In this document: one piece after another, positions 1-64,000 of the stretch
Layout of the letters: every line of letters starts with the position of its first letter
How positions within the stretch are numbered: position 1 is the stretch's first letter
Source of the DNA: Candidatus Methanomethylicota archaeon
GTDB lineage: Archaea; Thermoproteota; Methanomethylicia; Methanomethylicales; Methanomethylicaceae
Reading direction: 5' to 3'
Length of the DNA: 64,000 nucleotides
NCBI GenBank assembly: GCA_029887765.1
Contig: JARXPF010000001.1
Location: 258,378 to 322,377 of the forward strand
Made by a program: the position numbers and the translations under genes
The notes under the pieces: generated by a model
Told to the model about the DNA's origin: nothing
The model's database searches: none
What the model saw: the letters and a program-made list of their open reading frames with translations, nothing else

Positions 1-2787
1 TCTATAAGCTATATCTGATGATGTTGCTGTTACCCTTCTATATATTACAAATATTCTATCTGCAATACATGTAATTGTTGGATATCGCATATTAGCTGCA
101 GGGCTAATATTTACTAGTGTATTATTTGAAGTAAAGTAATAGACTAGACTATAGCCTGTAGTAGAGCTTACTGTTGCCAATACTACAGAGTTATCATAAG
201 GATTAGGAGCTGAGGAAAGTTCATCTAAATATACTCCAGAAGCTATTTGAGTTGCTGAAGCACTAGTAGGGGCTCTCCAATTTCCAGTATCAGGATTCCA
301 ATTATATATTCTAGAATAAAATAATATATTTGAACGAATAAATATCACATAAATATTATTTGTATTTGATTGAACTGTTATTGAAATTCTAGTCTCAGCT
401 GTAGCAGTTACTCTATATAAATCAAATGGAGAAGTAGAAGTTCCGAGATGGTTCATCCAATTGTTTCTAATAGTCGGATCTGTATTAGGAATACATCTTA
501 AAAATTGTACTCTTAATCGATTGGCTCCAGTAGGAGCTTGATAATACCAAGCTACTGCAGGTCTTTCATCTATTGATGAATAAGTACGAAATGCAAAATC
601 TGCTTGTGGAATTTCACTCCAAGTATTTCCTCCATCATTACTTGAAAGAGCTAATCCATTTGGATAAGGATTTACCATACCATAACCCCATCTCCAATGA
701 TTTGAAGATGAAGAATATATTGAATATACTACAATCCAATAAGTCTCAGTTGTATTTAAATAAACTGTGTATGGAAAAATACAATCATACCATTGTGGCT
801 CTATGTATATTCTACCAAAGTCTATTCTTCCAGAAATTATTATTCCATTTGAAGACATATCTGGATAAGAACCATTACTTTTTCTAATTTCTATGTATAA
901 ATGATCGCTAGGAGTTCCCCATCTATATAAATAAAGCATTATTCCACGTAGTGTATTTGATGAAGGTTTAAAAGATTGTGCAGCATAAATATTTCCATAT
1001 ATTGAAAAATAACCACTATCACCATAATTTTGTACTTGATCTTGTAATATTAAATATGGATAAGTAGTAATAGCAGGTCTTTGAATTGTAGTAGGACTAC
1101 TTACTGAATGTAGTAACAATGGAGGATTAGAAGTCCATCCAAACCAACCAGGTATTCTAAAGCAAAAATGATATGTTGGAAACATAGTCCAATTAGTTAT
1201 AAATCTCCAACCACCTAAGCTTCCAATATAGGAATAATTAACATATGCCCAATGAAATATTCCATTAGTATTTAAAACTATGGCAAAATGATTATATTTT
1301 CTAAGGTCAGCATTAATATTTGCAATAACCCATGAAAAGCTATTGGGAATATTAAATAATTCTGTAGAAGCAATTAATCCATCTGGACTAAGATCTGGTG
1401 TTCCATTTGAAAATATTTTTCTAATTTCAACAAATAATCTTGAAGCTGTAGTACTAGCATTTCTAATATATAGTTCTATTTGATAAAGTTTGGAATCCAT
1501 TGCTACAAAATGTGCTGCCCATCTTGTTGTAGAATTAATAATTTGATAAGAAGTAGAAGTTTTTGGATTTCCACCATAGTTTTTATCATAAGAAAAAAGT
1601 ATATACTTAATTTGTGTTGGAGATGTAGCTGTATTTTGATAAGCTATATGAATATTATTATTTACATCTGAGGCTATACTAGGATTATATCCAATTTCAT
1701 AATCAGTTCCACTACTTATAAACCATTGATCAATAAAATCCATACCATCATTTACACTAAAAGAATAGCCCAAATAAGTTCCATTACTATATACTACATG
1801 AATTGTTTTATTTGGATCATTTGTTCTAGTTATTGCACGTTGATTTGCTGAAACAAAACCTGATGATTTTGTAGTTACTATAGAAGGTGATATTTCAGGA
1901 TATAATTCTGAAACATAGCCTGACCAATTAGCTCCATTATAGGTAAAATTCATATTATCTATAGGATAATAAGGATAAGAAACTACTTGTGATGAAAAAG
2001 TCATTCTTGAATCATCCCAATCATAAGTATCTGGAATTGATCCACTTATTAAAGAGCCATTAATAATTGATATTTGAGAAATATTATAAATTCTACTAAT
2101 TTGATCAATTGGAGAGCTTAGAAAATACATGGATTGTTGATCTTGAGATTGAAGTAATAATACTGATCCATTAATATGAGAACCACTATATACTGTAAAA
2201 CTATTAGGATAATAGCTTCTATTTTCAGAAGGAAACTCAGATTTAATTACATAATATGAACCATCTATGTACATAACAGAATTTGGTAAAGTTCCTTCAA
2301 CATAAATTCCTTTTATTATATTAACTGTTGTAGGATAAAAAGTAAATAAAGAAGGAATTGCAGGAGTTACAATATTCTTAACAATTTCTAAAGATGATGA
2401 AAGAATTCCTTTTTTACTTGCTAATTTAAATACAAGAGGTTTGGAAAGATCTAATCCATTTCTTGGAATTACAATAGTTTTACTTTCATTTACTCCTATA
2501 GTATAATAAACAGGAAAATAAGCCAATACTCCACCTGATGGATATTCTACATAAACCATGTCTACAGTAACATCAACTCCTCCTCTATTAATAGTATGAA
2601 TATAAATATTATTATTATCTGCACCAATATTTACAATTTTTAAATCTTCTAAATAAGGAGATATATCAACAGGAGGAAGAATTAGAAGACTTCCTGTAAT
2701 ATTATAAATAACAGTAACTGAAGATATGACTATCATGATTAATAGAATAGATGCAATTATTGGTGAAATTCCTTTTTCATTCATCAT
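1..2787 (-). CDS. Large surface/secreted protein with type IV pilin-like leader (3' end outside window)
   Basis: The frame is open without a stop from ATG 2787 to the window edge, giving at least 929 residues; the C-terminus is missing. The N-terminus MMNEKGISPIIASILLIMIV is a class III (pilin/archaellin-type) signal: a short charged stretch, a KG cleavage site, then a hydrophobic helix, so export and processing by a PibD-like prepilin peptidase is likely. The rest is Ser/Thr/Asn/Tyr-rich extracellular beta sequence. Two homologous blocks lie at about residues 420-505 and 600-685 (shared pattern LxxEIRK...G..PD.S..G.I), resembling choice-of-anchor or jelly-roll modules. Asp-box-like motifs (SSNDGGNTW near residue 715; SVNDGMDF) and repeated VVY/IAYQ strands suggest a sialidase-like beta-propeller. 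The surface location is well supported; the ligand is unknown. It is divergent from the F430 operon. Confidence 0.8.
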   Translation of the reverse strand, partial: MMNEKGISPIIASILLIMIVISSVTVIYNITGSLLILPPVDISPYLEDLKIVNIGADNNNIYIHTINRGGVDVTVDMVYVEYPSGGVLAYFPVYYTIGVNESKTIVIPRNGLDLSKPLVFKLASKKGILSSSLEIVKNIVTPAIPSLFTFYPTTVNIIKGIYVEGTLPNSVMYIDGSYYVIKSEFPSENRSYYPNSFTVYSGSHINGSVLLLQSQDQQSMYFLSSPIDQISRIYNISQISIINGSLISGSIPDTYDWDDSRMTFSSQVVSYPYYPIDNMNFTYNGANWSGYVSELYPEISPSIVTTKSSGFVSANQRAITRTNDPNKTIHVVYSNGTYLGYSFSVNDGMDFIDQWFISSGTDYEIGYNPSIASDVNNNIHIAYQNTATSPTQIKYILFSYDKNYGGNPKTSTSYQIINSTTRWAAHFVAMDSKLYQIELYIRNASTTASRLFVEIRKIFSNGTPDLSPDGLIASTELFNIPNSFSWVIANINADLRKYNHFAIVLNTNGIFHWAYVNYSYIGSLGGWRFITNWTMFPTYHFCFRIPGWFGWTSNPPLLLHSVSSPTTIQRPAITTYPYLILQDQVQNYGDSGYFSIYGNIYAAQSFKPSSNTLRGIMLYLYRWGTPSDHLYIEIRKSNGSYPDMSSNGIIISGRIDFGRIYIEPQWYDCIFPYTVYLNTTETYWIVVYSIYSSSSNHWRWGYGMVNPYPNGLALSSNDGGNTWSEIPQADFAFRTYSSIDERPAVAWYYQAPTGANRLRVQFLRCIPNTDPTIRNNWMNHLGTSTSPFDLYRVTATAETRISITVQSNTNNIYVIFIRSNILFYSRIYNWNPDTGNWRAPTSASATQIASGVYLDELSSAPNPYDNSVVLATVSSTTGYSLVYYFTSNNTLVNISPAANMRYPTITCIADRIFVIYRRVTATSSDIAYR

Positions 2788-2986
2788 ATTAAAGATATGA
2801 GATTTATTGAATTTAATTCTATCGGAAAATATATTTTAAGTAGAGATAATAATTTGTAATAATTAAATTTCTTGTTTCATATGAAACGAAAAAAATAAAA
2901 TAAGAACTTTAATATCACAAATTGATATCATTGGAGATCCCTACAATTAATCACATTCATTATTTAAATTTCTAAGGTGATGAAAT
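2788..2986. promoter_or_regulatory. Divergent promoter region between the surface protein and cfbA
   Basis: AT-rich spacer separating two divergent starts. On the minus strand a TTAAAATATA-like TATA element (about 2827-2838) sits roughly 45 nt upstream of ATG 2787. On the plus strand ATTTAAAT (about 2962-2969) precedes an AAGGTGATG ribosome-binding site just before ATG 2987. No clear operator was seen. Confidence 0.35.
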
Positions 2987-3379
2987 ATGGAAAATATAGG
3001 AGTAATCTTAGTAGGTCATGGAAGTAAAGAACCTTATAATAAAAATGCTATAAAATATTTTGCAGAAAAATTGAAGGATAAATATTCTTTTGTAAAATTT
3101 GCTTTTATACAAATCAATAAGCCCTCACTCAAAGATGTATTAAAAGAAGCCATAGCATCAGGTATTGATAAAATAGTAGTTCAACCTGTTTTTCTAACAA
3201 GAGGGACACATGTAAATCAAGATATACCAAAAATTTTAGGATTACCCATAGGAGTAAAAAGTGGAACTATTGCTCTTAGTGAAAAGAAAATATCAATAGT
3301 AATTGGCGAGCCTTTGGGTATGGATGATCGTATAGTAGATATAATTTCTGATAGAATTAAGGAGGCTTTAACTTATTGA
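2987..3379 (+). CDS. cfbA: Sirohydrochlorin nickelochelatase, short CbiX type
   Basis: First gene of the F430 pathway cluster: inserts Ni(II) into sirohydrochlorin. At 130 residues it is the short, single-domain archaeal CbiX form that works as a homodimer. The metal-binding histidines expected for the family are visible in GHGSKE (His11) and GTHVNQD (His75). ATG 2987 follows an AAGGTGATG ribosome-binding site. Its stop overlaps the TTG start of the next gene by four bases. Chemically the family can also load cobalt; the four following cfb genes are the reason to assign nickel and F430 rather than cobalamin. Confidence 0.92.
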   Translation: MENIGVILVGHGSKEPYNKNAIKYFAEKLKDKYSFVKFAFIQINKPSLKDVLKEAIASGIDKIVVQPVFLTRGTHVNQDIPKILGLPIGVKSGTIALSEKKISIVIGEPLGMDDRIVDIISDRIKEALTY

Positions 3380-4638
3380 AAATACTTGTAATAGATGCTA
3401 CTCATGGTGGATTAATATTATCTGAAGCATTTAGTAAACAAGGACATGAAGTTACTTGTATAGATATATATAAAACTATACATAATAAAAATTTTCAAAA
3501 ATTCACAATTGAACAAAATTTACCTTCTGATTTATCAAAATATGATTTAATAGTTAAGCCAGTTCATTTTCCTTCTCATTTTTTCAAAAATTTTGAAGGA
3601 AAAATAATAACACACCATGAAGCAGTTAAAATTTTAGTACATAATAAAATAGATTTTCCTATAGTAGAAATAACAGGGAGTTTTGGAAAAACAACAGCTA
3701 TAAAATGCGCAATTTCTTTATTGAGAAATTTTTCCATATTAACTCTAACAAGTGATGGAATAATATTCATGGACAAGGGTCATGAAAAAATTCTATTAAA
3801 GAACATTAGTACAACTCCTGCTAATATAATAAGAGCATTAGAACTTTGTCCAAAAAAGCCAGATTTTGCTATATTTGAAGTTTCATTAGGAGGAACTGGA
3901 ATGGCTGATTTAGGAATAATAAAGAATGTATATGATAATTATCCAATAGCTAAAGGTACTTCTTCAGCATTTATAGCAAAAATTTCAATGATAAATAATA
4001 GAAAGCCAAATTCTACAATATTACTTAATGCAGATGATCCTCTATTAAGAGGTTTTTCAAATGTTCAATACTTTTCAACAAGCTCTAATTCATCTGAAGT
4101 ATGGGCGGAAGATATTCATATTAATTTAGGACATATAAATTTCATAGTAATATTTAAAGGTTTTATGACAAGAAAAGGACCTACTTATTCAAAAATATAT
4201 GTAGAAGCTAATGAAAAGCCTATTGGTAGACAACATGTAGAAAATATACTTGTTGGAATTTCAATTGCAAAATTTTTTGAAGAAATTGAAGAAAAAGTAG
4301 AAATTCCTCCAGAAGTATTTGATAAAAAAATGATTTTAGAAGATTATTCAGGTCCATTAATTTTAAATAAAAGTCCTGCAATAAATTCAAAAGTTTTAGC
4401 TACATCTATTAAAGATTTTATGGAAATTTTACCACCAATAAGATTAGAAATTGGAGGTAAACTTAAAACAACATGTGGATTTATAGAGCCATTAGAAATA
4501 GCTCAAATTATTAATTCAAGTCAATTTAAAGAAGTACATCTCTTTGACGAACTTGGTGAAGTTTTACGACCTCTTATTAATAAAGAATTAAAAAACTCTA
4601 TTGAAAAAGTACCTACTCTTCGTTTAGAGAGGGAATGA
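3376..4638 (+). CDS. cfbE: Coenzyme F430 synthetase, Mur ligase-like
   Basis: In the known pathway CfbE carries out the last step: ATP-dependent cyclisation of a propionate side chain of 15,17(3)-seco-F430-17(3)-acid to give F430. The protein has 420 residues. A Rossmann-like N-terminal region is followed by a Mur-ligase P-loop, ITGSFGKTTA, at residues 99-108, and by LNADDPLL in the middle domain, as expected for the MurC-F superfamily. TTG 3376 starts inside the cfbA stop (TTGA), so translation is probably coupled. Here the gene lies second in the operon, before the reductase genes. Family assignment is firm because of the cluster. Confidence 0.9.
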   Translation: MKILVIDATHGGLILSEAFSKQGHEVTCIDIYKTIHNKNFQKFTIEQNLPSDLSKYDLIVKPVHFPSHFFKNFEGKIITHHEAVKILVHNKIDFPIVEITGSFGKTTAIKCAISLLRNFSILTLTSDGIIFMDKGHEKILLKNISTTPANIIRALELCPKKPDFAIFEVSLGGTGMADLGIIKNVYDNYPIAKGTSSAFIAKISMINNRKPNSTILLNADDPLLRGFSNVQYFSTSSNSSEVWAEDIHINLGHINFIVIFKGFMTRKGPTYSKIYVEANEKPIGRQHVENILVGISIAKFFEEIEEKVEIPPEVFDKKMILEDYSGPLILNKSPAINSKVLATSIKDFMEILPPIRLEIGGKLKTTCGFIEPLEIAQIINSSQFKEVHLFDELGEVLRPLINKELKNSIEKVPTLRLERE

Positions 4639-5723
4639 TTTTGTCAATAATAATACACCCTAGACCAAGTCCAATTGCTGCTGCAATGTATATGTTAAGG
4701 GATCTTGATGTAGATGTTATTGTATTACATGGTCCATCAGGTTGCTGTTTTGGTCCTGCAAGATTACTTGAAAAAGATGGTGTAAAAATAATAACTACTG
4801 CTCTTTCAGATAATGAACTAGTATTTGGAGGAGAGTCAAGATTAATAAAAGTTCTTAAGAAAGTTGATGAACTTTTTAATCCACGTTTAATTGGTGTAGT
4901 TGGTACATGTGCTAGTATGATAATTGGTGAAAATCTTAAAAAAGCAGTAATTGAATCAGGTTTAATTGAAAAATGTATTTGTTGTAATATTCATAGTGGA
5001 TCTGGAGATAATACCATAGGAGCTATAGAAGTTCTCAAAGAAGCTATGAAAATGGGTTTAATAACTAAAAAAGAATTTGAAAGACAAAAAAATTTGTTAG
5101 AAATGGCAAGTCTATTAGAACATACAAGAGGGACTGCAAGATTAGAATATATTGATAATTATTCTGGAGATAATCCAATTATAGTTGCACATGAGATTAT
5201 TAAAACTTTAAATAATGATGGCAATATTGCATGTGTTTTAAATGCAAAAAAAGAAACTGCATTTGTTTATTCAGATGTATTTCTTGCTCTTAATGAAATT
5301 AAGAAAAATGGAGAAATTCACTTTATAGCTAATTTAGATCCAAATGTAGGCCTTCCTAGAATAAAATCATATTCAAAAGCAATATTAAATGAACTTAATT
5401 CTAATGGTATTTTTATTGAAAAAATTACAGGAGGCTTGGATGAATATCCTATATCAGGTGAAAAAGCAAAAGAGTATATCATGGAAATAAAACCTGATTT
5501 AGTAATAATATTAGGAATACCACATGCAATAGCAATAGAAGGTAAAATAAGAACTATTGCTGTATCTTCTGGTTCAAGAGCAGCTTATAATCTAAAATCT
5601 CTTGGATATGATTATGTTATAAATGAAAAATATGCACATAGAGCATCTTTAGGTAAAAGAAGAATTTGTAAATCAATTTTAGGAAAAAGTATAAGAAAAG
5701 TAGCAAAGGAGGGGAATTTTTGA
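4635..5723 (+). CDS. cfbD: Ni-sirohydrochlorin a,c-diamide reductive cyclase, NifD-like subunit
   Basis: Nitrogenase-like catalytic component; with CfbC it reduces Ni-sirohydrochlorin a,c-diamide and closes the lactam ring. At 362 residues it is a short NifD homologue. Cysteines suited to bind an iron-sulfur cluster at a subunit interface are seen in HGPSGCCFGPARL (Cys37, Cys38), GVVGTCASM (Cys92) and KCICCNIHSG (Cys114, 116, 117). ATG 4635 overlaps the cfbE stop by four bases. True nitrogenase is unlikely: there is only one NifD-like gene, it is short, and it is flanked by cfb genes. Confidence 0.9.
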   Translation: MILSIIIHPRPSPIAAAMYMLRDLDVDVIVLHGPSGCCFGPARLLEKDGVKIITTALSDNELVFGGESRLIKVLKKVDELFNPRLIGVVGTCASMIIGENLKKAVIESGLIEKCICCNIHSGSGDNTIGAIEVLKEAMKMGLITKKEFERQKNLLEMASLLEHTRGTARLEYIDNYSGDNPIIVAHEIIKTLNNDGNIACVLNAKKETAFVYSDVFLALNEIKKNGEIHFIANLDPNVGLPRIKSYSKAILNELNSNGIFIEKITGGLDEYPISGEKAKEYIMEIKPDLVIILGIPHAIAIEGKIRTIAVSSGSRAAYNLKSLGYDYVINEKYAHRASLGKRRICKSILGKSIRKVAKEGNF

Positions 5724-6505
5724 GATCCATCGCCATATATGGAAAAGGAGGAATAGGAAAATCTACTATTGCTTCAAATATTGCTGCTGCTCTTGGAGAA
5801 ATGGGATTAAAAGTTTTACTAATAGGTTGTGATCCAAAAGCAGATTCTACAATTAATATAATAGGAAGAAAAATAAATCCATTATTAGAATTAATGAGAA
5901 TAAATAAGGATCCATCATTAGAGAGTTTTTTATTTAAAGGAATTAATGGAGTATTTTGTATTGAAATAGGAGGGCCTGAGCCAGGAGTTGGATGTGCTGG
6001 AAGAGGATTAATCATAGGAATGACTTATTTATTACAAAAATTGAATATTAATAACTTTGATTTTATAATTTTTGATGTTCCTGCAGATATTGTATGTGGC
6101 GGACTTGCAATAGTAGTAAAAGAAAAATATGCTGAAAGTGCTATAATCGTTACTTCAGATGAATTCATGTCAATATATGCAGCAAATAATATCTGTAGAG
6201 GATTAGCCTCAATTAAAACACCAGCTTGTGGAATTATCTATAATAAAGCTATATCAAATAGAATAAAATATGTTGAAGAATTTTCAAAAAGAATAGGAAT
6301 TCCAATAATTGGAATTATTCCTTATTCTAAAGAATTAATTCTTGCTGATAAATTAAGAAAAACTTCTATAGAAATTTTTCATAATTCAAAAATTTCATAT
6401 ATAATAAGGTCTATAGCATTATCAATTTTTAATAATAAAAATGCCGTAATTCCTAAATGGTTATCCTTAGAAGAATTAGAGGGGATTTTTAATGAAAATT
6501 CCTAG
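5720..6505 (+). CDS. cfbC: Ni-sirohydrochlorin a,c-diamide reductive cyclase, NifH-like reductase
   Basis: NifH-like ATPase that passes electrons one at a time to CfbD. The P-loop is GKGGIGKS at residues 8-15, followed by GCDPKADS. Cys90 (PGVGCAGRG) and Cys124 (ADIVCGGLA) are the two positions each monomer contributes to the bridging [4Fe-4S] cluster of a NifH dimer. Length is 261 residues, usual for the family. TTG 5720 overlaps the cfbD stop (TTGA) and follows an excellent AAAGGAGGGGA site, which fixes the start. The 3' end overlaps cfbB by 14 bases. Confidence 0.92.
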   Translation: MRSIAIYGKGGIGKSTIASNIAAALGEMGLKVLLIGCDPKADSTINIIGRKINPLLELMRINKDPSLESFLFKGINGVFCIEIGGPEPGVGCAGRGLIIGMTYLLQKLNINNFDFIIFDVPADIVCGGLAIVVKEKYAESAIIVTSDEFMSIYAANNICRGLASIKTPACGIIYNKAISNRIKYVEEFSKRIGIPIIGIIPYSKELILADKLRKTSIEIFHNSKISYIIRSIALSIFNNKNAVIPKWLSLEELEGIFNENS

Positions 6506-7856
6506 AATTATAATTTCAGCAACATCAAGTGATTCTGGTAAAACATTGATTACAACTGCAATTTTAAAAATACTTAGAAAAAGAGGCTATGTAGTACAAC
6601 CATTTAAAGTAGGGCCAGATTACATCGATCCAATGTATTTAAGCAAGGCTTCAGAGAGACCTTGTAGAAATCTAGATTCATGGATTATGAATGAAAATAT
6701 TATTAAAAAAATATTTTTATCAAGTTGTAAAGGAGTAGATTTTGCAATTATAGAAGGAGTTAGAGGACTTTATGAAAGTGAATCTCCTATTAATGATATA
6801 GGTAGTACTGCACATATTGCTAAAATACTATCTACACCTGTAATTTTAGTTTTAAATTGCCATAGCTTAAATAGAAGTGCAGCTGCTCAAGTAATTGGTT
6901 TTAGAATAATGGATAAAAATATAGAAATAGCAGGTATAATTTTAAATAATGTTAAAGATAGCTTACATGAAGAAAAAATAAGAAGAGCTATTCAATATTA
7001 TACAAATGTACCAATTCTTGGTGTACTTTATCGTTCACAAGAACTTTTTATAAAGAAACGTCATCAAGGATTAATAACTCCTAATGAATTTAATATAAAT
7101 GAAATAATAAATAAAGCAGCTATTATGCTTGAACAAAATTTAGAAATTGAAAAATTATTAGAAATTATGAAATCTTGTCCAGAATTAAATATAGAAGAGT
7201 TATATGAAGAAAAAATAAGAAAAGAAGAAATAAAAATTGGAGTATTTATGGATTCAGCTTTCTCTTTTTATTACTATGATAATCTATACATGCTTAAAAC
7301 TCTTGGTGCTGAAATTTCTATAATGAATAGTTTATCTCAAGAGAAAATAGATGAAGATATCTCTGGAATTCTAATTGGCGGAGGATATCCAGAATTATTT
7401 GCAAAAGAATTAGAAATGAATCAATCTTTAAGAAATTCTTTAAAAAAGAAGATACAAGATGAGATGCCTATTGTAGGAGAAGGAGGAGGATTAACATATC
7501 TTTGTAAATCAATAAACTATAATGGAAAAAATTATAAAATGATTGGTGCATTTGATGGAGATGTTTATTTTAATAATAAACCAAAAGTAAGTTATGTAGA
7601 ATTAAAAGGCATATCTGGAAGCCCAATATCAAAAATTGGAGATACTTTGAGAGGACATGAATTTCATTATTCTTATATAGAAAATATTTCATCAAATTTT
7701 GTATTTGATGTACTTAGAGGAGAAGGTATAAAAGAAAGGAAGGACGGTGCTCTAGTTCATAATACACTTGGTATGTATACACAACTTCATTATTTTGCTT
7801 GTCCTAAAGTTCCATTAAATTTCATTTCAGCTTGTAAAACTTATAATCGTAAATAA
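6492..7856 (+). CDS. cfbB: Ni-sirohydrochlorin a,c-diamide synthase lacking the amidotransferase cysteine
   Basis: CbiA/CobB-family ligase that amidates the a and c acetate side chains of Ni-sirohydrochlorin using ATP. The N-terminal synthetase domain has the P-loop ATSSDSGKT (10-18) and FKVGPDYIDP (38-47). The C-terminal glutamine amidotransferase domain keeps LIGGGYPE (294-301) and the catalytic-histidine motif GHEFHYS (388-394). The nucleophile elbow, normally (A/G)ECGGL, reads GEGGGL, with glycine encoded at 7482-7484 in place of cysteine. The nearest cysteine is 338. Length (454) and all other motifs look intact, so this does not look like decay. ATG 6492 lies within cfbC behind GAGGGGA. 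Last gene of the cluster. Confidence 0.88.
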   Translation: MKIPRIIISATSSDSGKTLITTAILKILRKRGYVVQPFKVGPDYIDPMYLSKASERPCRNLDSWIMNENIIKKIFLSSCKGVDFAIIEGVRGLYESESPINDIGSTAHIAKILSTPVILVLNCHSLNRSAAAQVIGFRIMDKNIEIAGIILNNVKDSLHEEKIRRAIQYYTNVPILGVLYRSQELFIKKRHQGLITPNEFNINEIINKAAIMLEQNLEIEKLLEIMKSCPELNIEELYEEKIRKEEIKIGVFMDSAFSFYYYDNLYMLKTLGAEISIMNSLSQEKIDEDISGILIGGGYPELFAKELEMNQSLRNSLKKKIQDEMPIVGEGGGLTYLCKSINYNGKNYKMIGAFDGDVYFNNKPKVSYVELKGISGSPISKIGDTLRGHEFHYSYIENISSNFVFDVLRGEGIKERKDGALVHNTLGMYTQLHYFACPKVPLNFISACKTYNRK

Positions 7857-8259
7857 TCTAAAAAATCTCAATTTTGTCTTTATCATGAATTTAAGAATAA
7901 TTATTTATAATGATAAAATAAAAAATCCCACTTTAAATTAAAAGAATATATTGCAAGAGTTGTATTAAAGTAATTGAAAAATAATTTTTAAATTTGAATT
8001 ATTACTTGAAATATTAAGAAATGCCCAAATTATTATAAAATAATTAGAAATTAGAAAATATTTTAACTGAAGATAAAGGAATTAGAAAATTTAAAAAATA
8101 GGGAAAAATTGATTGTAGTAATTGGCAATATCATAAATGATACTCCAATACTAGCTTCAATTAAAATTAGTATTGTTATTTGAGCTGATATTGATATAGC
8201 AAAAGGAAGGGACAAAATTATTAATTCTGGAATAAAATAAACTGTTTCATAGGTGTTTT
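7857..8259. other. 403-nt AT-rich spacer with a possible minus-strand coding remnant
   Basis: No start-to-stop gene is convincing here. On the minus strand an open stretch from about 8250 down to 8060 would read a hydrophobic segment (YFIPELIILSLPFAISIS... then QITILILIEASIG) ending at a stop, with no good start codon. It looks like a piece of a membrane protein, but I do not recognise it. The remainder is low-complexity AT. Confidence 0.25.
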
Positions 8260-8568
8260 ATGTTGTCTGGATTATATCGATTACTTGGTCTTATAATTTT
8301 AATATTGGGTGTTATAGGCGTGTTAGGACCACTGTATCTTTTCGGACTTAAGGCTGTTGTAACCTCGCTTACTCGAGATATTATAGGAAATGCCATATGG
8401 CATGTAGCAGATTTAAAAATGACGGCTCATGAGGGCATTGAGATTATGAATGAGTGGATTAACACATTATCTTCACTATTAGATAAACCGCTGTTACTCC
8501 TCTTACTCTACAGCCTAATATTGATATTAGCATCGATTGTAATGATTAAAAGCCACTTTACAAAATGA
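8260..8568 (+). CDS. Small membrane protein of unknown function
   Basis: Unrecognised protein of 102 residues. Two hydrophobic segments are seen, about residues 5-34 (LYRLLGLIILILGVIGVLG...) and 76-97 (PLLLLLLYSLILILASIVM), joined by an amphipathic hydrophilic stretch of about 40 residues. This suggests a two-span membrane protein. ATG 8260 follows AGGTG at a suitable distance. Codon use is GC-richer than in the cfb operon just upstream (for example GGACCACTG, ACCTCGCTTACTCGA), resembling the 19.3-20.9 kb island, which hints at separate acquisition. Nothing nearby gives a functional link. Confidence 0.6.
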   Translation: MLSGLYRLLGLIILILGVIGVLGPLYLFGLKAVVTSLTRDIIGNAIWHVADLKMTAHEGIEIMNEWINTLSSLLDKPLLLLLLYSLILILASIVMIKSHFTK

Positions 8569-8734
8569 AAAAACAGTATATTCATAATTTTCTCTTTTTA
8601 TATAGCATTCTCATTCCATCTCACATAATGATTAACATGTGTGTAATGCTACCTTGTGATCACTAATAAAACCGAAAAATGAAAATCTTTTGAATAAAAA
8701 ACTATTCCTATTTTTGAAAAAACAGTAGGAATTT

Positions 8735-8809
8735 TGGTGGACCGGGTGGGACTTGAACCCACGACCCCCTGCGTGCAAGGCAGGTGATCTGCCACTAATC
8801 TACCGGCCC
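8735..8809 (-). tRNA. tRNA-Ala (TGC)
   Basis: Complete cloverleaf read on the minus strand: acceptor GGGCCGG/CCGGTCC with the G3-U70 pair that identifies alanine tRNAs, anticodon arm CCTGC-CTTGCAC-GCAGG, T arm GTGGG-TTCAAGT-CCCAC, discriminator A. The terminal CCA is encoded (8735-8737). No intron. Confidence 0.97.
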
Positions 8810-8823
8810 TATTTATTTAAAAA

Positions 8824-9162
8824 TTAATTAAGTTTTTTATTTTTTTTGCAACTTATAATCTTTCCTTTTTCAATAGCTTCTTGAATAATAATACTCTTTG
8901 ATTTGAGTTTTTCAAATTCTTCTTCTGTAAATCCAAAAACTTCAAGTGTCACATTATGTTTCCAATATTTTTGTAATATTAAAATCCTCTTTTCAAAAGG
9001 CATATTTTTAAAATCATTTGATACAATTATTAAATCAATATCACTATTCTTCAATCTATTATTATAAATTGTAGATCCAAACAATATAGCAAATTTTACT
9101 TCTATTGGAAGATTATTTATATAATGTTTTATTTTTCTTTCAATATATGTTCTTGAGAGCAT
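8824..9162 (-). CDS. MNT-type nucleotidyltransferase (antitoxin partner of HEPN)
   Basis: Minimal nucleotidyltransferase of 112 residues. The signature is FGSTIYNNRLKNSDIDLII (about residues 28-46): GS plus the DxD metal-binding pair, with a later acidic candidate in TLEVFGF. In characterised HEPN/MNT modules the MNT protein neutralises the HEPN ribonuclease, sometimes by adding AMP residues. The start overlaps the end of the HEPN gene by 34 bases, so the two are translated together. Function as a toxin-antitoxin pair follows from family and gene order; a housekeeping or defence role is also possible. Confidence 0.82.
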   Translation of the reverse strand: MLSRTYIERKIKHYINNLPIEVKFAILFGSTIYNNRLKNSDIDLIIVSNDFKNMPFEKRILILQKYWKHNVTLEVFGFTEEEFEKLKSKSIIIQEAIEKGKIISCKKNKKLN

Positions 9163-9530
9163 TCAAAAACCCTCTTAGTTTTTATTAAACAATCTAGAGC
9201 AAAATTTTTAGTTATAACTTCTCCAGGAAGGCCCATAGCAATATCTGGATATCTTGTAATAAAATAATAAGGAGATATTAAAATAAGAAAATCTTTAAGT
9301 TCATTATCTAAATTAAGCTTTTCTTCTAATGGTTTATATAATTGGATAATTTTATGAGTTTTAATAGGTCTTTTTCTTAAAATTTTTAACCAAAGTCCTT
9401 TGAAAAGTTTTTCTAATGCTTGTTGACAATTAAATACTACATCTTCATAAAATCCAAGCTCTAAGTATTTTTCTGCTTTAATTAAACTTCTTTTAGCATC
9501 TTCAATCCACCAATCAATTTCTTCTCTCAT
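9129..9530 (-). CDS. HEPN domain protein (putative RNase toxin)
   Basis: All-helical HEPN protein of 133 residues. The RX4-6H active-site motif is present as RPIKTH (Arg54 to His59), so it could be an active endoribonuclease. The N-terminal DWWIEDAKRSLIKAEKYLE helix and FNCQQALEKLFKGLWL are typical of the family. It is first in a two-gene unit with the MNT nucleotidyltransferase, the usual toxin-antitoxin order. ATG 9530 was taken because the DWWIEDAKR segment is normally N-terminal. The frame seems intact, so the module is probably functional. Confidence 0.82.
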   Translation of the reverse strand: MREEIDWWIEDAKRSLIKAEKYLELGFYEDVVFNCQQALEKLFKGLWLKILRKRPIKTHKIIQLYKPLEEKLNLDNELKDFLILISPYYFITRYPDIAMGLPGEVITKNFALDCLIKTKRVFECSQEHILKEK

Positions 9531-9562
9531 AATTTAAATTCTTTTAAATTTATTAAAAAATA

Positions 9563-10270
9563 TTATTTTGAATAAGTTTCATGAAATATTCTTTTACTTC
9601 TTGAATCAGATATTGGTTTAATTAATTTTTCTAATATTTCTACAGTTTCTAATAGCATAGATCCTGGAATTGCAACATACATTTCTTCTTTTTTAATATC
9701 TGTTGAATTTCTCGAACCATAACAACCAAGTCCTATTTGAATTTCATTTCTTAAAAAAGAAGCAACAGTCAATCCTGAACATACACTTGATTCAGTTTGA
9801 AGTTCAATTTTTAAATGACGTCCATTTTTATAACTCCATGTATGACAAATCCACATAGCTTGTTCAGGAAATAAAGTTATTAACACAACATCAGGATTTA
9901 TAAGTTCTTTTTCAAGTTGTGATATTAAAACATAAGATATAGCTCCAGGCATCATTTTTATATTTCCACCAAGACATTTAGCAGCAGCTTCTGGTTTTTC
10001 AAATAAACCAAGAGAGAAATGAGTCTCTCCTCTCATTACTTTTTCTTTTATTGGTGCTCCAAAAGAAGCAGGTCCAGGACCACAAGCCATTTCTAAAGGA
10101 GATATAGCTATATCTCTGCCCCATTTAGCTTCCATAACTGCTTGACAAAAGCGAATTTTTTTATTAAGAATTTCAAATCCTTCAGGAATTTTTTCACCTT
10201 GCCAAATAAATTTAATAGCTATTGGTGAATTTTCAAGATTAAGAATTTCTTTTAATTTCTTAGCTATCAT
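9563..10270 (-). CDS. DUF169 family protein
   Basis: 235-residue protein of the DUF169 family, common in anaerobic archaea and bacteria and without a settled function. Visible family features: SPIAIKF near the N-terminus and a set of cysteines in RFCQAV, EMACGPGPASFG, AKCLGG, WICHTWSY and SSVCSGLT, which could bind a metal or cluster (inference). ATG 10270 follows AGGAGGTAAAAA, which lies in the last codons of the homoserine dehydrogenase gene, so the two form an operon with a 3-nt gap. The genomic link to amino acid metabolism may be incidental. Confidence 0.75.
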   Translation of the reverse strand: MIAKKLKEILNLENSPIAIKFIWQGEKIPEGFEILNKKIRFCQAVMEAKWGRDIAISPLEMACGPGPASFGAPIKEKVMRGETHFSLGLFEKPEAAAKCLGGNIKMMPGAISYVLISQLEKELINPDVVLITLFPEQAMWICHTWSYKNGRHLKIELQTESSVCSGLTVASFLRNEIQIGLGCYGSRNSTDIKKEEMYVAIPGSMLLETVEILEKLIKPISDSRSKRIFHETYSK

Positions 10271-10273
10271 TTT

Positions 10274-11302
10274 TTACCTCCTATTCATTACTATTGAAAT
10301 CATATCTGATATAATAGCATATCCAGTAGCTCTTCTTCCAGCACCAGGTCCTATTATAGTAATATCTCCAAGACAATCAGTTTTAAAATTTATAGCATTC
10401 ATTACCCCCATAACATTAGCTAATGGATCATATAAAGGAATACTTTTTGGCATTACTTCAGCAATAAAATCTCCATTTTTTTTCTCTGCTATTGCTATGA
10501 GTTTTATTCTTTCTCCTTTACTAATTGCTTCTTTTATATCTTTTAATGTAATAGAAGTTATACCCTTTCTTTTAATATCCCTTGGTTTTATATTCATATC
10601 AAAAATAACATTAGATAAAATTGCAAGTTTTGCTGCTGCATCTAATCCTTCAACATCCATAGTTGGATCAGCTTCAGCATAACCTAATTTTTGAGCTTCC
10701 TTAAGTGCTTCTTCATAACTTAAACCTTTTTCCATTTCAGAAAGTATAAAATTTGTAGTACCATTTAATATACCTCTTATAGAATATACTGAACAACTAG
10801 CAAGAGGACCTTCAAATAAATTAAAAGAAGGAGTTCCACTAAGAACAGTTCCTTTAAATTTTAAAAATACTCCTTTATTTTTTGCAAATTCTTTTAATTC
10901 TTTATAATAAAGTGCTATTGGTCCTTTATTTGTAGTTATGACATCTTTTCCAAGATTAATTGCTTCTTTTATATGTGAATATCCAGGTTCTCCATTATCT
11001 AAATTTGTCCAAGTAACTTCAATAATAAGATTAGAATTTGATTCTCTTATTACTTCAAAAGAAGATAATCCTTTTCTTTTTCCAAGAGCTTCTAAATTTT
11101 TTCCAGAATCTGCTAATTTTAAAGCTTCTTTAGCATTTATTCCTTCATCATTTATAATTGAGCCTAATTTTAAATCACTTATTCCTACAATTTTCCAATT
11201 TATTCCATAAAGTTTTTCAAGAAGAGTTTTTTTCTCAATAAGAAGTTCTAAAAAACCTCTTCCAACAGTTCCAAATCCTACAATAGCTATGTCAAATTTC
11301 AT
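10274..11302 (-). CDS. hom: Homoserine dehydrogenase
   Basis: Reduces aspartate semialdehyde to homoserine, the branch point for threonine and methionine. The 342-residue protein begins with the NAD(P)-binding fold (IVGFGTVGRGF, residues 7-17). It contains TTNKGPIA with the conserved lysine, the GTVLSGTPSF and GILNGTTNFIL segments of the catalytic domain, and AEADPTMDVEGLDAA. There is no C-terminal ACT domain, so feedback control of the bacterial type is not expected. Followed at once by the DUF169 gene. The next gene upstream is divergent across about 55 nt. Confidence 0.93.
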   Translation of the reverse strand: MKFDIAIVGFGTVGRGFLELLIEKKTLLEKLYGINWKIVGISDLKLGSIINDEGINAKEALKLADSGKNLEALGKRKGLSSFEVIRESNSNLIIEVTWTNLDNGEPGYSHIKEAINLGKDVITTNKGPIALYYKELKEFAKNKGVFLKFKGTVLSGTPSFNLFEGPLASCSVYSIRGILNGTTNFILSEMEKGLSYEEALKEAQKLGYAEADPTMDVEGLDAAAKLAILSNVIFDMNIKPRDIKRKGITSITLKDIKEAISKGERIKLIAIAEKKNGDFIAEVMPKSIPLYDPLANVMGVMNAINFKTDCLGDITIIGPGAGRRATGYAIISDMISIVMNRR

Positions 11303-11357
11303 AATTAATAAATTTTAAATGGTAAGCTATAATATTTTCTAAAACCAATTTTTTATT

Positions 11358-11759
11358 ATGGTAAAAAGATTAGCTGTAATAGATGTTGATTTATGTGTAG
11401 GATGTCAATCATGTATGTTTGCTTGTAATAGACGTTTTGGAGAGGCTGGATTAGCTAGAACTGCTATATTTGTACAATCTGTAGGTGGATTTGAAAGAGG
11501 ATTTGTTGTTAAAGTATGTAGAGCTTGTAGAGATCCACCATGTGTAAGAGTATGTCCAACCAATGCACTTATAGAAAGAAAAGGAGGAGGAGTTAGATTA
11601 GATTATAGAAAATGTATTGCATGTGGAAATTGTATTTCCAATTGTACAATTGGAGCAATATTTTGGGATGAAGTTATGAAAAAACCAATTGTATGTACAT
11701 ATTGTGGTTATTGTGTGAATTATTGTCCATATGGAGTAATAAAATTGGAGGAAATATAA
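11358..11759 (+). CDS. Polyferredoxin with four [4Fe-4S] motifs
   Basis: 133-residue iron-sulfur electron carrier. Sixteen cysteines form four cluster motifs: CVGCQSCMFAC, CRACRDPPCVRVCP, CIACGNCISNC and CTYCGYCVNYCP. This resembles the CooF/HycB-like electron-transfer subunits found beside AOR-type or molybdopterin enzymes. The stop overlaps the AOR start by one base (TAATG), so it is very likely the partner that takes electrons from that enzyme. ATG 11358 has no ribosome-binding site; a TATA-like CTATAATATTT about 25-30 nt upstream suggests a leaderless transcript. Confidence 0.88.
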   Translation: MVKRLAVIDVDLCVGCQSCMFACNRRFGEAGLARTAIFVQSVGGFERGFVVKVCRACRDPPCVRVCPTNALIERKGGGVRLDYRKCIACGNCISNCTIGAIFWDEVMKKPIVCTYCGYCVNYCPYGVIKLEEI

Positions 11760-13522
11760 TGGAGGCTTCAAATCTTTCAAAAATACTCTACATAGATTTA
11801 AGTAATAAAAGATATTGGATTGAAGATAGAAGTGAACTTTTTAAAGAATGGTTAGGAGGAGTAGGTGTAGGAATAAAATTACTTCAAGAAGAATGTCCTA
11901 AAAACATAGATCCTTTATCTCCAGAAAGTCCAATAATATTTTGTATTGGTTACTTTAATGGAATTTATCCTTTAGCTTCTAAGACAATAGCTCTTTTTAA
12001 ATCTCCATTAACAAAAAATCTAGGAGAAAGTCATGCAGGTGGTAGATGTGGAGTAGCTATGAGAATGGCAGGTTATGGTGGAATTGTAATAAAAGGTAGT
12101 AGTGAGAAGCCTATTTATTTAGTAATAAGTAATGAAGGAGTAAAATTTAGAGATGCTTCAGCATTATGGGGGATGAATAGTAGTTCCACTGTTGGAAGAA
12201 TTATAAGAGAAAGAGAAGCTGGAGCTGGAATTAGAGCTATAATGAGAATAGGAAAAGCTGGAGAGAAAATGATACCATATGCTTGTGTAAATACTGAAAC
12301 ATTTAGGCATTTTGGAAGATTAGGATTAGGTGCAATTTTTGGATCTAAAAAATTAAAAGCAATAGAAATATTTGGAAGAAATAGTTTTAAAATTTTTAAT
12401 CCAAAGGATTATAGAAGTATATATGATGAAATATACAATGCTGTTATAAAAAGTGGAGCAATGAAGAAATACCATGATATTGGAACTTCTATGAATGTTC
12501 TTCCTTTAAATAATACATCTTCATTACCATGTAAAAATCTTCAATTTTCTAAATTTGAAGGAGCTGAAGAATTATCTGGAGAAAATTTAGCTGAAAAATT
12601 TCTTGGTAGAAGGGCTGCATGTGCTCATTGTCCAGTTAGTTGTATTCATATTGCAGCTCTTAGAATTCCTTATGAAAATGAGCCATATTTCTATAAAACT
12701 AAAATGATTGCCTATGATTATGAACCTATTTATTCATTAGGATGTATGTTAGGTATAAAAAATCCAGAAGGATTTCTTAAATTATTAGATATAGTTGATG
12801 AACTTGGATTAGATGCAATGAGCACAGGTGTAATTTTAGCATGGGCAACAGAATGTATGGAGAAAGGAATTATTGGAATTAAAGATACAAATGGATTAGA
12901 ACTTAAATGGGGGGATTATGAAAACTATATTAAAGCAGTAAAGAAAATTGTAGATATGGAAAATGAATTTTATGAAGCCTTAGCTAATGGAGTAGAATAT
13001 GCTTCATCAATATATGGAGGAAAAGAATTTGCTTTAGCTTATGGTGGAAATGAAATGCCAGGTTACCATTGTGGAATTGCTACTCATATTGGATTTGCAG
13101 TAGGAATGAGACATAGTCATTTAGATAATGCTGGTTATGATATTGATCAAAAAATAAATGCTGAAAAGAAAATTGTAAGTATTGAAGAAATTGCAAAAAT
13201 GATTTTTGAAGAAGAGAGTTGGAGACAAATTTTATCAAGTTTAGTAGTTTGCTTTTTCTCAAGAAAGGTATATACTCCAGAGGTAATAAGTAGAGCTTTT
13301 TCTGCTATTGGAATTAATATTACTCCCTCTGATTTAAAAGAAAAAGGAAAAGCAATTTTAAAAGAAAAATATAAATTTAAAATTAGAGAAGGTTTTAGCT
13401 TTGATAATATTAGAATACCTAAGAGAGTAACTGAAACACCAACACCACAAGGTATTTTAAAAGAAGATGATATTAAAAAAGGAATAATAGAATATAAAAG
13501 ATTAATAGAGGTAGAAAATTGA
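11759..13522 (+). CDS. Tungsten-dependent aldehyde:ferredoxin oxidoreductase family enzyme
   Basis: AOR-family enzyme of 587 residues that oxidises an aldehyde and passes electrons to ferredoxin through a tungsto-bispterin cofactor and a [4Fe-4S] cluster. Visible features: the N-terminal pterin-binding domain (GGVGVGIKLL, GRCGVAMRMAGYGGIVIKG), cluster ligands CAHCPVSC and a later cysteine in LVVCFF, and DELGLDAMSTG, the DxxGLD-type pterin motif. ATG 11759 behind TTGGAGGAAA is preferred; a longer reading from 11693 would run deep into the ferredoxin gene. The operon continues with GH57 and GalT-like genes, so a sugar-derived aldehyde such as glyceraldehyde 3-phosphate is a reasonable but unproven substrate. 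Confidence 0.9.
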   Translation: MEASNLSKILYIDLSNKRYWIEDRSELFKEWLGGVGVGIKLLQEECPKNIDPLSPESPIIFCIGYFNGIYPLASKTIALFKSPLTKNLGESHAGGRCGVAMRMAGYGGIVIKGSSEKPIYLVISNEGVKFRDASALWGMNSSSTVGRIIREREAGAGIRAIMRIGKAGEKMIPYACVNTETFRHFGRLGLGAIFGSKKLKAIEIFGRNSFKIFNPKDYRSIYDEIYNAVIKSGAMKKYHDIGTSMNVLPLNNTSSLPCKNLQFSKFEGAEELSGENLAEKFLGRRAACAHCPVSCIHIAALRIPYENEPYFYKTKMIAYDYEPIYSLGCMLGIKNPEGFLKLLDIVDELGLDAMSTGVILAWATECMEKGIIGIKDTNGLELKWGDYENYIKAVKKIVDMENEFYEALANGVEYASSIYGGKEFALAYGGNEMPGYHCGIATHIGFAVGMRHSHLDNAGYDIDQKINAEKKIVSIEEIAKMIFEEESWRQILSSLVVCFFSRKVYTPEVISRAFSAIGINITPSDLKEKGKAILKEKYKFKIREGFSFDNIRIPKRVTETPTPQGILKEDDIKKGIIEYKRLIEVEN

Positions 13523-15027
13523 AAAAAATTGTATTCTTCTTTGAAATGCATCAACCAAGAAGAATTAAACGAAATTTTTCTATAACTTCATTTGAAGAAA
13601 TGAATTATTTTGATGATGAATTAAATAAAGAAATATTTCAAAGAATTTCAAAAAAATGCTATATTCCTACACTTGAAATTTTTTTAGAAAATTCAAAAAA
13701 ATATGATTTTAAATTTTCATTAGGAATATCTGGAATATTCATTGAACAATGTAGTTGGTGGGAGCCTAAAATTTTAGAACTCATAAAAGAGCTTGTAGAT
13801 ATAGGAGCTTGTGAATTAGTTTCAGAAACTTATTACCATTCTTTAGCTTCTCTTATAAGTGAAGAAGAATTTAAAACTCAAATAAATCTTCAAAGAAAAA
13901 TATTGAATGAAATTTTTGGAGTAAAGACAATAGTAGTAGAAAATACTGAATTTATTTATAATAATGAAATTGCAAAAATAATGGAAGAACTTGGATTTAA
14001 AATAGCTTTAACAGAAGGAACTGAGAAAGTTCTTGATTGGCGTTCTCCAAATTATTTATATAAAGCAAAAAATGCAAATTTAATTTTATTAATGAGGAAT
14101 TATAGACTTTCTGATGACATAGGTTTTAGATTTACTTGTAAAGATTGGATTTGTTGGCCACTTACTGCAGAAAAATATGCAAATTGGCTTAAAATGACTC
14201 CAGGAGAAGTAATATTTATTGCCATGGACTTTGAAACTTTTGGAGAACATCATTGGCCAGAAAGTGGAATTCATGATTTTATAAAAGCTTTACCAAAATA
14301 CATTAAAGATAATGGTTTAGAAATTGCAAAACCTTCTGAAGTTTACTCTGATTTAAGTCCTATAGATGAAATAAATGTTGAAAATACAATATCTTGGGCT
14401 GATTCTGAAAGAGATCTTTCAGCTTGGATTGGAAATGAAATGCAAAAATATTGTTTTGAAATTATAAAATACATGGAGCCAATGGTTAAAGCTTCTAGTA
14501 AAGAATATCTTAAAATTTGGAGATATTTTACTACAAGTGATTATTTTCATTATATGAGTATGAAAGGAGGGGGAGAAGGAGCTGTTCATTCATATTTTAG
14601 TCATTTTAACAGTCCAATTGAAGCTTTTATTATTTTTACTTCTATACTTTCAGATTTTAGATATAAAGTTTATCAATCCATGGGTAAAAAATTAATTTAT
14701 TATAAAATTCTTTTTGGATCTCTTCCAGATAGTCATGCTTTTCATTTTTATTCTGGTTTTGCAAAACCACTTGGAATAAAAGCAAGAAATTTAATAGAAC
14801 TTTATAATGCAATTAATAAAATTGATGAAGAGGTTATAATATTTCATATTAAAAGAGGAGATTTAAGTAGATGGATAAGTGAGATTCTAGGATATAGAGA
14901 ATTAGCAGAGAAATTAAAGAAAATAAATGAAAAAGAAATTAAAGAAAAAGTTTTAAAAATTATAGAGAATGAAATAAAGAAAATTAAGAATTTATTATAT
15001 GGTGAGGAAGAAATTGAAAAAATATAA
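13519..15027 (+). CDS. GH57 family glycosidase (alpha-amylase-like)
   Basis: 502-residue glycoside hydrolase of family GH57, acting on alpha-glucans. Motif 1 is EMHQPRR at the N-terminus. The nucleophile region reads VVENTEFIYNN and the acid/base region MDFETFGEHHW, so both catalytic acids appear to be present. The all-helical C-terminal half is typical of the group. No signal peptide, so it should work on intracellular glycogen or maltodextrin. TTG 13519 overlaps the AOR stop (TTGA) and follows GAGGT. Exact specificity (alpha-amylase, 4-alpha-glucanotransferase or other) cannot be told by eye. Confidence 0.88.
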   Translation: MKKIVFFFEMHQPRRIKRNFSITSFEEMNYFDDELNKEIFQRISKKCYIPTLEIFLENSKKYDFKFSLGISGIFIEQCSWWEPKILELIKELVDIGACELVSETYYHSLASLISEEEFKTQINLQRKILNEIFGVKTIVVENTEFIYNNEIAKIMEELGFKIALTEGTEKVLDWRSPNYLYKAKNANLILLMRNYRLSDDIGFRFTCKDWICWPLTAEKYANWLKMTPGEVIFIAMDFETFGEHHWPESGIHDFIKALPKYIKDNGLEIAKPSEVYSDLSPIDEINVENTISWADSERDLSAWIGNEMQKYCFEIIKYMEPMVKASSKEYLKIWRYFTTSDYFHYMSMKGGGEGAVHSYFSHFNSPIEAFIIFTSILSDFRYKVYQSMGKKLIYYKILFGSLPDSHAFHFYSGFAKPLGIKARNLIELYNAINKIDEEVIIFHIKRGDLSRWISEILGYRELAEKLKKINEKEIKEKVLKIIENEIKKIKNLLYGEEEIEKI

Positions 15028-15976
15028 TGAAATTTCAATTTTTCTCAATCCAAGAAAAGAATTTAAAAAAGATAAAAATGAAATTGAGGTAAGATTTGAC
15101 AATCTTACAGGAATAGTCTCTAGAATAAATAAAATGAGACTATATAGACCAAAACAGAAAATTGAAAAAATAGAATATAGACCTGATTATTGTCCATTTT
15201 GTCCAAATAATATTGAAAAAGATACTCCAAAATTTCCAGAAGAATATGTTAAAGAAGGAAGAATAAAGTGTGGAAATGCTATAGTATTCCCTAATCTTTA
15301 TCCATTAGCTGGATTACATGGAGTTTGTGTTTTTACACCATATCATAAAATAACTGAAATTAATGAAAAAGAAATATTAGATGGATTAGAAGCTTCATTA
15401 GAATTCTTTTCATTAGGAAAAAGAATTGGCCTTCCTTATCATTTTTTAGGATGGAATCATTTATCATCAGCTGGAGCTTCTATTGTTCATCCTCATTTTC
15501 AATTAATTTGTTCTAAAAAAGGATTAAATTATGAAAGAATATTATTTAAAGCTTCTAAAAAATATTGGAAAAGAAAAAAGAGAAGTTATTGGAATGATTT
15601 ATTGAAATATTCAAATAGATATATTGGAGAAACTGAAGGAATGTTTTGGATTGCTCCATGGGCACCTATGGGAAATTTTGAAGTAATTGGTATTAATACA
15701 AAAGGGTATAGCTCAATTAATAGAGAGGTATTGAAAGGAATTGTAGATGGAATTGTAAGAATATTAAAAAGTTATTGGGAAATGGGCATTAATTCAATAA
15801 ATATGGGAATATTTTCTTATCCAGAACAATGTGATTGGTTTAGTTTTCATGTAAGAATAATGGCTAGATTAGATATGCCAAATGATAGAGGATTTCTTGA
15901 AATATATTGTGGAGAAATTGGAATTTCTACTCCACCAGAAGTTTATGCAGAACATATTAGAAAATTTTTTAAATAA
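15014..15976 (+). CDS. galT: GalT-like hexose-1-phosphate nucleotidylyltransferase
   Basis: HIT-superfamily transferase moving a nucleotidyl group between a nucleotide sugar and a hexose 1-phosphate. The zinc motif CPFC, the catalytic HPHFQ of the GalT branch (about residue 160) and a C-terminal FHVRIMARLD stretch are seen. TTG 15014 (LKKYNEIS...) is preferred over ATG 14999 because GGTGAGG lies just upstream, giving 320 residues and a 14-base overlap with the GH57 gene. UDP-glucose:galactose-1-phosphate uridylyltransferase or an ADP-glucose/glucose-1-phosphate enzyme are both possible. Its place after GH57 suggests feeding nucleotide sugars into or out of glycogen. Confidence 0.82.
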   Translation: MKKYNEISIFLNPRKEFKKDKNEIEVRFDNLTGIVSRINKMRLYRPKQKIEKIEYRPDYCPFCPNNIEKDTPKFPEEYVKEGRIKCGNAIVFPNLYPLAGLHGVCVFTPYHKITEINEKEILDGLEASLEFFSLGKRIGLPYHFLGWNHLSSAGASIVHPHFQLICSKKGLNYERILFKASKKYWKRKKRSYWNDLLKYSNRYIGETEGMFWIAPWAPMGNFEVIGINTKGYSSINREVLKGIVDGIVRILKSYWEMGINSINMGIFSYPEQCDWFSFHVRIMARLDMPNDRGFLEIYCGEIGISTPPEVYAEHIRKFFK

Positions 15977-15977
15977 A

Positions 15978-17081
15978 TTATTTTATTTCCATAATTTTTT
16001 CCATTTTATAGTCAAATACAACTCTAACTCCATTTTTATAAAATTCTCTATCAAGTTCTAAATCTCCAGTATCAATTCTTAAAAATTTTAAATTATTTAA
16101 TTTATTCCTTGTAGCAATTACAGTTATATTTTCAATGCCTACTTTACGTATAACTTTTGAACTAATTTGTTGATTTCCTCTTCCAAAAATAAATCCTTGA
16201 CCCCCTATTGGAGTTACTATTATATGAGCTTTTCTTCCATTAATAATATTTAATAATTGTTCTTCATTTACATCTTTTGCTATAATTTTTCTATTAAGAA
16301 AAACATCAACTCCAAGTAAAGTTTTTTTCTCATTTAATAAATCAGCTATAGCTCTTGTTGTTGTTCCAGGACCTATTATGTATAATATATCTGATTTCAT
16401 ATTTTCAATAATATAAATAGCTATAGCAGCTAAATTTCTTAAATCTGATTCAATATTAGGAATTTTTGAATTTTGAATAAGAATTGGTTCATAAGGTGTA
16501 AGTAAATAACCATAAAGTTTTGCAGAAAGTCTTCCTAATCTAAAAGCTTCTTCATCTACATCCATGACTTCAACTTCTTTTAAAGGAAGGCCATTAAATA
16601 AAAATTTTAAGGTAATATTTGCAGCACTTATTGGATTAATTGCAAAAACTGCACTATGCATTTTTACTCCACTTGGAATCCCCAAAACTGGAATTTCAAG
16701 TCCAATAGCATTTAAAATATCACGTGCTGTACCATCTCCACCACAAAAAACTAAAAGTTCAGCACCCATTTCTTTAGCAGTAATTGCTGTTAAAATAGTA
16801 TCATGAGCATTAGTTAATTCTTTTTCTTCTCCTATAACTTTATATGAAAAACCAAATTTTTTAACTTCATTTTCTCCCATTAATCCAGCTCCAACAATAA
16901 ATTCAATTTTATCTTTAAAATTAATTAAATTTGATAGAAAAATTTCAGTTCTTTTAGGAGAAATTGGCTTAGCACCTAATTCAATTGCTCTTTTTAATAT
17001 TTCAATTCCATCTGTTCCTTTTAATCCAACACTTCCTCCCATTCCAGCAATAGGATTTACTATTAATGCTATTTTTCGCAA
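15978..17081 (-). CDS. ATP-NAD kinase-like (COG3199/AcoX-type) protein
   Basis: Protein of about 367 residues with the diacylglycerol/NAD kinase fold. IALIVNPIAGMGG near the N-terminus and CGGDGTARDIL (about residue 115) give the nucleotide-binding core; GPGTTTRAIADLL and TPIGGQGFIFGRGN match archaeal COG3199 proteins. The family is thought to include NAD kinases, but that substrate is not proved for this branch. TTG 17081 is preferred because AGGTG lies 7 nt upstream, placing the start right after the trpB2 stop; GTG 17090 lies inside that ribosome-binding site. Convergent with the galT-like gene one base away. Confidence 0.78.
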   Translation of the reverse strand: MRKIALIVNPIAGMGGSVGLKGTDGIEILKRAIELGAKPISPKRTEIFLSNLINFKDKIEFIVGAGLMGENEVKKFGFSYKVIGEEKELTNAHDTILTAITAKEMGAELLVFCGGDGTARDILNAIGLEIPVLGIPSGVKMHSAVFAINPISAANITLKFLFNGLPLKEVEVMDVDEEAFRLGRLSAKLYGYLLTPYEPILIQNSKIPNIESDLRNLAAIAIYIIENMKSDILYIIGPGTTTRAIADLLNEKKTLLGVDVFLNRKIIAKDVNEEQLLNIINGRKAHIIVTPIGGQGFIFGRGNQQISSKVIRKVGIENITVIATRNKLNNLKFLRIDTGDLELDREFYKNGVRVVFDYKMEKIMEIK

Positions 17082-17082
17082 T

Positions 17083-18480
17083 TTATACACCTATATATTT
17101 CTTTTTTACTTCCTCAAGCCATGGATATAATTTTTTAAGTTTTTCCATAGCCTCCTTAACTTTTTCAGCAGGATATTCATAAGGAAGAAGCTTACTAGAT
17201 AAGAAATCAGCATATGCTTGCATATCAAAATGTCCATGACCACAAAGATTAAAGAGTATAACTTTTTCTTCACCACTTCTTTTACATTTTAAAGCTTCTT
17301 CAATAGTTGCTTTTATAGCATGTGCAGGTTCAGGTGCTGGAATTATTCCTTCAGTTTGAATAAATAATTTTGCTGCTTCAAATACTTCTACTTGATTATA
17401 TGCTATAGCTTTTAAATAACCAGTTGAATTTAAAAGACTTATAGTAGGAGCAATTCCATGATATCGTAATCCACCAGCATGTATTGGTGGTGGTATATAA
17501 TCATGTCCTAAAGTATGCATAGGTACTAATGGAGTTATACGTGCAGTATCACCATGATCATAAGTATATTCTCCTTTAGTAACAGAAGGACATGCTGTAG
17601 GTTCAACAGCTAATATTTCAATATTTTTCTTTTTTGAAATTTTATCATAATAAAAAGGCCAGAAAAGTCCAGAAAAACTACTTCCTCCACCAATACATCC
17701 AATAACAATATCTGGATATTCTTCAATAATTTCCATTTGTTTTTTTGCTTCAAGTCCTATTATAGTTTGATGTAAAAGAACATGATTAAAAACACTTCCT
17801 ATAGCATAATTAGTATCTTCATGAATTAAAGCATCTTCAATAGCTTCACTTATAGCAATTCCAAGACTTCCAGGATTTTCTGGATCTTCTTTAAGAATTC
17901 TTCTTCCTACTTCAGTTTTATCACTTGGACTTGGATAAACTTCAGCACCAAAACATTCCATCATAATTCTTCTATATGGTTTTTGATTATAACTTACTTT
18001 AACCATATATATTGTAGATTTTAAATTAAATACCATACATCCAAAAGCTAAAGCAGATCCCCATTGTCCAGCACCTGTTTCTGTAGCCAATCTATTTATA
18101 CCTTCTTTCATATTATAATAAGCTTGAGCTACTGCAGTATTTGGTTTATGACTTCCAGTTGGACTTACACCTTCATATTTATAATATATTCTAGCTGGTG
18201 TTTTAAGTGCTTTTTCAAGTCTTATTGCTCTTATTAAAGGTGTTGGTCTCCAAATTTTATAAACTTCTAATACTTCTTCAGGTATATCAATCCATCTATC
18301 TTGAGAAAATTCTTGAGCTAGAATTTGTTTTGGAAAAATTTTAGAAGCAATACCCCCTCCTGGCTCTCTTGTCTGAGGATCTATAAAGGGAGGGAGGGGG
18401 TTTGGTAAATCTGGAATTATACAATACCATTTCCTTGGAATTTCATTTTCATCTAAAATTACTTTTCTTAAACTCAACAT
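17083..18480 (-). CDS. trpB2: Tryptophan synthase beta chain, TrpB2 type
   Basis: PLP enzyme condensing indole with serine. Length of about 465 residues and the extended N-terminus ([18 protein letters not shown]) are typical of the TrpB2 (COG1350) group rather than TrpB1. The PLP lysine lies in [14 protein letters not shown], and the glycine-rich cofactor loop is IGGGSSFSG. No trpA or other trp gene is nearby, which is usual for trpB2; its role may be indole salvage or serine-related. ATG 18480 was chosen; a GTG two codons upstream lies within the AAGGTGA site. An isolated transcription unit with the NAD kinase-like gene. Confidence 0.9.
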
Positions 18481-18600
18481 ATTCACCTTTTTAGCTAAAA
18501 ATGTGCTTAAATGAAATATTTAAGACTTTTCTGTATATATTTGTACAATTAATGTAAATATTAATTGGGATTTAAGGCTTTTTTCAAAAACTTCATAATA

Positions 18601-18623
18601 AGAAAAATTTTCAAAATTTTTCT
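18601..18623. repeat. 23-nt perfect inverted repeat between tRNA-Phe and trpB2
   Basis: Arms AGAAAAATTTT (18601-18611) and AAAATTTTTCT (18613-18623) are exact reverse complements around a single C. It lies just downstream of tRNA-Phe (minus strand) and about 120 nt upstream of trpB2. It may be a terminator or regulator site; AT-only arms can also arise by chance. Confidence 0.4.
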
Positions 18624-18643
18624 ATTCCCAAAATTATATAAAG

Positions 18644-18717
18644 TGCCCGAGGCCGGACTTGAACCGGCGACATTCCGGTCTTCAGCCGGACGCTCTCCCA
18701 GGCTGAGCTACTCGGGC
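18644..18717 (-). tRNA. tRNA-Phe (GAA)
   Basis: Full cloverleaf on the minus strand: acceptor GCCCGAG/CTCGGGC, anticodon arm TCCGG-CTGAAGA-CCGGA with GAA, T arm GCCGG-TTCAAGT-CCGGC, discriminator A. CCA is not encoded. No intron. Confidence 0.97.
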
Positions 18718-18793
18718 TTCAAAATTTTTAGATAAAATTGAGCTTAATAAATTTTTATAGAAATAAATTTTTTAATTTGTAAATCAATATTAT

Positions 18794-18861
18794 AAGGGGC
18801 GATGATCGTTCAGAGTTAATATGACTTTTGGATGATTTAAAGGCATTTAAGATAGCCCCTT
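18794..18861 (+). ncRNA. Candidate small structured RNA closed by a 7-bp GC-rich stem
   Basis: AAGGGGC (18794-18800) pairs perfectly with GCCCCTT (18855-18861), closing a 54-nt interior in otherwise AT-rich intergenic DNA. Two GATGAT elements (starting 18801 and 18831) recall C boxes of C/D guide RNAs, but no CTGA D box is present on the plus strand, so it is not a standard C/D sRNA. A T/A-rich TATA-like stretch lies about 25 nt upstream. Strand is uncertain. Confidence 0.35.
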
Positions 18862-18910
18862 TTGAAAATTCTCTTTTAATTATACTATCATGTAAAATTT
18901 CAATAAACCT

Positions 18911-18918
18911 TTTAAATA
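18911..18918 (+). promoter_or_regulatory. TATA box of tRNA-Gly
   Basis: TTTAAATA centred about 29 nt upstream of the first base of tRNA-Gly, the normal archaeal TBP spacing. Confidence 0.6.
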
Positions 18919-18943
18919 AGATTCTACAAAATTCTCATAAGAT

Positions 18944-19021
18944 GCGGCCGTAGTCTAGCCTGGTCTAGGACGTTAGCCTGCCACGCTAAGGACCCGGGTT
19001 CAAATCCCGGCGGCCGCACCA
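18944..19021 (+). tRNA. tRNA-Gly (GCC)
   Basis: Full cloverleaf: acceptor GCGGCCG/CGGCCGC, D arm GTCTAGCCTGGTCTAGGAC, anticodon arm TTAGC-CTGCCAC-GCTAA with GCC, T arm CCGGG-TTCAAAT-CCCGG, discriminator A, and an encoded CCA (19019-19021). No intron. Confidence 0.97.
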
Positions 19022-19347
19022 TCCTCCATTATCAGAACCATATTTTAGTTTCTTTTCTTCCAAAAAAGCTTTATAAACCTTCAATTTCCATTTTTAAAGA
19101 TTCTCATATGTCTTTGAAATGTTTAAATACAAAGTCTTAGCTTTTTTCTAAGATTTCCTCATTTATTAGAATAGTAATAGTGACCGTTCTGGCTATTTAA
19201 TATTTCACCTGATATAAAAATCCATAAATTAATATTTATTACTAAGAATTTTGCATGTCAAGCCATGTGACTTTGAGAATGGAAAATAAGGGCTTGGAGA
19301 ATGAAAAGAATAAATGTTATATGAGAATTTCCTAGGGGGAAATTATA
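19022..19347. other. Intergenic stretch, no gene seen
   Basis: About 325 nt after tRNA-Gly without a convincing frame in either direction. Mixed AT-rich sequence; composition becomes GC-richer toward 19300, where the island with decayed remnants begins. Confidence 0.4.
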
Positions 19348-19566
19348 GAGGAGAGAGGCGTAATAAGATATGAGGTAAAAAGTTATACTGTTGGCCTATA
19401 TCACTTTAACTCCTTCTTTAACATCAACTACAACACTGAGGTTTACAAGAGAGGCTATGAGGTGACAGTTAGTAATCCAAACTTTAACGCTATAGAAGAT
19501 AGGACACTTTATAAATCCCACAAATTGACAAAGTGTAGGAGCAATCAAATCGCCAATAATCCTTGA
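19348..19566 (+). pseudogene. Possible decayed coding remnant (LEA14-like?)
   Basis: The plus strand reads 72 codons to a stop at 19564-19566 with no usable start codon. The text includes RGYEVTVSNPNFNAIEDRTLY, which has the VTVxNPNxxAI pattern of LEA14-type domains, followed by unrelated sequence as if frameshifted. An overlapping minus-strand frame (19396-19614, hydrophobic N-terminus) also exists and cannot be excluded. Composition is GC-richer than the flanking genes. I read this as a broken gene rather than a functional one. Confidence 0.3.
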
Positions 19567-19634
19567 TACTTGAAAAATGATGATTAGTATGAAACTAGCA
19601 CCTAAGATTCGCAACCATCTAAACGCTTGTTTAA

Positions 19635-19808
19635 GCTATACAGACTAAACTTCCGTTGGTAGTTGGGGCATTTCGTGACAAGATCCTTATAACAAATGAG
19701 ATGTTAAAAATGCTTGAAGAAGACACAAACTTAGAATATGTTATAGGAGATGTTCAAATGAGCAAGGAAAAGATACTCATGGTTAAAAAGATAATGGAGG
19801 ACGTGTAG
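19635..19808 (+). pseudogene. 3' remnant of an unrecognised gene
   Basis: 57 codons ending in TAG 19806-19808, without a proper start. The last 50 residues are well-behaved protein sequence (LPLVVGAFRDKILITNEM, then LEEDTNLEYVIGDVQMSK and KILMVKKIMEDV), with codon use like the adjacent radical SAM gene. The N-terminal part is missing, so this looks like the surviving 3' end of a deleted gene. I do not recognise the family. Confidence 0.35.
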
Positions 19809-19957
19809 GGCCATACCCTCTTACATAGAAAACCATAAAAACAGAAAAAAATCAAGACAATTATGGAACAAATGACCAAAATCTTGATTAAAAAAAGAAT
19901 TGTATGAATTTAATTAAGAGAATTAAAAGTCTTAGGGTTAGCTAGGAGTTAAGGATA

Positions 19958-20944
19958 ATGTGGATTAAGGATTTTGAAAGATGTGAGCTGTGCGCCTGGA
20001 GTTGTAAGGTGAACAGACTCAAAGAAGCTGGGGTGTGTAGGGTTAATGTCCCCGAGGTCGCCACCTTAAACATATCTTACGCGACAAGGAGCGTAACGGT
20101 TACGATGCTTGGTTGCTGCTTTAGGTGTATATATTGTAATGCGTACAGGATATCTCAATACCCCGATGTCGGATGGTTTTACAAGGGGTTCTTAAGCCTG
20201 GAGGATCTTACAAATGAAGTAGTAAAGCTGTATGAGTCCGAGAAGTCGAGAAAATTGAACATAAATTCCTTAAGCTTCACAGGCGGGGAGCCCACAATAC
20301 ATTGGCCATACATAGAGAAAGTCATAAACTTAGTTAGAGAGAGGATAAGCTATGTGAAGGTTGGAATAGCAACCAACGGCTTTTCGAAGAGGTTTAGGGA
20401 GGTCTTAAGTAAGGTGGATTGGATAAACTTTGAGGTGAAGGCATTTGACGATGAGGTTCATAGGGCCATAACCGGTGCCTCCGTAGCGACCGTTTTGAGC
20501 AATCTGAAGGTCCTCGTAAAGGAGTTTCCTGAGAAGATAAGAGTAGTGAGGACAGTGGTAATCCCCAAAATTAATGAGACTCAAGTTTTGAAAATAGCAG
20601 AGTTCCTAGCATCAATAGACTCCGAAACTCCGTATAGGCTAATCGGCTATCGCCCCAACTTCATCACTTACTACCATCCGGGGCCAAGTAAAAAATTAAT
20701 GGAGAATCTCGTTAAAAGAGCTAAAAAAGCTGGATTGAAGAACGTCTCCTTCTCTGGCTGGTATCCTTATAGATATAAGGTGAGGGCTGAGGGAGTATTA
20801 GCGTACAAGAGCGAGGAGGCAAGAATTGCAGCTAGCTATGCAAGGGCTGCAGGCTGTGCTCATCACCCTAGGGATTGTGGAAGCTGTAAGTTAAGACAGA
20901 GTTGCCCAGCGATGATAATGGAACCGTGGCATGTGAAAGCTTAG
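19958..20944 (+). CDS. Radical SAM protein, PflA-like activating-enzyme family
   Basis: 328-residue radical SAM enzyme. The cluster motif CxxxCxxC is CCFRCIYC (about residues 53-60). FTGGEPTIHW binds the SAM amino group. The N-terminal CELCAWSCKVNR...GVCRV and C-terminal CAHHPRDCGSCKLRQSC supply further cysteines for possible auxiliary clusters. Layout resembles archaeal COG1180 (PflA-like) activases, yet no glycyl radical enzyme lies nearby. ATG 19958 follows TAGGAG. Codon use is clearly GC-richer than in most neighbours, and decayed remnants lie just upstream, so horizontal transfer is likely. Substrate unknown. Confidence 0.85.
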   Translation: MWIKDFERCELCAWSCKVNRLKEAGVCRVNVPEVATLNISYATRSVTVTMLGCCFRCIYCNAYRISQYPDVGWFYKGFLSLEDLTNEVVKLYESEKSRKLNINSLSFTGGEPTIHWPYIEKVINLVRERISYVKVGIATNGFSKRFREVLSKVDWINFEVKAFDDEVHRAITGASVATVLSNLKVLVKEFPEKIRVVRTVVIPKINETQVLKIAEFLASIDSETPYRLIGYRPNFITYYHPGPSKKLMENLVKRAKKAGLKNVSFSGWYPYRYKVRAEGVLAYKSEEARIAASYARAAGCAHHPRDCGSCKLRQSCPAMIMEPWHVKA

Positions 20945-20972
20945 AAGAAACAGTATTAATACAACGTTTCTT
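20945..20972 (+). terminator. Hairpin directly after the radical SAM gene
   Basis: AAGAAAC (20945-20951) and GTTTCTT (20966-20972) are perfect complements, and the loop contains the palindrome GTATTAATAC. It begins at the base after the stop codon and is followed by T-rich sequence, as in a terminator or mRNA-end stabiliser. Confidence 0.45.
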
Positions 20973-21133
20973 TCGACTTAGCTATTATTACGCAGCAATT
21001 TTCTGACTTGATTTAACAGACATTGTTATATTGTATTTTGAATTAGAATACTTCATAATTTTTCTATTGAAAAATCCTTATCCGTTAAGTTTAAAATTTT
21101 ATTTGATAAATTTTTGATATTGGAGGGTTTGAA

Positions 21134-21532
21134 CTGAGAGAAAGAACTACAATAGAACTACTTAAAAAATATTTAAAAGGAATTGTTGAAGTCCATCTTT
21201 TAGATGGTCAAATAATAAGAGGTAGACTTATTCAAGTGGATGAAGATACAAACAATATATTTCTTGAAGAATGTACAGATTCTGAAGGAAAAAGTTCACC
21301 TGCTACTATGATAATGGGATCATCCATATCACATATAAATGTTATATCACCTCCATCTGGTGAAACTTTAGAAGATAAAATATTTAGAATATTAATGAAT
21401 AATAGTGAACTTACAATAGATGAAATTGCTATGATGTTAAATATAAAACCAAGTAGTGTAAGATCTGCTTTATTAAGATTAAAGAGAAAAGGACTAATAC
21501 CTAGTGAAAAAACTAAAGAAAAAAATAAATAA
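21134..21532 (+). CDS. Sm-like (LSm) protein fused to a C-terminal winged helix; apparent CTG start
   Basis: About 132 residues. The N-terminal Sm fold reads LKKYLKGIVEVHLLDGQIIRGRL (Sm1) with QVDEDTNNIFLEEC, then IMGSSISHINVIS (Sm2-like). Residues about 83-120 form a helix-turn-helix (NNSELTIDEIAMMLNIKPSSVRSALLRLKRKG). A start at GTG 21236 would delete half the Sm fold. Upstream the frame has no ATG, GTG or TTG, but a perfect GGAGGG site (21122-21127) sits 6 nt before CTG 21134. The protein probably binds U-rich RNA as a ring; the winged helix may add nucleic-acid or partner binding (inference). Standalone gene. Confidence 0.8.
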   Translation: MRERTTIELLKKYLKGIVEVHLLDGQIIRGRLIQVDEDTNNIFLEECTDSEGKSSPATMIMGSSISHINVISPPSGETLEDKIFRILMNNSELTIDEIAMMLNIKPSSVRSALLRLKRKGLIPSEKTKEKNK

Positions 21533-21555
21533 TTTTAAGTTTTTAATTAATTCAT

Positions 21556-21614
21556 AGCAATGAAGAAAAAGTCCCGAAGACTTTGTGGATGAATTAGATC
21601 TTGAGTTCTGAGCT
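21556..21614 (+). ncRNA. Candidate C/D box guide RNA
   Basis: Between a short AGC/GCT terminal stem are ATGAAGA (C-box-like, 21560-21566), CCGA (D'-like, 21574-21577), TGGATGA (C'-like, 21586-21592) and CTGA (D, 21608-21611): 52 nt from C to D, the normal archaeal size. The C box has one mismatch and C to D' spacing is short. The 3' third overlaps the end of the convergent gene at 21594. Confidence 0.4.
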
Positions 21615-22034
21615 TTTAATAATTATTAAAACTCCTTTAATTAAATCTAATATTATTGGAATAAAAATTATTAACATAAAGAATTTTAAATCTATATTTA
21701 TACTTAACATTGAATGAATAATCTTTATATAACCACCATTAAGAGCAAAATAGATGTAACATAACCAAAGTATACTTGAAATTATAATAATTAATCCATA
21801 TAATTTAGTTTTTTTAAGTATAATGCCTAGAGCTACAAAAATAGCAAGTAAGGCACCAATAATAGGTAAAAATGGATGTAAAATTTGATTAATTATAGGG
21901 ACAATTTCATTAACAATTTGTATTGGTAAAAATTTTTTTAAGATATCTTGTAAATTAAGAGGGATATAGCTGAATAAAAGAAACATTATTATAAAAACAA
22001 AAAATCCTCCAATTATTCTAATTTTAGAAATCAT
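21594..22034 (-). CDS. Four-span membrane protein of unknown function
   Basis: 146 residues with four hydrophobic segments (about 6-26, 48-71, 76-98, 112-138). No family recognised. Its start overlaps the stop of the LEA14-like gene by four bases, so the two are co-translated and the products may act together at the membrane. The 3' end overlaps a candidate C/D guide RNA on the other strand. Base use is as AT-rich as in the core genes, with no sign of transfer. Confidence 0.65.
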   Translation of the reverse strand: MISKIRIIGGFFVFIIMFLLFSYIPLNLQDILKKFLPIQIVNEIVPIINQILHPFLPIIGALLAIFVALGIILKKTKLYGLIIIISSILWLCYIYFALNGGYIKIIHSMLSINIDLKFFMLIIFIPIILDLIKGVLIIIKSSELKI

Positions 22035-23002
22035 AAAATCTCCCTCTCAATAATTCCATAAGGAGTTTCCATAATTAATATTAATTTAATTTTCGTTTCT
22101 GTAATCTTAAAATGTCCTTGCATATTTATAGAAAATAACTCTTCAGATTTAATATTAAATTTTGTATCATATAATAATCCAATAATATTTCCTTCAGAAT
22201 CTAAAATTTTACCTTTTAATGTTCCATTTAATGAAAAAGGAGCTTGATTCTTAAAAGAAATTGGAATAATTATGGAAAAGTGAGTTGAGTTATATGAAGT
22301 TATAATAGGATTACCTATAGTAGTATTAGTTATTATTGATGGCCAATTAATAATTTGAGTTTGATTCATAGAAAAACCAGGAAGAGAAATTAAAATTGTA
22401 TAATTTTTTGAAACACCTTCAAAAATATAATTTTGATTATCAAACCAAGGATTTTTAAGATAGATATTTACAAATCCATAGTAATTACTATATGAATTCA
22501 CATTAATATTAGTTTCACCATATCCAACGATTTCTTCTTTATCATATATAGTTATTATAAAATAACCTTGAATAGAAATTGGAGAAGGATTTCTAAAAGA
22601 AATTGGAATATTAAGTAATATATGAGTAGAATTAAATATTGAAATAGTAGGTTCTCCTAATTTAAAATCTTGATAAAGAGATAATTGTTGAAAAGATAAT
22701 GGAATTGTCATATTTGTTGAAAAGCTAATTAAAGGTCTAATACTTATTGTTAAAAAAACTTGAATATTTTCAATTATTAAATCAGATTTTATTGAAAATT
22801 TTATTGGAAAAATACCACTTGCTCCAATTGGTATTGTAATTTTCTCTTCATTACCTAGACAATTAGTTATAATCTCTATGGGAAAAAATCCTCTATTTTC
22901 TAAATAAACTGGTACATTAATTTCTATATGAGATTGATTTAAATTAAATGATGGATTATAAACTCGTATTGTTGATATTATAGTGAATATACTATATGAC
23001 AT
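22031..23002 (-). CDS. Membrane-anchored protein with three LEA14-like repeats
   Basis: At least 323 residues. After a hydrophobic N-terminus there are three similar beta domains, starting near VYNPSFNLNQSHIEINVPVYL, ISIFNSTHILLNIPISFRNP and ITSYNSTHFSIIIPISFKNQ. The shared NSTH...IPISFxNxxP pattern fits LEA14/WHy-type Ig-like modules. They would face the cell exterior. The annotated ATG leaves a short anchor; the frame stays open upstream with more hydrophobic residues (LSIILLILL) and an AGGTG near 23086, but no standard start codon is in frame, so the true N-terminus is uncertain. Function unknown. Confidence 0.65.
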   Translation of the reverse strand: MSYSIFTIISTIRVYNPSFNLNQSHIEINVPVYLENRGFFPIEIITNCLGNEEKITIPIGASGIFPIKFSIKSDLIIENIQVFLTISIRPLISFSTNMTIPLSFQQLSLYQDFKLGEPTISIFNSTHILLNIPISFRNPSPISIQGYFIITIYDKEEIVGYGETNINVNSYSNYYGFVNIYLKNPWFDNQNYIFEGVSKNYTILISLPGFSMNQTQIINWPSIITNTTIGNPIITSYNSTHFSIIIPISFKNQAPFSLNGTLKGKILDSEGNIIGLLYDTKFNIKSEELFSINMQGHFKITETKIKLILIMETPYGIIEREIL

Positions 23003-23186
23003 TAATAATATTAAGAGAATAATTGATAAAATAGATATAATCTTAAGAATATTTATAAATTTTAATATTGATATATTGAAACACCTATAGTTTTTTAAAG
23101 TTTTAACTTTTTAAATATTTTGGTTAAATAAAATTATGGAAAATATTATATGGATAAAGTTATAGTTATTTATCGAGGGTGAAAAT

Positions 23187-23471
23187 TTGAATAAAGATCA
23201 AGTATTAGGAGGCGCTCTTTTAATAATTGGTATAGCTGGAATAATAATATATGGCTGGCTAGTATTCTTTTCAGCTTGGCAAATGTTTGTTATTCAATTA
23301 ACAGCATTTATAGCAATAGCAGCAGTATTAGCTATTATTGCTTGGATTGGATATACATTAGCAACAACACCACCCCCTAAACCAATAGAAGAAATTGAAA
23401 AAGAAATTGAAAAAGAATTATCTGAAATTAAAAAAGAAGAAGTTAAGAAAGAAGAAACAAAAACAAATTAA
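23187..23471 (+). CDS. Small two-span membrane protein with Glu/Lys-rich tail
   Basis: 94 residues. Hydrophobic segments at about 6-29 (VLGGALLIIGIAGIIIYGWLVFF) and 32-57 are followed by a charged, probably coiled-coil tail of EEIEKEIEKELSEIKKEE type. TTG 23187 follows GAGGGTGAAAAT. No family recognised. It lies alone between two convergent or divergent units, with a TATA-like TTTTTAAATATTTT about 70 nt upstream. Confidence 0.65.
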   Translation: MNKDQVLGGALLIIGIAGIIIYGWLVFFSAWQMFVIQLTAFIAIAAVLAIIAWIGYTLATTPPPKPIEEIEKEIEKELSEIKKEEVKKEETKTN

Positions 23472-23475
23472 TTTT

Positions 23476-24840
23476 TTATTCTCCTACTATTGCTAATTTT
23501 TTATCCATTAAATTTACTACTATTAAAGAAACAATAGTAAAGATAAATGAAATTATACCTGTATATTTTGTTATATTGGCTATATTTGTAGTCTGTGTTG
23601 ATAATGTAAATTTATAATTTAATAATTCTCCTAAACTCACTTGATAAGTTCCTTGATATAAAAATATTTGAATACTATAAGTTGATATATCTCCTTCTCC
23701 ATAAATTAAAAATCCATCATCTCCATAAATACCTTTAAAATAATTAATTGTTGTATTAACTTTTATTATTGTAGAGTATTGATCGACATTTATTCTAATA
23801 GGTAATTGAGTAGATTCATTTAAAATTTCTATAGTACCATTACCATAAAGTAATCCTCTATAGTATAAGCGATTAAATAATATTCTTGTTGTAGTAAATG
23901 CTATTTTAGAAATTTGATCTTCGATTTTATCTAATTGAAAACCAACATAATCATTACAAAAAGTTGATCCACAACTATAGCTTATAGTAATTGTCTTAAT
24001 TTCTTCTTGATTTATTGGAAAAGCTGAAATATAAAGACTCGTTATCATAAGAAGTGCTATGAGAATAGAAAGTAAAATCTTAGTATTCTTACCAAGACCT
24101 CTATATCTAACTGGATAAAATCTAATATATGAAAAAATATTTCTAAGAAGTCTAAGTTGAACTATTCTATCATAATTCTTTAGAAAAGAAAGAATTGCAA
24201 TCCCCATTATAAAACCACCAGCATGAGCAAAAACTGCAACCCCTCCAGCTGCATGAAGAAAGCCATAAATTACTTGTATAGTAAACCAAAATAGTATATA
24301 ATATGAAGCTTTTATCCAGAAAAACCATGGGAAAAAGAATATGGGAATTATCATAAGTAATGAAGTACCTGGATAAAACATGAAATAAGCTCCCATTACT
24401 CCACTAATTGCTCCTGATGCTCCTATAGCAGGAGTGGCATAAGCCATAGGTCCTTCTAAAAATGAAAATGCTGTATGAAATATTGAAGCTGCAATTCCTG
24501 AAGATAAATATAGTAATAAAAATCTCTTACCTCCAAGAGCTTCTTCTACCGCTCTTCCAAATATATAAAGAAAATACATGTTAAAGAATATATGAAAAAG
24601 ATCAGCATGAAGGAACATAGAGGAGAAAATTCTATACAATTGATTTATTACAAATATAGATGAAGGAATAAAACTACCAATACTAACCCAATAATCACTA
24701 ATTGAAAGAAAATTATTCTCAAGTGATGTTATTATATAAATAATTATATTTGAAATAATTAAAGCTAGAGTTACTTTTGGTCTAGATGGTTTATATAGTC
24801 TTGCTTCTGGTATGGGAAAACCTATTGCTTTAAAATTCAT
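23476..24840 (-). CDS. Rhomboid-family intramembrane serine protease
   Basis: 454 residues. The membrane core (about 22-220) has the rhomboid serine in GASGAISG (Ser142), the catalytic histidine in VFAHAGGF (His206), and the oxyanion-side FFNMYFLY (Asn87). Both dyad residues are present, so it should be active in cleaving membrane proteins. Beyond the usual core there is a long, mostly beta-type extracytoplasmic region (about 270-425), a region I cannot assign, closed by one more membrane span. ATG 24840 overlaps the end of the sugar kinase gene by 11 bases. Confidence 0.87.
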   Translation of the reverse strand: MNFKAIGFPIPEARLYKPSRPKVTLALIISNIIIYIITSLENNFLSISDYWVSIGSFIPSSIFVINQLYRIFSSMFLHADLFHIFFNMYFLYIFGRAVEEALGGKRFLLLYLSSGIAASIFHTAFSFLEGPMAYATPAIGASGAISGVMGAYFMFYPGTSLLMIIPIFFFPWFFWIKASYYILFWFTIQVIYGFLHAAGGVAVFAHAGGFIMGIAILSFLKNYDRIVQLRLLRNIFSYIRFYPVRYRGLGKNTKILLSILIALLMITSLYISAFPINQEEIKTITISYSCGSTFCNDYVGFQLDKIEDQISKIAFTTTRILFNRLYYRGLLYGNGTIEILNESTQLPIRINVDQYSTIIKVNTTINYFKGIYGDDGFLIYGEGDISTYSIQIFLYQGTYQVSLGELLNYKFTLSTQTTNIANITKYTGIISFIFTIVSLIVVNLMDKKLAIVGE

Positions 24841-25765
24841 AATTTTCCCTCAAAAAAATTATTGCTCCAATAATTGAGGCATTTTCTCCTAATTTTGATG
24901 GAACTATTTTTGGAGGAGAATTAAATGAAAATTCATGAATAGATGAATTTAAAGAATTTATAATTAAATCTATGTTATTCATTACTACACTACCACCCAT
25001 CAAGATAATTTCTGGATCATATAAATTAATAAGATTTGCCATACCTATACTATTGATTCTATTTGCTTCATTAATTACATATAATGCAAATTCATCACCT
25101 TTTCTAGCATATTCAAATATTTCTTGAGTAGAAAAATTTTCAAAAAGAACTTTATTAAGAAAATTTGTTTTATAATTAAAATTTTTTGCAAGATAAGAAC
25201 AATAATTTATAAGTCCATTACCTGATGTATATGCTTCCCAATGCCCTCTTCCACCACATTTACATATCATAGTACCATAGATATCTATTATCATATGTCC
25301 AAATTCATGAGCATTTCCTTCTTTTCCCATAAGTAAATGATTATCTACAATTATTCCTCCACCTATGCCACTTCCAATATTTACAAAAACAATATTTTCA
25401 TAATTAATTCCAGCACCTATTTTCCATTCAGCTAAAGCTGCAGCTACACCATCATTAATTAATTTAATTGGTTTATTAAATTTCTCTTCAATTGGGGTTA
25501 CATTGAGATTTCTTATAGAAGAATTTGGAGAAAAAATTATTAAGAAATTTTTAAAATCAAGTTTTCCAGCTGCAGCTATTCCTATTCCAAAAATTTCATT
25601 AATTTTATCTTTAGCCAATTCTTTTATTATATTTTCAAGAGATTCTAAAGGAGAATTAATTATTTGTTTTACTTTAATTGAAATTTTATTTAATATTCTA
25701 TAATTTTCATCAGTAATAGCTGCTTTTAACCAAGTTCCACCAATATCAATACCAATAAAGTACAA
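24830..25765 (-). CDS. ROK-family sugar kinase (probable glucokinase)
   Basis: About 311 residues. The phosphate-binding motif FIGIDIGGTWLK is N-terminal, followed by INDGVAAALAEW and IGSGIGGGIIV. The ROK zinc motif is present as EFGHMIIDIYG then CKCGGRGHWEAYTSG; the third cysteine of the usual CxCGxxGC is histidine here. It phosphorylates a hexose, most likely glucose, with ATP. TTG 25765 is preferred over GTG 25786: GAGG lies 8 nt upstream and the start then falls just after the stop of the glycosyltransferase gene. Its position among glycogen genes fits glucose re-entry. Confidence 0.85.
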   Translation of the reverse strand: MYFIGIDIGGTWLKAAITDENYRILNKISIKVKQIINSPLESLENIIKELAKDKINEIFGIGIAAAGKLDFKNFLIIFSPNSSIRNLNVTPIEEKFNKPIKLINDGVAAALAEWKIGAGINYENIVFVNIGSGIGGGIIVDNHLLMGKEGNAHEFGHMIIDIYGTMICKCGGRGHWEAYTSGNGLINYCSYLAKNFNYKTNFLNKVLFENFSTQEIFEYARKGDEFALYVINEANRINSIGMANLINLYDPEIILMGGSVVMNNIDLIINSLNSSIHEFSFNSPPKIVPSKLGENASIIGAIIFLRENYEF

Positions 25766-25767
25766 TT

Positions 25768-26931
25768 TTACAACCTCGGTTTCCACAATCCTAGTTCATA
25801 TTCTCTTAAAACTTGTTGATATACATTAATAGTTTTTTCTGCAATTTCATCCCAAGAAAAATTCTTAATAGTTCCTTTTGCATTCATTACTATTTTATTA
25901 TAAAGATCATAATCATTTAAAATTTTATTTATAGCATTTGCTAAATCAGTAGAAGATCCTGGAGAAAATTTAAGACCATTATAACCATCAATAACAATTT
26001 CATCAAATCCACCAATAGCAGATACAATAACTGGAATTCCTGATGCCATAGCTTCTAGAGCTACAATTCCAAAAGGTTCATAGAGACTTGGAAAAACTGC
26101 TACATAAGCCATTTTATAAAGAGCATGAAGGATATCATCTGATACACGACCAAGAAAATAAACTTTTTCTGAAATTCCTAATTTTTTACTCATTTCTATT
26201 AAATAAGACTTCATTGGCCCTTCTCCTATAAATATAAATTTTAAATTTTTTTCATGTAATAATTTTGCTACTTCAAGTAATATATGAGGGCCTTTTTCAT
26301 AAACAAGTCTTCCAACATAAAGTACAATTTTTTCATCATCTCTTGCATAATCACTTCTTTTTAAATTTGCTGGAGGTGGTAATGAAGAAAAACCATTTGG
26401 AATTTTAATTATTTTATCCAAAGGACAATTAAAATATTTTGAAATTTCTCTTTTCATATAATCACTACAACATATAATTCGCCAAGATTCATAACAAAGA
26501 AGCCATTCTATTTCATGAATATGACGTTCATAATCATCTTTAAGAAAACCTCCTCTTCTTCCTAATTCTGTAGAATGTATAGTAGCAATCAAAGGTTTTC
26601 TTAATATATGTTTTAAGACAATTCCTGCAGGAGCAGTTAACCAATCATGAACATGAATTATATCAAAATTATTAATTACATTTTCAATCATAAGGAAATT
26701 CATTCCATGAACCCATGATATAAAATCAGGAGATCTAAATACATAAGGATTAACTCTAATTACTTTTATACCATCAATATATTCTTCATAACTTGATGAG
26801 CCATCTGTAAAAGTTACTATAATCACATTAATTCCTTTAGAAGATAAGTATTTAGATAAATTATAAACATGTCTACCTAAACCACCTATAATATGTGGAG
26901 GATATTCCCAACTTAACATTAATACTTTCAT
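25768..26931 (-). CDS. GT4-family glycosyltransferase, glycogen synthase-like
   Basis: 387-residue GT-B enzyme. The N-terminal domain starts MLSWEYPPHIIGGLGRHVY with the glucan/nucleotide-sugar loop GGLG; the C-terminal domain has VGRLVYEKGPHIL and the EX7E motif within YEPFGIVALEAMASG. It resembles archaeal glycogen synthases of GT4/GT5 type that elongate alpha-1,4-glucan from ADP- or UDP-glucose. It overlaps an orphan GT half-gene by four bases. A 58-nt stretch is identical to the paralogue at 29.6-30.9 kb. Confidence 0.85.
   Translation of the reverse strand: MKVLMLSWEYPPHIIGGLGRHVYNLSKYLSSKGINVIIVTFTDGSSSYEEYIDGIKVIRVNPYVFRSPDFISWVHGMNFLMIENVINNFDIIHVHDWLTAPAGIVLKHILRKPLIATIHSTELGRRGGFLKDDYERHIHEIEWLLCYESWRIICCSDYMKREISKYFNCPLDKIIKIPNGFSSLPPPANLKRSDYARDDEKIVLYVGRLVYEKGPHILLEVAKLLHEKNLKFIFIGEGPMKSYLIEMSKKLGISEKVYFLGRVSDDILHALYKMAYVAVFPSLYEPFGIVALEAMASGIPVIVSAIGGFDEIVIDGYNGLKFSPGSSTDLANAINKILNDYDLYNKIVMNAKGTIKNFSWDEIAEKTINVYQQVLREYELGLWKPRL
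26045..26102. repeat. 58-nt tract identical to 29910-29967 (copy 1)
   Basis: This stretch within the glycosyltransferase gene, encoding the FPSLYEPFGIVALEAMA region, matches 29910-29967 base for base, while sequence on both sides diverges. It suggests gene conversion between the two paralogues. Confidence 0.85.
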
Positions 26932-27515
26932 TTAATAAAACCTCTATATACATTTAATATTTCTTTATAATTTTTGGCAATGAAAATTTTATTTTCATTT
27001 ATTCCATAATTATTTATAATATGAAATTTCATTTCATTATCTTTTACAATTAAAGCATTTGCTCTTTCCATACAAGCCTTCTCTATATCAAATATACTCA
27101 TATTAAGTAAAGTACTCAATGATCCTGCTCTTTTTATTTCAGTAGAATAAATGGATATTATTAAAGGACATTTAAAATATTTTGATATATAAAATGCTGA
27201 AATTGAAGATATCCAATCATGAGAATGAATTAAAGAAGCTCCACCATAATTATGAATTACATTAGAAGCTCCTCTTGTAAGATCAATATTTAAAAAATAA
27301 GCAAAAGCAAGAATATGAGGAGAAGTTCTACTATAAGGACCAATTTTATAAATTTTTACTCCATTTGATAAAAATTCACCATCTTGATCTCCTCTAGTAA
27401 CTACAACTATTGGATAAATTTTTGCAATTTCAGTAACTATTTTATAAAGAAAATTAGATAAAGCGCCAACAATAAAAGGAGGATATTCCCAAGTAATATG
27501 AATAATAGGTTTCAA
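26928..27515 (-). CDS. Orphan N-terminal half of a GT-B glycosyltransferase
   Basis: 195 residues that match only the N-terminal Rossmann half of GT4/GT5 enzymes: ITWEYPPFIVGALSNFLYKIV aligns with the start of both neighbouring glycogen synthases, and HSHDWISS with their VHDWLS segment. The GGLG loop has become GALS, and the entire C-terminal donor-binding domain with its EX7E motif is missing. The frame is open and overlaps the next gene by four bases. It may be a regulatory or structural pseudo-enzyme, or an old truncation. Catalysis alone is not expected. Confidence 0.72.
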   Translation of the reverse strand: MKPIIHITWEYPPFIVGALSNFLYKIVTEIAKIYPIVVVTRGDQDGEFLSNGVKIYKIGPYSRTSPHILAFAYFLNIDLTRGASNVIHNYGGASLIHSHDWISSISAFYISKYFKCPLIISIYSTEIKRAGSLSTLLNMSIFDIEKACMERANALIVKDNEMKFHIINNYGINENKIFIAKNYKEILNVYRGFIK

Positions 27516-27531
27516 TAAAAATTCACCAAAT

Positions 27532-27774
27532 TTAGGTATAAATACTTCTAACTACAGATGATCCTAAACTATTAAGATAATAAGCTCCATTATATTCACA
27601 AATATAACCATGAATAAGAAGTTCTTTTATTGCAAAATTAAGCTCTTCTTCACTCATACAACATATTGGCTTAAGTTCTTCTATTCTTTTTGCATTTCTT
27701 TCATTTATAGCACAAAGATTATGTAATATTATTAAAACACGCATTGAAGATGCTATCTCATATACATTATGCAT
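27532..27774 (-). CDS. Small winged-helix-like protein
   Basis: 80 residues. Helices are followed by EELNFAIKELLIHGYICEYNGAYYLNSLG, the recognition-helix plus beta-wing pattern of archaeal winged-helix regulators; two cysteines sit in PICCMSEEE. It is the first gene of the minus-strand carbohydrate block and is divergent from the debranching enzyme gene, so local regulation is plausible but not shown. Family not identified. Confidence 0.6.
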   Translation of the reverse strand: MHNVYEIASSMRVLIILHNLCAINERNAKRIEELKPICCMSEEELNFAIKELLIHGYICEYNGAYYLNSLGSSVVRSIYT

Positions 27775-27830
27775 TATTTCACCAAAAATACTATTTAAAA
27801 AAAATATAAAAATAATTTTTGGGAGAGATT

Positions 27831-29669
27831 TTGAAATATGAATTTTTAGCTATAGAAGATGAAGATTGGGATTATGCTAGAAATAAGCAAATATTATTAA
27901 AATCATCAATTGGAGAATGGTCTTCTTCAATATTTTCTTCAGAAGTATTTGTAAAAAATGAAAGATTCATTGGTCCAAATAGAGATTGCCCATTTCAAGG
28001 TTTAATAACTTTTCATAATAATAAAATTATAAAACTTATTGATGGATTATTGTTTTCTTTAAATGAAGGATTTGGAGAAAAAGTATTAGTTAGCCCTTAT
28101 GAAGTAATATACATTTATCCAGATTTAAAAATCTCTTTAAGTTTTGAAGAAGATTGTTTTCAATTAAATTTTAATAAAAATAATTGTAGAATCCTTCCTC
28201 TTTTTGAAAATAAATTCAATTGGGAAATTCATGAAGAATGGATTAGAATTAACTTTAATTCAATTAATATAAAAATAGGTCCTTTAGAAAGAATAGAAAT
28301 AGTAGATTACTTTACTGATTGGATATATAAATTAGATTGTGGTTTTAGATATATTGATTTTGATGGAAGTATAAGATTTATTAAAGAAAAAAGGAAAATA
28401 TTTAGTCCATTTATTCTTACATTAAAGAAAAACTTTATGAAGATATTTATAAATAATATGAAAGATACTTGGAAAATAAAGGAAAATTCTTGGATTAATA
28501 AATTAATTTTTCATGAAGGTCCTATTGGCGATTTAATAAAATGTAGACTTTTTACACTTAGATGTTTTGGTCTTAATATTAATGGAATATGGTTTCCAGA
28601 AGCAGGATGTTGGTGGTTTAGAGAACCTTGGATTAGAGATGCATTAGAAGGAATATTAAATAATTTTCAAATATATACAAGAATATTTAATTGGGAAGAT
28701 AGAATAAAAAAATTAGGAATATTTTTAATAGAAATTCTTAAAAAGAAAATGGGATTGCCAAATTTAATAGAAGGGACTGAGGAATCTGCTGATTCTCCTC
28801 CTCTTTTATTATATTTATGTTCAAAATTAGGAATTAATGTAGATTCTTTAGCTATTGAATTATTAAAAAATATGGAAAAAAGAGATATTACAGAAGGAAG
28901 GCCAATTGTAAGAGAAGGTCTTATTGCTTGTATTCCTCATCAATCTTGGACAGATTCAAAAATAAATGGAAGGCCATCAAGACTTCCAAAAGAATGGAAT
29001 GATTTATTACCTAAGTATTTTTTACCTGAAGTTAATGGTTATTGGATTATGGCATTAAAAAGTTTATATGAAAATTCAAAAAATGAAGAAATAAAAAATA
29101 TTTTAGAAGTTATGGAATTTGAATTTAAAAGAAAATTTTGGAATGGAAATTTTTTATTTGATATAATAGATTTTGAAAATAAGAATAAATCTGATGAAAT
29201 TACATCAATGGGACTTGTTGGAATTTCAACAACTATACATTTATTTAATGAAAAAGAATTAAATAACATATTCAAATCATTAAAATTATTAATGATTTAT
29301 AGAACTATGAAATTTTTAGGAAATGAAACTCTTCCATTTGGAATTGCTATAACTAAAAAAATGATGCCTTATTTAGGAGATGAAGAATATCATAAATCAG
29401 TAATATGGCCAAGGGATACTCCCTATCTTATAAAATTTTTAGAAAGAATTGGAAAAGAAAATGAAATAAAAGGAATTTTATTAAATAATTTAGATCATAT
29501 GATTTCTGAAGGAGTGATATTTTATATAAATGAAATTTTTGGTCATGCTATTGGAAAAAATCCCTCACCTAAAGGATTAAGTATGAATCCAATACCTTTA
29601 AAAAATCCTGCTCAATATTGGAGTCATTGGTGTGATCCTTATCTTGGTAGATTTATGAGAGAAAGATAA
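27831..29669 (+). CDS. Glycogen debranching enzyme (amylo-alpha-1,6-glucosidase type)
   Basis: About 612 residues. The N-terminal half is a beta-rich glucan-binding domain (GLITFHNNKIIKLIDG). The C-terminal half is an (alpha/alpha)6 toroid with GCWWFREPWIRDALEG, PHQSWTDSKINGRPSRL and YHKSVIWPRDTPY, typical of archaeal debranching enzymes removing alpha-1,6-linked glucose from glycogen. TTG 27831 is preferred over TTG 27819, since GGGAGAG lies between them and serves as its ribosome-binding site. It converges with a glycogen synthase gene, the ends overlapping by 31 bases. Confidence 0.85.
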   Translation: MKYEFLAIEDEDWDYARNKQILLKSSIGEWSSSIFSSEVFVKNERFIGPNRDCPFQGLITFHNNKIIKLIDGLLFSLNEGFGEKVLVSPYEVIYIYPDLKISLSFEEDCFQLNFNKNNCRILPLFENKFNWEIHEEWIRINFNSINIKIGPLERIEIVDYFTDWIYKLDCGFRYIDFDGSIRFIKEKRKIFSPFILTLKKNFMKIFINNMKDTWKIKENSWINKLIFHEGPIGDLIKCRLFTLRCFGLNINGIWFPEAGCWWFREPWIRDALEGILNNFQIYTRIFNWEDRIKKLGIFLIEILKKKMGLPNLIEGTEESADSPPLLLYLCSKLGINVDSLAIELLKNMEKRDITEGRPIVREGLIACIPHQSWTDSKINGRPSRLPKEWNDLLPKYFLPEVNGYWIMALKSLYENSKNEEIKNILEVMEFEFKRKFWNGNFLFDIIDFENKNKSDEITSMGLVGISTTIHLFNEKELNNIFKSLKLLMIYRTMKFLGNETLPFGIAITKKMMPYLGDEEYHKSVIWPRDTPYLIKFLERIGKENEIKGILLNNLDHMISEGVIFYINEIFGHAIGKNPSPKGLSMNPIPLKNPAQYWSHWCDPYLGRFMRER

Positions 29670-30889
29670 ATATCTTCAATTTTCTTTGCAATTTTTTCCC
29701 ATGTAAATTCAGAAAGTATTCTCTTTCTTCCATTTTCACCAAGTTTACGCATATGATTTTCATCTCTTAAAATTAATTTTATTGCCATGGCAATATCATA
29801 AGGATCATATGGATTTATATGATATCCTGTTTGATCAGGACCTGCAGAAACCACAGACTCTCTCATTCCACTTACTCCTCTAGCACCTACTACTATAGGC
29901 TTTTTCATAGCCATAGCTTCTAGAGCTACAATTCCAAAAGGTTCATAGAGACTTGGAAAAACTGCTAAATCACAAGCTGCATAATGAACTATTCTTTCTT
30001 CTTCTGGCAACATATTAAAATTAAATATAATTTTATTGGAAAGCCCTAATTTTTCACTCAATTTAATTAATTCATTTTCCATTTCTCCTTTACCTATTAT
30101 AACTAATTTTACATTTGGAAATTCTGAAATTACATGAGGTAGTGCTAAAATTAACTTATCTGGCCCTTTTACACCAGTTAATCTTCCTATGAATAAAATC
30201 ATTTTTTCATTTTCTGAAATACCATATTTTTGTCTTAATTCTTTTATTTTTTCATATGAAACTCTTTCAGGACAATATTTATTTGCATCTACTCCATTCC
30301 AAACTACTTCAATTTTATTTGCTGGAAAATTTAATGCTAAAAGCTCATCTTTCATAGCATATGACACAGTAATTATTTTATCAGCATATATAGCAGCCTT
30401 ATGCTCAAGACTATCTATTAATGGCGATCCATTTCCAAGACTTCGACCTTTTTCAGTAGAATGTATATGAAATACCATGGGAATGCCAAGAGCTTTTTTT
30501 AAGATTATTCCTGCCATTGCAGAAAGCCAATCATGAACTGATAATATATCAAAGCTCTTTTTTTCATTTGGAATAAGATCGTTTACAATCTTTGTACTTA
30601 TTAGTATATTGTAAAGCCATAAATCAGAAAAAAATTTCATTCCAGGGCCCCATCTTCGTATTTCCTCAGCTACTACATCTGGAAAGATTTCAGATATGTC
30701 TAAAAGCTTTGGTCTATGTACTTCAACACCCCCAATCAATTCTCTTGTTTTTAAACTTCCATCATTTAATGTAAAGACAAATACATTATGTTCCATTTTT
30801 ACCAATTGTCTAGATAGTTCATATACATATGTTCCAAGACCGCCAATTATTCTTGGAGGATATTCCCAAGCAAGAATACATACATTCAT
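29639..30889 (-). CDS. Glycogen synthase, GT4/GT5-like
   Basis: 416-residue GT-B enzyme. The N-terminus CILAWEYPPRIIGGLGTYVY carries GGLG, SVHDWLSAMAG follows, FIGRLTGVKGPDKL opens the C-terminal domain, and YEPFGIVALEAMA contains the EX7E motif. HIHSTEKGRSLGNGSPLID is typical of archaeal glycogen synthases. It should elongate glycogen from ADP- or UDP-glucose. It is a paralogue of the enzyme at 25.8-26.9 kb, with a 58-nt identical tract. The 3' end overlaps the debranching gene on the other strand. Confidence 0.87.
   Translation of the reverse strand: MNVCILAWEYPPRIIGGLGTYVYELSRQLVKMEHNVFVFTLNDGSLKTRELIGGVEVHRPKLLDISEIFPDVVAEEIRRWGPGMKFFSDLWLYNILISTKIVNDLIPNEKKSFDILSVHDWLSAMAGIILKKALGIPMVFHIHSTEKGRSLGNGSPLIDSLEHKAAIYADKIITVSYAMKDELLALNFPANKIEVVWNGVDANKYCPERVSYEKIKELRQKYGISENEKMILFIGRLTGVKGPDKLILALPHVISEFPNVKLVIIGKGEMENELIKLSEKLGLSNKIIFNFNMLPEEERIVHYAACDLAVFPSLYEPFGIVALEAMAMKKPIVVGARGVSGMRESVVSAGPDQTGYHINPYDPYDIAMAIKLILRDENHMRKLGENGRKRILSEFTWEKIAKKIEDIYLSLINLPR
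29910..29967. repeat. 58-nt tract identical to 26045-26102 (copy 2)
   Basis: Second copy of the exact match between the two glycogen-synthase-like genes; flanks differ at once on both sides. Confidence 0.85.
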
Positions 30890-30936
30890 ATAATTATATT
30901 AGTGAAGAAGTACTTTTTAAAATAAGTGGTAAAGAT

Positions 30937-31317
30937 TCACATTATGTAACTCAATTTCGTACTTTTTTCAATACAGACCTTATGTCTTTCTAAAATTTCA
31001 TTAATCATTTTTCTAAATTCTTCTTCAGTCATAGCACCAACTATTTGCATAATAGGTAAACCATTACAGAAGAAGACTATAGTTGGAGTGGCCATTATAC
31101 CAAGATTTTCAGCTAGTTCAGCATTGCTTTCATTTGCAAATATATTGAATTTAGTAAATTTTAATTTTCCTTCATATTCTTGAGCAATTTTTTCAAAAAT
31201 TGGATTAAACAATCTACACCAAGGACAACCCTCATGCCAAAAATACACTAATGTCAACATTTTAGATTTAATAACTTCACTATTCCAATTCTCTTTATTT
31301 AAGTCAATAATTATCAT
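30937..31317 (-). CDS. Thioredoxin-like protein (CPWC)
   Basis: 126-residue cytoplasmic thioredoxin fold. The redox site is EGCPWCRLF, and the cis-proline is in MATPTIVFF. There is no signal peptide or anchor. Downstream of CcdA and a TlpA-like gene, it probably supplies electrons to CcdA, which carries them across the membrane to the TlpA-like protein. Sequence beyond the fold (KVCIEKSTKLSYIM) adds one extra cysteine. Confidence 0.85.
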   Translation of the reverse strand: MIIIDLNKENWNSEVIKSKMLTLVYFWHEGCPWCRLFNPIFEKIAQEYEGKLKFTKFNIFANESNAELAENLGIMATPTIVFFCNGLPIMQIVGAMTEEEFRKMINEILERHKVCIEKSTKLSYIM

Positions 31318-31342
31318 AATAATATATCAGTAAAATTAAACT

Positions 31343-31984
31343 TTATAAATATAGCCCCAATATCAAATATAGCCCCATGAGAAATAAAATTAACGCACTC
31401 ATTCTTTGAATTTTATAAATTGATTTTGAAAACTTTTTTAAAATAAAAGTCTTTGCTTTATAAGCAAATAATGTAGCTATGACTATTGGAAAACTCATGC
31501 CAATAGAATATATTATAAATATAGTAATCCCATATAGTAAGCCTAGAGAGAAGGAATAAATTATTATAGATAAGAATACTGGAGTTGAACAACTAGAAGC
31601 AACTACTCCATAAATCACTCCATAAATAAATATTCCAAACATTCCTTGTCTTTTATTAATTGAAAGAAACTTCAATGGTAATTTTATATTTATATTGAAA
31701 ATCATAAGAAAAGACATAATTATTATAGCAATACCAGCAATTAAGGGCATAAAAGGAATATAGTAATAGAGAAATGAACCAATTAATGAAAAGCCTATGC
31801 CTATTACTAAGATAATTGAAATTAGACCTAAAGCACATAATATAATACTAGGAATTATCTTAATTAAAGAAGGATTAACTCCAATATAATAAGATATATA
31901 GCCTGGAAGTAAAGGAAAACTACATGGAGATAAAGACGTAAATATTCCAGCCATTAATGCTAATAATAAATCAGTAATATTCAA
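31343..31984 (-). CDS. ccdA: CcdA-type transmembrane thiol-disulfide carrier
   Basis: 213-residue membrane protein with about six spans. The two redox cysteines are in LSPCSFPLLPGY (first span) and SSCSTPVFLS (mid protein), the expected CcdA/DsbD-beta positions. It moves reducing equivalents from thioredoxin to extracytoplasmic thiol proteins. It lies three bases after the TlpA-like gene and just before the thioredoxin gene, making a complete relay. Confidence 0.88.
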   Translation of the reverse strand: MNITDLLLALMAGIFTSLSPCSFPLLPGYISYYIGVNPSLIKIIPSIILCALGLISIILVIGIGFSLIGSFLYYYIPFMPLIAGIAIIIMSFLMIFNINIKLPLKFLSINKRQGMFGIFIYGVIYGVVASSCSTPVFLSIIIYSFSLGLLYGITIFIIYSIGMSFPIVIATLFAYKAKTFILKKFSKSIYKIQRMSALILFLMGLYLILGLYL

Positions 31985-31987
31985 AAA

Positions 31988-32491
31988 CTATCTCCTCAAT
32001 TTTTCTATTTCTTGAATTATAATAGATGAATGAGTTGTCCCTAGATGTTCAAATGCTATATTTCCATCTTTATCTATTATAACTATTTTGGGTATGGCTA
32101 ATACTTTATAGGAGATACTAATATTTGCTATATCTCTCGCCCATATCCAAGTAGCATTGGGAAATCTATTAATAAAATCTCTCAAAATTTCTTCACTATC
32201 TCTTATTGGGTCTATACTTATAGATATTATTACTATTTCATTTTCATATTTTTGCCAAACTTCAATTAAATATGGAATTTGTTGTTTACAAGGACTACAC
32301 CAAGTAGCCATGAAGTCCAATATTACAATCTTTCCTCTAAAATCGCTTAATCTGAATACTTTTCCATTTAAATCAATCAATTGAAAATCTGGAGCCTTAG
32401 AGGAGTTGATGAAATACCAACCCCCAATTATTACTAACAATATTGCAATTATTGAAAGTATAAAGACATTATTTTTAATATTTGACGGCAT
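31988..32491 (-). CDS. Membrane-anchored TlpA/ResA-like thiol-disulfide protein
   Basis: 167 residues. One N-terminal anchor (about 8-28, VFILSIIAILLVIIGGWYF) is followed by an AhpC/TSA-thioredoxin fold (APDFQLIDLNGKVFRLSDFRGK) with the active site ATWCSPCKQQ and a later proline in LAIPKIVIIDKDG. It should face the outside and be reduced by CcdA. ATG 32491 follows GGAGGTATTTC. The substrate, perhaps an iron or heme protein, cannot be told. Confidence 0.87.
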   Translation of the reverse strand: MPSNIKNNVFILSIIAILLVIIGGWYFINSSKAPDFQLIDLNGKVFRLSDFRGKIVILDFMATWCSPCKQQIPYLIEVWQKYENEIVIISISIDPIRDSEEILRDFINRFPNATWIWARDIANISISYKVLAIPKIVIIDKDGNIAFEHLGTTHSSIIIQEIEKLRR

Positions 32492-32622
32492 ATGAAATAC
32501 CTCCAGCCATGTATTAACTTCGTGATTTATATATTTATGAGTCGATTATAATTTTTATTAATGTCAAGAATTAGTCAATTTCACGATAGTCGATAAACGT
32601 GGCATTTACTCATAATGGAATG

Positions 32623-33132
32623 TTATAGAAAATTTTTAATTATCTTGAGAATGGATTCGTGCCTCTTCTCATCTTCAACTATCCATTCTAATAACGTCTT
32701 CAAGTAGTTGATGTTCAGTTTTAGACTTTCGGCCATTAACTCAACAAGCCTTATTTGTAGAATTGTTAAGTACTCTTCAGCTGCAAATCCTTCTATTCTC
32801 TCCAAGCCTTCTATTACTGAAGCTAAATCATGGTGAGATATACGCTCCATATTCAAGACTTTTTCTATATCTATCATAATCGATTTAAAGACTTCGCCTA
32901 AAATTCCTTCGCATTCTTTATGATCTATTTTTAAGTCACCATATATTAGTTTGCTTATTCTCCTTAGACAATCAGCATGCTTAAACGATTCATGAGCAAT
33001 AAATGCCAAAAAACAGGCAATGGTAGCATCTTCTATTAATTTAGACATATGTTCGTAGGCCTTTGCAACTCTTTCTTCAAAAATACCACAACAATAGATA
33101 AATTTTGCCAGATCTTCTGAAGAACTTATCAT
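32623..33132 (-). CDS. Ferritin-like four-helix protein
   Basis: 169 residues, all helical. Candidate di-iron ligands occur in the usual pattern: FEERVAKAYEH (helix 1), AHESFKHAD (helix 2, ExxH), GFAAEEYLT (helix 3) and EDEKRHES (helix 4, ExxH). This fits the ferritin/rubrerythrin superfamily, although no rubredoxin domain is fused. It may oxidise and store iron or remove peroxide. It lies between the thiol relay and a metal-type ABC importer, both in the same direction as its own strand, which supports an iron-related role (inference). Confidence 0.68.
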   Translation of the reverse strand: MISSSEDLAKFIYCCGIFEERVAKAYEHMSKLIEDATIACFLAFIAHESFKHADCLRRISKLIYGDLKIDHKECEGILGEVFKSIMIDIEKVLNMERISHHDLASVIEGLERIEGFAAEEYLTILQIRLVELMAESLKLNINYLKTLLEWIVEDEKRHESILKIIKNFL

Positions 33133-33183
33133 TAAAAATGCACCTATTTTTAAATTTCTGAACTAAATAGAATAAAAATTTTT

Positions 33184-33978
33184 TTAAAAAGAAATTTTCA
33201 TAGCCGAATTGATATTATTTAATAGGAATATTCTTGGCCTGCCATCTATATTATGAACGCAAACATTTACACCAAAAGTCTTTTTGATATTCTCTGGTGT
33301 GAAAACATCTATAGGAGTTCCTGCAGCAAAGATTCTTCCCTTCTTCATCATTAATATTTTATCACAATACATGGAGGCAAGATTCAAATCATGAAGAGCT
33401 ACAATGGCTGATTTTCCGTTATTCGAAATAATCTCCTTCAGCAAATCCATAACTTCTATCTGATGTCTTATATCTAGATTGCTAGTAGGTTCATCAAGTA
33501 GAAGTATTTTCGCCTCTTGTGCAAGGGCTCTGGCGATTAAAACTTTTTGCTGCTCTCCTCCACTGAGTTCATCAAATCTTCTCATGGCAAAATCGATTAT
33601 TTTCAACTTGGATAGAATTTCCCAAACCTTTTCAACATCTTCCTGACTGTATTTCCAATCAATATATGGTCTTCTACCCATTAGTACTACATCAAAGACT
33701 GTGGGTTTTGAAAAGCCTAGATGTGAACTTTGAGGAACATAGCTAAAAATCTTTGCAATTTCATTTCTCTGCATCTTGTGAATCTCTCTTCCGTCCAATA
33801 GAATCTTGCCCTGTTTCGGTGATAGTATTTTATTAATGCATTTCAATAAAGTGGATTTTCCAGAACCATTAGGACCAACTATACCAAGAAACTCTGAACT
33901 TTTTAATGTGAAGGAAACGCCATCCAATGCTCTATAACTGTTGTATTCGAATTTCACATCATCTATTACTAATTGCAT
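33184..33978 (-). CDS. ABC importer ATP-binding protein, FecE/BtuD type
   Basis: 264 residues. Walker A GPNGSGKST (about 35-43), the signature LSGGEQQKV, Walker B ILLLDEPTSNLD and the switch histidine in VALHDLNLA are intact. It belongs to the family importing iron-siderophores, heme, cobalamin or other metal chelates. Divergent from the binding-protein/permease operon across a 75-nt shared promoter. ATG 33978 follows GAGGA. A membrane partner is the permease at 36.2-37.3 kb. Confidence 0.9.
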   Translation of the reverse strand: MQLVIDDVKFEYNSYRALDGVSFTLKSSEFLGIVGPNGSGKSTLLKCINKILSPKQGKILLDGREIHKMQRNEIAKIFSYVPQSSHLGFSKPTVFDVVLMGRRPYIDWKYSQEDVEKVWEILSKLKIIDFAMRRFDELSGGEQQKVLIARALAQEAKILLLDEPTSNLDIRHQIEVMDLLKEIISNNGKSAIVALHDLNLASMYCDKILMMKKGRIFAAGTPIDVFTPENIKKTFGVNVCVHNIDGRPRIFLLNNINSAMKISF

Positions 33979-34059
33979 GTCTGAGTCCTCAGTAATAAAA
34001 ATATTTAAATAGATAAATAAGTATTACGTTTTTTAAAAAAAGTAATACGGAGGATGGGT
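33979..34059. promoter_or_regulatory. Shared divergent promoter with a 28-bp palindromic operator candidate
   Basis: ATATTTAAATAG (about 34001-34012) can serve as a TATA box in both directions. At 34021-34048 arms GTATTAC and GTAATAC flank a TTTTTT/AAAAAA core, giving a near-perfect 28-bp palindrome that covers the expected start site of the binding-protein gene. This position suits a metal-responsive repressor of the DtxR, NikR or similar type (inference). GGAGG at 34049-34053 is the ribosome-binding site for ATG 34060. Confidence 0.6.
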
Positions 34060-35448
34060 ATGAAAAAAAGAGTTATAGCTTTATTAATGCTAGTTTTAAT
34101 AATTCTCAGCCTTGCATTTTATTGGAATTTACCAAAAACTATGACGAGTGAGACTGCAAAGCCTTCTAGATTTACATTGGAGATATATGGCAATGCAAAT
34201 ATGGATGAGGTAATAGATGAAAAAGACATAACATTCCTCAGGCAGATTATTGATGGAAAGATTAATGCAACTGAATTTGCAGATGCCAACAGAGATGGAA
34301 AAATTGACTTAGCCGATGTAGAACAAGTATTGGCGATTATAAATGGAAATGCTTCTTACATTTGGATTCTAGATGGAAACAAACAACCAGTCAAAGTTAA
34401 ATTACCAGTTAATAGAATAGGTGTTGAATATTTGAGTAATGCAGAGTTGATGAGAATTCTTGGAGTGGAAGATAAGGTAGTGGCTGTTGATTTTGCTCCA
34501 TATCAGTTACGAAACTTCTATTTTCCAGATAGAGCTGATAAAATTATAAATTTAGGAAATATGTTCAAGCCAGATTATGAATTCCTGAATAGTTTAAACC
34601 TCGACATTTTATTTACATTCAGCTTTGATATAGCAGAAAAGAGGGAGAAGTTGGTCGGCGTGGACGTAGTTTTCCTTGGACTATATTGGCCAGATGTTAT
34701 TAATGTAAATGAATCAAGATTCATCCAAGGAATAATGAAGGCAGGATACATATTAGGAAAAGTAGAAAAAGCAAGGGAATATGTTGATTGGCTTTTGAAT
34801 TTAATCGATCTAATCAAGAATAGAACTTCAAAACTGAGCGATGCTGAGAAGCCAATGGTCCTGATGACTGGAATGGTCGGTTATTTGACTGATCCTCAAC
34901 AAAAGACCTTGCGCACCTACACTTTGAGAGATCCCTTGTCTCAGATGTGTATATTAGCAGGCGGGAAGCCCATAGCTGAAGAACTTAAAGATTGGAGTGG
35001 TCCCGGATACTATACCACGGTGGACCTTGAGTGGGTTCTTGGCAAGAATCCGGATTACATATTCGTTCACACTGTTAGATATACATATGGAGGGGGCACA
35101 CTACTTCCTGCATATGGCTATGATGTAAATGACATTAGTAGTTTGAATGAAGTTTGGACGAAGATAACTTCCCTACCAATGCTTTCAAATATAAAGGCAG
35201 TGAAAAATAACAACTTATATATAATCGCTGGAGATTTCAGAAATAACGCCATGGGGGGCGTACTTGGAGCTGTATACATAGCGAAAATACTTCATCCAAA
35301 TCTATTCAGTGATATGAACCCTAGGGACATTCATCAAGAGTACATTACAAAGTGGATGAGGATAGATTATGATTTAAAAAAAGCTGGAACTTTTATCTAT
35401 CCACCCATTAAAATTGGCCAGGAAGTAATAGGCATACCATCCAAATAA
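34060..35448 (+). CDS. ABC substrate-binding protein with an N-terminal dockerin pair
   Basis: About 462 residues. Signal peptide or anchor MKKRVIALLMLVLIILSL, then two dockerin-type calcium repeats at about 44-65 (YGNANMDEVIDEKD) and 75-96 (DANRDGKIDLADVEQVL), then a helical-backbone metal/chelate-binding domain of FecB/BtuF type (VNRIGVEYLSNAELMRILG to the end). ATG 34060 is preferred over 34054, which lies too close to GGAGG. A dockerin would let the binding protein dock on a cohesin-bearing surface protein. First gene of an operon with a methyltransferase and permease. Confidence 0.87.
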   Translation: MKKRVIALLMLVLIILSLAFYWNLPKTMTSETAKPSRFTLEIYGNANMDEVIDEKDITFLRQIIDGKINATEFADANRDGKIDLADVEQVLAIINGNASYIWILDGNKQPVKVKLPVNRIGVEYLSNAELMRILGVEDKVVAVDFAPYQLRNFYFPDRADKIINLGNMFKPDYEFLNSLNLDILFTFSFDIAEKREKLVGVDVVFLGLYWPDVINVNESRFIQGIMKAGYILGKVEKAREYVDWLLNLIDLIKNRTSKLSDAEKPMVLMTGMVGYLTDPQQKTLRTYTLRDPLSQMCILAGGKPIAEELKDWSGPGYYTTVDLEWVLGKNPDYIFVHTVRYTYGGGTLLPAYGYDVNDISSLNEVWTKITSLPMLSNIKAVKNNNLYIIAGDFRNNAMGGVLGAVYIAKILHPNLFSDMNPRDIHQEYITKWMRIDYDLKKAGTFIYPPIKIGQEVIGIPSK

Positions 35449-35455
35449 TTTTTTT

Positions 35456-36241
35456 GTGATGTATATGATCGATTGGAATGAATTGTGGAAGATTATGAAC
35501 TTAAGGAGGGCTAGAGCCCTAAACATAAAATTTTGGGATCTCGAGGCTGATAATAGTGATGAACTTAATGAACTCATGAAGGATTTAACCAAAAAGCAAA
35601 TCGAAATGTTGGATATAGATTATAATGAAACATTGCTGGAGATAGGTCCTGGATGGGGAAGACTCACAATACCATTGGCTAAGATGGTAAAAGAGATATG
35701 TGTTGTTGAACCATCAAAGAATATGATTGAGAAGTTGCAGAAAAACGCCCAACTCAATGGCCTGAATAATATAAGAATAATCAATAAGAAATGGGAAGAT
35801 GTCGATGATTTGCTCGAATATGATGTAGTTTTGGCTTCTTTCTCACTTCTAATGCTAGATTTGAAGAAGGCATTGGAGAAAATGAACTCTACTGCGAAGA
35901 AGAGAGTCTACATCTTTGCTTCAGCAGATGACTGGATGCCAAGAGGAATTCAGAAGGCTCTGTTCAATGATGACATTAAAATATATAGTGATTATATAAT
36001 AATCTTAAATCTGCTATACAGCATAGGTATAAGAGCCAATGTTCAAATTCTAGATTACGAATATAAGAGATGCTTCAATTCGTTCGAAGAGGCTTTGAGA
36101 GCATTCTCAGACATATACAATTTTTTAAAGCTTGATGAAGACATATTGAGGAATTACCTTAAAAATTCATTAATTGAGATGGCAAATGGCTTCTGCTATA
36201 AGGATCAAAAGAAGGTGGCGCTGATTTGGTGGAGAAAGTAG
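35456..36241 (+). CDS. SAM-dependent methyltransferase inside the ABC importer operon
   Basis: 261-residue class I methyltransferase: motif I LLEIGPGWGRLTIPLA (about 57-72), an acidic VVEPSKNM for the SAM ribose, and VVLASFSLLML. It lies 7 nt after the binding-protein gene and overlaps the permease start, so it is part of the transport unit. Its substrate is unknown; a chelate or corrinoid brought in by the transporter, or a metallophore made for it, are reasonable guesses. Start GTG 35456 or ATG 35459/35465 cannot be separated. Confidence 0.78.
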   Translation: MMYMIDWNELWKIMNLRRARALNIKFWDLEADNSDELNELMKDLTKKQIEMLDIDYNETLLEIGPGWGRLTIPLAKMVKEICVVEPSKNMIEKLQKNAQLNGLNNIRIINKKWEDVDDLLEYDVVLASFSLLMLDLKKALEKMNSTAKKRVYIFASADDWMPRGIQKALFNDDIKIYSDYIIILNLLYSIGIRANVQILDYEYKRCFNSFEEALRAFSDIYNFLKLDEDILRNYLKNSLIEMANGFCYKDQKKVALIWWRK

Positions 36242-37275
36242 ATGAGAGGACGAAGTATAAGGCATTAATATTAAGGAGAATGCTTTTTTCAATAATTTGT
36301 ATATTGTTAATAATATTATTAATAGGCATATCTCTGTCCATCGGGAGTATACAAATACCCCTAGTGGAAGTTTATAGTGTAATATTGAGTAAAATTTTTC
36401 CCCATTATTTTAGTGTAGATTTACTCTCGGAAATCGTGATTTGGCATTTGAGATTTCCCAGAACTATAATGGCAGTATTATGTGGTATGACCCTTGCCAT
36501 CGCCGGATCCAAGACAATGGCCATATTAAGGAATCCATTGGCCACTCCTTATACTTTAGGAATTTCTGCTAGTGCGGGCTTTGGTGCAGCTCTTGCTATT
36601 GTATTCAGTAGAGGACTACTATTTGAAGGAACCTTCCTAATCATAGGTAACGCCTTTCTGCTATCCCTAATACCAATAACTATTATAATTCTCTACTCGA
36701 AAAAACCTAGTGCAAATCCAGAGTCAATCATTCTAATGGGCGTGGCAATAAATTACATATTTAGTGCATGCAATACCCTTCTTCAATTCTTTGCTGAGAG
36801 TGATGCTGTAAAGGCCGTGGTTTTCTGGTTGGTGGGAGATTTAGCAAGAGCATCTTGGTGGCAAATTCCCTATGTTTTTAGTGTATTATTGCTATTGATA
36901 TTAATTAGTATTAGAATGGCGCCAGATATCAGCATAATGAAAATGGGGGATGATCAAGCAAAGGCTCTTGGGGTCAATGTAGAAATGGTTAGAAAAATAT
37001 CACTGATAATGGCTTGTCTCTCCACATCCACAGTAATAAGTTTTACAGGAGCCATTGGCTTTGTTGGTCTTCTATCTACCCATATATGTAGATATATCAT
37101 AGGAGAGGATGAACGTTACCTCATACCCATATCTGGACTCTTTGGTGCAAATTTATTGCTGTTTTCGGACATAATTGCTAGAAGAGTAATAGCGCCTGCA
37201 ATTTTACCTGTGGGAGCCATAACTGCAATAATGGGAGGACCACTTCTGATAATCCTTCTATTAAGAAGAAAGTAG
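36226..37275 (+). CDS. ABC importer permease, FecCD/BtuC family
   Basis: 349 residues with about nine or ten membrane spans. Family sequences are clear: WHLRFPRTIMAVLCGMTLAIAGSKTMAILRNPLATPYTLG, then GALGV-type FVGLLSTHICRY before GLFGANLL. It forms the channel for the chelate and pairs with the divergent ATPase. TTG 36226 overlaps the methyltransferase end by 16 bases. The last gene of the operon; tRNA-Leu follows. Confidence 0.9.
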   Translation: MVEKVDERTKYKALILRRMLFSIICILLIILLIGISLSIGSIQIPLVEVYSVILSKIFPHYFSVDLLSEIVIWHLRFPRTIMAVLCGMTLAIAGSKTMAILRNPLATPYTLGISASAGFGAALAIVFSRGLLFEGTFLIIGNAFLLSLIPITIIILYSKKPSANPESIILMGVAINYIFSACNTLLQFFAESDAVKAVVFWLVGDLARASWWQIPYVFSVLLLLILISIRMAPDISIMKMGDDQAKALGVNVEMVRKISLIMACLSTSTVISFTGAIGFVGLLSTHICRYIIGEDERYLIPISGLFGANLLLFSDIIARRVIAPAILPVGAITAIMGGPLLIILLLRRK

Positions 37276-37310
37276 CAAATTGTAATCTATTGTAAATTGA
37301 CCTAGCCTAA

Positions 37311-37395
37311 TGCGGGGGGTGGGATTTGAACCCACGAAGGCCTACGCCACAAGGTCCTAAGCCTTGCGCCTTTGACCTGACTTGGCGACCCCCGC
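37311..37395 (-). tRNA. tRNA-Leu (TAG)
   Basis: 85-nt class II tRNA on the minus strand: acceptor GCGGGGG with CCCCCGC, anticodon arm with CTTAGGA loop (TAG), long variable arm (GTGGCGTAGGCCTTC), T arm GTGGG-TTCAAAT-CCCAC, discriminator A. CCA is not encoded; no intron. Confidence 0.96.
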
Positions 37396-37443
37396 TTCAT
37401 ATACAAAAAGGAAGAAGAAATTTTATTAACTTTATTTCATAAT

Positions 37444-37878
37444 TTATATATTGTTCTCAGCAGTTCCTTTTATTATTTCATAACTCCATTTTATTTCTGA
37501 AATAGAAGATAGCATAGCAGCAATTGGACAAAGCTTTGACATTGCTAAATTTACAACTCTATCAACAACTTCATCATCTAAATCTCCTTTAAGTTTAAAT
37601 TTTACATAAATTTTATTCAAAATTTTAGGATGTTCCTCTCTAGTAGTTCCTTCTAATTCAGCTTCATAATATATGAGTCCTTGTTTTCTAGCTTTTAACA
37701 TAGCTACAATTTCAAGACCTACACATCCTCCTAAAGCCATTAAGAATAAATCCATAGGAGTTATTCCACTTCCTGTTCCTCCATATTTTTTATGAGCTTC
37801 CATAAGTACTTCATGACCGTAAGAGTCTCTTCCATAAAGTTTTAAATCTCCATTCCAAACCACTGTTGCTTTTGGCAT
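37444..37878 (-). CDS. OsmC/Ohr-like protein
   Basis: 144 residues of the OsmC fold. The two peroxidatic-type cysteines are Cys52 in LGGCVGLE and Cys117 in KLCPIAAM. GTGSGITPMDLFL is a strong family segment. Such proteins reduce organic hydroperoxides with thiols; in anaerobes other thiol roles are possible. Single gene next to tRNA-Leu, start ATG 37878. Confidence 0.87.
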   Translation of the reverse strand: MPKATVVWNGDLKLYGRDSYGHEVLMEAHKKYGGTGSGITPMDLFLMALGGCVGLEIVAMLKARKQGLIYYEAELEGTTREEHPKILNKIYVKFKLKGDLDDEVVDRVVNLAMSKLCPIAAMLSSISEIKWSYEIIKGTAENNI

Positions 37879-37906
37879 AGCTTTGATAATTTAAAAAAAG
37901 TAATAT

Positions 37907-38254
37907 TTAATCTTTTTTCAAATTTATTGGAATTTGATCTTTTAATTTAAATATATGAATTGGAGGATTAAATCTATTATCATATTTGAATGTACCTTCC
38001 TTTCCTACAAGTATATTTTTAATTTCTTCTAATGTAGCTTTTTTACAAAAAGAATCTATTCCACCATGTAAATCAGTATAATCATCATAGAAGAAAGAAT
38101 TTTTAGCTTCAAGTACATCTATAATCTTTGCTTTCCCACTTTCTTCTTCTAATATTTCCATTAGGACCCTTATTTCTCCACTAATATGGGATTTTCTCCA
38201 CATTATATATTCAAATGTTATAATTTCATGAAATACCTCTTCTTTTATTTTCAT
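37907..38254 (-). CDS. Hypothetical protein
   Basis: 115 residues, soluble, mixed alpha/beta, no signal or membrane segment. Notable are the aromatic YIMWRKSH near the N-terminus and FFYDDYTDLHGGIDSFCKKATLEEI in the middle. I recognise no family. It is divergent from the MetV-MetF operon across 50 nt and could be linked to it only by position. Confidence 0.55.
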   Translation of the reverse strand: MKIKEEVFHEIITFEYIMWRKSHISGEIRVLMEILEEESGKAKIIDVLEAKNSFFYDDYTDLHGGIDSFCKKATLEEIKNILVGKEGTFKYDNRFNPPIHIFKLKDQIPINLKKD

Positions 38255-38304
38255 TTTCTACACCACGATAATTATAAATTGAGCTTTTAAATTTACTTTG
38301 TGGG

Positions 38305-38931
38305 TTGATTAAATTGATAATAACAAAACAAAAACCAAATTTATTAAAAAATCTTGAAAAATATAATAAAATATTCATTATTGGTTGTGGAAATTGTGCA
38401 ACTATATGTAAAACAGGTGGTGAAAATGAAGTTAAAGCCTTGGCTGAAAAACTTGGTGATAAAGTTATTGGAAATATTGTAATAGAAAGTCCATGTAATT
38501 TAAAATTTTTAAAAAAAGATCTTAAACCATTTATGTATAGTAATGCAGAAGTTATTGTAGCTTTATGTTGTGGAGTTGGAGTACAGTCTATTGTTGAATT
38601 TACAAATAAAGAAGTTATTCCAGGTTTAGATACATTATTTTTAGGAGAAGTAGGAATAAAGGGAAGATTTTATGAAAGATGTAGAGCTTGTGGAACTTGT
38701 ATATTATATGAAACTGGTGGAATTTGTCCAATTTCAAGATGTGCAAAAAAATTATTAAATGGCCCATGTGGTGGAATGGTAAATGAAAAATGTGAAGTAG
38801 GTAATTATTCTAAGGATTGTGCTTGGATTTTAATTTATAAAAGATTAAAAGAATTAGGAAGAGATTTTGAAAAAATAATAGAAGTTCATAATTGGCAAAA
38901 TAAACCTGGAGAATTAATATTAGGCGATTAA
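38305..38931 (+). CDS. metV: MetV-like partner of methylene-tetrahydrofolate reductase
   Basis: 208 residues rich in cysteines: IGCGNCATIC, ALCCGVGVQ, CRACGTCILYETGGICPISRCAKKLLNGPCGG and EKCEVGNYSKDC. The NGPCGG segment and overall set match MetV (MTHFR C-terminal-like, zinc/iron-sulfur) proteins that accompany MetF in acetogens and some archaea and relay electrons to it. TTG 38305 or 38314 is the start; neither site is decisive. MetF follows one base after the stop. Confidence 0.85.
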   Translation: MIKLIITKQKPNLLKNLEKYNKIFIIGCGNCATICKTGGENEVKALAEKLGDKVIGNIVIESPCNLKFLKKDLKPFMYSNAEVIVALCCGVGVQSIVEFTNKEVIPGLDTLFLGEVGIKGRFYERCRACGTCILYETGGICPISRCAKKLLNGPCGGMVNEKCEVGNYSKDCAWILIYKRLKELGRDFEKIIEVHNWQNKPGELILGD

Positions 38932-38932
38932 A

Positions 38933-39844
38933 ATGAAGAGAATATTTAGTGAATTCATGAAAGCTCTTTATAATAATTCCTTTGTATTTACAACTGAAAT
39001 AGAACCAAAAAAAACTGTTAATCCTGAAGGAATAATTAATTTAGCAAGAAAATTTAAAAATCATGTTATTGCATGTAATATTACAGATAATCCAAGAGCT
39101 CATGCATATATGAATAGTATTATAGCATCATATATAATTCAAAGGGAAGTTGGTCTAGAAACTATATGTCATATGACTGTAAGAGATAGAAATAGATTGG
39201 CTTTAATATCTGATGTACTTGGAGCTTGTGCTTTAGGGATTAAGAATATTTTAACTATAACAGGAGATCATACAACTATGGGGGACAATCCTAATGCCAT
39301 GCCAGTATATGATATAGATTCAACTCAATTTATTTATATGTTGAGAAAAATGGTGGATGAGGGAATTGATCTTGCAGGTAATAAAATAGATGGAGAAGTA
39401 AGAATTCATATAGGAGCTGTTGGAAATCCTAATGCTAATCCATTTGAACCTGAAATTTTAAAAATAAAAAGAAAAATAAATGCAGGTGTAGAGTTTATTC
39501 AAACACAAATTGTCTTTGATGTAGAAAGAGCAAAAAGATTTATAGAAGAACTTAAAGCCCCTCCTCCTTTTATATTAATTGGAATATTTCCATGTAATTC
39601 ATATAGAATGGCAGAGTTTATAGATAAGAAAGTACCAGGAATCTCAGTTCCTAATGAATATAAAGAAGTTCTTAAAAAAGCAAATGAGAATAAAGAAAAA
39701 ATTGATGAAAGTAATATTGAATATTTCTCAGAAATGATAAAAGAGCTTAAAAAAACTACAAGAGCTTCTGGAATTCATATAATGACAATAAAGTATGAAG
39801 ATATTGTTGGTAAGATAATAGATAGTGTTAAAGGAATATGTTAA
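38933..39844 (+). CDS. metF: Methylenetetrahydrofolate reductase
   Basis: 303-residue TIM-barrel flavoprotein reducing methylene- to methyl-tetrahydropterin. Family segments: FTTEIEPKKTVNPEG at the N-terminus with the catalytic glutamate, ICHMTVRDRNRLAL, and NILTITGDHTTMGDN. The tight link to MetV indicates ferredoxin-linked reduction as in the MetFV complex. In an F430-making organism it may stand in for the F420-dependent Mer enzyme (inference). The pterin (folate or methanopterin) cannot be read from sequence. Confidence 0.88.
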   Translation: MKRIFSEFMKALYNNSFVFTTEIEPKKTVNPEGIINLARKFKNHVIACNITDNPRAHAYMNSIIASYIIQREVGLETICHMTVRDRNRLALISDVLGACALGIKNILTITGDHTTMGDNPNAMPVYDIDSTQFIYMLRKMVDEGIDLAGNKIDGEVRIHIGAVGNPNANPFEPEILKIKRKINAGVEFIQTQIVFDVERAKRFIEELKAPPPFILIGIFPCNSYRMAEFIDKKVPGISVPNEYKEVLKKANENKEKIDESNIEYFSEMIKELKKTTRASGIHIMTIKYEDIVGKIIDSVKGIC

Positions 39845-40232
39845 ATTAAGTATTATTTTATAAATATAGTTGTATATACTTATTTATTATTTTGATTTTA
39901 TCATAATATTAAAAACTTTGAATTTGGAAATATTAGAAGAAATTTACTTGTTCTATAACAAAATTTCTCACAACTTCATTGTAATATAGAAGTATAAGCT
40001 TCAAAATCTCCAAAAGCAATTTTTGAAAAAAGTCCTCTTGAATAATTTTATTATCATATAAGAAAGTATTTGAAATCAATGTAAAGTAAATCTTTCCTAA
40101 ATCGCTCAATTAATCTTTCAAACTATTAATTTTTACTTAATAATTTAACTATTAACAAATTTTTATATAGTAAAATGAAAGTAATTCAAATTCAATACCT
40201 TAAAAGGAAGCAAATTATACCCATTTGGTAAG
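39845..40232. other. 388-nt AT-rich spacer
   Basis: No credible gene. On the minus strand two short frames near 39950-40040 read partly protein-like (for example SRGLFSKIAFGDFEAY) but have stops and no starts; at most a decayed remnant. The rest is low-complexity sequence before tRNA-Arg. Confidence 0.3.
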
Positions 40233-40307
40233 CGGGCCCGGTGGGATTTGAACCCACGACCATCGACTTAGGAGGCCGACGCGCTATCCATACTGCGCCA
40301 CGGGCCC
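40233..40307 (-). tRNA. tRNA-Arg (CCT)
   Basis: Full cloverleaf on the minus strand: acceptor GGGCCCG/CGGGCCC, D arm GCGCAGTATGGATAGCGC, anticodon arm TCGGC-CTCCTAA-GTCGA with CCT, T arm GTGGG-TTCAAAT-CCCAC, discriminator G. CCA is not encoded; no intron. Confidence 0.96.
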
Positions 40308-40409
40308 AAATATTTAATCCAAGAATGTTAATAAAAAATTTATTTGAAAGTATTAATTTATATCAATTAAATACATATAAATAAATCCTTATGATAATTT
40401 TGAAATAAT

Positions 40410-41459
40410 ATGGAAAAAAGTTTAAAAGTACATAAAAAAAGAGCTGAGGAAATTCGAAAAATATTAATTAAAAAAAATTTAATTGATTATTCAAGAAAGA
40501 TTATTTCTAATGGTGAATTTGTTTATATTCCAATATTAAGAGAAGTAAATGAAGAAGAATTAAAATCATTAGCTCCAATAGAATTAATAAACATAGAATT
40601 ACCATTATCTAAGAAAAAATTTAAAAATATTATGGAAGCATTGGATGGAATTCTTCCACCATATCTTCTCACCTTAGTACCAAGTTCTTTTGATATTGTA
40701 GGAGATATTGCAATTTTAGAAAAACTTGAGCCTGAATTAATTCCTTATAAAAAAGAAATAGCTGAAGCAATAATGAAAGTTCATACAAATGTAAAAACTG
40801 TATTATTAAAAACTGGAAAAGTTGAAGGAATTTTTAGAATACCAAATTATGAATTAATAGGAGGAATTGAAAAATATAAAACAATTCATAAAGAATATGG
40901 AATAAAATTAAAAGTTGATTTATCTAAAGCATATTATTCTCCTCGTTTAGCAACTGAACATAATAGAGTAGCATTACAAGTTAAAGATGGAGAGATTGTA
41001 ATAGACATGTTTGCAGGAGTGGGGCCATTTTCAATAATGATAGCTCAGAGAGTTAAAGCTAAGATTTATGCCATAGATATAAATCCTAATGCTGTAGAAC
41101 TTATTAAAGAAAATATAAGAATTAATAAATTAAAAGGAGAAATAATACCATTATGTGGAGATGTAAGAAATTTCTCAAATATATTAATGAATATTGCTAA
41201 TAGAGTTATAATGAATCTTCCTGGAGGAGCTATATCATACTTAGATTGTGCTATGAAATTCTTAAAGAAAGAAGGAGGAATAGTTCATTTATATGCTTTT
41301 TCAAAAGAAGAAGATTTTGAAAAATTTAATAATGATTTATCTTTAAAATTAAGTTCATTAACAGAATATTATAAAATATTGAATTTTAAAGAAGTTAGAC
41401 CAGTAGCTCCAAGAGAGTGGCAAATAGTAATAGATTTTTTTGCTAAACCTATTCAATAA
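40410..41459 (+). CDS. trm5: tRNA (guanine-37-N1)-methyltransferase Trm5
   Basis: 349-residue SAM enzyme making m1G37 next to the anticodon. The N-terminal domain (about 1-165) leads to the Rossmann domain with VIDMFAGVGPFSI (SAM loop), AIDINPNAVELI, and the NLPGG motif near residue 270 (VIMNLPGGA) that marks Trm5. Archaeal paralogues that methylate imidazo-precursors of wyosine (Taw21) look alike, so a related wyosine role is possible. The 3' end overlaps the DUF371 gene on the other strand by 11 bases. Confidence 0.88.
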   Translation: MEKSLKVHKKRAEEIRKILIKKNLIDYSRKIISNGEFVYIPILREVNEEELKSLAPIELINIELPLSKKKFKNIMEALDGILPPYLLTLVPSSFDIVGDIAILEKLEPELIPYKKEIAEAIMKVHTNVKTVLLKTGKVEGIFRIPNYELIGGIEKYKTIHKEYGIKLKVDLSKAYYSPRLATEHNRVALQVKDGEIVIDMFAGVGPFSIMIAQRVKAKIYAIDINPNAVELIKENIRINKLKGEIIPLCGDVRNFSNILMNIANRVIMNLPGGAISYLDCAMKFLKKEGGIVHLYAFSKEEDFEKFNNDLSLKLSSLTEYYKILNFKEVRPVAPREWQIVIDFFAKPIQ

Positions 41460-41865
41460 TAAGTGTAATTTTTATTCTTGTATTTGGATTTTTGAGAAGT
41501 TCTACAAATTCTCTATTTAAATCAAAAGCAGCTTTATTTGCATAAATCATAAGTGTTCTATCACATACAAAACTACTTTTTCTAATTACCATATCATTTT
41601 CACTTTTAAAAGATAATTTAGAATGTCCTTTTCCCCAAACTTCTTCATAAATTCCTCCTACTTCAATTATTAATCCTATATTGGCTTTATCATCTTTAGC
41701 TCTTTCTTTAAATTCAATTGGAAGATCTTTTAAAGCTAATTCTGAACGTGTTGCAATTATACAGTCGCCTTTTTTACTTTTAACTTCATGTTTTGTTATT
41801 TCCATAGTAGTTTTATGAAGAGCTGTAATTAAACTATCTCCCCATGCATGAAATGATATTTTCAT
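41449..41865 (-). CDS. DUF371 family protein
   Basis: 138-residue archaeal protein: AWGDSLITALHKTTMEITK at the N-terminus and GDCIIATRSELALKDLP are typical of DUF371. Beta-rich, no membrane segment, function unknown. Divergent from the Pcm gene over 36 nt, so they share a promoter region. Confidence 0.75.
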   Translation of the reverse strand: MKISFHAWGDSLITALHKTTMEITKHEVKSKKGDCIIATRSELALKDLPIEFKERAKDDKANIGLIIEVGGIYEEVWGKGHSKLSFKSENDMVIRKSSFVCDRTLMIYANKAAFDLNREFVELLKNPNTRIKITLIIE

Positions 41866-41901
41866 ATATATTTTTATTAAAGTAATTTAAAAATAAAATT
41901 T

Positions 41902-42621
41902 GTGAGATTCTTGTCTTTTAAGAATAAAAAATCTCTTAAAGAAAAAAGAGAAGAATTAATAAAAAGATTAATAGAGAGAGGAGTTTTAAATAAATCTGAA
42001 GTTATAAAAGCCATGCTTAAAGTTCCTAGAGAAGAATTTGTTTTAGAAAGTCTTAAAGAAGAAGCTTATGTTGATGCTCCTTTACCAACATTAAAAGGTC
42101 AAACTATATCTGCTCCTCATATGGTTGCTATAATGTGTGAACTCCTTGATTTAAATATAGGCCATAAAGTTTTAGAAGTTGGAGCAGGAAGTGGATATCA
42201 TGCTGCAGTTTGTGCTGAAATTGTTGCACCAAGTGACATACCTAGAGAAAAATGGGGGCATGTATATACTATTGAATTATTTAAAGAACTTGTAGAATTT
42301 GCAAGAAATAATTTAAAAAAATGTGGTTATGATGATAGAGTTACTGTAATAGAAGGAGATGGAACTCTTGGTTATCCTGAAGCAGCACCGTATGATAGAA
42401 TTTTAGTAACTGCAGCTGCTCCAAAAATCCCTCCTCCATTAAAAGAACAATTAAAAGACGGGGGTAAATTAGTAATACCAATTGGAGAGGCTTATTCAAT
42501 TCAAGAACTTATTTTAGTAGAAAAAATAGGAAATGAATTCAAAGAATTTAGATGTGGTGGATGTATATTTGTACCTCTTTATGGTAAATATGGATGGGAA
42601 AAATTAGAACCATCTATCTAA
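41902..42621 (+). CDS. pcm: Protein-L-isoaspartate O-methyltransferase
   Basis: 239 residues. Repairs isoaspartyl residues in aged proteins using [21 protein letters not shown] and [20 protein letters not shown] are the family's substrate and SAM motifs; [16 protein letters not shown] is the third. GTG 41902 has no clear ribosome-binding site, so a leaderless message from the TATA-like TATATTTTTATT about 30 nt upstream is likely. Convergent with fen1, overlapping by 18 bases. Confidence 0.92.
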
Positions 42622-43626
42622 TCCTAAGCTTTTATCAATCTTTCTAAGCTTTGATAAAGCAGATTCAACTCTTTCAATAGAAAAATCATGTTCATCACAA
42701 AGTATTTGTTTTACTTTATCTTCATTTGGCTTATTCCAAACTAATTTATATTCAAAAGTAACTTTGGGATTTAAGAAAATTTCTCTAATAGCATCAATAT
42801 CTATTGAAGGATCTTTTGGAATTGCTCCTTTTTCTATTGCAAATTTAAGTGAAGAATAGAGTTTTATTATTCTTAAAGCTTTTTTTGGTCCAATTCCTTT
42901 AAATCCATCTGGATTAAAATCAGTGCCTAAAAGTATGGCTATATCTATTAATTGTTCTCTTGTAAGACCATGTTCTTTTAAAGTTTTATCTAAAAATATT
43001 ATCTCTGGTTCTATTTCGATATAAACAGGTTTATTTGGAAGTTTTCTTCTACCAGATATTGTTAAATTTCTTATAAGTCTTGGAGTACCAAAAAGTAAGG
43101 AATCATAATCTTGACTTACAGTAGCCCAAGTATCTCCTTTAATAGTCATAGCTGCAGCTTGAGCTTCTCCTTCAGATGGTGCTTGAACCCATGGAACACC
43201 TAAAGCATCCAAAAGTTTTTTAGAATCTTCAATCATTTCACTTGTAAGTCTAGCAGTAGCTTGAGCTACTTTTCTTGCTGTTTCAAAATCTCCACGTTCA
43301 ATTGCAGCTTTATATTCTTCTTCAGCTTTTTCTTTCAATTCCATTCTTCTTTCAATTTCCTTAAGTTTTAATTCAGGAGGTTTTCCATCAAAAACATATA
43401 CTGGCTTAAGTCCAGCTTCTAAAAAATTTACAGTTCTATAAAAAAGCCCACTTAAATGACTAGTTATTTTACCTTTAGAATCAATTAATGGAGTTCCATC
43501 TGGTTGTCTTATTATAGAAAGAAATTGATAAAGTGCATTATAAGCATCAATAGCTAAAACTTTACCTTTAAGAGATTCCAATGTTATTGTTGTTGGTGTT
43601 ACTAAATCTCTGAGATCTACTCCCAT
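42604..43626 (-). CDS. fen: Flap endonuclease 1
   Basis: 340-residue structure-specific nuclease that removes 5' flaps in replication and repair. The N and I nuclease regions are visible: [48 protein letters not shown] and [20 protein letters not shown] (helix-hairpin-helix). The C-terminal SLGLDRWF is a PCNA-interacting box. Length is normal. One base after the small winged-helix gene. Confidence 0.96.
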
Positions 43627-43627
43627 A

Positions 43628-43873
43628 TCATGATTCCTTCTGTTTAATTATAGTTATTAATTTTCCCTTTTTTAAAGAAGACACATTTATTTTCCCAGTC
43701 AACTCTAGCTTCATAAGAACTTTATTAAGAATAGGAAGAGAGATTTCTTTAACCATACTTTTTAGCATTTCAAATAATTCATCATCTTTTAAACTACCTT
43801 CTTTTCTTCTAAGAAGATCTAATATTATTAGATCTAAAGGTTCAGATCTCCAAACTGTATCATTTTCTGACAT
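43628..43873 (-). CDS. Small winged-helix protein between CDC48 and FEN-1
   Basis: 81 residues. The pattern [27 protein letters not shown] followed by [30 protein letters not shown] is a compact winged helix with a C-terminal wing. It sits 11 nt after the CDC48 gene and one base before fen, inside that operon. Function is not known; DNA binding is possible. Confidence 0.7.
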
Positions 43874-43884
43874 TTAAATTCACT

Positions 43885-46083
43885 TTATATAAAGTTTATT
43901 AGAGGTTGTTTTCCTGATATTAAACGCTTACTTTTTTCTTCCCAAGCTTTATAGTATTTAATCATATCTTCAGTAATAGAAGGTTTAACTTTATTCATAG
44001 CTTTTTCAAAATGACGCATGTATATTTCATTAGCATCTGGATTTTCTCTTAAAGCCATAAGAGCTGCTTCTCTACATATTGCTTCTATATCTGATCCAGC
44101 ATATCCTTTAGTTAAATTAGCAAGTCTTTCTAAATCTACATCTTTTGCTAAAGGCATATTTCTAGTATGAATCTTAAATATTTGAAGCCTTGTTGGAGCA
44201 TCTGGTTCTGGAACATAAACTAATCTATCAAATCTTCCTGGTCTTAATAGAGCTGGATCAATCATGTCTGGTCTATTAGTAGCACCAATTACTACTACAT
44301 TTTCAAGATCTACTATTCCATCCATTTCAGTTAATAATTGACTAATAACTCTTTCAGTAACCATAGAGTCGCCTCCTCCAGCCCATCTAATTGGTGCTAT
44401 TGAATCTATTTCATCAAAAAATATTACTGCTGGAGCGGCCATTCTTGCTCTTCTAAATACTTCTCTTATAGCTCTTTCTGATTCTCCAACCCATTTACTA
44501 AATATTTCTGGCCCTTTTACAGTTATGAAATTAGCTTCACTTTCATTAGCTACTGCTTTTGCTAATAATGTTTTTCCACAACCTGGAGGACCATAAAGTA
44601 ATACTCCTTTTGGAGGTTTTATTCCAAGTCTTTTGAATTTTTCAGGATATCTTAATGGCCATTCTACACATTCTCTAAGCTCTTGTTTTACTTCTTCTAA
44701 TCCTCCTATATCTTCCCATCTAACAGTAGGTATTTCAACATAAATTTCTCTTAATTCAGTTGGAGTAATTTCTTTATAAGCAGCTTCAAAATCTTCCATT
44801 CTAACTTCAAGTTTTTCTAAAACTTCTGGAGGTATTTTATCTTGTTGAATATCTATTTCTGGAAGATAACGCCTTAAAGCTTTCATAGCAGCTTCTCTAC
44901 AAAGAGCTGCAATATCAGCTCCAACAAAACCATGGGTTATATTAGCAATCTTTTTTAAATCTACATCTTTTGCTAAAGGCATATTTCTAGTATGAATTTG
45001 AAGAATTTCCAATCTTTCATTAGCAGAAGGGACTCCAATTTCAATTTCTCTATCAAATCTACCAGGTCTTCTAAGAGCAGGATCTAATGCATTAGGTCTA
45101 TTAGTAGCACCAATTACAATTACATCTCCTCTAGCCTCTAATCCATCCATAAGTGCTAAAAGTTGAGCTACAACTCTTTTCTCAACTTCTCCAGTAACTT
45201 CCTCTCTTTTTGGAGCAATAGCATCAATTTCATCTATAAATATTATTGCAGGAGCGTGTTGTTTTGCTTCTTCAAAATATTCTCTAAGTTTTTGTTCTGA
45301 TTCTCCATAGAATTTACTCATAATTTCTGGGCCATTTATAGCTATGAAATAAGCATCTGTTTCATTAGCTACTGCTTTTGCTAATAATGTTTTTCCACAA
45401 CCTGGAGGACCATAAAGTAATACTCCTTTTGGTGGATCAATTCCAAGTCTTTTGAAAAGTTCAGGATGTCTAAGAGGAAGTTCTACCATTTCTCTTATTT
45501 TACGTATAGCTTCTTTTAATCCACCTATATCTTCATAAGTTATTCTAGGAACTCTTGAGATTTCTGTAGGTTTTTCAAGTATAGTTAAATTAGTTTCATC
45601 AGTCACAAGAACAATACCAGATGGTTTTGTAGAAACAACAATAAAAGGAATAGCTTGACCAAGAACAGGTATTAATACTTGATCTCCTTCAACAAGAGGA
45701 GTATCTGCTAATCTTCTTTTAACAAAATTAATAAAACCAGGATCAACAGTAATTGTAAAAGATACTGGTGCAAGTTTAACCATATTAGCTGGTTTTACCT
45801 CAGCTTTTCTTACAATTACTTTTTCACCTATTCCAATATTTGCATTTTTTCTAATTAATCCATCCATTCTTATTATATCCATTCCTTGATCTTCTGTATA
45901 AGCTGGCCAAACTATAGCTGCAGTTTTTCTTTTACCTTCTATTTCAACAACATCTCCAACATTTACTCCTAAAGCTTTCATAGCATTAACATCAATTCTA
46001 ACTTTACCTCTACCAACATCTCTTTGTTTTGATTCTGCTACTCTCAATACTAATTCACGTTTCTCTGGTTGTTCTTTTTCCAC
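43885..46083 (-). CDS. CDC48/VAT AAA+ ATPase
   Basis: 732 residues. N-terminal double-psi barrel substrate domain (about 8-185) and two AAA modules, D1 and D2, each with Walker [14 protein letters not shown], Walker B ([28 protein letters not shown]) and arginine fingers in RRPGRFDRE and LRPGRFDRL. It unfolds proteins for degradation. The usual HbYX tail is absent (ends LINFI). GTG 46083 follows GGAGGTAATC. Long stretches of D1 and D2 share exact DNA identity, described separately. Confidence 0.96.
44541..44613. repeat. 73-nt Walker A tract identical to 45360-45432
   Basis: The DNA of the D2 Walker A region matches the D1 region at 45360-45432 over 73 bases without a mismatch. A second exact match of 42 nt joins 44131-44172 and 44956-44997. 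Third codon positions are included, so selection on protein alone does not explain it. Confidence 0.85.
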
Positions 46084-46158
46084 TACTGATTACCTCCATA
46101 GAAAATCAAAAACATAGATCAAATAAAATTAATAAAAATGTAGAAATAAAAGTTACTA

Positions 46159-46446
46159 TTATCCTGGTAATGTTTGAACTATTTCTACATCTACTTGTCC
46201 AACACCTTTAATTTTACTGAATATTTCTTCTAATGGTTGAGTACCTCCTTCAAAAACTGATGGCATTATTACAAAAACTCTAAGTACTTTTATTCCAAAA
46301 GCTATTGCTTCCTCTGTTATTTTATGAATAAATAGATTTTTATTTTCTTTTGGAAAAGCTTCCTTAATTCTTTCTTTTAAAGATTCTAAATCTACTTGAT
46401 CATCTTCTGGAAATATTCTAAAAATTGCTAATAAATTATTTGGCAA
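46159..46446 (-). CDS. Translation elongation factor 1-beta
   Basis: 95 residues; nucleotide exchange factor for aEF1-alpha. IFRIFPEDDQVDLESLKERIKEAF, AFGIKVLRVFVIMPS and the C-terminal VGQVDVEIVQTL are typical. TTG 46446 is preferred: GAGGTGAT (46451-46458 on the other strand) is 4-5 nt upstream, while a start at 46476 would overlap the zinc-ribbon gene and add unrelated residues. The two genes form an operon. Confidence 0.88.
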   Translation of the reverse strand: MPNNLLAIFRIFPEDDQVDLESLKERIKEAFPKENKNLFIHKITEEAIAFGIKVLRVFVIMPSVFEGGTQPLEEIFSKIKGVGQVDVEIVQTLPG

Positions 46447-46456
46447 TTTTATCACC

Positions 46457-46633
46457 TCATGGTCCAATAAATCCACATTTTGGACATTTATAAGGATTTA
46501 CCAATTCTCTGCATCTTTCACATCTCCAAAAACTTATTTCTCCACAATTTGGACATGGAAGTTTAACTCCTTTTTCTCCAGGTATTATAGGTCTATTACA
46601 TGAAATACATATTGGCAATTCTAATTCACTCAT
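46457..46633 (-). CDS. Small zinc-ribbon protein
   Basis: 58 residues with four CxxC pairs: CISC, CPNC, CERC and CPKC, i.e. two zinc sites, as in archaeal Zn-ribbon proteins of the HVO_2753/DUF1610 type found beside aEF1-beta. It may bind RNA or ribosomes. ATG 46633 is preferred over 46645 because GGTGA precedes it. Its end overlaps the ribosome-binding site of the aEF1-beta gene. Confidence 0.82.
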   Translation of the reverse strand: MSELELPICISCNRPIIPGEKGVKLPCPNCGEISFWRCERCRELVNPYKCPKCGFIGP

Positions 46634-46655
46634 TCTATTCACCAAAGTAATATGC

Positions 46656-47747
46656 TTAAAGGATTTTTTCTAATATATAAACTTTTAATAATCTTAATAA
46701 TGGAATAAATGTAGTAGTTATAATTTTAGAAGTTGCAATTCTATTAATTGCAGATCCTTGAAAATCCATATCATAATATGAAATTTCTTTTAATAAACCT
46801 AAATGATAAGCTTTTTCTAATATTTTCTCAATTTCTTTTTCATTCATAATTCTAAATAATTTTGCAGTAAGAAGCATTTTTCTAAATTCATTAAGATATA
46901 GTTCTTTCCATTTTTTATCAAACATTGATAAATTATTAAGTGCTATCATTTTACCTGCTATTTTTGCTGTTAAACAACCAAATACAATTCCTCCACCAGT
47001 TGTAGGTTTTACAAAACCAGCAGCATCTCCTATAGAAACTATATTTCCCTTAACAGTATTATCAACAGGACCTCCAATTACAATTTTACCCCATAGAGTT
47101 CTTAATATTCTTCCTTTAAATTTTATATTTTTATTAATAAATCTTTCAAGTAGTTCTTTAGGATTTCCACTAGATGCTAATCCTAATCTTACATGATCCA
47201 TTCTAGGAACTGCCCATACAAAGAATTCTGGTGTCCATTTTCCAGTATATATTTCAACACAATCTTTATCAAAATTTTTCAATTCTATATCAAATTGAAT
47301 TGCAGGTATTGACTTTGGAATTTTTAATCCAAATTTTCTACAAATTCTAGCTTTAACTCCTTCAGCATTTACTAATATGTCATAATTAAAAGAAGAATTA
47401 AATGAAGTATTGGTTAATATTTTTACACCAACTTTTTCAGCCATATCCATAAGTTTAAGATCAAATTTTTCTCTATCAATTACTACAGCTTTGTATTCAT
47501 TAAGAAGAATTTCATAACATTTTCCCATTGGTGAAAATATTTTAACTCTTTTAATTTTATTAATAATTACATCTTCATAATTTGGTAAAATATTTTTTAA
47601 ACCTTTTATACTTACAAGACCAGCACAATGATCTGGTTTTCCTATTTCTTTATCTTCTTCAATTAAAGTAACTTCTGCACCATTTAAAGCTGCTTCTCTA
47701 GCAGCAGTTAATCCAGCTGGTCCTCCTCCTATAACTAAAACTTTCAT
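46656..47747 (-). CDS. Geranylgeranyl reductase-family FAD enzyme
   Basis: 363 residues. FAD-binding GGGPAGLTAAREAA at the N-terminus, PDHCAGLVS, and GDAAGFVKPTTGGGIVFG near residue 250 are those of archaeal geranylgeranyl reductases, which saturate the isoprenoid chains of membrane lipids. Divergent from pth2 by 47 nt. The reductant and exact substrate (lipid or quinone) are not visible. Confidence 0.87.
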   Translation of the reverse strand: MKVLVIGGGPAGLTAAREAALNGAEVTLIEEDKEIGKPDHCAGLVSIKGLKNILPNYEDVIINKIKRVKIFSPMGKCYEILLNEYKAVVIDREKFDLKLMDMAEKVGVKILTNTSFNSSFNYDILVNAEGVKARICRKFGLKIPKSIPAIQFDIELKNFDKDCVEIYTGKWTPEFFVWAVPRMDHVRLGLASSGNPKELLERFINKNIKFKGRILRTLWGKIVIGGPVDNTVKGNIVSIGDAAGFVKPTTGGGIVFGCLTAKIAGKMIALNNLSMFDKKWKELYLNEFRKMLLTAKLFRIMNEKEIEKILEKAYHLGLLKEISYYDMDFQGSAINRIATSKIITTTFIPLLRLLKVYILEKIL

Positions 47748-47794
47748 TCTTTATCCAAAATAAATTTCTATAAGCATCCTTTTTAAAACATATT

Positions 47795-48148
47795 ATGAAA
47801 TATAAACAAGCAATAATTGTTAGAAAGGATATTAAAATGAGTAAAGGGAAAATTGCAGCTCAAGTAGCTCATGCAGCTATTTCTTCATATATAGAAACTA
47901 TGAATAAAAAGCCAAATTGGGCAGAGGAATGGCTCATAGAAGGACAAAAGAAAGTAATTTTAAAAGTAGAGTCCCTTGAAGAACTAATGGAAATAAAGAA
48001 TAAAGTTGAAAAAGAAGGTCTTCCAAATTCTTTAATATCTGATGCAGGATTAACTGAATTAGAACCTGGAACAATAACTTGTTTAGGAATAGGCCCAGCT
48101 CCCTCAAGCGAAATAAATAAAATCGTTGGTCATTTGAAATTATTATGA
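47795..48148 (+). CDS. pth2: Peptidyl-tRNA hydrolase, Pth2 type
   Basis: 117 residues; releases peptides from stalled peptidyl-tRNA. KMSKGKIAAQVAHAA, SDAGLTELEPGTITCLGIGPAP and the C-terminal GHLKLL are strongly conserved in archaeal/eukaryal Pth2. It overlaps truD by four bases. Confidence 0.95.
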   Translation: MKYKQAIIVRKDIKMSKGKIAAQVAHAAISSYIETMNKKPNWAEEWLIEGQKKVILKVESLEELMEIKNKVEKEGLPNSLISDAGLTELEPGTITCLGIGPAPSSEINKIVGHLKLL

Positions 48149-49434
48149 AATTTATGACTCCTACAAAATCATTAATTGAAAAATCTTTTGGAATGTTATA
48201 TTATTCAACATCTTATGAAGGAATTAATGGAAGAATAAGAATAATTCCTGAAGATTTTATTGTTGAAGAAATAACTCCTGAAGGAATTATTGTAAATGAA
48301 GAATTGAAAAGATTAGATAGAGGTAAAGGCAAAGTAACACTTGCAGTATTAAAGAAGATTTCAAAACCACTACTTTTAACAATATCTATATTAAGAAAAA
48401 AAATAAGAGGGAAAATTAGTTTTGCTGGAATAAAAGATAGAAGAGCAATAACTTATCAATTAATTTCAATTAATAAACCATTTGAAAAAGAGATTGAGAT
48501 GGAAGGAATTAAATTATGGACAATAGGAAGATCTAAATGGGAAATTTATCCTGGAGAACTTAATGGAAATAGATTTACCATTACAATAAGGTGTTTAGAA
48601 AATTTTCCAAAATCAATAAATATAAAATGGCTTCCTAATTATTTTGGTCATCAAAGATTTGGAATATCTCGTCCAAATACACATAAAATTGGTAAATTAC
48701 TTATAAAAGGAGATTTTGAAGAAGCTATAAAAGAATTCTTAGCAGAACCCTATGAAGGAGAGCCTTATTATTTTGAAAGAATGAAATTAAAAGAAACTTG
48801 GGACTTAAAATTAGCTCTTGAAACTTTTTCAAATGAACTTATTTATGAAAAAATGATTATAGAAGCACTTATTCATGGTGAAAAACCTGAAAATGCTTTT
48901 TTAAAACTTCCAAAACAATTAATTCGTTTATTTATTGAAGCATATCAATCTTATATTTTTAATTTAGCACTTTCAGAAAGATGGAAAAGAATTGGTTTAT
49001 TTCAAATAGAAAATGGAGATTATGTAGCTATGTTGGATTCTTATAATAATCCTTCAATACCAATAGAAGTAAATACTAATAATTTAGAGAAATTGCAAAA
49101 AATGGTTAAAATAGGAAGAGCTGTTATTTTAATACCCATTCCTGGAGTGAAAACAAAATTAAGAGGAATTAATGAAGAAATTTATGAAAAAATATTTCTT
49201 AATGAAAAAATTGAATTTAAGAATTTAATAGAATTAGGAATATCAATAAAAGGTACATTAAGACCTGCAGTATTTTATCCATTAAATTTTGAAATTTTAA
49301 ATATTTCAAATGATGAAAAATTTGAAGGAAAAATAAAAGCTACTATAAGATTTTCATTACCTAAAGGATCTTATGCAACTATTCTTTTAAGAGAATTAAT
49401 TAAGCCAAGTAATCCAAGGGAAGTAGGATTTTAA
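48145..49434 (+). CDS. truD: tRNA pseudouridine synthase TruD
   Basis: 429 residues; makes pseudouridine 13 in tRNA. The catalytic aspartate is in FAGIKDRRAITYQLI; PNYFGHQRFG and the C-terminal PLNFEILNI/FSLPKGSYATILLREL are family motifs. ATG 48145 overlaps the pth2 stop (ATGA). Convergent with aspS, ending one base before its stop. Confidence 0.94.
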   Translation: MKFMTPTKSLIEKSFGMLYYSTSYEGINGRIRIIPEDFIVEEITPEGIIVNEELKRLDRGKGKVTLAVLKKISKPLLLTISILRKKIRGKISFAGIKDRRAITYQLISINKPFEKEIEMEGIKLWTIGRSKWEIYPGELNGNRFTITIRCLENFPKSINIKWLPNYFGHQRFGISRPNTHKIGKLLIKGDFEEAIKEFLAEPYEGEPYYFERMKLKETWDLKLALETFSNELIYEKMIIEALIHGEKPENAFLKLPKQLIRLFIEAYQSYIFNLALSERWKRIGLFQIENGDYVAMLDSYNNPSIPIEVNTNNLEKLQKMVKIGRAVILIPIPGVKTKLRGINEEIYEKIFLNEKIEFKNLIELGISIKGTLRPAVFYPLNFEILNISNDEKFEGKIKATIRFSLPKGSYATILLRELIKPSNPREVGF

Positions 49435-50763
49435 TTAAGGAAGTAAACGTTCTGGTGTTCTTGGGAAGAGCACTGCTTCTCTTATGTTATTTAAATCGAG
49501 TAATTGCATTGTAAAACGCTCAATTCCAATATTAAATCCTCCATGAGGGGGGGCTCCGTATTTGAAGAATTCAGTAAACCATTGAAGTCCTATAAGACTT
49601 AAGCCTTTTTCTTTTATTTGCTCTATAATTTTTTCATATCTATGTTCTCTTTGACCTCCAGAGCTTAATTCTAATCCTTTATAAATTAAATCTATACTTC
49701 TAGCCCATTGTGGATCTTCATCTACTTTCATAACATAGAATGGCTTTACTTTAAAAGGAAATCTATTTACAAAAAAGAAATCTGATTTATATTTTTCTTT
49801 TACATATTTTGCAAGAATTACTTCAGATTCTCTATCATAATCTTCACCAAAAGGTATTTTCTTACCAAATTCTTCAAGTATTTCATATATTTTTGGAAAT
49901 CTTAATTCTGGAAAAGGTTTGTTAGGAATTTCTATTTTTTTACCTAAAATCTCTAATTCCTCAGCACATTCATTTTTTACTTTTAACATTGCTCTTATAA
50001 TCATATTCTCTTCTATACGCATTAAATCACTTTCATCATTTATAAATCCAACTTCTACAGCACAACCTCTATGTTCGCATAAATGTCTTGGAGTATGACT
50101 AAGTTCAGCTCTCCAACTTGGACCTAAATCATATATCTTATCCATTCCACTTATAACTACTAATTGTCTATGTAATTGTGGATCTTGTCTAAGAAATGCA
50201 GTTTTATTAAAATAAACCACAGGAAAAACCTCAGCCCCTCCTTCTGAAGCAGCTCCTATTAAACATGGAGTAAATACTTGTTGAAAACCTTCTTCTTTAA
50301 GATATTCTTCAAATCCTTCAACAATTTTTGATTGAATTTTAAATATTGCTAAAACTTCAGGTCTTCTTAAATCTAAAACTCTATAATCAAGTCTAGTATC
50401 AAGACCTATTTCTGTTTTACTTGATATAGAAATAGGAAGGGGTGAAATTGGTTTATTAATTATTTCAATTTCACTTGGAATAACTTCCCTTCCCTTAGGA
50501 GCAATTTTATTAGATTTAACAATACCTTTTACAGTAATTACATATTCTTCTTTTAATTCATCAGCAATTTGCATTAAATCTTGAGAAACTAAACCTTTCT
50601 TAATAGTAACTTGAATAAGACCTTCTCTATCTCTAAGAATTATGAATTTAACACCTCCAAGATCTCTTACTCTATGAACCCAACCTGCTATAACCACTTC
50701 CTTTCCTTCATCTTCTGGCTTAATTTGTGAAGAATAGTGTGTTCTAATTAACATAAAACTCAC
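49435..50763 (-). CDS. aspS: Aspartyl-tRNA synthetase, probably non-discriminating
   Basis: 442 residues. An OB-fold anticodon domain (about 16-110) is followed by a class II core with GPSWRAELSHT (motif 2) and GGFNIGIERFTM (motif 3). In the anticodon domain GWVHRVRDLGG has histidine where discriminating archaeal enzymes carry tryptophan, and NKIAPKGREV has proline at the second diagnostic position. Both match enzymes that also charge tRNA-Asn, so a Glu/Asp-tRNA amidotransferase is expected elsewhere. Overlaps the KH gene by four bases. Confidence 0.93.
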   Translation of the reverse strand: MSFMLIRTHYSSQIKPEDEGKEVVIAGWVHRVRDLGGVKFIILRDREGLIQVTIKKGLVSQDLMQIADELKEEYVITVKGIVKSNKIAPKGREVIPSEIEIINKPISPLPISISSKTEIGLDTRLDYRVLDLRRPEVLAIFKIQSKIVEGFEEYLKEEGFQQVFTPCLIGAASEGGAEVFPVVYFNKTAFLRQDPQLHRQLVVISGMDKIYDLGPSWRAELSHTPRHLCEHRGCAVEVGFINDESDLMRIEENMIIRAMLKVKNECAEELEILGKKIEIPNKPFPELRFPKIYEILEEFGKKIPFGEDYDRESEVILAKYVKEKYKSDFFFVNRFPFKVKPFYVMKVDEDPQWARSIDLIYKGLELSSGGQREHRYEKIIEQIKEKGLSLIGLQWFTEFFKYGAPPHGGFNIGIERFTMQLLDLNNIREAVLFPRTPERLLP

Positions 50764-51272
50764 TCAAAAACTAAATGAATCACTTCTCCAGTTAATTTTT
50801 TTATTGTTTCTTCGATAAGTTTAGCATCCATTGGTATTTTTCTTTTATCAATTTTAGGTATTCTTATTATACTCTCCCAACTTCCATCAGGAAGCCATAC
50901 AGTATTTGCACCTATAACTCTTGCAGGATAAACCATTTGTTCCATAAGACGTTTTATACTCGAAGTTTTTTCTATAATTCTAACATTCTTTTTCATATCC
51001 ATGCTCATTTGTTTACTTATTTTATTTAATAATGCTCTACTAATTTTTCCTCCACAACTAATCATGATAATAAGTAAATCACCAGCATTTACAGTTTTTT
51101 GTAAAATACAATCTTTCAATTGTGGATTTTTTGATTCATATTCAATAAACCATTTAGTAACTTCAACATCATCATGAGATATTTCACCTTTTTCTAATTT
51201 CTCTTGACATTTTGGACATAATATCCCACTTTTTGCACAAAATAAACATACAGGGGTCTTCAAGACCCTCAC
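50760..51272 (-). CDS. Zinc-ribbon/KH domain RNA-binding protein (NusA-like)
   Basis: 170 residues. The N-terminal CLFC...CPKC ribbon is followed by a segment ending in KNVRIIEKTSSIKRLMEQMVYPARVIG, a NusA-type KH core. Archaeal proteins of this kind are thought to work in transcription or ribosome biogenesis, without proof. It lies in one operon with alba and aspS, each overlapping by four bases (start ATG/GTG inside the alba stop). Confidence 0.78.
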   Translation of the reverse strand: MRVLKTPVCLFCAKSGILCPKCQEKLEKGEISHDDVEVTKWFIEYESKNPQLKDCILQKTVNAGDLLIIMISCGGKISRALLNKISKQMSMDMKKNVRIIEKTSSIKRLMEQMVYPARVIGANTVWLPDGSWESIIRIPKIDKRKIPMDAKLIEETIKKLTGEVIHLVFE

Positions 51273-51544
51273 ATCCTATCTTTTTTTACAAGAATTATAC
51301 TTATTGAACTCACCCGCCTTGTAGTTTCATTGACTTTTATTTCATCAGTTCCAATTAAGACATTTTTTACTATTACATCAGACATAAATTTTCTTCTTAC
51401 TGTTTCTACAACATCAACTGCTTTACTAATAGATTTTCCTCTTGCTTTAATTACAATTTCCTTTGCTCCTTCATGAAAAGCAGTGAGACATGCAAGTACA
51501 TAGTTCATTTGTGGCTTTTTGCCCACAAGTATTTCATTGAACAC
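51269..51544 (-). CDS. alba: Alba DNA/RNA-binding protein
   Basis: 91 residues. LVGKKPQMNYVLACLTAF, the acetylation-region lysines, EIVIKARGKSISKAVDVVE and the C-terminal hairpin are diagnostic. GTG 51544 (FNEILVGKKP...) is preferred over TTG 51574, which adds ten residues not seen in Alba; GGGGGA lies a few bases upstream of the GTG. Abundant chromatin protein of archaea. Its promoter faces that of the Lrp-type gene. Confidence 0.92.
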   Translation of the reverse strand: MFNEILVGKKPQMNYVLACLTAFHEGAKEIVIKARGKSISKAVDVVETVRRKFMSDVIVKNVLIGTDEIKVNETTRRVSSISIILVKKDRM

Positions 51545-51632
51545 ATGTATTCCCCCAAATAAGCCAATGTTCAAATAGAATGCTTTAATAAATATATTTT
51601 GGTTAATCTAAGTTTAATATATAAATATTAAT

Positions 51633-51646
51633 TTTACTTAAGTAAA
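51633..51646. promoter_or_regulatory. Palindromic operator candidate upstream of the Lrp-type regulator
   Basis: TTTACTTAAGTAAA is a perfect 14-bp palindrome located about 14 nt before the start codon and 10-20 nt after a TATATAAATATT element. Lrp-type regulators often repress their own gene at such a place. Confidence 0.5.
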
Positions 51647-51659
51647 TTAGGGTGATCTA

Positions 51660-52127
51660 TTGGTTCAAAAGACTAATATAACTGATAGGAGAATGCAAAT
51701 ATTAAAAATGTTATTCAATATAAGTGAAGAAAATAAAGTTTTTACAATTAAAAAAACTCAAACAGAATTAGCAAAAGAGCTTAATATAAGTAGACAAGCA
51801 TTAAACATACATTTAAGAAAATTAAAAGAAGAAGGTCTTATTAGAACTGGAAGAGGATTTATAGATATTACAAATAAGGCTTTAAAAGTAATAGGAATGG
51901 AAGGATCAGAAACTTTTGTTTTTTTGAAAGTAGTACCAAAAAAGAGAGAAGAAGTTTATAATAAAGTAAAGGAGCTTCCTTGTAGTAGACTTTATAGAGT
52001 CACTGGAGAAATTGATTTAATTGCCATAGTTCCTCAAATATATTTAAATAAATTCTTGGAAAGTGTAGCTTCTATCGATGGAATAGAGAAAACTTCTTCT
52101 CATGTAGTAATTTCAACATTAAAATAG
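51660..52127 (+). CDS. Lrp/AsnC-type transcription regulator
   Basis: 155 residues. The N-terminal helix-turn-helix is TQTELAKELNISRQALNIHLRKLKEEGLI; the C-terminal domain, FVFLKVVPKKREEVYNKVKELPCSRLYRVTGEIDLIAIV, is the RAM/ACT-like effector and oligomer domain. TTG 51660 follows GGGTGATC. Single gene divergent from alba; it may control itself through the nearby palindrome. Effector unknown. Confidence 0.87.
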   Translation: MVQKTNITDRRMQILKMLFNISEENKVFTIKKTQTELAKELNISRQALNIHLRKLKEEGLIRTGRGFIDITNKALKVIGMEGSETFVFLKVVPKKREEVYNKVKELPCSRLYRVTGEIDLIAIVPQIYLNKFLESVASIDGIEKTSSHVVISTLK

Positions 52128-52185
52128 TTTGAGAAAAATTTATTAATAATTTAGTTTTTTTGGTTTGATAAAAAGGTGATTTTCA

Positions 52186-52347
52186 TTGCCAATTCAAGAT
52201 CCTGAAAAATTAAGAATTGCTCAACAGCACTTACTTTATGTTAAAATATGTAGAAAATGTGGAGCAAGAAATGCTATGTCTGCAGAAAAATGTAGAAGGT
52301 GTAGAAGTAAAGAATTACGACCAAAGAGAAGAGAATTAAAACGCTAA
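52186..52347 (+). CDS. rpl40e: Ribosomal protein L40e
   Basis: 53-residue zinc protein of the large ribosomal subunit. The frame reads MPIQDPEKLRIAQQHLLYVK, then CRKCGARN...CRRCRSKELRPKRRELKR, with two CxxC pairs for one zinc. TTG 52186 follows AAGGTGAT. Basic composition and length agree exactly with archaeal L40e. tRNA-Val follows 31 nt later. Confidence 0.95.
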   Translation: MPIQDPEKLRIAQQHLLYVKICRKCGARNAMSAEKCRRCRSKELRPKRRELKR

Positions 52348-52378
52348 GTTTTTCTGAAATTTTTATATAATTAAAGAA

Positions 52379-52468
52379 GGGCCCGTAGTCCAGTTTGGTT
52401 AGGACACTATTAAGCCTAAAGTCGCCCTCACACGGCGGAGGTCCGGGGTTCAAGTCCCCGCGGGCCCA
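52379..52468 (+). tRNA. tRNA-Val (CAC) with a probable 15-nt insertion before the anticodon stem
   Basis: Acceptor GGGCCCG/CGGGCCC, D arm GTCC...GGAC, anticodon loop CTCACAC (CAC), T arm CGGGG-TTCAAGT-CCCCG and discriminator A are all present. Between the D stem and the anticodon stem are about 15 extra bases. Removing 52408-52422 restores a perfect CCGCC/GGCGG anticodon stem and a normal 75-nt tRNA. This suggests an intron at a non-canonical site. CCA is not encoded. Confidence 0.85.
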
Positions 52469-52543
52469 TTTATAGGAGTTATTTCATTCACTAGAATTAT
52501 TTATTACAAAGTTTTTATTATTAAAAATTTCAAAGGTGGAAAA

Positions 52544-53236
52544 ATGGAATATGAAATAAAATTTAGACCATCTTATTCTATGCTTGTGATTAAATTAAAT
52601 GAAGGAGAAACAATTATTGGAGAAGCTGGTGCTATGACATACATGACTCCTAATATTTCAGTAAAATCAAGAGCTAGAGAAGGAATTCTTGGATCGCTTG
52701 GTCTTAAAATTCTTGGAGGGCAATCATTTTGGATTAATGAATATACTGCAATTGATGGTCAAGGAGAAATTGGATTTGTCTCAGCTCCACTTGGAGATAT
52801 AGAATGCCTTGTTTTATCTAAGGATAAAGAGTATATAATTAGAAGAGAATCTTATGTTGCTTCTTCTCCTTCTATAGATCTTGATATAAAGTGGGAAGGA
52901 TTTACTAAAGGATTATTTGGACAAGGACTTTTTATGATTAAAGCAAAAGGAGAAGGTAATTTATTTATAAATACATTTGGAGCTATTGACAGACATATTT
53001 TAAAAGAGGGAGAGAGTTTAATAGTAGATAATTTTCACATTGTAGCTTTTAGTAGTACTTGTAACTATAGAGTGGAAAGATTTGGTGGTTTGAAAGAAAC
53101 ATTATTAAGTGGTGAAGGATTAGTAACAAGAATAACTGGTCCAGGAGAAGTTTTAATTCAAACAAAAAATCCAAGAGAATTTGTTGATTGGCTATGGACA
53201 TTATTAGAGCCAATGATAAAATCAAGAGCAAGATAA
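52544..53236 (+). CDS. TIGR00266/AIM24-like protein
   Basis: 230 residues, beta-rich. GEAGAMTYMTPNISVKSRARE, FVSAPLGDIECLVL and GLFGQGLFMIKAKGEGNLFINTFGAI match the AIM24/TIGR00266 family, a widespread soluble fold without known activity. ATG 52544 follows AAAGGTGGAAAA. It stands alone after tRNA-Val. Confidence 0.82.
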   Translation: MEYEIKFRPSYSMLVIKLNEGETIIGEAGAMTYMTPNISVKSRAREGILGSLGLKILGGQSFWINEYTAIDGQGEIGFVSAPLGDIECLVLSKDKEYIIRRESYVASSPSIDLDIKWEGFTKGLFGQGLFMIKAKGEGNLFINTFGAIDRHILKEGESLIVDNFHIVAFSSTCNYRVERFGGLKETLLSGEGLVTRITGPGEVLIQTKNPREFVDWLWTLLEPMIKSRAR

Positions 53237-53386
53237 TTATTCATGAAGAATTCCATTGTTATTAAAAAGAGTTTCTCATGAATTAGATAGTTGTAAGTGT
53301 TCTAATACTTTAGACAATTATTTTTATATATAGAACTATTATACCAAATTAGCTTCATATTAATAGACTTTGATAAATTCTTTTTA

Positions 53387-54049
53387 TTATACAGAAATAT
53401 CTGAAAGTGTTAAAGGACGAATATTGAGTTTATTTATTATATATGCTGCTAAATCAAATATCTTTTTTACTTTTTCAATAATAATAGAATCACTAGTTGA
53501 AACTATTCCATCTAAAAATGTTAATTCATAATCAGGTGAAGTTACTACTTTAGCATCTCCAAATAAATTATTTTCTTTTAATAATATTCTAATTATTTTT
53601 GCAATTTCTCCACTTTTACTTATTTGTTTTTCAAAAAAGAATATTGTTTCACTTGGCATAAGTTGGACAATATTAGATACTATTAATTTTAATTCTGAAA
53701 AAATTTCTTCATTTATAATAGAACCATGTATTCCTGAAATATCTCTAACAATTCCATCATCACAAAGAAAAACAGGACGACCTTTAATTGCACTAAATAC
53801 TGTCCAAATTACATTAAATCCATCAATTAAAAGTTTATTTCCCTTTATTTCCTCTGGAAAGACTAACTTAGATTTATGAATATAAGATATTTCTTGTGAA
53901 TAAACTGCTCTATATAAGAGCAGACGTTGTTCTTTATTAAGAAGATATCTATCTCCAATAAATTTTATAGCATGGGATCTATCATAACCCCTACTTAAGA
54001 GATAGCGTAAATCTTCAATTGCTTCTTTTTTTAATTTTAACAACATCAT
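53387..54049 (-). CDS. DUF434 family protein
   Basis: 220-residue archaeal protein. LRYLLSRGYDRSHAIKFIGDRYLLNKEQR and LLIDGFNVIWT...GRPVFLCDDGIVRDISGIHG mark DUF434 with its C-terminal partner domain. LLIDGFNV recalls PIN-like nucleases, but I cannot confirm activity. It overlaps leuS by four bases and ends this operon. Confidence 0.78.
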   Translation of the reverse strand: MMLLKLKKEAIEDLRYLLSRGYDRSHAIKFIGDRYLLNKEQRLLLYRAVYSQEISYIHKSKLVFPEEIKGNKLLIDGFNVIWTVFSAIKGRPVFLCDDGIVRDISGIHGSIINEEIFSELKLIVSNIVQLMPSETIFFFEKQISKSGEIAKIIRILLKENNLFGDAKVVTSPDYELTFLDGIVSTSDSIIIEKVKKIFDLAAYIINKLNIRPLTLSDISV

Positions 54050-56922
54050 TCTATATATATTGCAGGTCTTAATGGTATGGATTGATCAGCTTTACTCTTT
54101 GGATCATAATATGCCTCATCAGCCAACATTATATAAACTTTACATTTAAAGTATTCTTCTAAAAAGGACTTATTATTGTTTAAAATATCTAATTCATTTA
54201 AAGGACCAATAGATAATATACGCTTTCTATAATCCTTATCCATTGTTATTATTAATTGAGAAATTGAATTCAAAAACTTAATAGCAATCGATCCTTTTGA
54301 TCTTATTGATTGATCTTTCATAATTTCTCTAATGAGCATTTTTGTATCTATACCTTCTTCTAATAATTGAATAGCTTTTAAATAAACATCCCATTTCCAT
54401 TTTGAAGCTATGTAATAATATATCTTAGAAGGAGTAATTTCAGTAACTTTTATTATTTCTAAAGAATCTTCTATTATGTTTTTAATATATTCTTCAATAG
54501 TTTCTGCTATTGGATTAATAAAAGATTCTCTTGGAATAGGCCAAGATTCTATAGAAATGAAGTTTTTATTTCCATATTTTTCCCATATTTCTTCACATAA
54601 ATGAGGGGCAAAAGGTGCAAGTAATTTTACAAGAATTTCCATTGCATATTTTATAATACTATTAACATTTTGTAAATTCTTTCCTTTTCTTTTAAGATAC
54701 CATTGTATATCTTGCATTAATATGAATAATGTTAAATGAATAGCTTCTCTAACTCTTAATGATTCCATAGAGTTTGTAACTTGAGAAATTATTCTTTGAA
54801 TTCTACTAAGCAACCATTTATCAATTTCATCTAATGAATTTTCATTAATTGGAGGAGCATTAGAGTACTTTATTGCAAATTCATAGAATTCTTGAAGTTT
54901 AGATTTTATTGTTTTAGCAAGAGAATCACTAAAATCTGCATCTTGTAAAAGTTCAGAAGAAGAGAGTATAGCAACTCTAAGCGTATCTGCACCATAAATT
55001 CTTATAGCTTTTCTAAGAGGAATAATATTACCTAAAGATTTTGACATTTTCTTTCCTTCCATTAATACACTTCCATTAACAACTATTTGTTTTGGCCAAA
55101 ATTCTTTAGGAAATATTGCAACATGATTGAATATAAAGAATGTTAAATGATTTGGAACAAGATCTCTTCCAGAATGTCTACTATCTAAAGGATAAAAGTA
55201 TAAGAATTCTTTTCTCATTTTTTCTAAAATTTCCTTACTCAAGGATGAAGGATTTCCTTTTCCTAAAAATACATAATCAAAAACTTCAGGAGTAAGTGAT
55301 GAAGGATCAATTTTTTCTTCATTTATTATTCTTGCAATAGTATAGTAAGCCATGTATATAGTTGAGTCTGAAAGACTTTCAATAATCCATTCTTTATCCC
55401 AAGGTAGAGGTGTGCCTAATCCAGATCTTCTAGCACATGCTTTTTCCCTAAGCCAATCTATTACATTTTCAAACTCTTTTCTCATTTCTTCAGGAACAAT
55501 ATTCATATTTGCTAAACATTCTTTTGTTAATTTCTTCCATTTTTCATCTCCATAATTTATAAACCATTGATCGCCAAGTACATTTACTATAATTTTAGAA
55601 CCACATCTACAATATACAGGACCATTTATTATTTCATAAAATTTAAAAGCTTTATTATTTTCAATTAAGTATTTCTTAATTCTTTCCCTTGCTTTATTAA
55701 CTTGCATTCCAGCATATTCACCTGTCTCAGGAAGCATTTCACCATTATGAAATTCTTTTAAATAAAGTTCTTTTGTAGCTTCTTCAGCTTTTGGATCTAA
55801 TTGATTTTTTACATTTAATTTTTCAATTATATCTTTTGCAGGAATATTTGAAAATCCAGGAGTTCTAATTACAGGTATGGGATTTAATTCAGAAATAATT
55901 TTTACATCTAATCCATATTTTTCTAAATAATCTAAGCGATTCTTTAAATCATTTATAGCTAATAAATCATAAGGTGCATGAGCAGGCACTGACATTACAA
56001 TACCTGTAGCATTATCGGGATCAACAAATTCTGCAGGAAGAATTGGAACTCTTCTTCCATTTATTGGATTTATAGCATATTTTCCTATTAATGAGACTCC
56101 TTTTATTAATTGAATAAATTCAATATTCGAAAATTGATGTTTTAATTTTTCTAAAGCTTTTTCACTTACTATAATTTTTTCTCCATTAAGAAGAATTTCA
56201 ACATAATTAGCTTCTGGATTAATCCATATATTCGTTACTCCAAAAATTGTTTCAGCTCTAAGTGTAGCAGTAGGAAGGAATTTATCTTCAAATAAGAATT
56301 TTATAGCAATAAATTCACCTATTTCTGGTTCAACATCACCTCTTGTATCATGTTGTCCAACTGGATTCTTACATGAAGGACACCATCCAATTGGATGTGA
56401 GCCTTTTGTTATGTAACCTTTTTCATTTAATTTATAAAATTGCCATTCTATAAATTTATTATAAGCTGGATCTATAGTAGTAAATTCTCTTCTCCAATCA
56501 ATTGAATAACCCATTTCTTTCATACCAAGTTTTAAATCTTCATGAAAATATCTTGCTATATTTATTGGTGAAGTAAAAGTATGTATTATTTCTTCAGGAA
56601 CTCCTAAATTTTTAAATTGTTCTATTAATTCTTTATCACCTGCTTGAATTCTTTTACTTTGAGCAATAATAGGTGTTCCAGTATAGTGAAATGCCATAGG
56701 AAATAATACATTAAAACCTCTCATTCTTTTATATCGAGCATATACATCAGTTAATGTATATGTTCTAGCATGTCCTATATGTTGTGGCATATTAGGATAA
56801 GGATAAGCTACTGTTAAGTAAAATTTTGGCTTAGATTCCTCTGGATTTGCTTCAAATATCTTAGCTTCTTGCCATTTTTTCTGCCATTTTTCTTCAATTT
56901 CTCTAAAATTCAACTCCATCAC
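54046..56922 (-). CDS. leuS: Leucyl-tRNA synthetase
   Basis: 958 residues, archaeal/eukaryal class Ia form. HIGH is PQHIGHART (about 37-45), KMSKS is GKKMSKSLGN (about 650). An editing domain lies between, and zinc-type CPSCKNPVGQHD and CRCGSK are present. ATG 56922 or the next codon is the start; the gene begins 20 nt inside the end of alaS, so both are translated together. Confidence 0.96.
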   Translation of the reverse strand: MMELNFREIEEKWQKKWQEAKIFEANPEESKPKFYLTVAYPYPNMPQHIGHARTYTLTDVYARYKRMRGFNVLFPMAFHYTGTPIIAQSKRIQAGDKELIEQFKNLGVPEEIIHTFTSPINIARYFHEDLKLGMKEMGYSIDWRREFTTIDPAYNKFIEWQFYKLNEKGYITKGSHPIGWCPSCKNPVGQHDTRGDVEPEIGEFIAIKFLFEDKFLPTATLRAETIFGVTNIWINPEANYVEILLNGEKIIVSEKALEKLKHQFSNIEFIQLIKGVSLIGKYAINPINGRRVPILPAEFVDPDNATGIVMSVPAHAPYDLLAINDLKNRLDYLEKYGLDVKIISELNPIPVIRTPGFSNIPAKDIIEKLNVKNQLDPKAEEATKELYLKEFHNGEMLPETGEYAGMQVNKARERIKKYLIENNKAFKFYEIINGPVYCRCGSKIIVNVLGDQWFINYGDEKWKKLTKECLANMNIVPEEMRKEFENVIDWLREKACARRSGLGTPLPWDKEWIIESLSDSTIYMAYYTIARIINEEKIDPSSLTPEVFDYVFLGKGNPSSLSKEILEKMRKEFLYFYPLDSRHSGRDLVPNHLTFFIFNHVAIFPKEFWPKQIVVNGSVLMEGKKMSKSLGNIIPLRKAIRIYGADTLRVAILSSSELLQDADFSDSLAKTIKSKLQEFYEFAIKYSNAPPINENSLDEIDKWLLSRIQRIISQVTNSMESLRVREAIHLTLFILMQDIQWYLKRKGKNLQNVNSIIKYAMEILVKLLAPFAPHLCEEIWEKYGNKNFISIESWPIPRESFINPIAETIEEYIKNIIEDSLEIIKVTEITPSKIYYYIASKWKWDVYLKAIQLLEEGIDTKMLIREIMKDQSIRSKGSIAIKFLNSISQLIITMDKDYRKRILSIGPLNELDILNNNKSFLEEYFKCKVYIMLADEAYYDPKSKADQSIPLRPAIYIE

Positions 56923-59647
56923 CTATTTTTTTCTTTAAATCTTGTATTTTAATTTCAAAATTAGGAATACTTGATAAAGGTATTTTCCCTTGAGCTATAT
57001 CAGGTTTACCGCCTCCTTTCCCGCCTATAGCAGATAGAATAGAACTTAAAATTCTTCCTGCATTTATTCCTTTTTTAATAACATTTTCTCCACACATAGC
57101 TATTACAAAACCATCTTTTTCAGAAATTAATATTACAAAAGATTGTTTATCTTTTTTTACTATATGAGAAGCTATTGCTAATAAATCTTCATTAGAAAAA
57201 TCACTAAATTTACCAAATAAGAATTTAATATCATTTATTATTTCAGGCTTTAGATTAATATTAATTGCTAATTTTTCTCTTAGATCTTCAATTAATTTTT
57301 TATAATTTGAAAGTTCTTTCAATAGTTTATCTATACTTATTTCAATATGTTCAATAGGAACATTTAAGCTCTTAGCAATTCTATGAAGTATTTCCTCTTG
57401 AGATTGAATATAATTTATAGCTTGTTCTCCTGCAACAAACTCTATTCTTTCAACTCCATCTTGAATGCGTTCAGAATGAATTATTTTTATTAAACCTATT
57501 TCACCAGTATTTGAACAATGAGTACCTCCACATGCTTCAACATCCCAATCTTCTATTTCTACAATTCTTATATTTTTACCAGGTACAACCCCTCCTTGAT
57601 AAAGTCTCATACCAAATTTTTCCTCTGCTTTATTTCTATCCTCGAAATATGTCTTTATTGGTCTACATTCTTGTATTACTTTATTTGCCAAAATTTCTAT
57701 TTCTTTTAATTGTGATGGACTAATTTTTTCAAAATGAGTAATATCTAAACGACTTTTATTTACATCTTTTTGAGCACCATGTTGCCATACATGATTTCCA
57801 AGAACCCTTCTTGCTGCTCCAATTAATACATGAGTAGCAGAGTGATGTTTTGAAAGAGCTTTTCTTCTTTCTAAATCAATTATACACTCAACTTCACTAC
57901 CCACATCAAGCCATTCATTTTCAACATAATGTACAACAATTCCATGAGATTTCTTTACATTTTTTATTTTAATTTCTTTACCATTAGTTAAAATAAAACC
58001 TATATCACTTGGTTGTCCTCCACCCTCAGGATAAAATATAGTTCTATCAAGTACTACTCTTTTACCATCAGAGTATAAGACTTTGGCTTTTATACGATTA
58101 GCTTTAGGATTAATATAATATAAAAGTTGAGTTTCTGGTAATTGAGGCATTCCTTGAAGTATGTCTTCTTCAACTTTAATAATTTGAGGAGATTGATGAA
58201 GAGATGTAATCATGGCATCAAAAGATGATGGAATCTCAACTTTAATTCCTTGAGGTTCAGCAATTTCTTTTACCATTTCTGGTGGAATTCCATGAGAATC
58301 ATATAATTGTAAAAGCATTTCTATTGGAAATATAGAACTCTTTCTTATTTTTTCTTCTTTCAAAATTTTTAAGATTAAATTCTTTCCATGATCTATTGTT
58401 TTATTATACCTTTCTACTTCTAAATCAACTACTTTTAATACATAATCTATGTTTTCAATTAATTCAGGAAATTGATTTTTCCAATATGAGATTTGTAATG
58501 AAATAAGTTCAGATATTGGTACTTGAACTTTTAAAATATCCATTAATCGCTTTATTCTTCTTATGAGAAATCTTGCAAAATATCCTCCTTGAACATTAGA
58601 AGGTACAAGTCCATCACTCAACATAAATGCTAAAGCTTTTGTATGATCTAATATTGCCATTATTGATTCTACAGGTTTTAAAAAAACTTCTAATGAATGA
58701 ATATCCATTCCAGTAGCTTCTGCTACTTTTTGCTTAAATAAATTTATTGAATTTTCATTATTTACATCAATTATACCACTAAATTTAACAATTTCACTTA
58801 ATATTCTTTGATTAGGAATTTCAAAGCCAAAAATTTTAAAGAATTTATGAAAAAGTTCTCCATATATTGCTTCAAAAGCTGTTGGAGTCCCCATGGAAAT
58901 CCATGTAAATCTTTCTAAACCATATCCAGTATCAACAATTTTAAGTGGAAGTTCTTGATAAGTATTACCTATTTTCCTATATTGCATAAAAACAAGAGTA
59001 GAAATCTCTAAACCTCTCACTATACCTTCTACATCAGGACCTGCATCACCACCACCTTCCCACCAATGTTCAATATAAGTTATCTCATCTTCAGGTATTC
59101 CAAGATCTTTTGTCAAAAATTCATGATGATATGCTACAGTTTCTTCCTTCCAATAAATTTCTTTTTCTTTAGAAGAAAAAGCATGATGTGCCATCATTTC
59201 AAAAATAGTTAAATGTCTTCCTCCTGTTCTTCCAACATTTCCTATATCAGTCATTCTTATACAGGGTTGAGAAATTACAAGTGGATTATAAGGAGGGGGA
59301 ACTTCTCCACTTGTTACATGAGGTTGAAAACAAGCTATGGATGCTATAGTAAAAAAAATATCATCTCTCCATCTAGCAATAACAGGATAACGCCTAACTC
59401 TTTTATGACCTTTTTTCTCAAAAAAAGAAAGAAAAGCTTCACGCATTTCTTTAATATTATAACTTCTCTTAGTTGGAGGATTATTTATAAAAGAATATGG
59501 AACACATGGAGCTTCTCCACAAACCTCACGATCAGGATCAATTGTCCAAAAATATCTTTTACATATTTTACATTCTTTTCTCAAAAAACCATTTTCTAAA
59601 AAAAATTTTAATCTATATACTTCTGGGTCTACTATCAATTCTATCAT
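56903..59647 (-). CDS. alaS: Alanyl-tRNA synthetase, archaeal type
   Basis: 914 residues. The archaeal N-terminal extension has CKICKRYFWT and CGEAPCVPYSFI; class II core motifs follow (RWRDDIFFTIASI; GYGLERFTW). The editing domain has HHSATHVLIGA and CGGTHCSN, the zinc site, so misacylated tRNA should be cleared. The C-terminal domain ends at GDGVEF. ATG 59647 lies 43 nt after the L12 stop, so it may be read through from the ribosomal operon. Confidence 0.95.
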   Translation of the reverse strand: MIELIVDPEVYRLKFFLENGFLRKECKICKRYFWTIDPDREVCGEAPCVPYSFINNPPTKRSYNIKEMREAFLSFFEKKGHKRVRRYPVIARWRDDIFFTIASIACFQPHVTSGEVPPPYNPLVISQPCIRMTDIGNVGRTGGRHLTIFEMMAHHAFSSKEKEIYWKEETVAYHHEFLTKDLGIPEDEITYIEHWWEGGGDAGPDVEGIVRGLEISTLVFMQYRKIGNTYQELPLKIVDTGYGLERFTWISMGTPTAFEAIYGELFHKFFKIFGFEIPNQRILSEIVKFSGIIDVNNENSINLFKQKVAEATGMDIHSLEVFLKPVESIMAILDHTKALAFMLSDGLVPSNVQGGYFARFLIRRIKRLMDILKVQVPISELISLQISYWKNQFPELIENIDYVLKVVDLEVERYNKTIDHGKNLILKILKEEKIRKSSIFPIEMLLQLYDSHGIPPEMVKEIAEPQGIKVEIPSSFDAMITSLHQSPQIIKVEEDILQGMPQLPETQLLYYINPKANRIKAKVLYSDGKRVVLDRTIFYPEGGGQPSDIGFILTNGKEIKIKNVKKSHGIVVHYVENEWLDVGSEVECIIDLERRKALSKHHSATHVLIGAARRVLGNHVWQHGAQKDVNKSRLDITHFEKISPSQLKEIEILANKVIQECRPIKTYFEDRNKAEEKFGMRLYQGGVVPGKNIRIVEIEDWDVEACGGTHCSNTGEIGLIKIIHSERIQDGVERIEFVAGEQAINYIQSQEEILHRIAKSLNVPIEHIEISIDKLLKELSNYKKLIEDLREKLAININLKPEIINDIKFLFGKFSDFSNEDLLAIASHIVKKDKQSFVILISEKDGFVIAMCGENVIKKGINAGRILSSILSAIGGKGGGKPDIAQGKIPLSSIPNFEIKIQDLKKKIGDGVEF

Positions 59648-59689
59648 CCCATAGATGAAATATATAAAATGAAGGATTTAAAGAAATAG

Positions 59690-60007
59690 TTAGCCGAATA
59701 GAGCACTTAATCCTTCAACACTTTCTTCTTCTTTTTTCTCCTCCTCTTCTTTCGGAGCTTCCTTCTTTTCTTCAGTAGTAGGCTGAGGTTGAGCTGGAGC
59801 TGGGGCAGATATAGTAGGCATGGCAATAGCAGATTTTATAACTTCATCAATATTTATTTCATTCAATGCTGCAACTAATGCTTTAACTCTAGCACTATCA
59901 ACACTTATACCTGAGGCTGAGAGTACTTTTTTAAGATTCTCTTCATTTATTGGCTGTTTTGCAGTATGGAGGAGGAGGCTAGCATATATGTACTCGATTT
60001 TAATCAC
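59690..60007 (-). CDS. rpl12: Ribosomal protein L12 (P1 type); start uncertain
   Basis: About 103-107 residues. [26 protein letters not shown] is the dimerising N-terminus; the Ala/Pro hinge and acidic [15 protein letters not shown] tail that binds elongation factors follow. Family members normally begin MEYIYA. Here that Met position is ATC (59996-59998), right after GGGGGTGAT, whereas the in-frame GTG 60007 and TTG 60013 overlap that site. GTG is given as a conservative choice. Confidence 0.92.
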
Positions 60008-60054
60008 CCCCAATAAAGTGTTTATAGGAAGGAAATTTATACTTAAATCCTTTG

Positions 60055-60930
60055 CTATTTTTCACCAAGTATTTCTGGATGTTTTTTATTTATTTCTTCA
60101 AATAATCTTTTTCCTTGCATAATTGCAATTAGTATTGAGTCTTTTAATATATCAGGTATGGGAAGGGCTGAGATAGTAGCAATAGCTTTTGCTTCCATAT
60201 AAGCTTTAGATATAAGAAGTGGAAGAACTTCTTTAGTTGGATATGCAATATTAAATGCTAAATTAATAGCATATTCAACTGCAGTTTTAATTTCAGATTT
60301 ATATTTCTCTAAGTCTATGGCTAAAACTTCTCCAGGTATAACAGTTCCATCAAAGGCCATTTTAAGTTTTAATCCTACCATTATTGGTTTTAATCCTAAT
60401 TTCTTTAGTATATCTGCAAGATCAGCAGAAATTACATCTCCTTTTTTAGCCACTATAGTATCTTTTACAATCCAAACAGATCCCTCTTGAATTTTTGTAG
60501 GTATTTTAGCAGCACTAAATTTACTTAATATAGGACCTGGTTGAAGACCTGTATTTCCTGCTGGAACAATAATATCCTCAGTTGCAATATCTCCAGGAGA
60601 AGCTTCTGAAGGTATTTTATTTTTTTCTAAAAGTAAATAAAGTGAAAATGGATTTGTATTTGAAAATATTAAAATATTTTGTCCAGTTAGATATTTTGAA
60701 ATTTCTTCTATATGTTCATTAAACTTTGGTATTTTTTCTAATGCTTTTTTAATTAAAGTATTTTTAGCAACATATACTTCAAATAAACCTCTAAAATTCT
60801 TTCTGATACTTTGAATATGTTTAGCTTTCATACCATGTAAATTACCAATAGCAAATATTGAATAATTTTGAAATAATGTTACTAATTTTTCTACAATTGA
60901 TTTTTTAACTTCAAGTGATGCTCTGGCCAA
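60055..60930 (-). CDS. rpl10: Ribosomal protein L10 (P0) without the acidic tail
   Basis: 291 residues. rRNA-binding domain (about 1-110) with [14 protein letters not shown] and TGQNILIFS, insertion domain ([25 protein letters not shown]) and the L12-binding helical region ([20 protein letters not shown]). It ends HPEILGEK. Most archaeal L10 proteins continue about 40 more residues to an acidic GLGALFG-type tail as in L12; that part is absent. TTG 60930 follows GAGGTG inside the L1 gene. Confidence 0.93.
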
Positions 60931-61579
60931 TTTCTACACCTCTTAATTCTACTGGTTTACCCATAGTTGTTTTAATAATTATTGATGAAAGATGTTGATC
61001 AAGCTTTATTCTTCTATCTATTGCATTTAAAATAGCAAGTATATTTTCAGCAATACTTTTAGACTCCATATCTTCTCTACCAACACAACATTTAACAACT
61101 GGTTGATCTCGCATTCTTATTCTAACTGATTTTCTATAATTCTTTATAATATTTTCAATATTTACAGTAGGTGGAACAGGGTCTGGCATTTTTCCTCTAG
61201 GACCTAAAATTGAACCTAAAGTTTTTCCTACTAAAGCCATTAAATCAGCTCTAGCAATAAAGAAGTCATATTGATTAGCAAGTTTTTTAGCAGCTTTCTT
61301 ATCATTAGCATATTGTTCTAATTCTTGTTTTGAAATTACTAAATCTGCCCCTGCTTGTTTAGCTTTTATTAATAAATCACCATCAGCAATTACACAAATT
61401 TTCCTTTCTTTTCCTATTGAATTTGGTAAAACTACAACTTCATTTATTCTATTTTCTGGAGATTTCATATCCAAGTCTTTTAAATTAACTATAAGTTCAA
61501 TACTTTGAATAAAATTCCTTTTCTTTGAATTCTTTTTTGCTTCTTCAATCATTGATGTGAGAGATTCTAAACTTATCAT
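60911..61579 (-). CDS. rpl1: Ribosomal protein L1
   Basis: 222 residues of the stalk base. RNFIQSIELIVNLKDLDMKSPENRINEVVVLP, GKTLGSILGPRGKMPDPVPP and IIIKTTMGKPVELRG are typical. In archaea L1 can repress its own operon by binding mRNA; I did not find a certain site. It overlaps L10 by 20 bases and follows L11 by one base. Confidence 0.96.
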   Translation of the reverse strand: MISLESLTSMIEEAKKNSKKRNFIQSIELIVNLKDLDMKSPENRINEVVVLPNSIGKERKICVIADGDLLIKAKQAGADLVISKQELEQYANDKKAAKKLANQYDFFIARADLMALVGKTLGSILGPRGKMPDPVPPTVNIENIIKNYRKSVRIRMRDQPVVKCCVGREDMESKSIAENILAILNAIDRRIKLDQHLSSIIIKTTMGKPVELRGVEIGQSIT

Positions 61580-61580
61580 A

Positions 61581-62084
61581 CTACTCCTCCTCTGCTTTTC
61601 TAATTATTTCGTCATAAACCCCAGCATCAATTTCTTTTTCAACAACCTTTGGATCCTTACCATCAACAGTAACACCCATACTTAAACATGTACCAACAAC
61701 TTCTTTAATACATGATTTTAAATTTTTTGCTAAAGAATATGGAAATCTTATTTTTGCAATTTTTATTACACCTTCTATACTTAAATCCCCAACTTTCTCA
61801 GTTTTAACATTAGTAGCACCTTTTTGTAATTTAAGCTCTTTAACTATAAGAGCAGTAGTTGACGGTACTCCTACTTCTACTTCAAATTCTTTTGTATCAG
61901 GATCAACTATAACTTTAACTGGAACTCTCATTCCTTCAAATTCTTTTGTCTTTTCATTTATAGTATTTACAACTTGTAATATATTAACTCCTAAAGGTCC
62001 CAATGATGGACCTATTGGTGGTCCACCAGTCGCTTTTCCACCATCAATTAAGAAATTAAATGTTTTTTTAGTTGCCATTTTCAC
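61581..62084 (-). CDS. rpl11: Ribosomal protein L11
   Basis: 167 residues. [28 protein letters not shown] is the proline-rich N-terminal domain at the GTPase centre; the C-terminal rRNA-binding part includes [19 protein letters not shown] 62084 (overlap of four with the Spt5 gene) or a second ATG two codons on are possible. Confidence 0.96.
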
Positions 62085-62605
62085 TCCTCCTCTAATTTTG
62101 AAAATTCTTTAAATATGTCAATTTTTTCCTTCTTTTCTTTTACTTCTTGTTTTATTGCTTCACTTTTAGATATAATTTTTACTTGTTCTGCTCTTATGGT
62201 TATTGGTAATGTATATGGAGCTTCTAATAATTCAAGTGTAACTTCACCCTTAGTTTTATCAACTCTAGTAACTTTTGCTTGCATTCCTTTAAATGGTCCT
62301 GAGACTATTTCTACTTTATCATCTACATTAATTAAATCTATAACTGGTTGTTGAATTAAGAATTTTGTAACATCTTCTAATTCTACTTTTCCTGCTACCC
62401 AACCTTTTACATGTTTTATATTTTCAATAGCAAGACTTACAATGTTTGGACCACTAGCTTCAATAAATACATAACCACTTACATCAGGAGGTGAAATTAT
62501 AGACTTTACATTTATATTTTTAGCCATACATCTTCTTTCAATTAATAGCACTACATTCTTTTCTTGACCTGCAGTAGTTCTTACTGCAAATATTCTTGTT
62601 GACAT
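62081..62605 (-). CDS. spt5: Transcription elongation factor Spt5/NusG
   Basis: 174 residues. NGN domain ([21 protein letters not shown] ... GYVFIEAS) that clamps RNA polymerase, then a KOW domain ([21 protein letters not shown]). A Lys/Glu-rich tail follows. Archaeal Spt5 needs Spt4, which is not here. Four nt after SecE. Confidence 0.95.
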
Positions 62606-62609
62606 AATT

Positions 62610-62795
62610 TCATCCTCTAATACCTAATATAAGAGTAGCAATTATTTGAATTAAGAAGCCAAAAATACCTACAAGTAATAATCCAAGAAAACAAATTCTT
62701 AAAGATAATTTAAACTCATCTAAGTCTGGTTTTCTTGATAATTTTAATACTCTACTTATGGAATGGATGATTTCACGGGGTGACATTTTATTCAT
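62610..62795 (-). CDS. secE: Preprotein translocase subunit SecE (Sss1)
   Basis: 61 residues with one C-terminal membrane span (LRICFLGLLLVGIFGFLIQIIATLIL) after an amphipathic helix with RVLKLSRKPDLDEF, the archaeal SecE signature. ATG 62795 or ATG 62786 (better spacing from AAGGTAG) is the start. First gene of the Spt5-ribosomal operon. Confidence 0.93.
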   Translation of the reverse strand: MNKMSPREIIHSISRVLKLSRKPDLDEFKLSLRICFLGLLLVGIFGFLIQIIATLILGIRG

Positions 62796-62851
62796 CTACC
62801 TTAAGTGATTGGGAAAAGATAAAAGTTTAATTTAAAGCTTTCCATTAAATG

Positions 62852-63646
62852 CTAAATTCTTATTATTTCAATATTTTTCATAGATTTTAAATATTCTTTA
62901 TAAATTGATGGAGTACCCTTCCAATCTATGTAAACTTTAGAACACCCTCCTAAAGTTCTTTTTATACATAACTCTATCATAGAAGTTTCCATTCCTTCTA
63001 TCATTGCATATTTTGGAATAATATGCCCAATTAAAATATTTTCATTTAGAATTTTATTTGTAAATTTTTCAGAATAATGTCCTCCTCCTATGCCTAACCC
63101 CCCTGATTGTATTTCTATTGATGAATTTATTGAATATAATATAGATTTTGCTACTATTTCACCAAATTTATTATTTTTCCAAGCTAATTCATTACTCCCT
63201 ATTTCTACAAATGTTACTGGAAAATTTAGATTTGTCGGACCATGATGAGTAGCTTCAATTGTTACTGGAATATTAATTTCATATTCTTTAACAAACTTAT
63301 GAAGATTTTTAAGTATTGCTCTTATAATAGGAGGATTTGAAATTGCTACTTCTTTTGGATTTCCTCCTAATTCTGCTTTATTACATAAATTACCAGGTGT
63401 ATGAGTAGTTAAACAAACTAATCCAGATTCACTTTTATGCTTAGAAAGAAATATAGCATATGATACATCAGGGAAATTAATATTAATATTTACTAATTGT
63501 TCCTTTGTGCTTATAAGATAAATATCTTCATAGAATAGAGCTTTTATTTTTCCTAAATAAGTCTCTCTAAAAGGTATTTCTAACATTAAGTGAGAAGCTA
63601 TATTTACACCAGCAGGATCAAGTTCTGAATAAAGAAGTAATTTCAA
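62852..63646 (-). CDS. dtdA: D-aminoacyl-tRNA deacylase DtdA
   Basis: 264 residues; zinc enzyme that hydrolyses D-amino acids from tRNA, the archaeal/plant GEK1 type. SELDPAGVNIASHL, FLSKHKSESG, LTTHTPGN, IEATHHGPT and GIGGGHYSEKF are conserved with several histidines fit for zinc. It lies 12 nt after the ornithine carbamoyltransferase gene. Confidence 0.93.
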   Translation of the reverse strand: MKLLLYSELDPAGVNIASHLMLEIPFRETYLGKIKALFYEDIYLISTKEQLVNININFPDVSYAIFLSKHKSESGLVCLTTHTPGNLCNKAELGGNPKEVAISNPPIIRAILKNLHKFVKEYEINIPVTIEATHHGPTNLNFPVTFVEIGSNELAWKNNKFGEIVAKSILYSINSSIEIQSGGLGIGGGHYSEKFTNKILNENILIGHIIPKYAMIEGMETSMIELCIKRTLGGCSKVYIDWKGTPSIYKEYLKSMKNIEIIRI

Positions 63647-63658
63647 AAAAAAGCACCT

Positions 63659-64000
63659 TTATATTAATAATGCTAGAATAGCTTTTTGAACATGTAATCT
63701 ATTTTCTGCTTGCTCCCAAACAACAGATTGCTTTCCTTCAAGAACATCATTAGTAATCTCCATACCTCTATAAGCAGGTAAACAATGCATTACAATAACA
63801 TCTGAAGGGGCTATACTAAGTAATTGTGAATTTACTTGATATTTAGAAAAAGTCTTAATTCTTTCTTCACTTTCTTGCTCCTGACCCATAGATACCCACA
63901 CATCAGTATATATCACATCAGCATTTTTTACACCTTCTATTGGATCTTCCATTAATATAAGAGAAGATTCTTTTGAAACATTCTTCTTAATTTCTTCTAT
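63659..64000 (-). CDS. argF: Ornithine carbamoyltransferase (C-terminal part, 5' end outside window)
   Basis: The frame is open through the right edge; 113 codons are visible. [15 protein letters not shown] and the ornithine-binding [10 protein letters not shown] are diagnostic of ornithine carbamoyltransferase, making citrulline for arginine synthesis. The C-terminus [13 protein letters not shown] is normal. The carbamoyl-phosphate domain lies outside. Confidence 0.93.

Follow-up and report, generated by a model that had tools for sequence, protein, structure and literature searches.

What does an ABC importer carry when its binding protein bears a dockerin and a methyltransferase is encoded within its operon? 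All four ORFs of this importer were confirmed at 33184-37275 of the window, the 64-kb stretch of DNA analysed here (Table 1). We examined the layout and origin of these genes, their conservation, their shared promoter and the genes that accompany them in other genomes, and these lines of evidence favour nickel as the metal and an organic ligand as the methyl acceptor.

Gene layout, host and origin

The arrangement consists of two divergent units rather than a single operon, with the ATPase on the opposite strand from the other three genes. The ATPase, the FecCD permease and the Peripla_BP_2 protein (55 bits at residues 127-391) all exceed their Pfam cut-offs, which identifies the system as an ABC importer of the FecCD/BtuCD type. 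The preliminary description had placed a dockerin pair between the anchor and the ligand domain, which corresponds to one type I domain with two Ca-loop repeats, and had placed a methyltransferase between binding protein and permease, with which both the coordinates and Pfam agree. The methyltransferase may start at a GTG (35456) or an ATG (35465), and the permease ORF, opening with TTG at 36226, begins 16 nt before the methyltransferase gene ends (stop at 36241), so that the two overlap by that length.

Table 1 Features of the importer locus, with positions counted along the window
Feature	Position	Strand	Basis or remark
Rubrerythrin/ferritin-like neighbour, outside the importer	32623-33132	-	PF02915, 22.3 bits (cut-off 22.8)
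ABC ATPase, FecE/BtuD type	33184-33978	-	ABC_tran, 128 bits (Pfam)
Divergent promoter region, 75 bp	33979-34053		Sequence read directly
TATA-like element TTTAAATA	34004-34011		Chosen by eye
Predicted NikR-type operator, GTATTAC-N14-GTAATAC	34021-34048		Motif match and conservation
Substrate-binding protein, 464 aa: membrane anchor, dockerin, Peripla_BP_2	34054-35448	+	
Hydrophobic anchor helix at the N-terminus of the binding protein, residues 5-24	34066-34125	+	Model; low confidence there
Type I dockerin, residues ~41-100, two Ca loops	34174-34353	+	Pfam, profile, model
Ligand-binding domain, FecB/CeuE/YiuA-like fold	34354-35445	+	Foldseek
Class I SAM-dependent methyltransferase, 258-261 aa	35456-36241	+	Methyltransf_25, 44 bits
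FecCD permease, 349 aa, TTG start	36226-37275	+	FecCD, 272 bits

The top NCBIfam matches of the ATPase are heme, corrinoid and ferric-citrate importer ATPases, every one of them under its equivalog cut-off. A BtuFCD vitamin B12 importer was rejected at the equivalog level, with BtuC reaching 190 of 334 bits and the corrinoid ATPase 241 of 537. For the ligand domain, Foldseek returned YiuA (1.3e-17), the molybdate protein HI_1472 (2.9e-16) and Helicobacter pylori CeuE with Ni-His (4ls3, 5.8e-14).

The host genome (G000) measures 1.17 Mb and is 96.9% complete. Methanogens and related organisms need nickel for MCR with its F430, for CODH/ACS and for hydrogenases. The MCR alpha gene is present in this genome, from which the host is probably a methanogen and would require nickel. 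The composition of the four importer genes stands apart from their surroundings: their GC content (0.348-0.376) ranks second to fifth among 52 window ORFs, the median ORF having 0.281, and their GC3 is 0.30-0.42 against 0.067 for the median window ORF. Only two of the 22 genomes in the host's family, which also includes G013, carry the operon. This unusual composition, together with the patchy distribution, suggests that the cluster was acquired horizontally. The rubrerythrin/ferritin-like neighbour shares the unusual codon composition (GC3 0.296) and possibly marks the extent of the acquired island.

The methyltransferase and its companions

Relatives of the methyltransferase, counted at E <= 1e-20, are present in 26 of 398 Thermoproteota genomes, and in 19 of these 26 the binding protein, methyltransferase and permease genes are contiguous. 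Transporter genes lie near the methyltransferase in three more (G062, G069, G089), and none were seen within the short stretch fetched for the other four. Among 76 named loci with the enzyme, a FecCD permease is found in 29 and a binding protein in three more; these transporter-linked loci belong mainly to Methanothrix, ANME and other Methanosarcinales. The remaining 44 are nearly all from Methanomicrobiales, where the methyltransferase lies apart from FecCD genes, and in the methyltransferase tree the unlinked enzymes, nearly all Methanomicrobiales, form one sister clade (37 rows, support 100/100). Their neighbours gave no functional hint, the largest cluster being a phosphate-type binding protein, named by eye, at nine of 47 loci. 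Because of the contiguity in 19 of 26 Thermoproteota genomes and the recurrence in Methanosarcinales and ANME, the methyltransferase is, as judged from gene order, part of the importer. The preliminary description had proposed checking whether the methyltransferase is kept with the transporter in relatives, which the 19 of 26 genomes and the FecCD permease at 29 of the 76 loci bear out.

The methyltransferase model has a pLDDT of 91.8, and its fold is similar to those of a wide range of class I methyltransferases (Foldseek, VIA-align); no staphylopine- or nicotianamine-synthase-like fold is among the 50 matches listed. The glycines of the GxGxG motif (G61, G63, G65) are invariant in all 50 aligned proteins, as expected of a class I SAM-dependent methyltransferase. 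Methyltransferases of metals and metalloids (As, Hg type) have conserved Cys/His in the active site. In the alignment of 50 sequences no column holds His or Cys at 90% or more, and the two positions where His is common, 119 and 185, are Tyr in the window enzyme. In this the enzyme does not fit an As- or Hg-type metal or metalloid methyltransferase, and the absence of any His or Cys conserved at 90% argues for an organic substrate rather than a metal or metalloid.

Which organic compound this might be is hinted at by the company of the importer elsewhere. A BchU-like O-methyltransferase occurs in the related clusters L017, L019, L026 and L050, with a relative near CooC in L172, and in L166 a different class I methyltransferase stands behind a FecCD importer. 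In L167 a HutW/ChuW-like radical SAM enzyme (278 bits, cut-off 400) is encoded between binding protein and permease. CobN adjoins the operon in G022, lies inside it in L082 and is found also in L142, and nitrogenase-component-1-like proteins are among the genes that accompany the importer or the operator. These companions suggest tetrapyrrole chemistry, but none of them is present at most loci, and neither the BchU-like nor the HutW-like enzymes reach their equivalog cut-offs. An SPFH-type protein recurs as well in Methanosarcinales (25 loci), and so does an ABC-2 type transporter (17 loci). Such genes would also be compatible with a chelator that the cell makes, exports and then takes back.

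A predicted NikR operator and its setting

The NikR signal of delta-proteobacteria is given in PMC545781 as GTGTTAC-[N13/14]-GTAACAC, and for Desulfovibrio desulfuricans hydAB the same source gives one half-site as GTaTTAC. The window site is this consensus with one symmetric change per half-site, and lies about 10 bases downstream of the TATA-like element. It is the only zero-mismatch site in the 64-kb window and one of two in the genome. The repeat was first noticed in the window, and a relaxed form, GTRTTAC-N13/14-GTAAYAC, was then tested on 16 divergent promoters. Eleven of these hold an exact site, three a site with one mismatch and two a site with two, the best spacing being N14 in all; the nearly identical promoters of L127, L128 and L129 count as about one of the 16. 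L137, L130, L010 and G292 were omitted, because the contig ended there, a divergent ATPase was not seen or the sequence had not been retrieved. No random stretch of the same length from the same loci scored equally (up to 300 draws per locus), and 0-1 of 300 shuffles were as good. Many of the promoters contain two operator sites.

Over the 76 named loci (0.88 Mb) the NikR motif occurs 16 times, 15 times in the inward and once in the outward form, and a two-mismatch site lies upstream of the binding protein in Methanothrix L060, L061 and L063. The site was not seen in most Methanosarcinales operons, which counts against a NikR reading. The host's two other FecCD importers, which have neither methyltransferase nor dockerin, show no such site at up to two mismatches. 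Two NikR_C proteins are encoded in the host genome, one of them scoring 117 bits against the cut-off of 111 for the nickel regulator NF002169. Since 340 of 398 Thermoproteota genomes have NikR_C, its presence is uninformative as evidence of co-occurrence; the operon genome G255 is not among the NikR_C matches.

At up to one mismatch the operator pattern was found 32 times in 10 genomes, against 10 times for the reversed pattern. The operon itself accounts for 12 of the 32 sites, and the 20 that remain are only twofold the reversed control, which again tells against NikR. We inspected 17 of these 20, leaving out G250:29256, G320:C23:6095 and G103:2000691, the last being identical in sequence to the G270 site. 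Ten of the 17 precede or adjoin genes for metal uptake or genes related to nickel. One lies at a CbiM-type transporter, close to LarC and to a gene judged by eye to be LarE-like. Two have CooC next to them, with a FecCD-type binding protein and then an O-methyltransferase after it. Three lie at other FecCD-type binding proteins, and one precedes an [FeFe]-hydrogenase, in parallel with the D. desulfuricans case. Sites were also seen at a ZnuABC-type importer and at a CooC/binding-protein remnant named by eye. The tenth is the host's other exact site, upstream of its only CobN gene pair; an outward-facing pair, GTAATAC-N14-GTATTAC, also stands before CobN. Of the other seven sites, one precedes an unknown membrane protein and six show no obvious connection with metals.

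CooC serves the nickel loading of CO dehydrogenase. CooC-like genes lie between methyltransferase and permease in the Methanosarcinales loci L025, L027 and L082, with a fragment in L021, and the L082 protein matches the CooC structure 3kje (241 residues, E 1.6e-20). CooC inside the operon is thus evidence for nickel that is independent of the operator. Nickel was among the metals listed in the preliminary description, and the operator and the company of CooC now favour it. A search of the host genome for CbiM/NikM gave no match.

Taken together, we consider it probable (about 0.6) that the cluster is a NikR-repressed nickel-chelate importer, similar to NiuBDE, with a methyltransferase that modifies the ligand; the gene layout, its conservation and the operator-like site are observed, and NikR binding, the metal, the substrate and the role of the dockerin are inferred. 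NikR would repress the importer genes when the cell has sufficient nickel. The anchored binding protein would capture a nickel complex outside the cell, its dockerin serving as a spacer that separates the ligand domain from the anchor. Two copies of the single FecCD permease, paired as a homodimer, would then move the complex inward together with the divergently encoded ATPase. In the cytoplasm the methyltransferase would methylate the organic ligand, and so either help to free the nickel or build or recycle a chelator of the cell's own.

Rival readings and known systems

Cobalt is the metal that the neighbouring genes could also suggest, in that a cobalt-chelate or corrinoid importer would feed CobN and B12 while the NikR-like protein senses cobalt. 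CobN is named for cobalt, its sole gene pair in the host follows the only other exact operator site, it lies beside the operon in G022 and within it in L082, and the ATPase and permease score highest against heme and B12 families. However, the B12 equivalog cut-offs are missed widely, as given above, the sites before [FeFe]-hydrogenase and CooC and the presence of CooC inside the operon indicate nickel, and Rfam matched only a tRNA at 30000-40000, hence no B12 riboswitch there. We therefore regard a cobalt importer as unlikely. An ordinary iron importer, in which the methyltransferase acts on an iron siderophore, would be consistent with the family names and with the closest solved binding proteins, which are iron-siderophore proteins such as YiuA. 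Yet the names in the FecCD family do not predict the metal, since the molybdate protein HI_1472 and the Ni-His protein CeuE (HP1561) match as well, and the operator agrees with the NikR signal, so that iron appears very unlikely. The metal could also be nickel within a tetrapyrrole, for example coenzyme F430 or its debris from dead methanogens, whose ring the methyltransferase would help to modify or open for the nickel to be reused. FecCD/BtuCD-type pumps do carry tetrapyrroles, and this version is raised by the recurrence of CobN and of BchU-like, HutW/ChuW-like and nitrogenase-component-1-like companions; we hold it to be a distinctly improbable form of nickel import.

Doubts of another kind concern the two unusual parts of the system. 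The methyltransferase might be a bystander, a housekeeping enzyme caught in the operon, and the clade of 37 methyltransferases far from any FecCD gene implies that the enzyme can act without the importer. Against this, 19 of the 26 Thermoproteota genomes and many Methanosarcinales encode it contiguously with the importer's binding protein and permease. In all 16 operons scored (L009, L123-L129, L131-L138) its ORF overlaps that of the permease, by 1-52 nt and mostly by 19 when the longest ORFs are taken. FecCD importers elsewhere that have the same operator (L166, L172) are accompanied by methyltransferases distinct from this one, and we accordingly give the bystander little credence. For the dockerin, the Pfam score straddles the 22.9-bit cut-off, with 19.9 bits (E 8.7e-4) in one search and 23.9 in another. 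A profile built from 15 relatives picks up dockerins of solved structure, for example 1daq (E 0.0025), the Ca-loop residues N47, D51, D55, D58, D77, N79, D81 and D88 are invariant in all 15 aligned proteins, and the AlphaFold confidence across the domain is 94-97, which together identify a type I dockerin with two Ca loops. Among the binding proteins of at least 330 aa in the loci, a dockerin profile found the same GNANxDD type in 15 of 22 from Thermoproteota and in 23 of the 45 others. In G013 the binding protein runs to 1095 aa and comprises three units, with three dockerins in all. According to the preliminary description the dockerin would tether uptake to a surface complex, with a cohesin as its partner. 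ANME archaea are indeed reported to have dockerin-bearing ABC binding proteins along with cohesins (PMC9012536), and seven of the 19 operon-bearing genomes, all of one family, have cohesin matches. The other 12 have none, among them G013, G022 and four f32 genomes, and the dockerin is nevertheless kept in G013 and in the four f32 operons with a permease. A search of the 96.9% complete host genome with PF00963 gave no match, the dockerin of the binding protein is the only one in that genome, and the protein has a membrane anchor of its own; the tethering claim did not hold up for this host, and docking of the importer to a surface complex seems to us highly improbable. Since the host search returned no cohesin for it to bind, the dockerin seems to be a Ca-stabilised spacer between anchor and ligand domain, a role that fits its distribution better than that of a docking module, and docking may occur where cohesins exist.

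If the cluster is a nickel-chelate importer, it would answer how a host with no CbiM/NikM match obtains nickel, and the coupling of uptake to ligand methylation would make an archaeal nickel chelator, or the salvage of nickel tetrapyrroles, directly findable. A dockerin on an archaeal binding protein, moreover, need not imply a cohesin complex. We found no description of the operon in papers on nickel/NikR, archaea, methanogens and Methanomethylicia as searched by title and the start of the abstract, a scope in which subscription journals were mostly not included.

Several known systems share parts of this design. The ChuW/HutW and BchU types of NCBIfam, involved with tetrapyrroles, have relatives beside related FecCD importers (L167; L019), but the methyltransferase of the window is a class I enzyme of another kind, and the neighbouring relatives miss the equivalog cut-offs. 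The ANME proteins of PMC9012536 are alike in having a dockerin fused to metal-type binding proteins, the types listed there being NikA/OppA and TroA; ANME genomes also contain cohesins, unlike the host genome, which gave no match. The delta-proteobacterial NikR regulons, as set out in PMC545781, have a similar operator consensus, which there precedes Nik(MN)QO transporters and also an [Fe]-only hydrogenase. In the operators described here the spacing is N14 and the third base is A or G, and in the host the sites precede a FecCD importer and CobN, not NikMNQO. A 2009 survey of archaeal nickel and cobalt transporters names Nik/CbiMNQO, NikABCDE and NiCoT (PMC2667541). The FecCD type is not one of these three and would feed the same nickel enzymes; a NikR-controlled FecCD-type nickel importer would, if confirmed, be added to the archaeal types of that survey. 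The closest known system, as described in PMC5140060, is the nickel importer NiuBDE of H. pylori, which is alike in its FecD-type permease, its FecE-type ATPase and the CeuE-type fold of its binding protein (4ls3). The window cluster differs from it in being archaeal, in the methyltransferase between binding protein and permease, in the N-terminal dockerin and in the divergent ATPase. NiuBDE transports nickel, and with its predicted NikR-type operator the window cluster may do so too.

Base composition of the importer genes

GC3 in the four importer genes and their rubrerythrin-like neighbour lies far above that of the median window ORF, and this segment is likely to be an acquired island. The highest GC among the 52 window ORFs compared is that of a radical SAM gene (GC 0.448, GC3 0.51).

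Coordinates of the features described
Feature	Locus	Position
Importer genes and rubrerythrin-like gene	window	32623-37275
Radical SAM gene	window	19958-20941
CobN, two ORFs	host genome (G000:C3:120051-123825)	L159:52-3826
ZnuBC-type importer and NikR-like gene	L121, host genome	G000:C3:136619-139831
NikR-type site, membrane protein	L169	G240:C12:156979
FecCD-type cluster	G196	L167:496-2793
Methanosarcinales operon		L025:2520-5716
Multi-unit binding protein	M. mesodigestus	L018:1301-4585

Predicted NikR-type sites and a second NikR-like gene

The sole CobN of the host genome is divided between an ORF of 770 aa and another of 496 aa, which overlap, jointly span almost the entire family profile and are preceded by two predicted NikR-type sites; it represents a split gene, a frameshift or an assembly error. 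Elsewhere on this contig, a ZnuBC-type metal importer is followed directly by a second NikR-like gene. In G240, an exact predicted NikR-type site lies immediately upstream of a 212-aa membrane protein with no match in Pfam or NCBIfam, and the adjoining [FeFe]-hydrogenase has a separate predicted site.

Related clusters and binding proteins

In G196, a HutW/ChuW-like radical SAM enzyme is encoded between a FecCD-type binding protein and a FecCD-type permease, in that order, with a predicted NikR-type site 24 bp upstream. A nitrogenase-component-1-like gene pair separates binding protein from methyltransferase in a Methanosarcinales operon of the importer kind, and the 1095-aa binding protein of Methanomethylicus mesodigestus comprises three Peripla_BP_2-type units and three dockerins.
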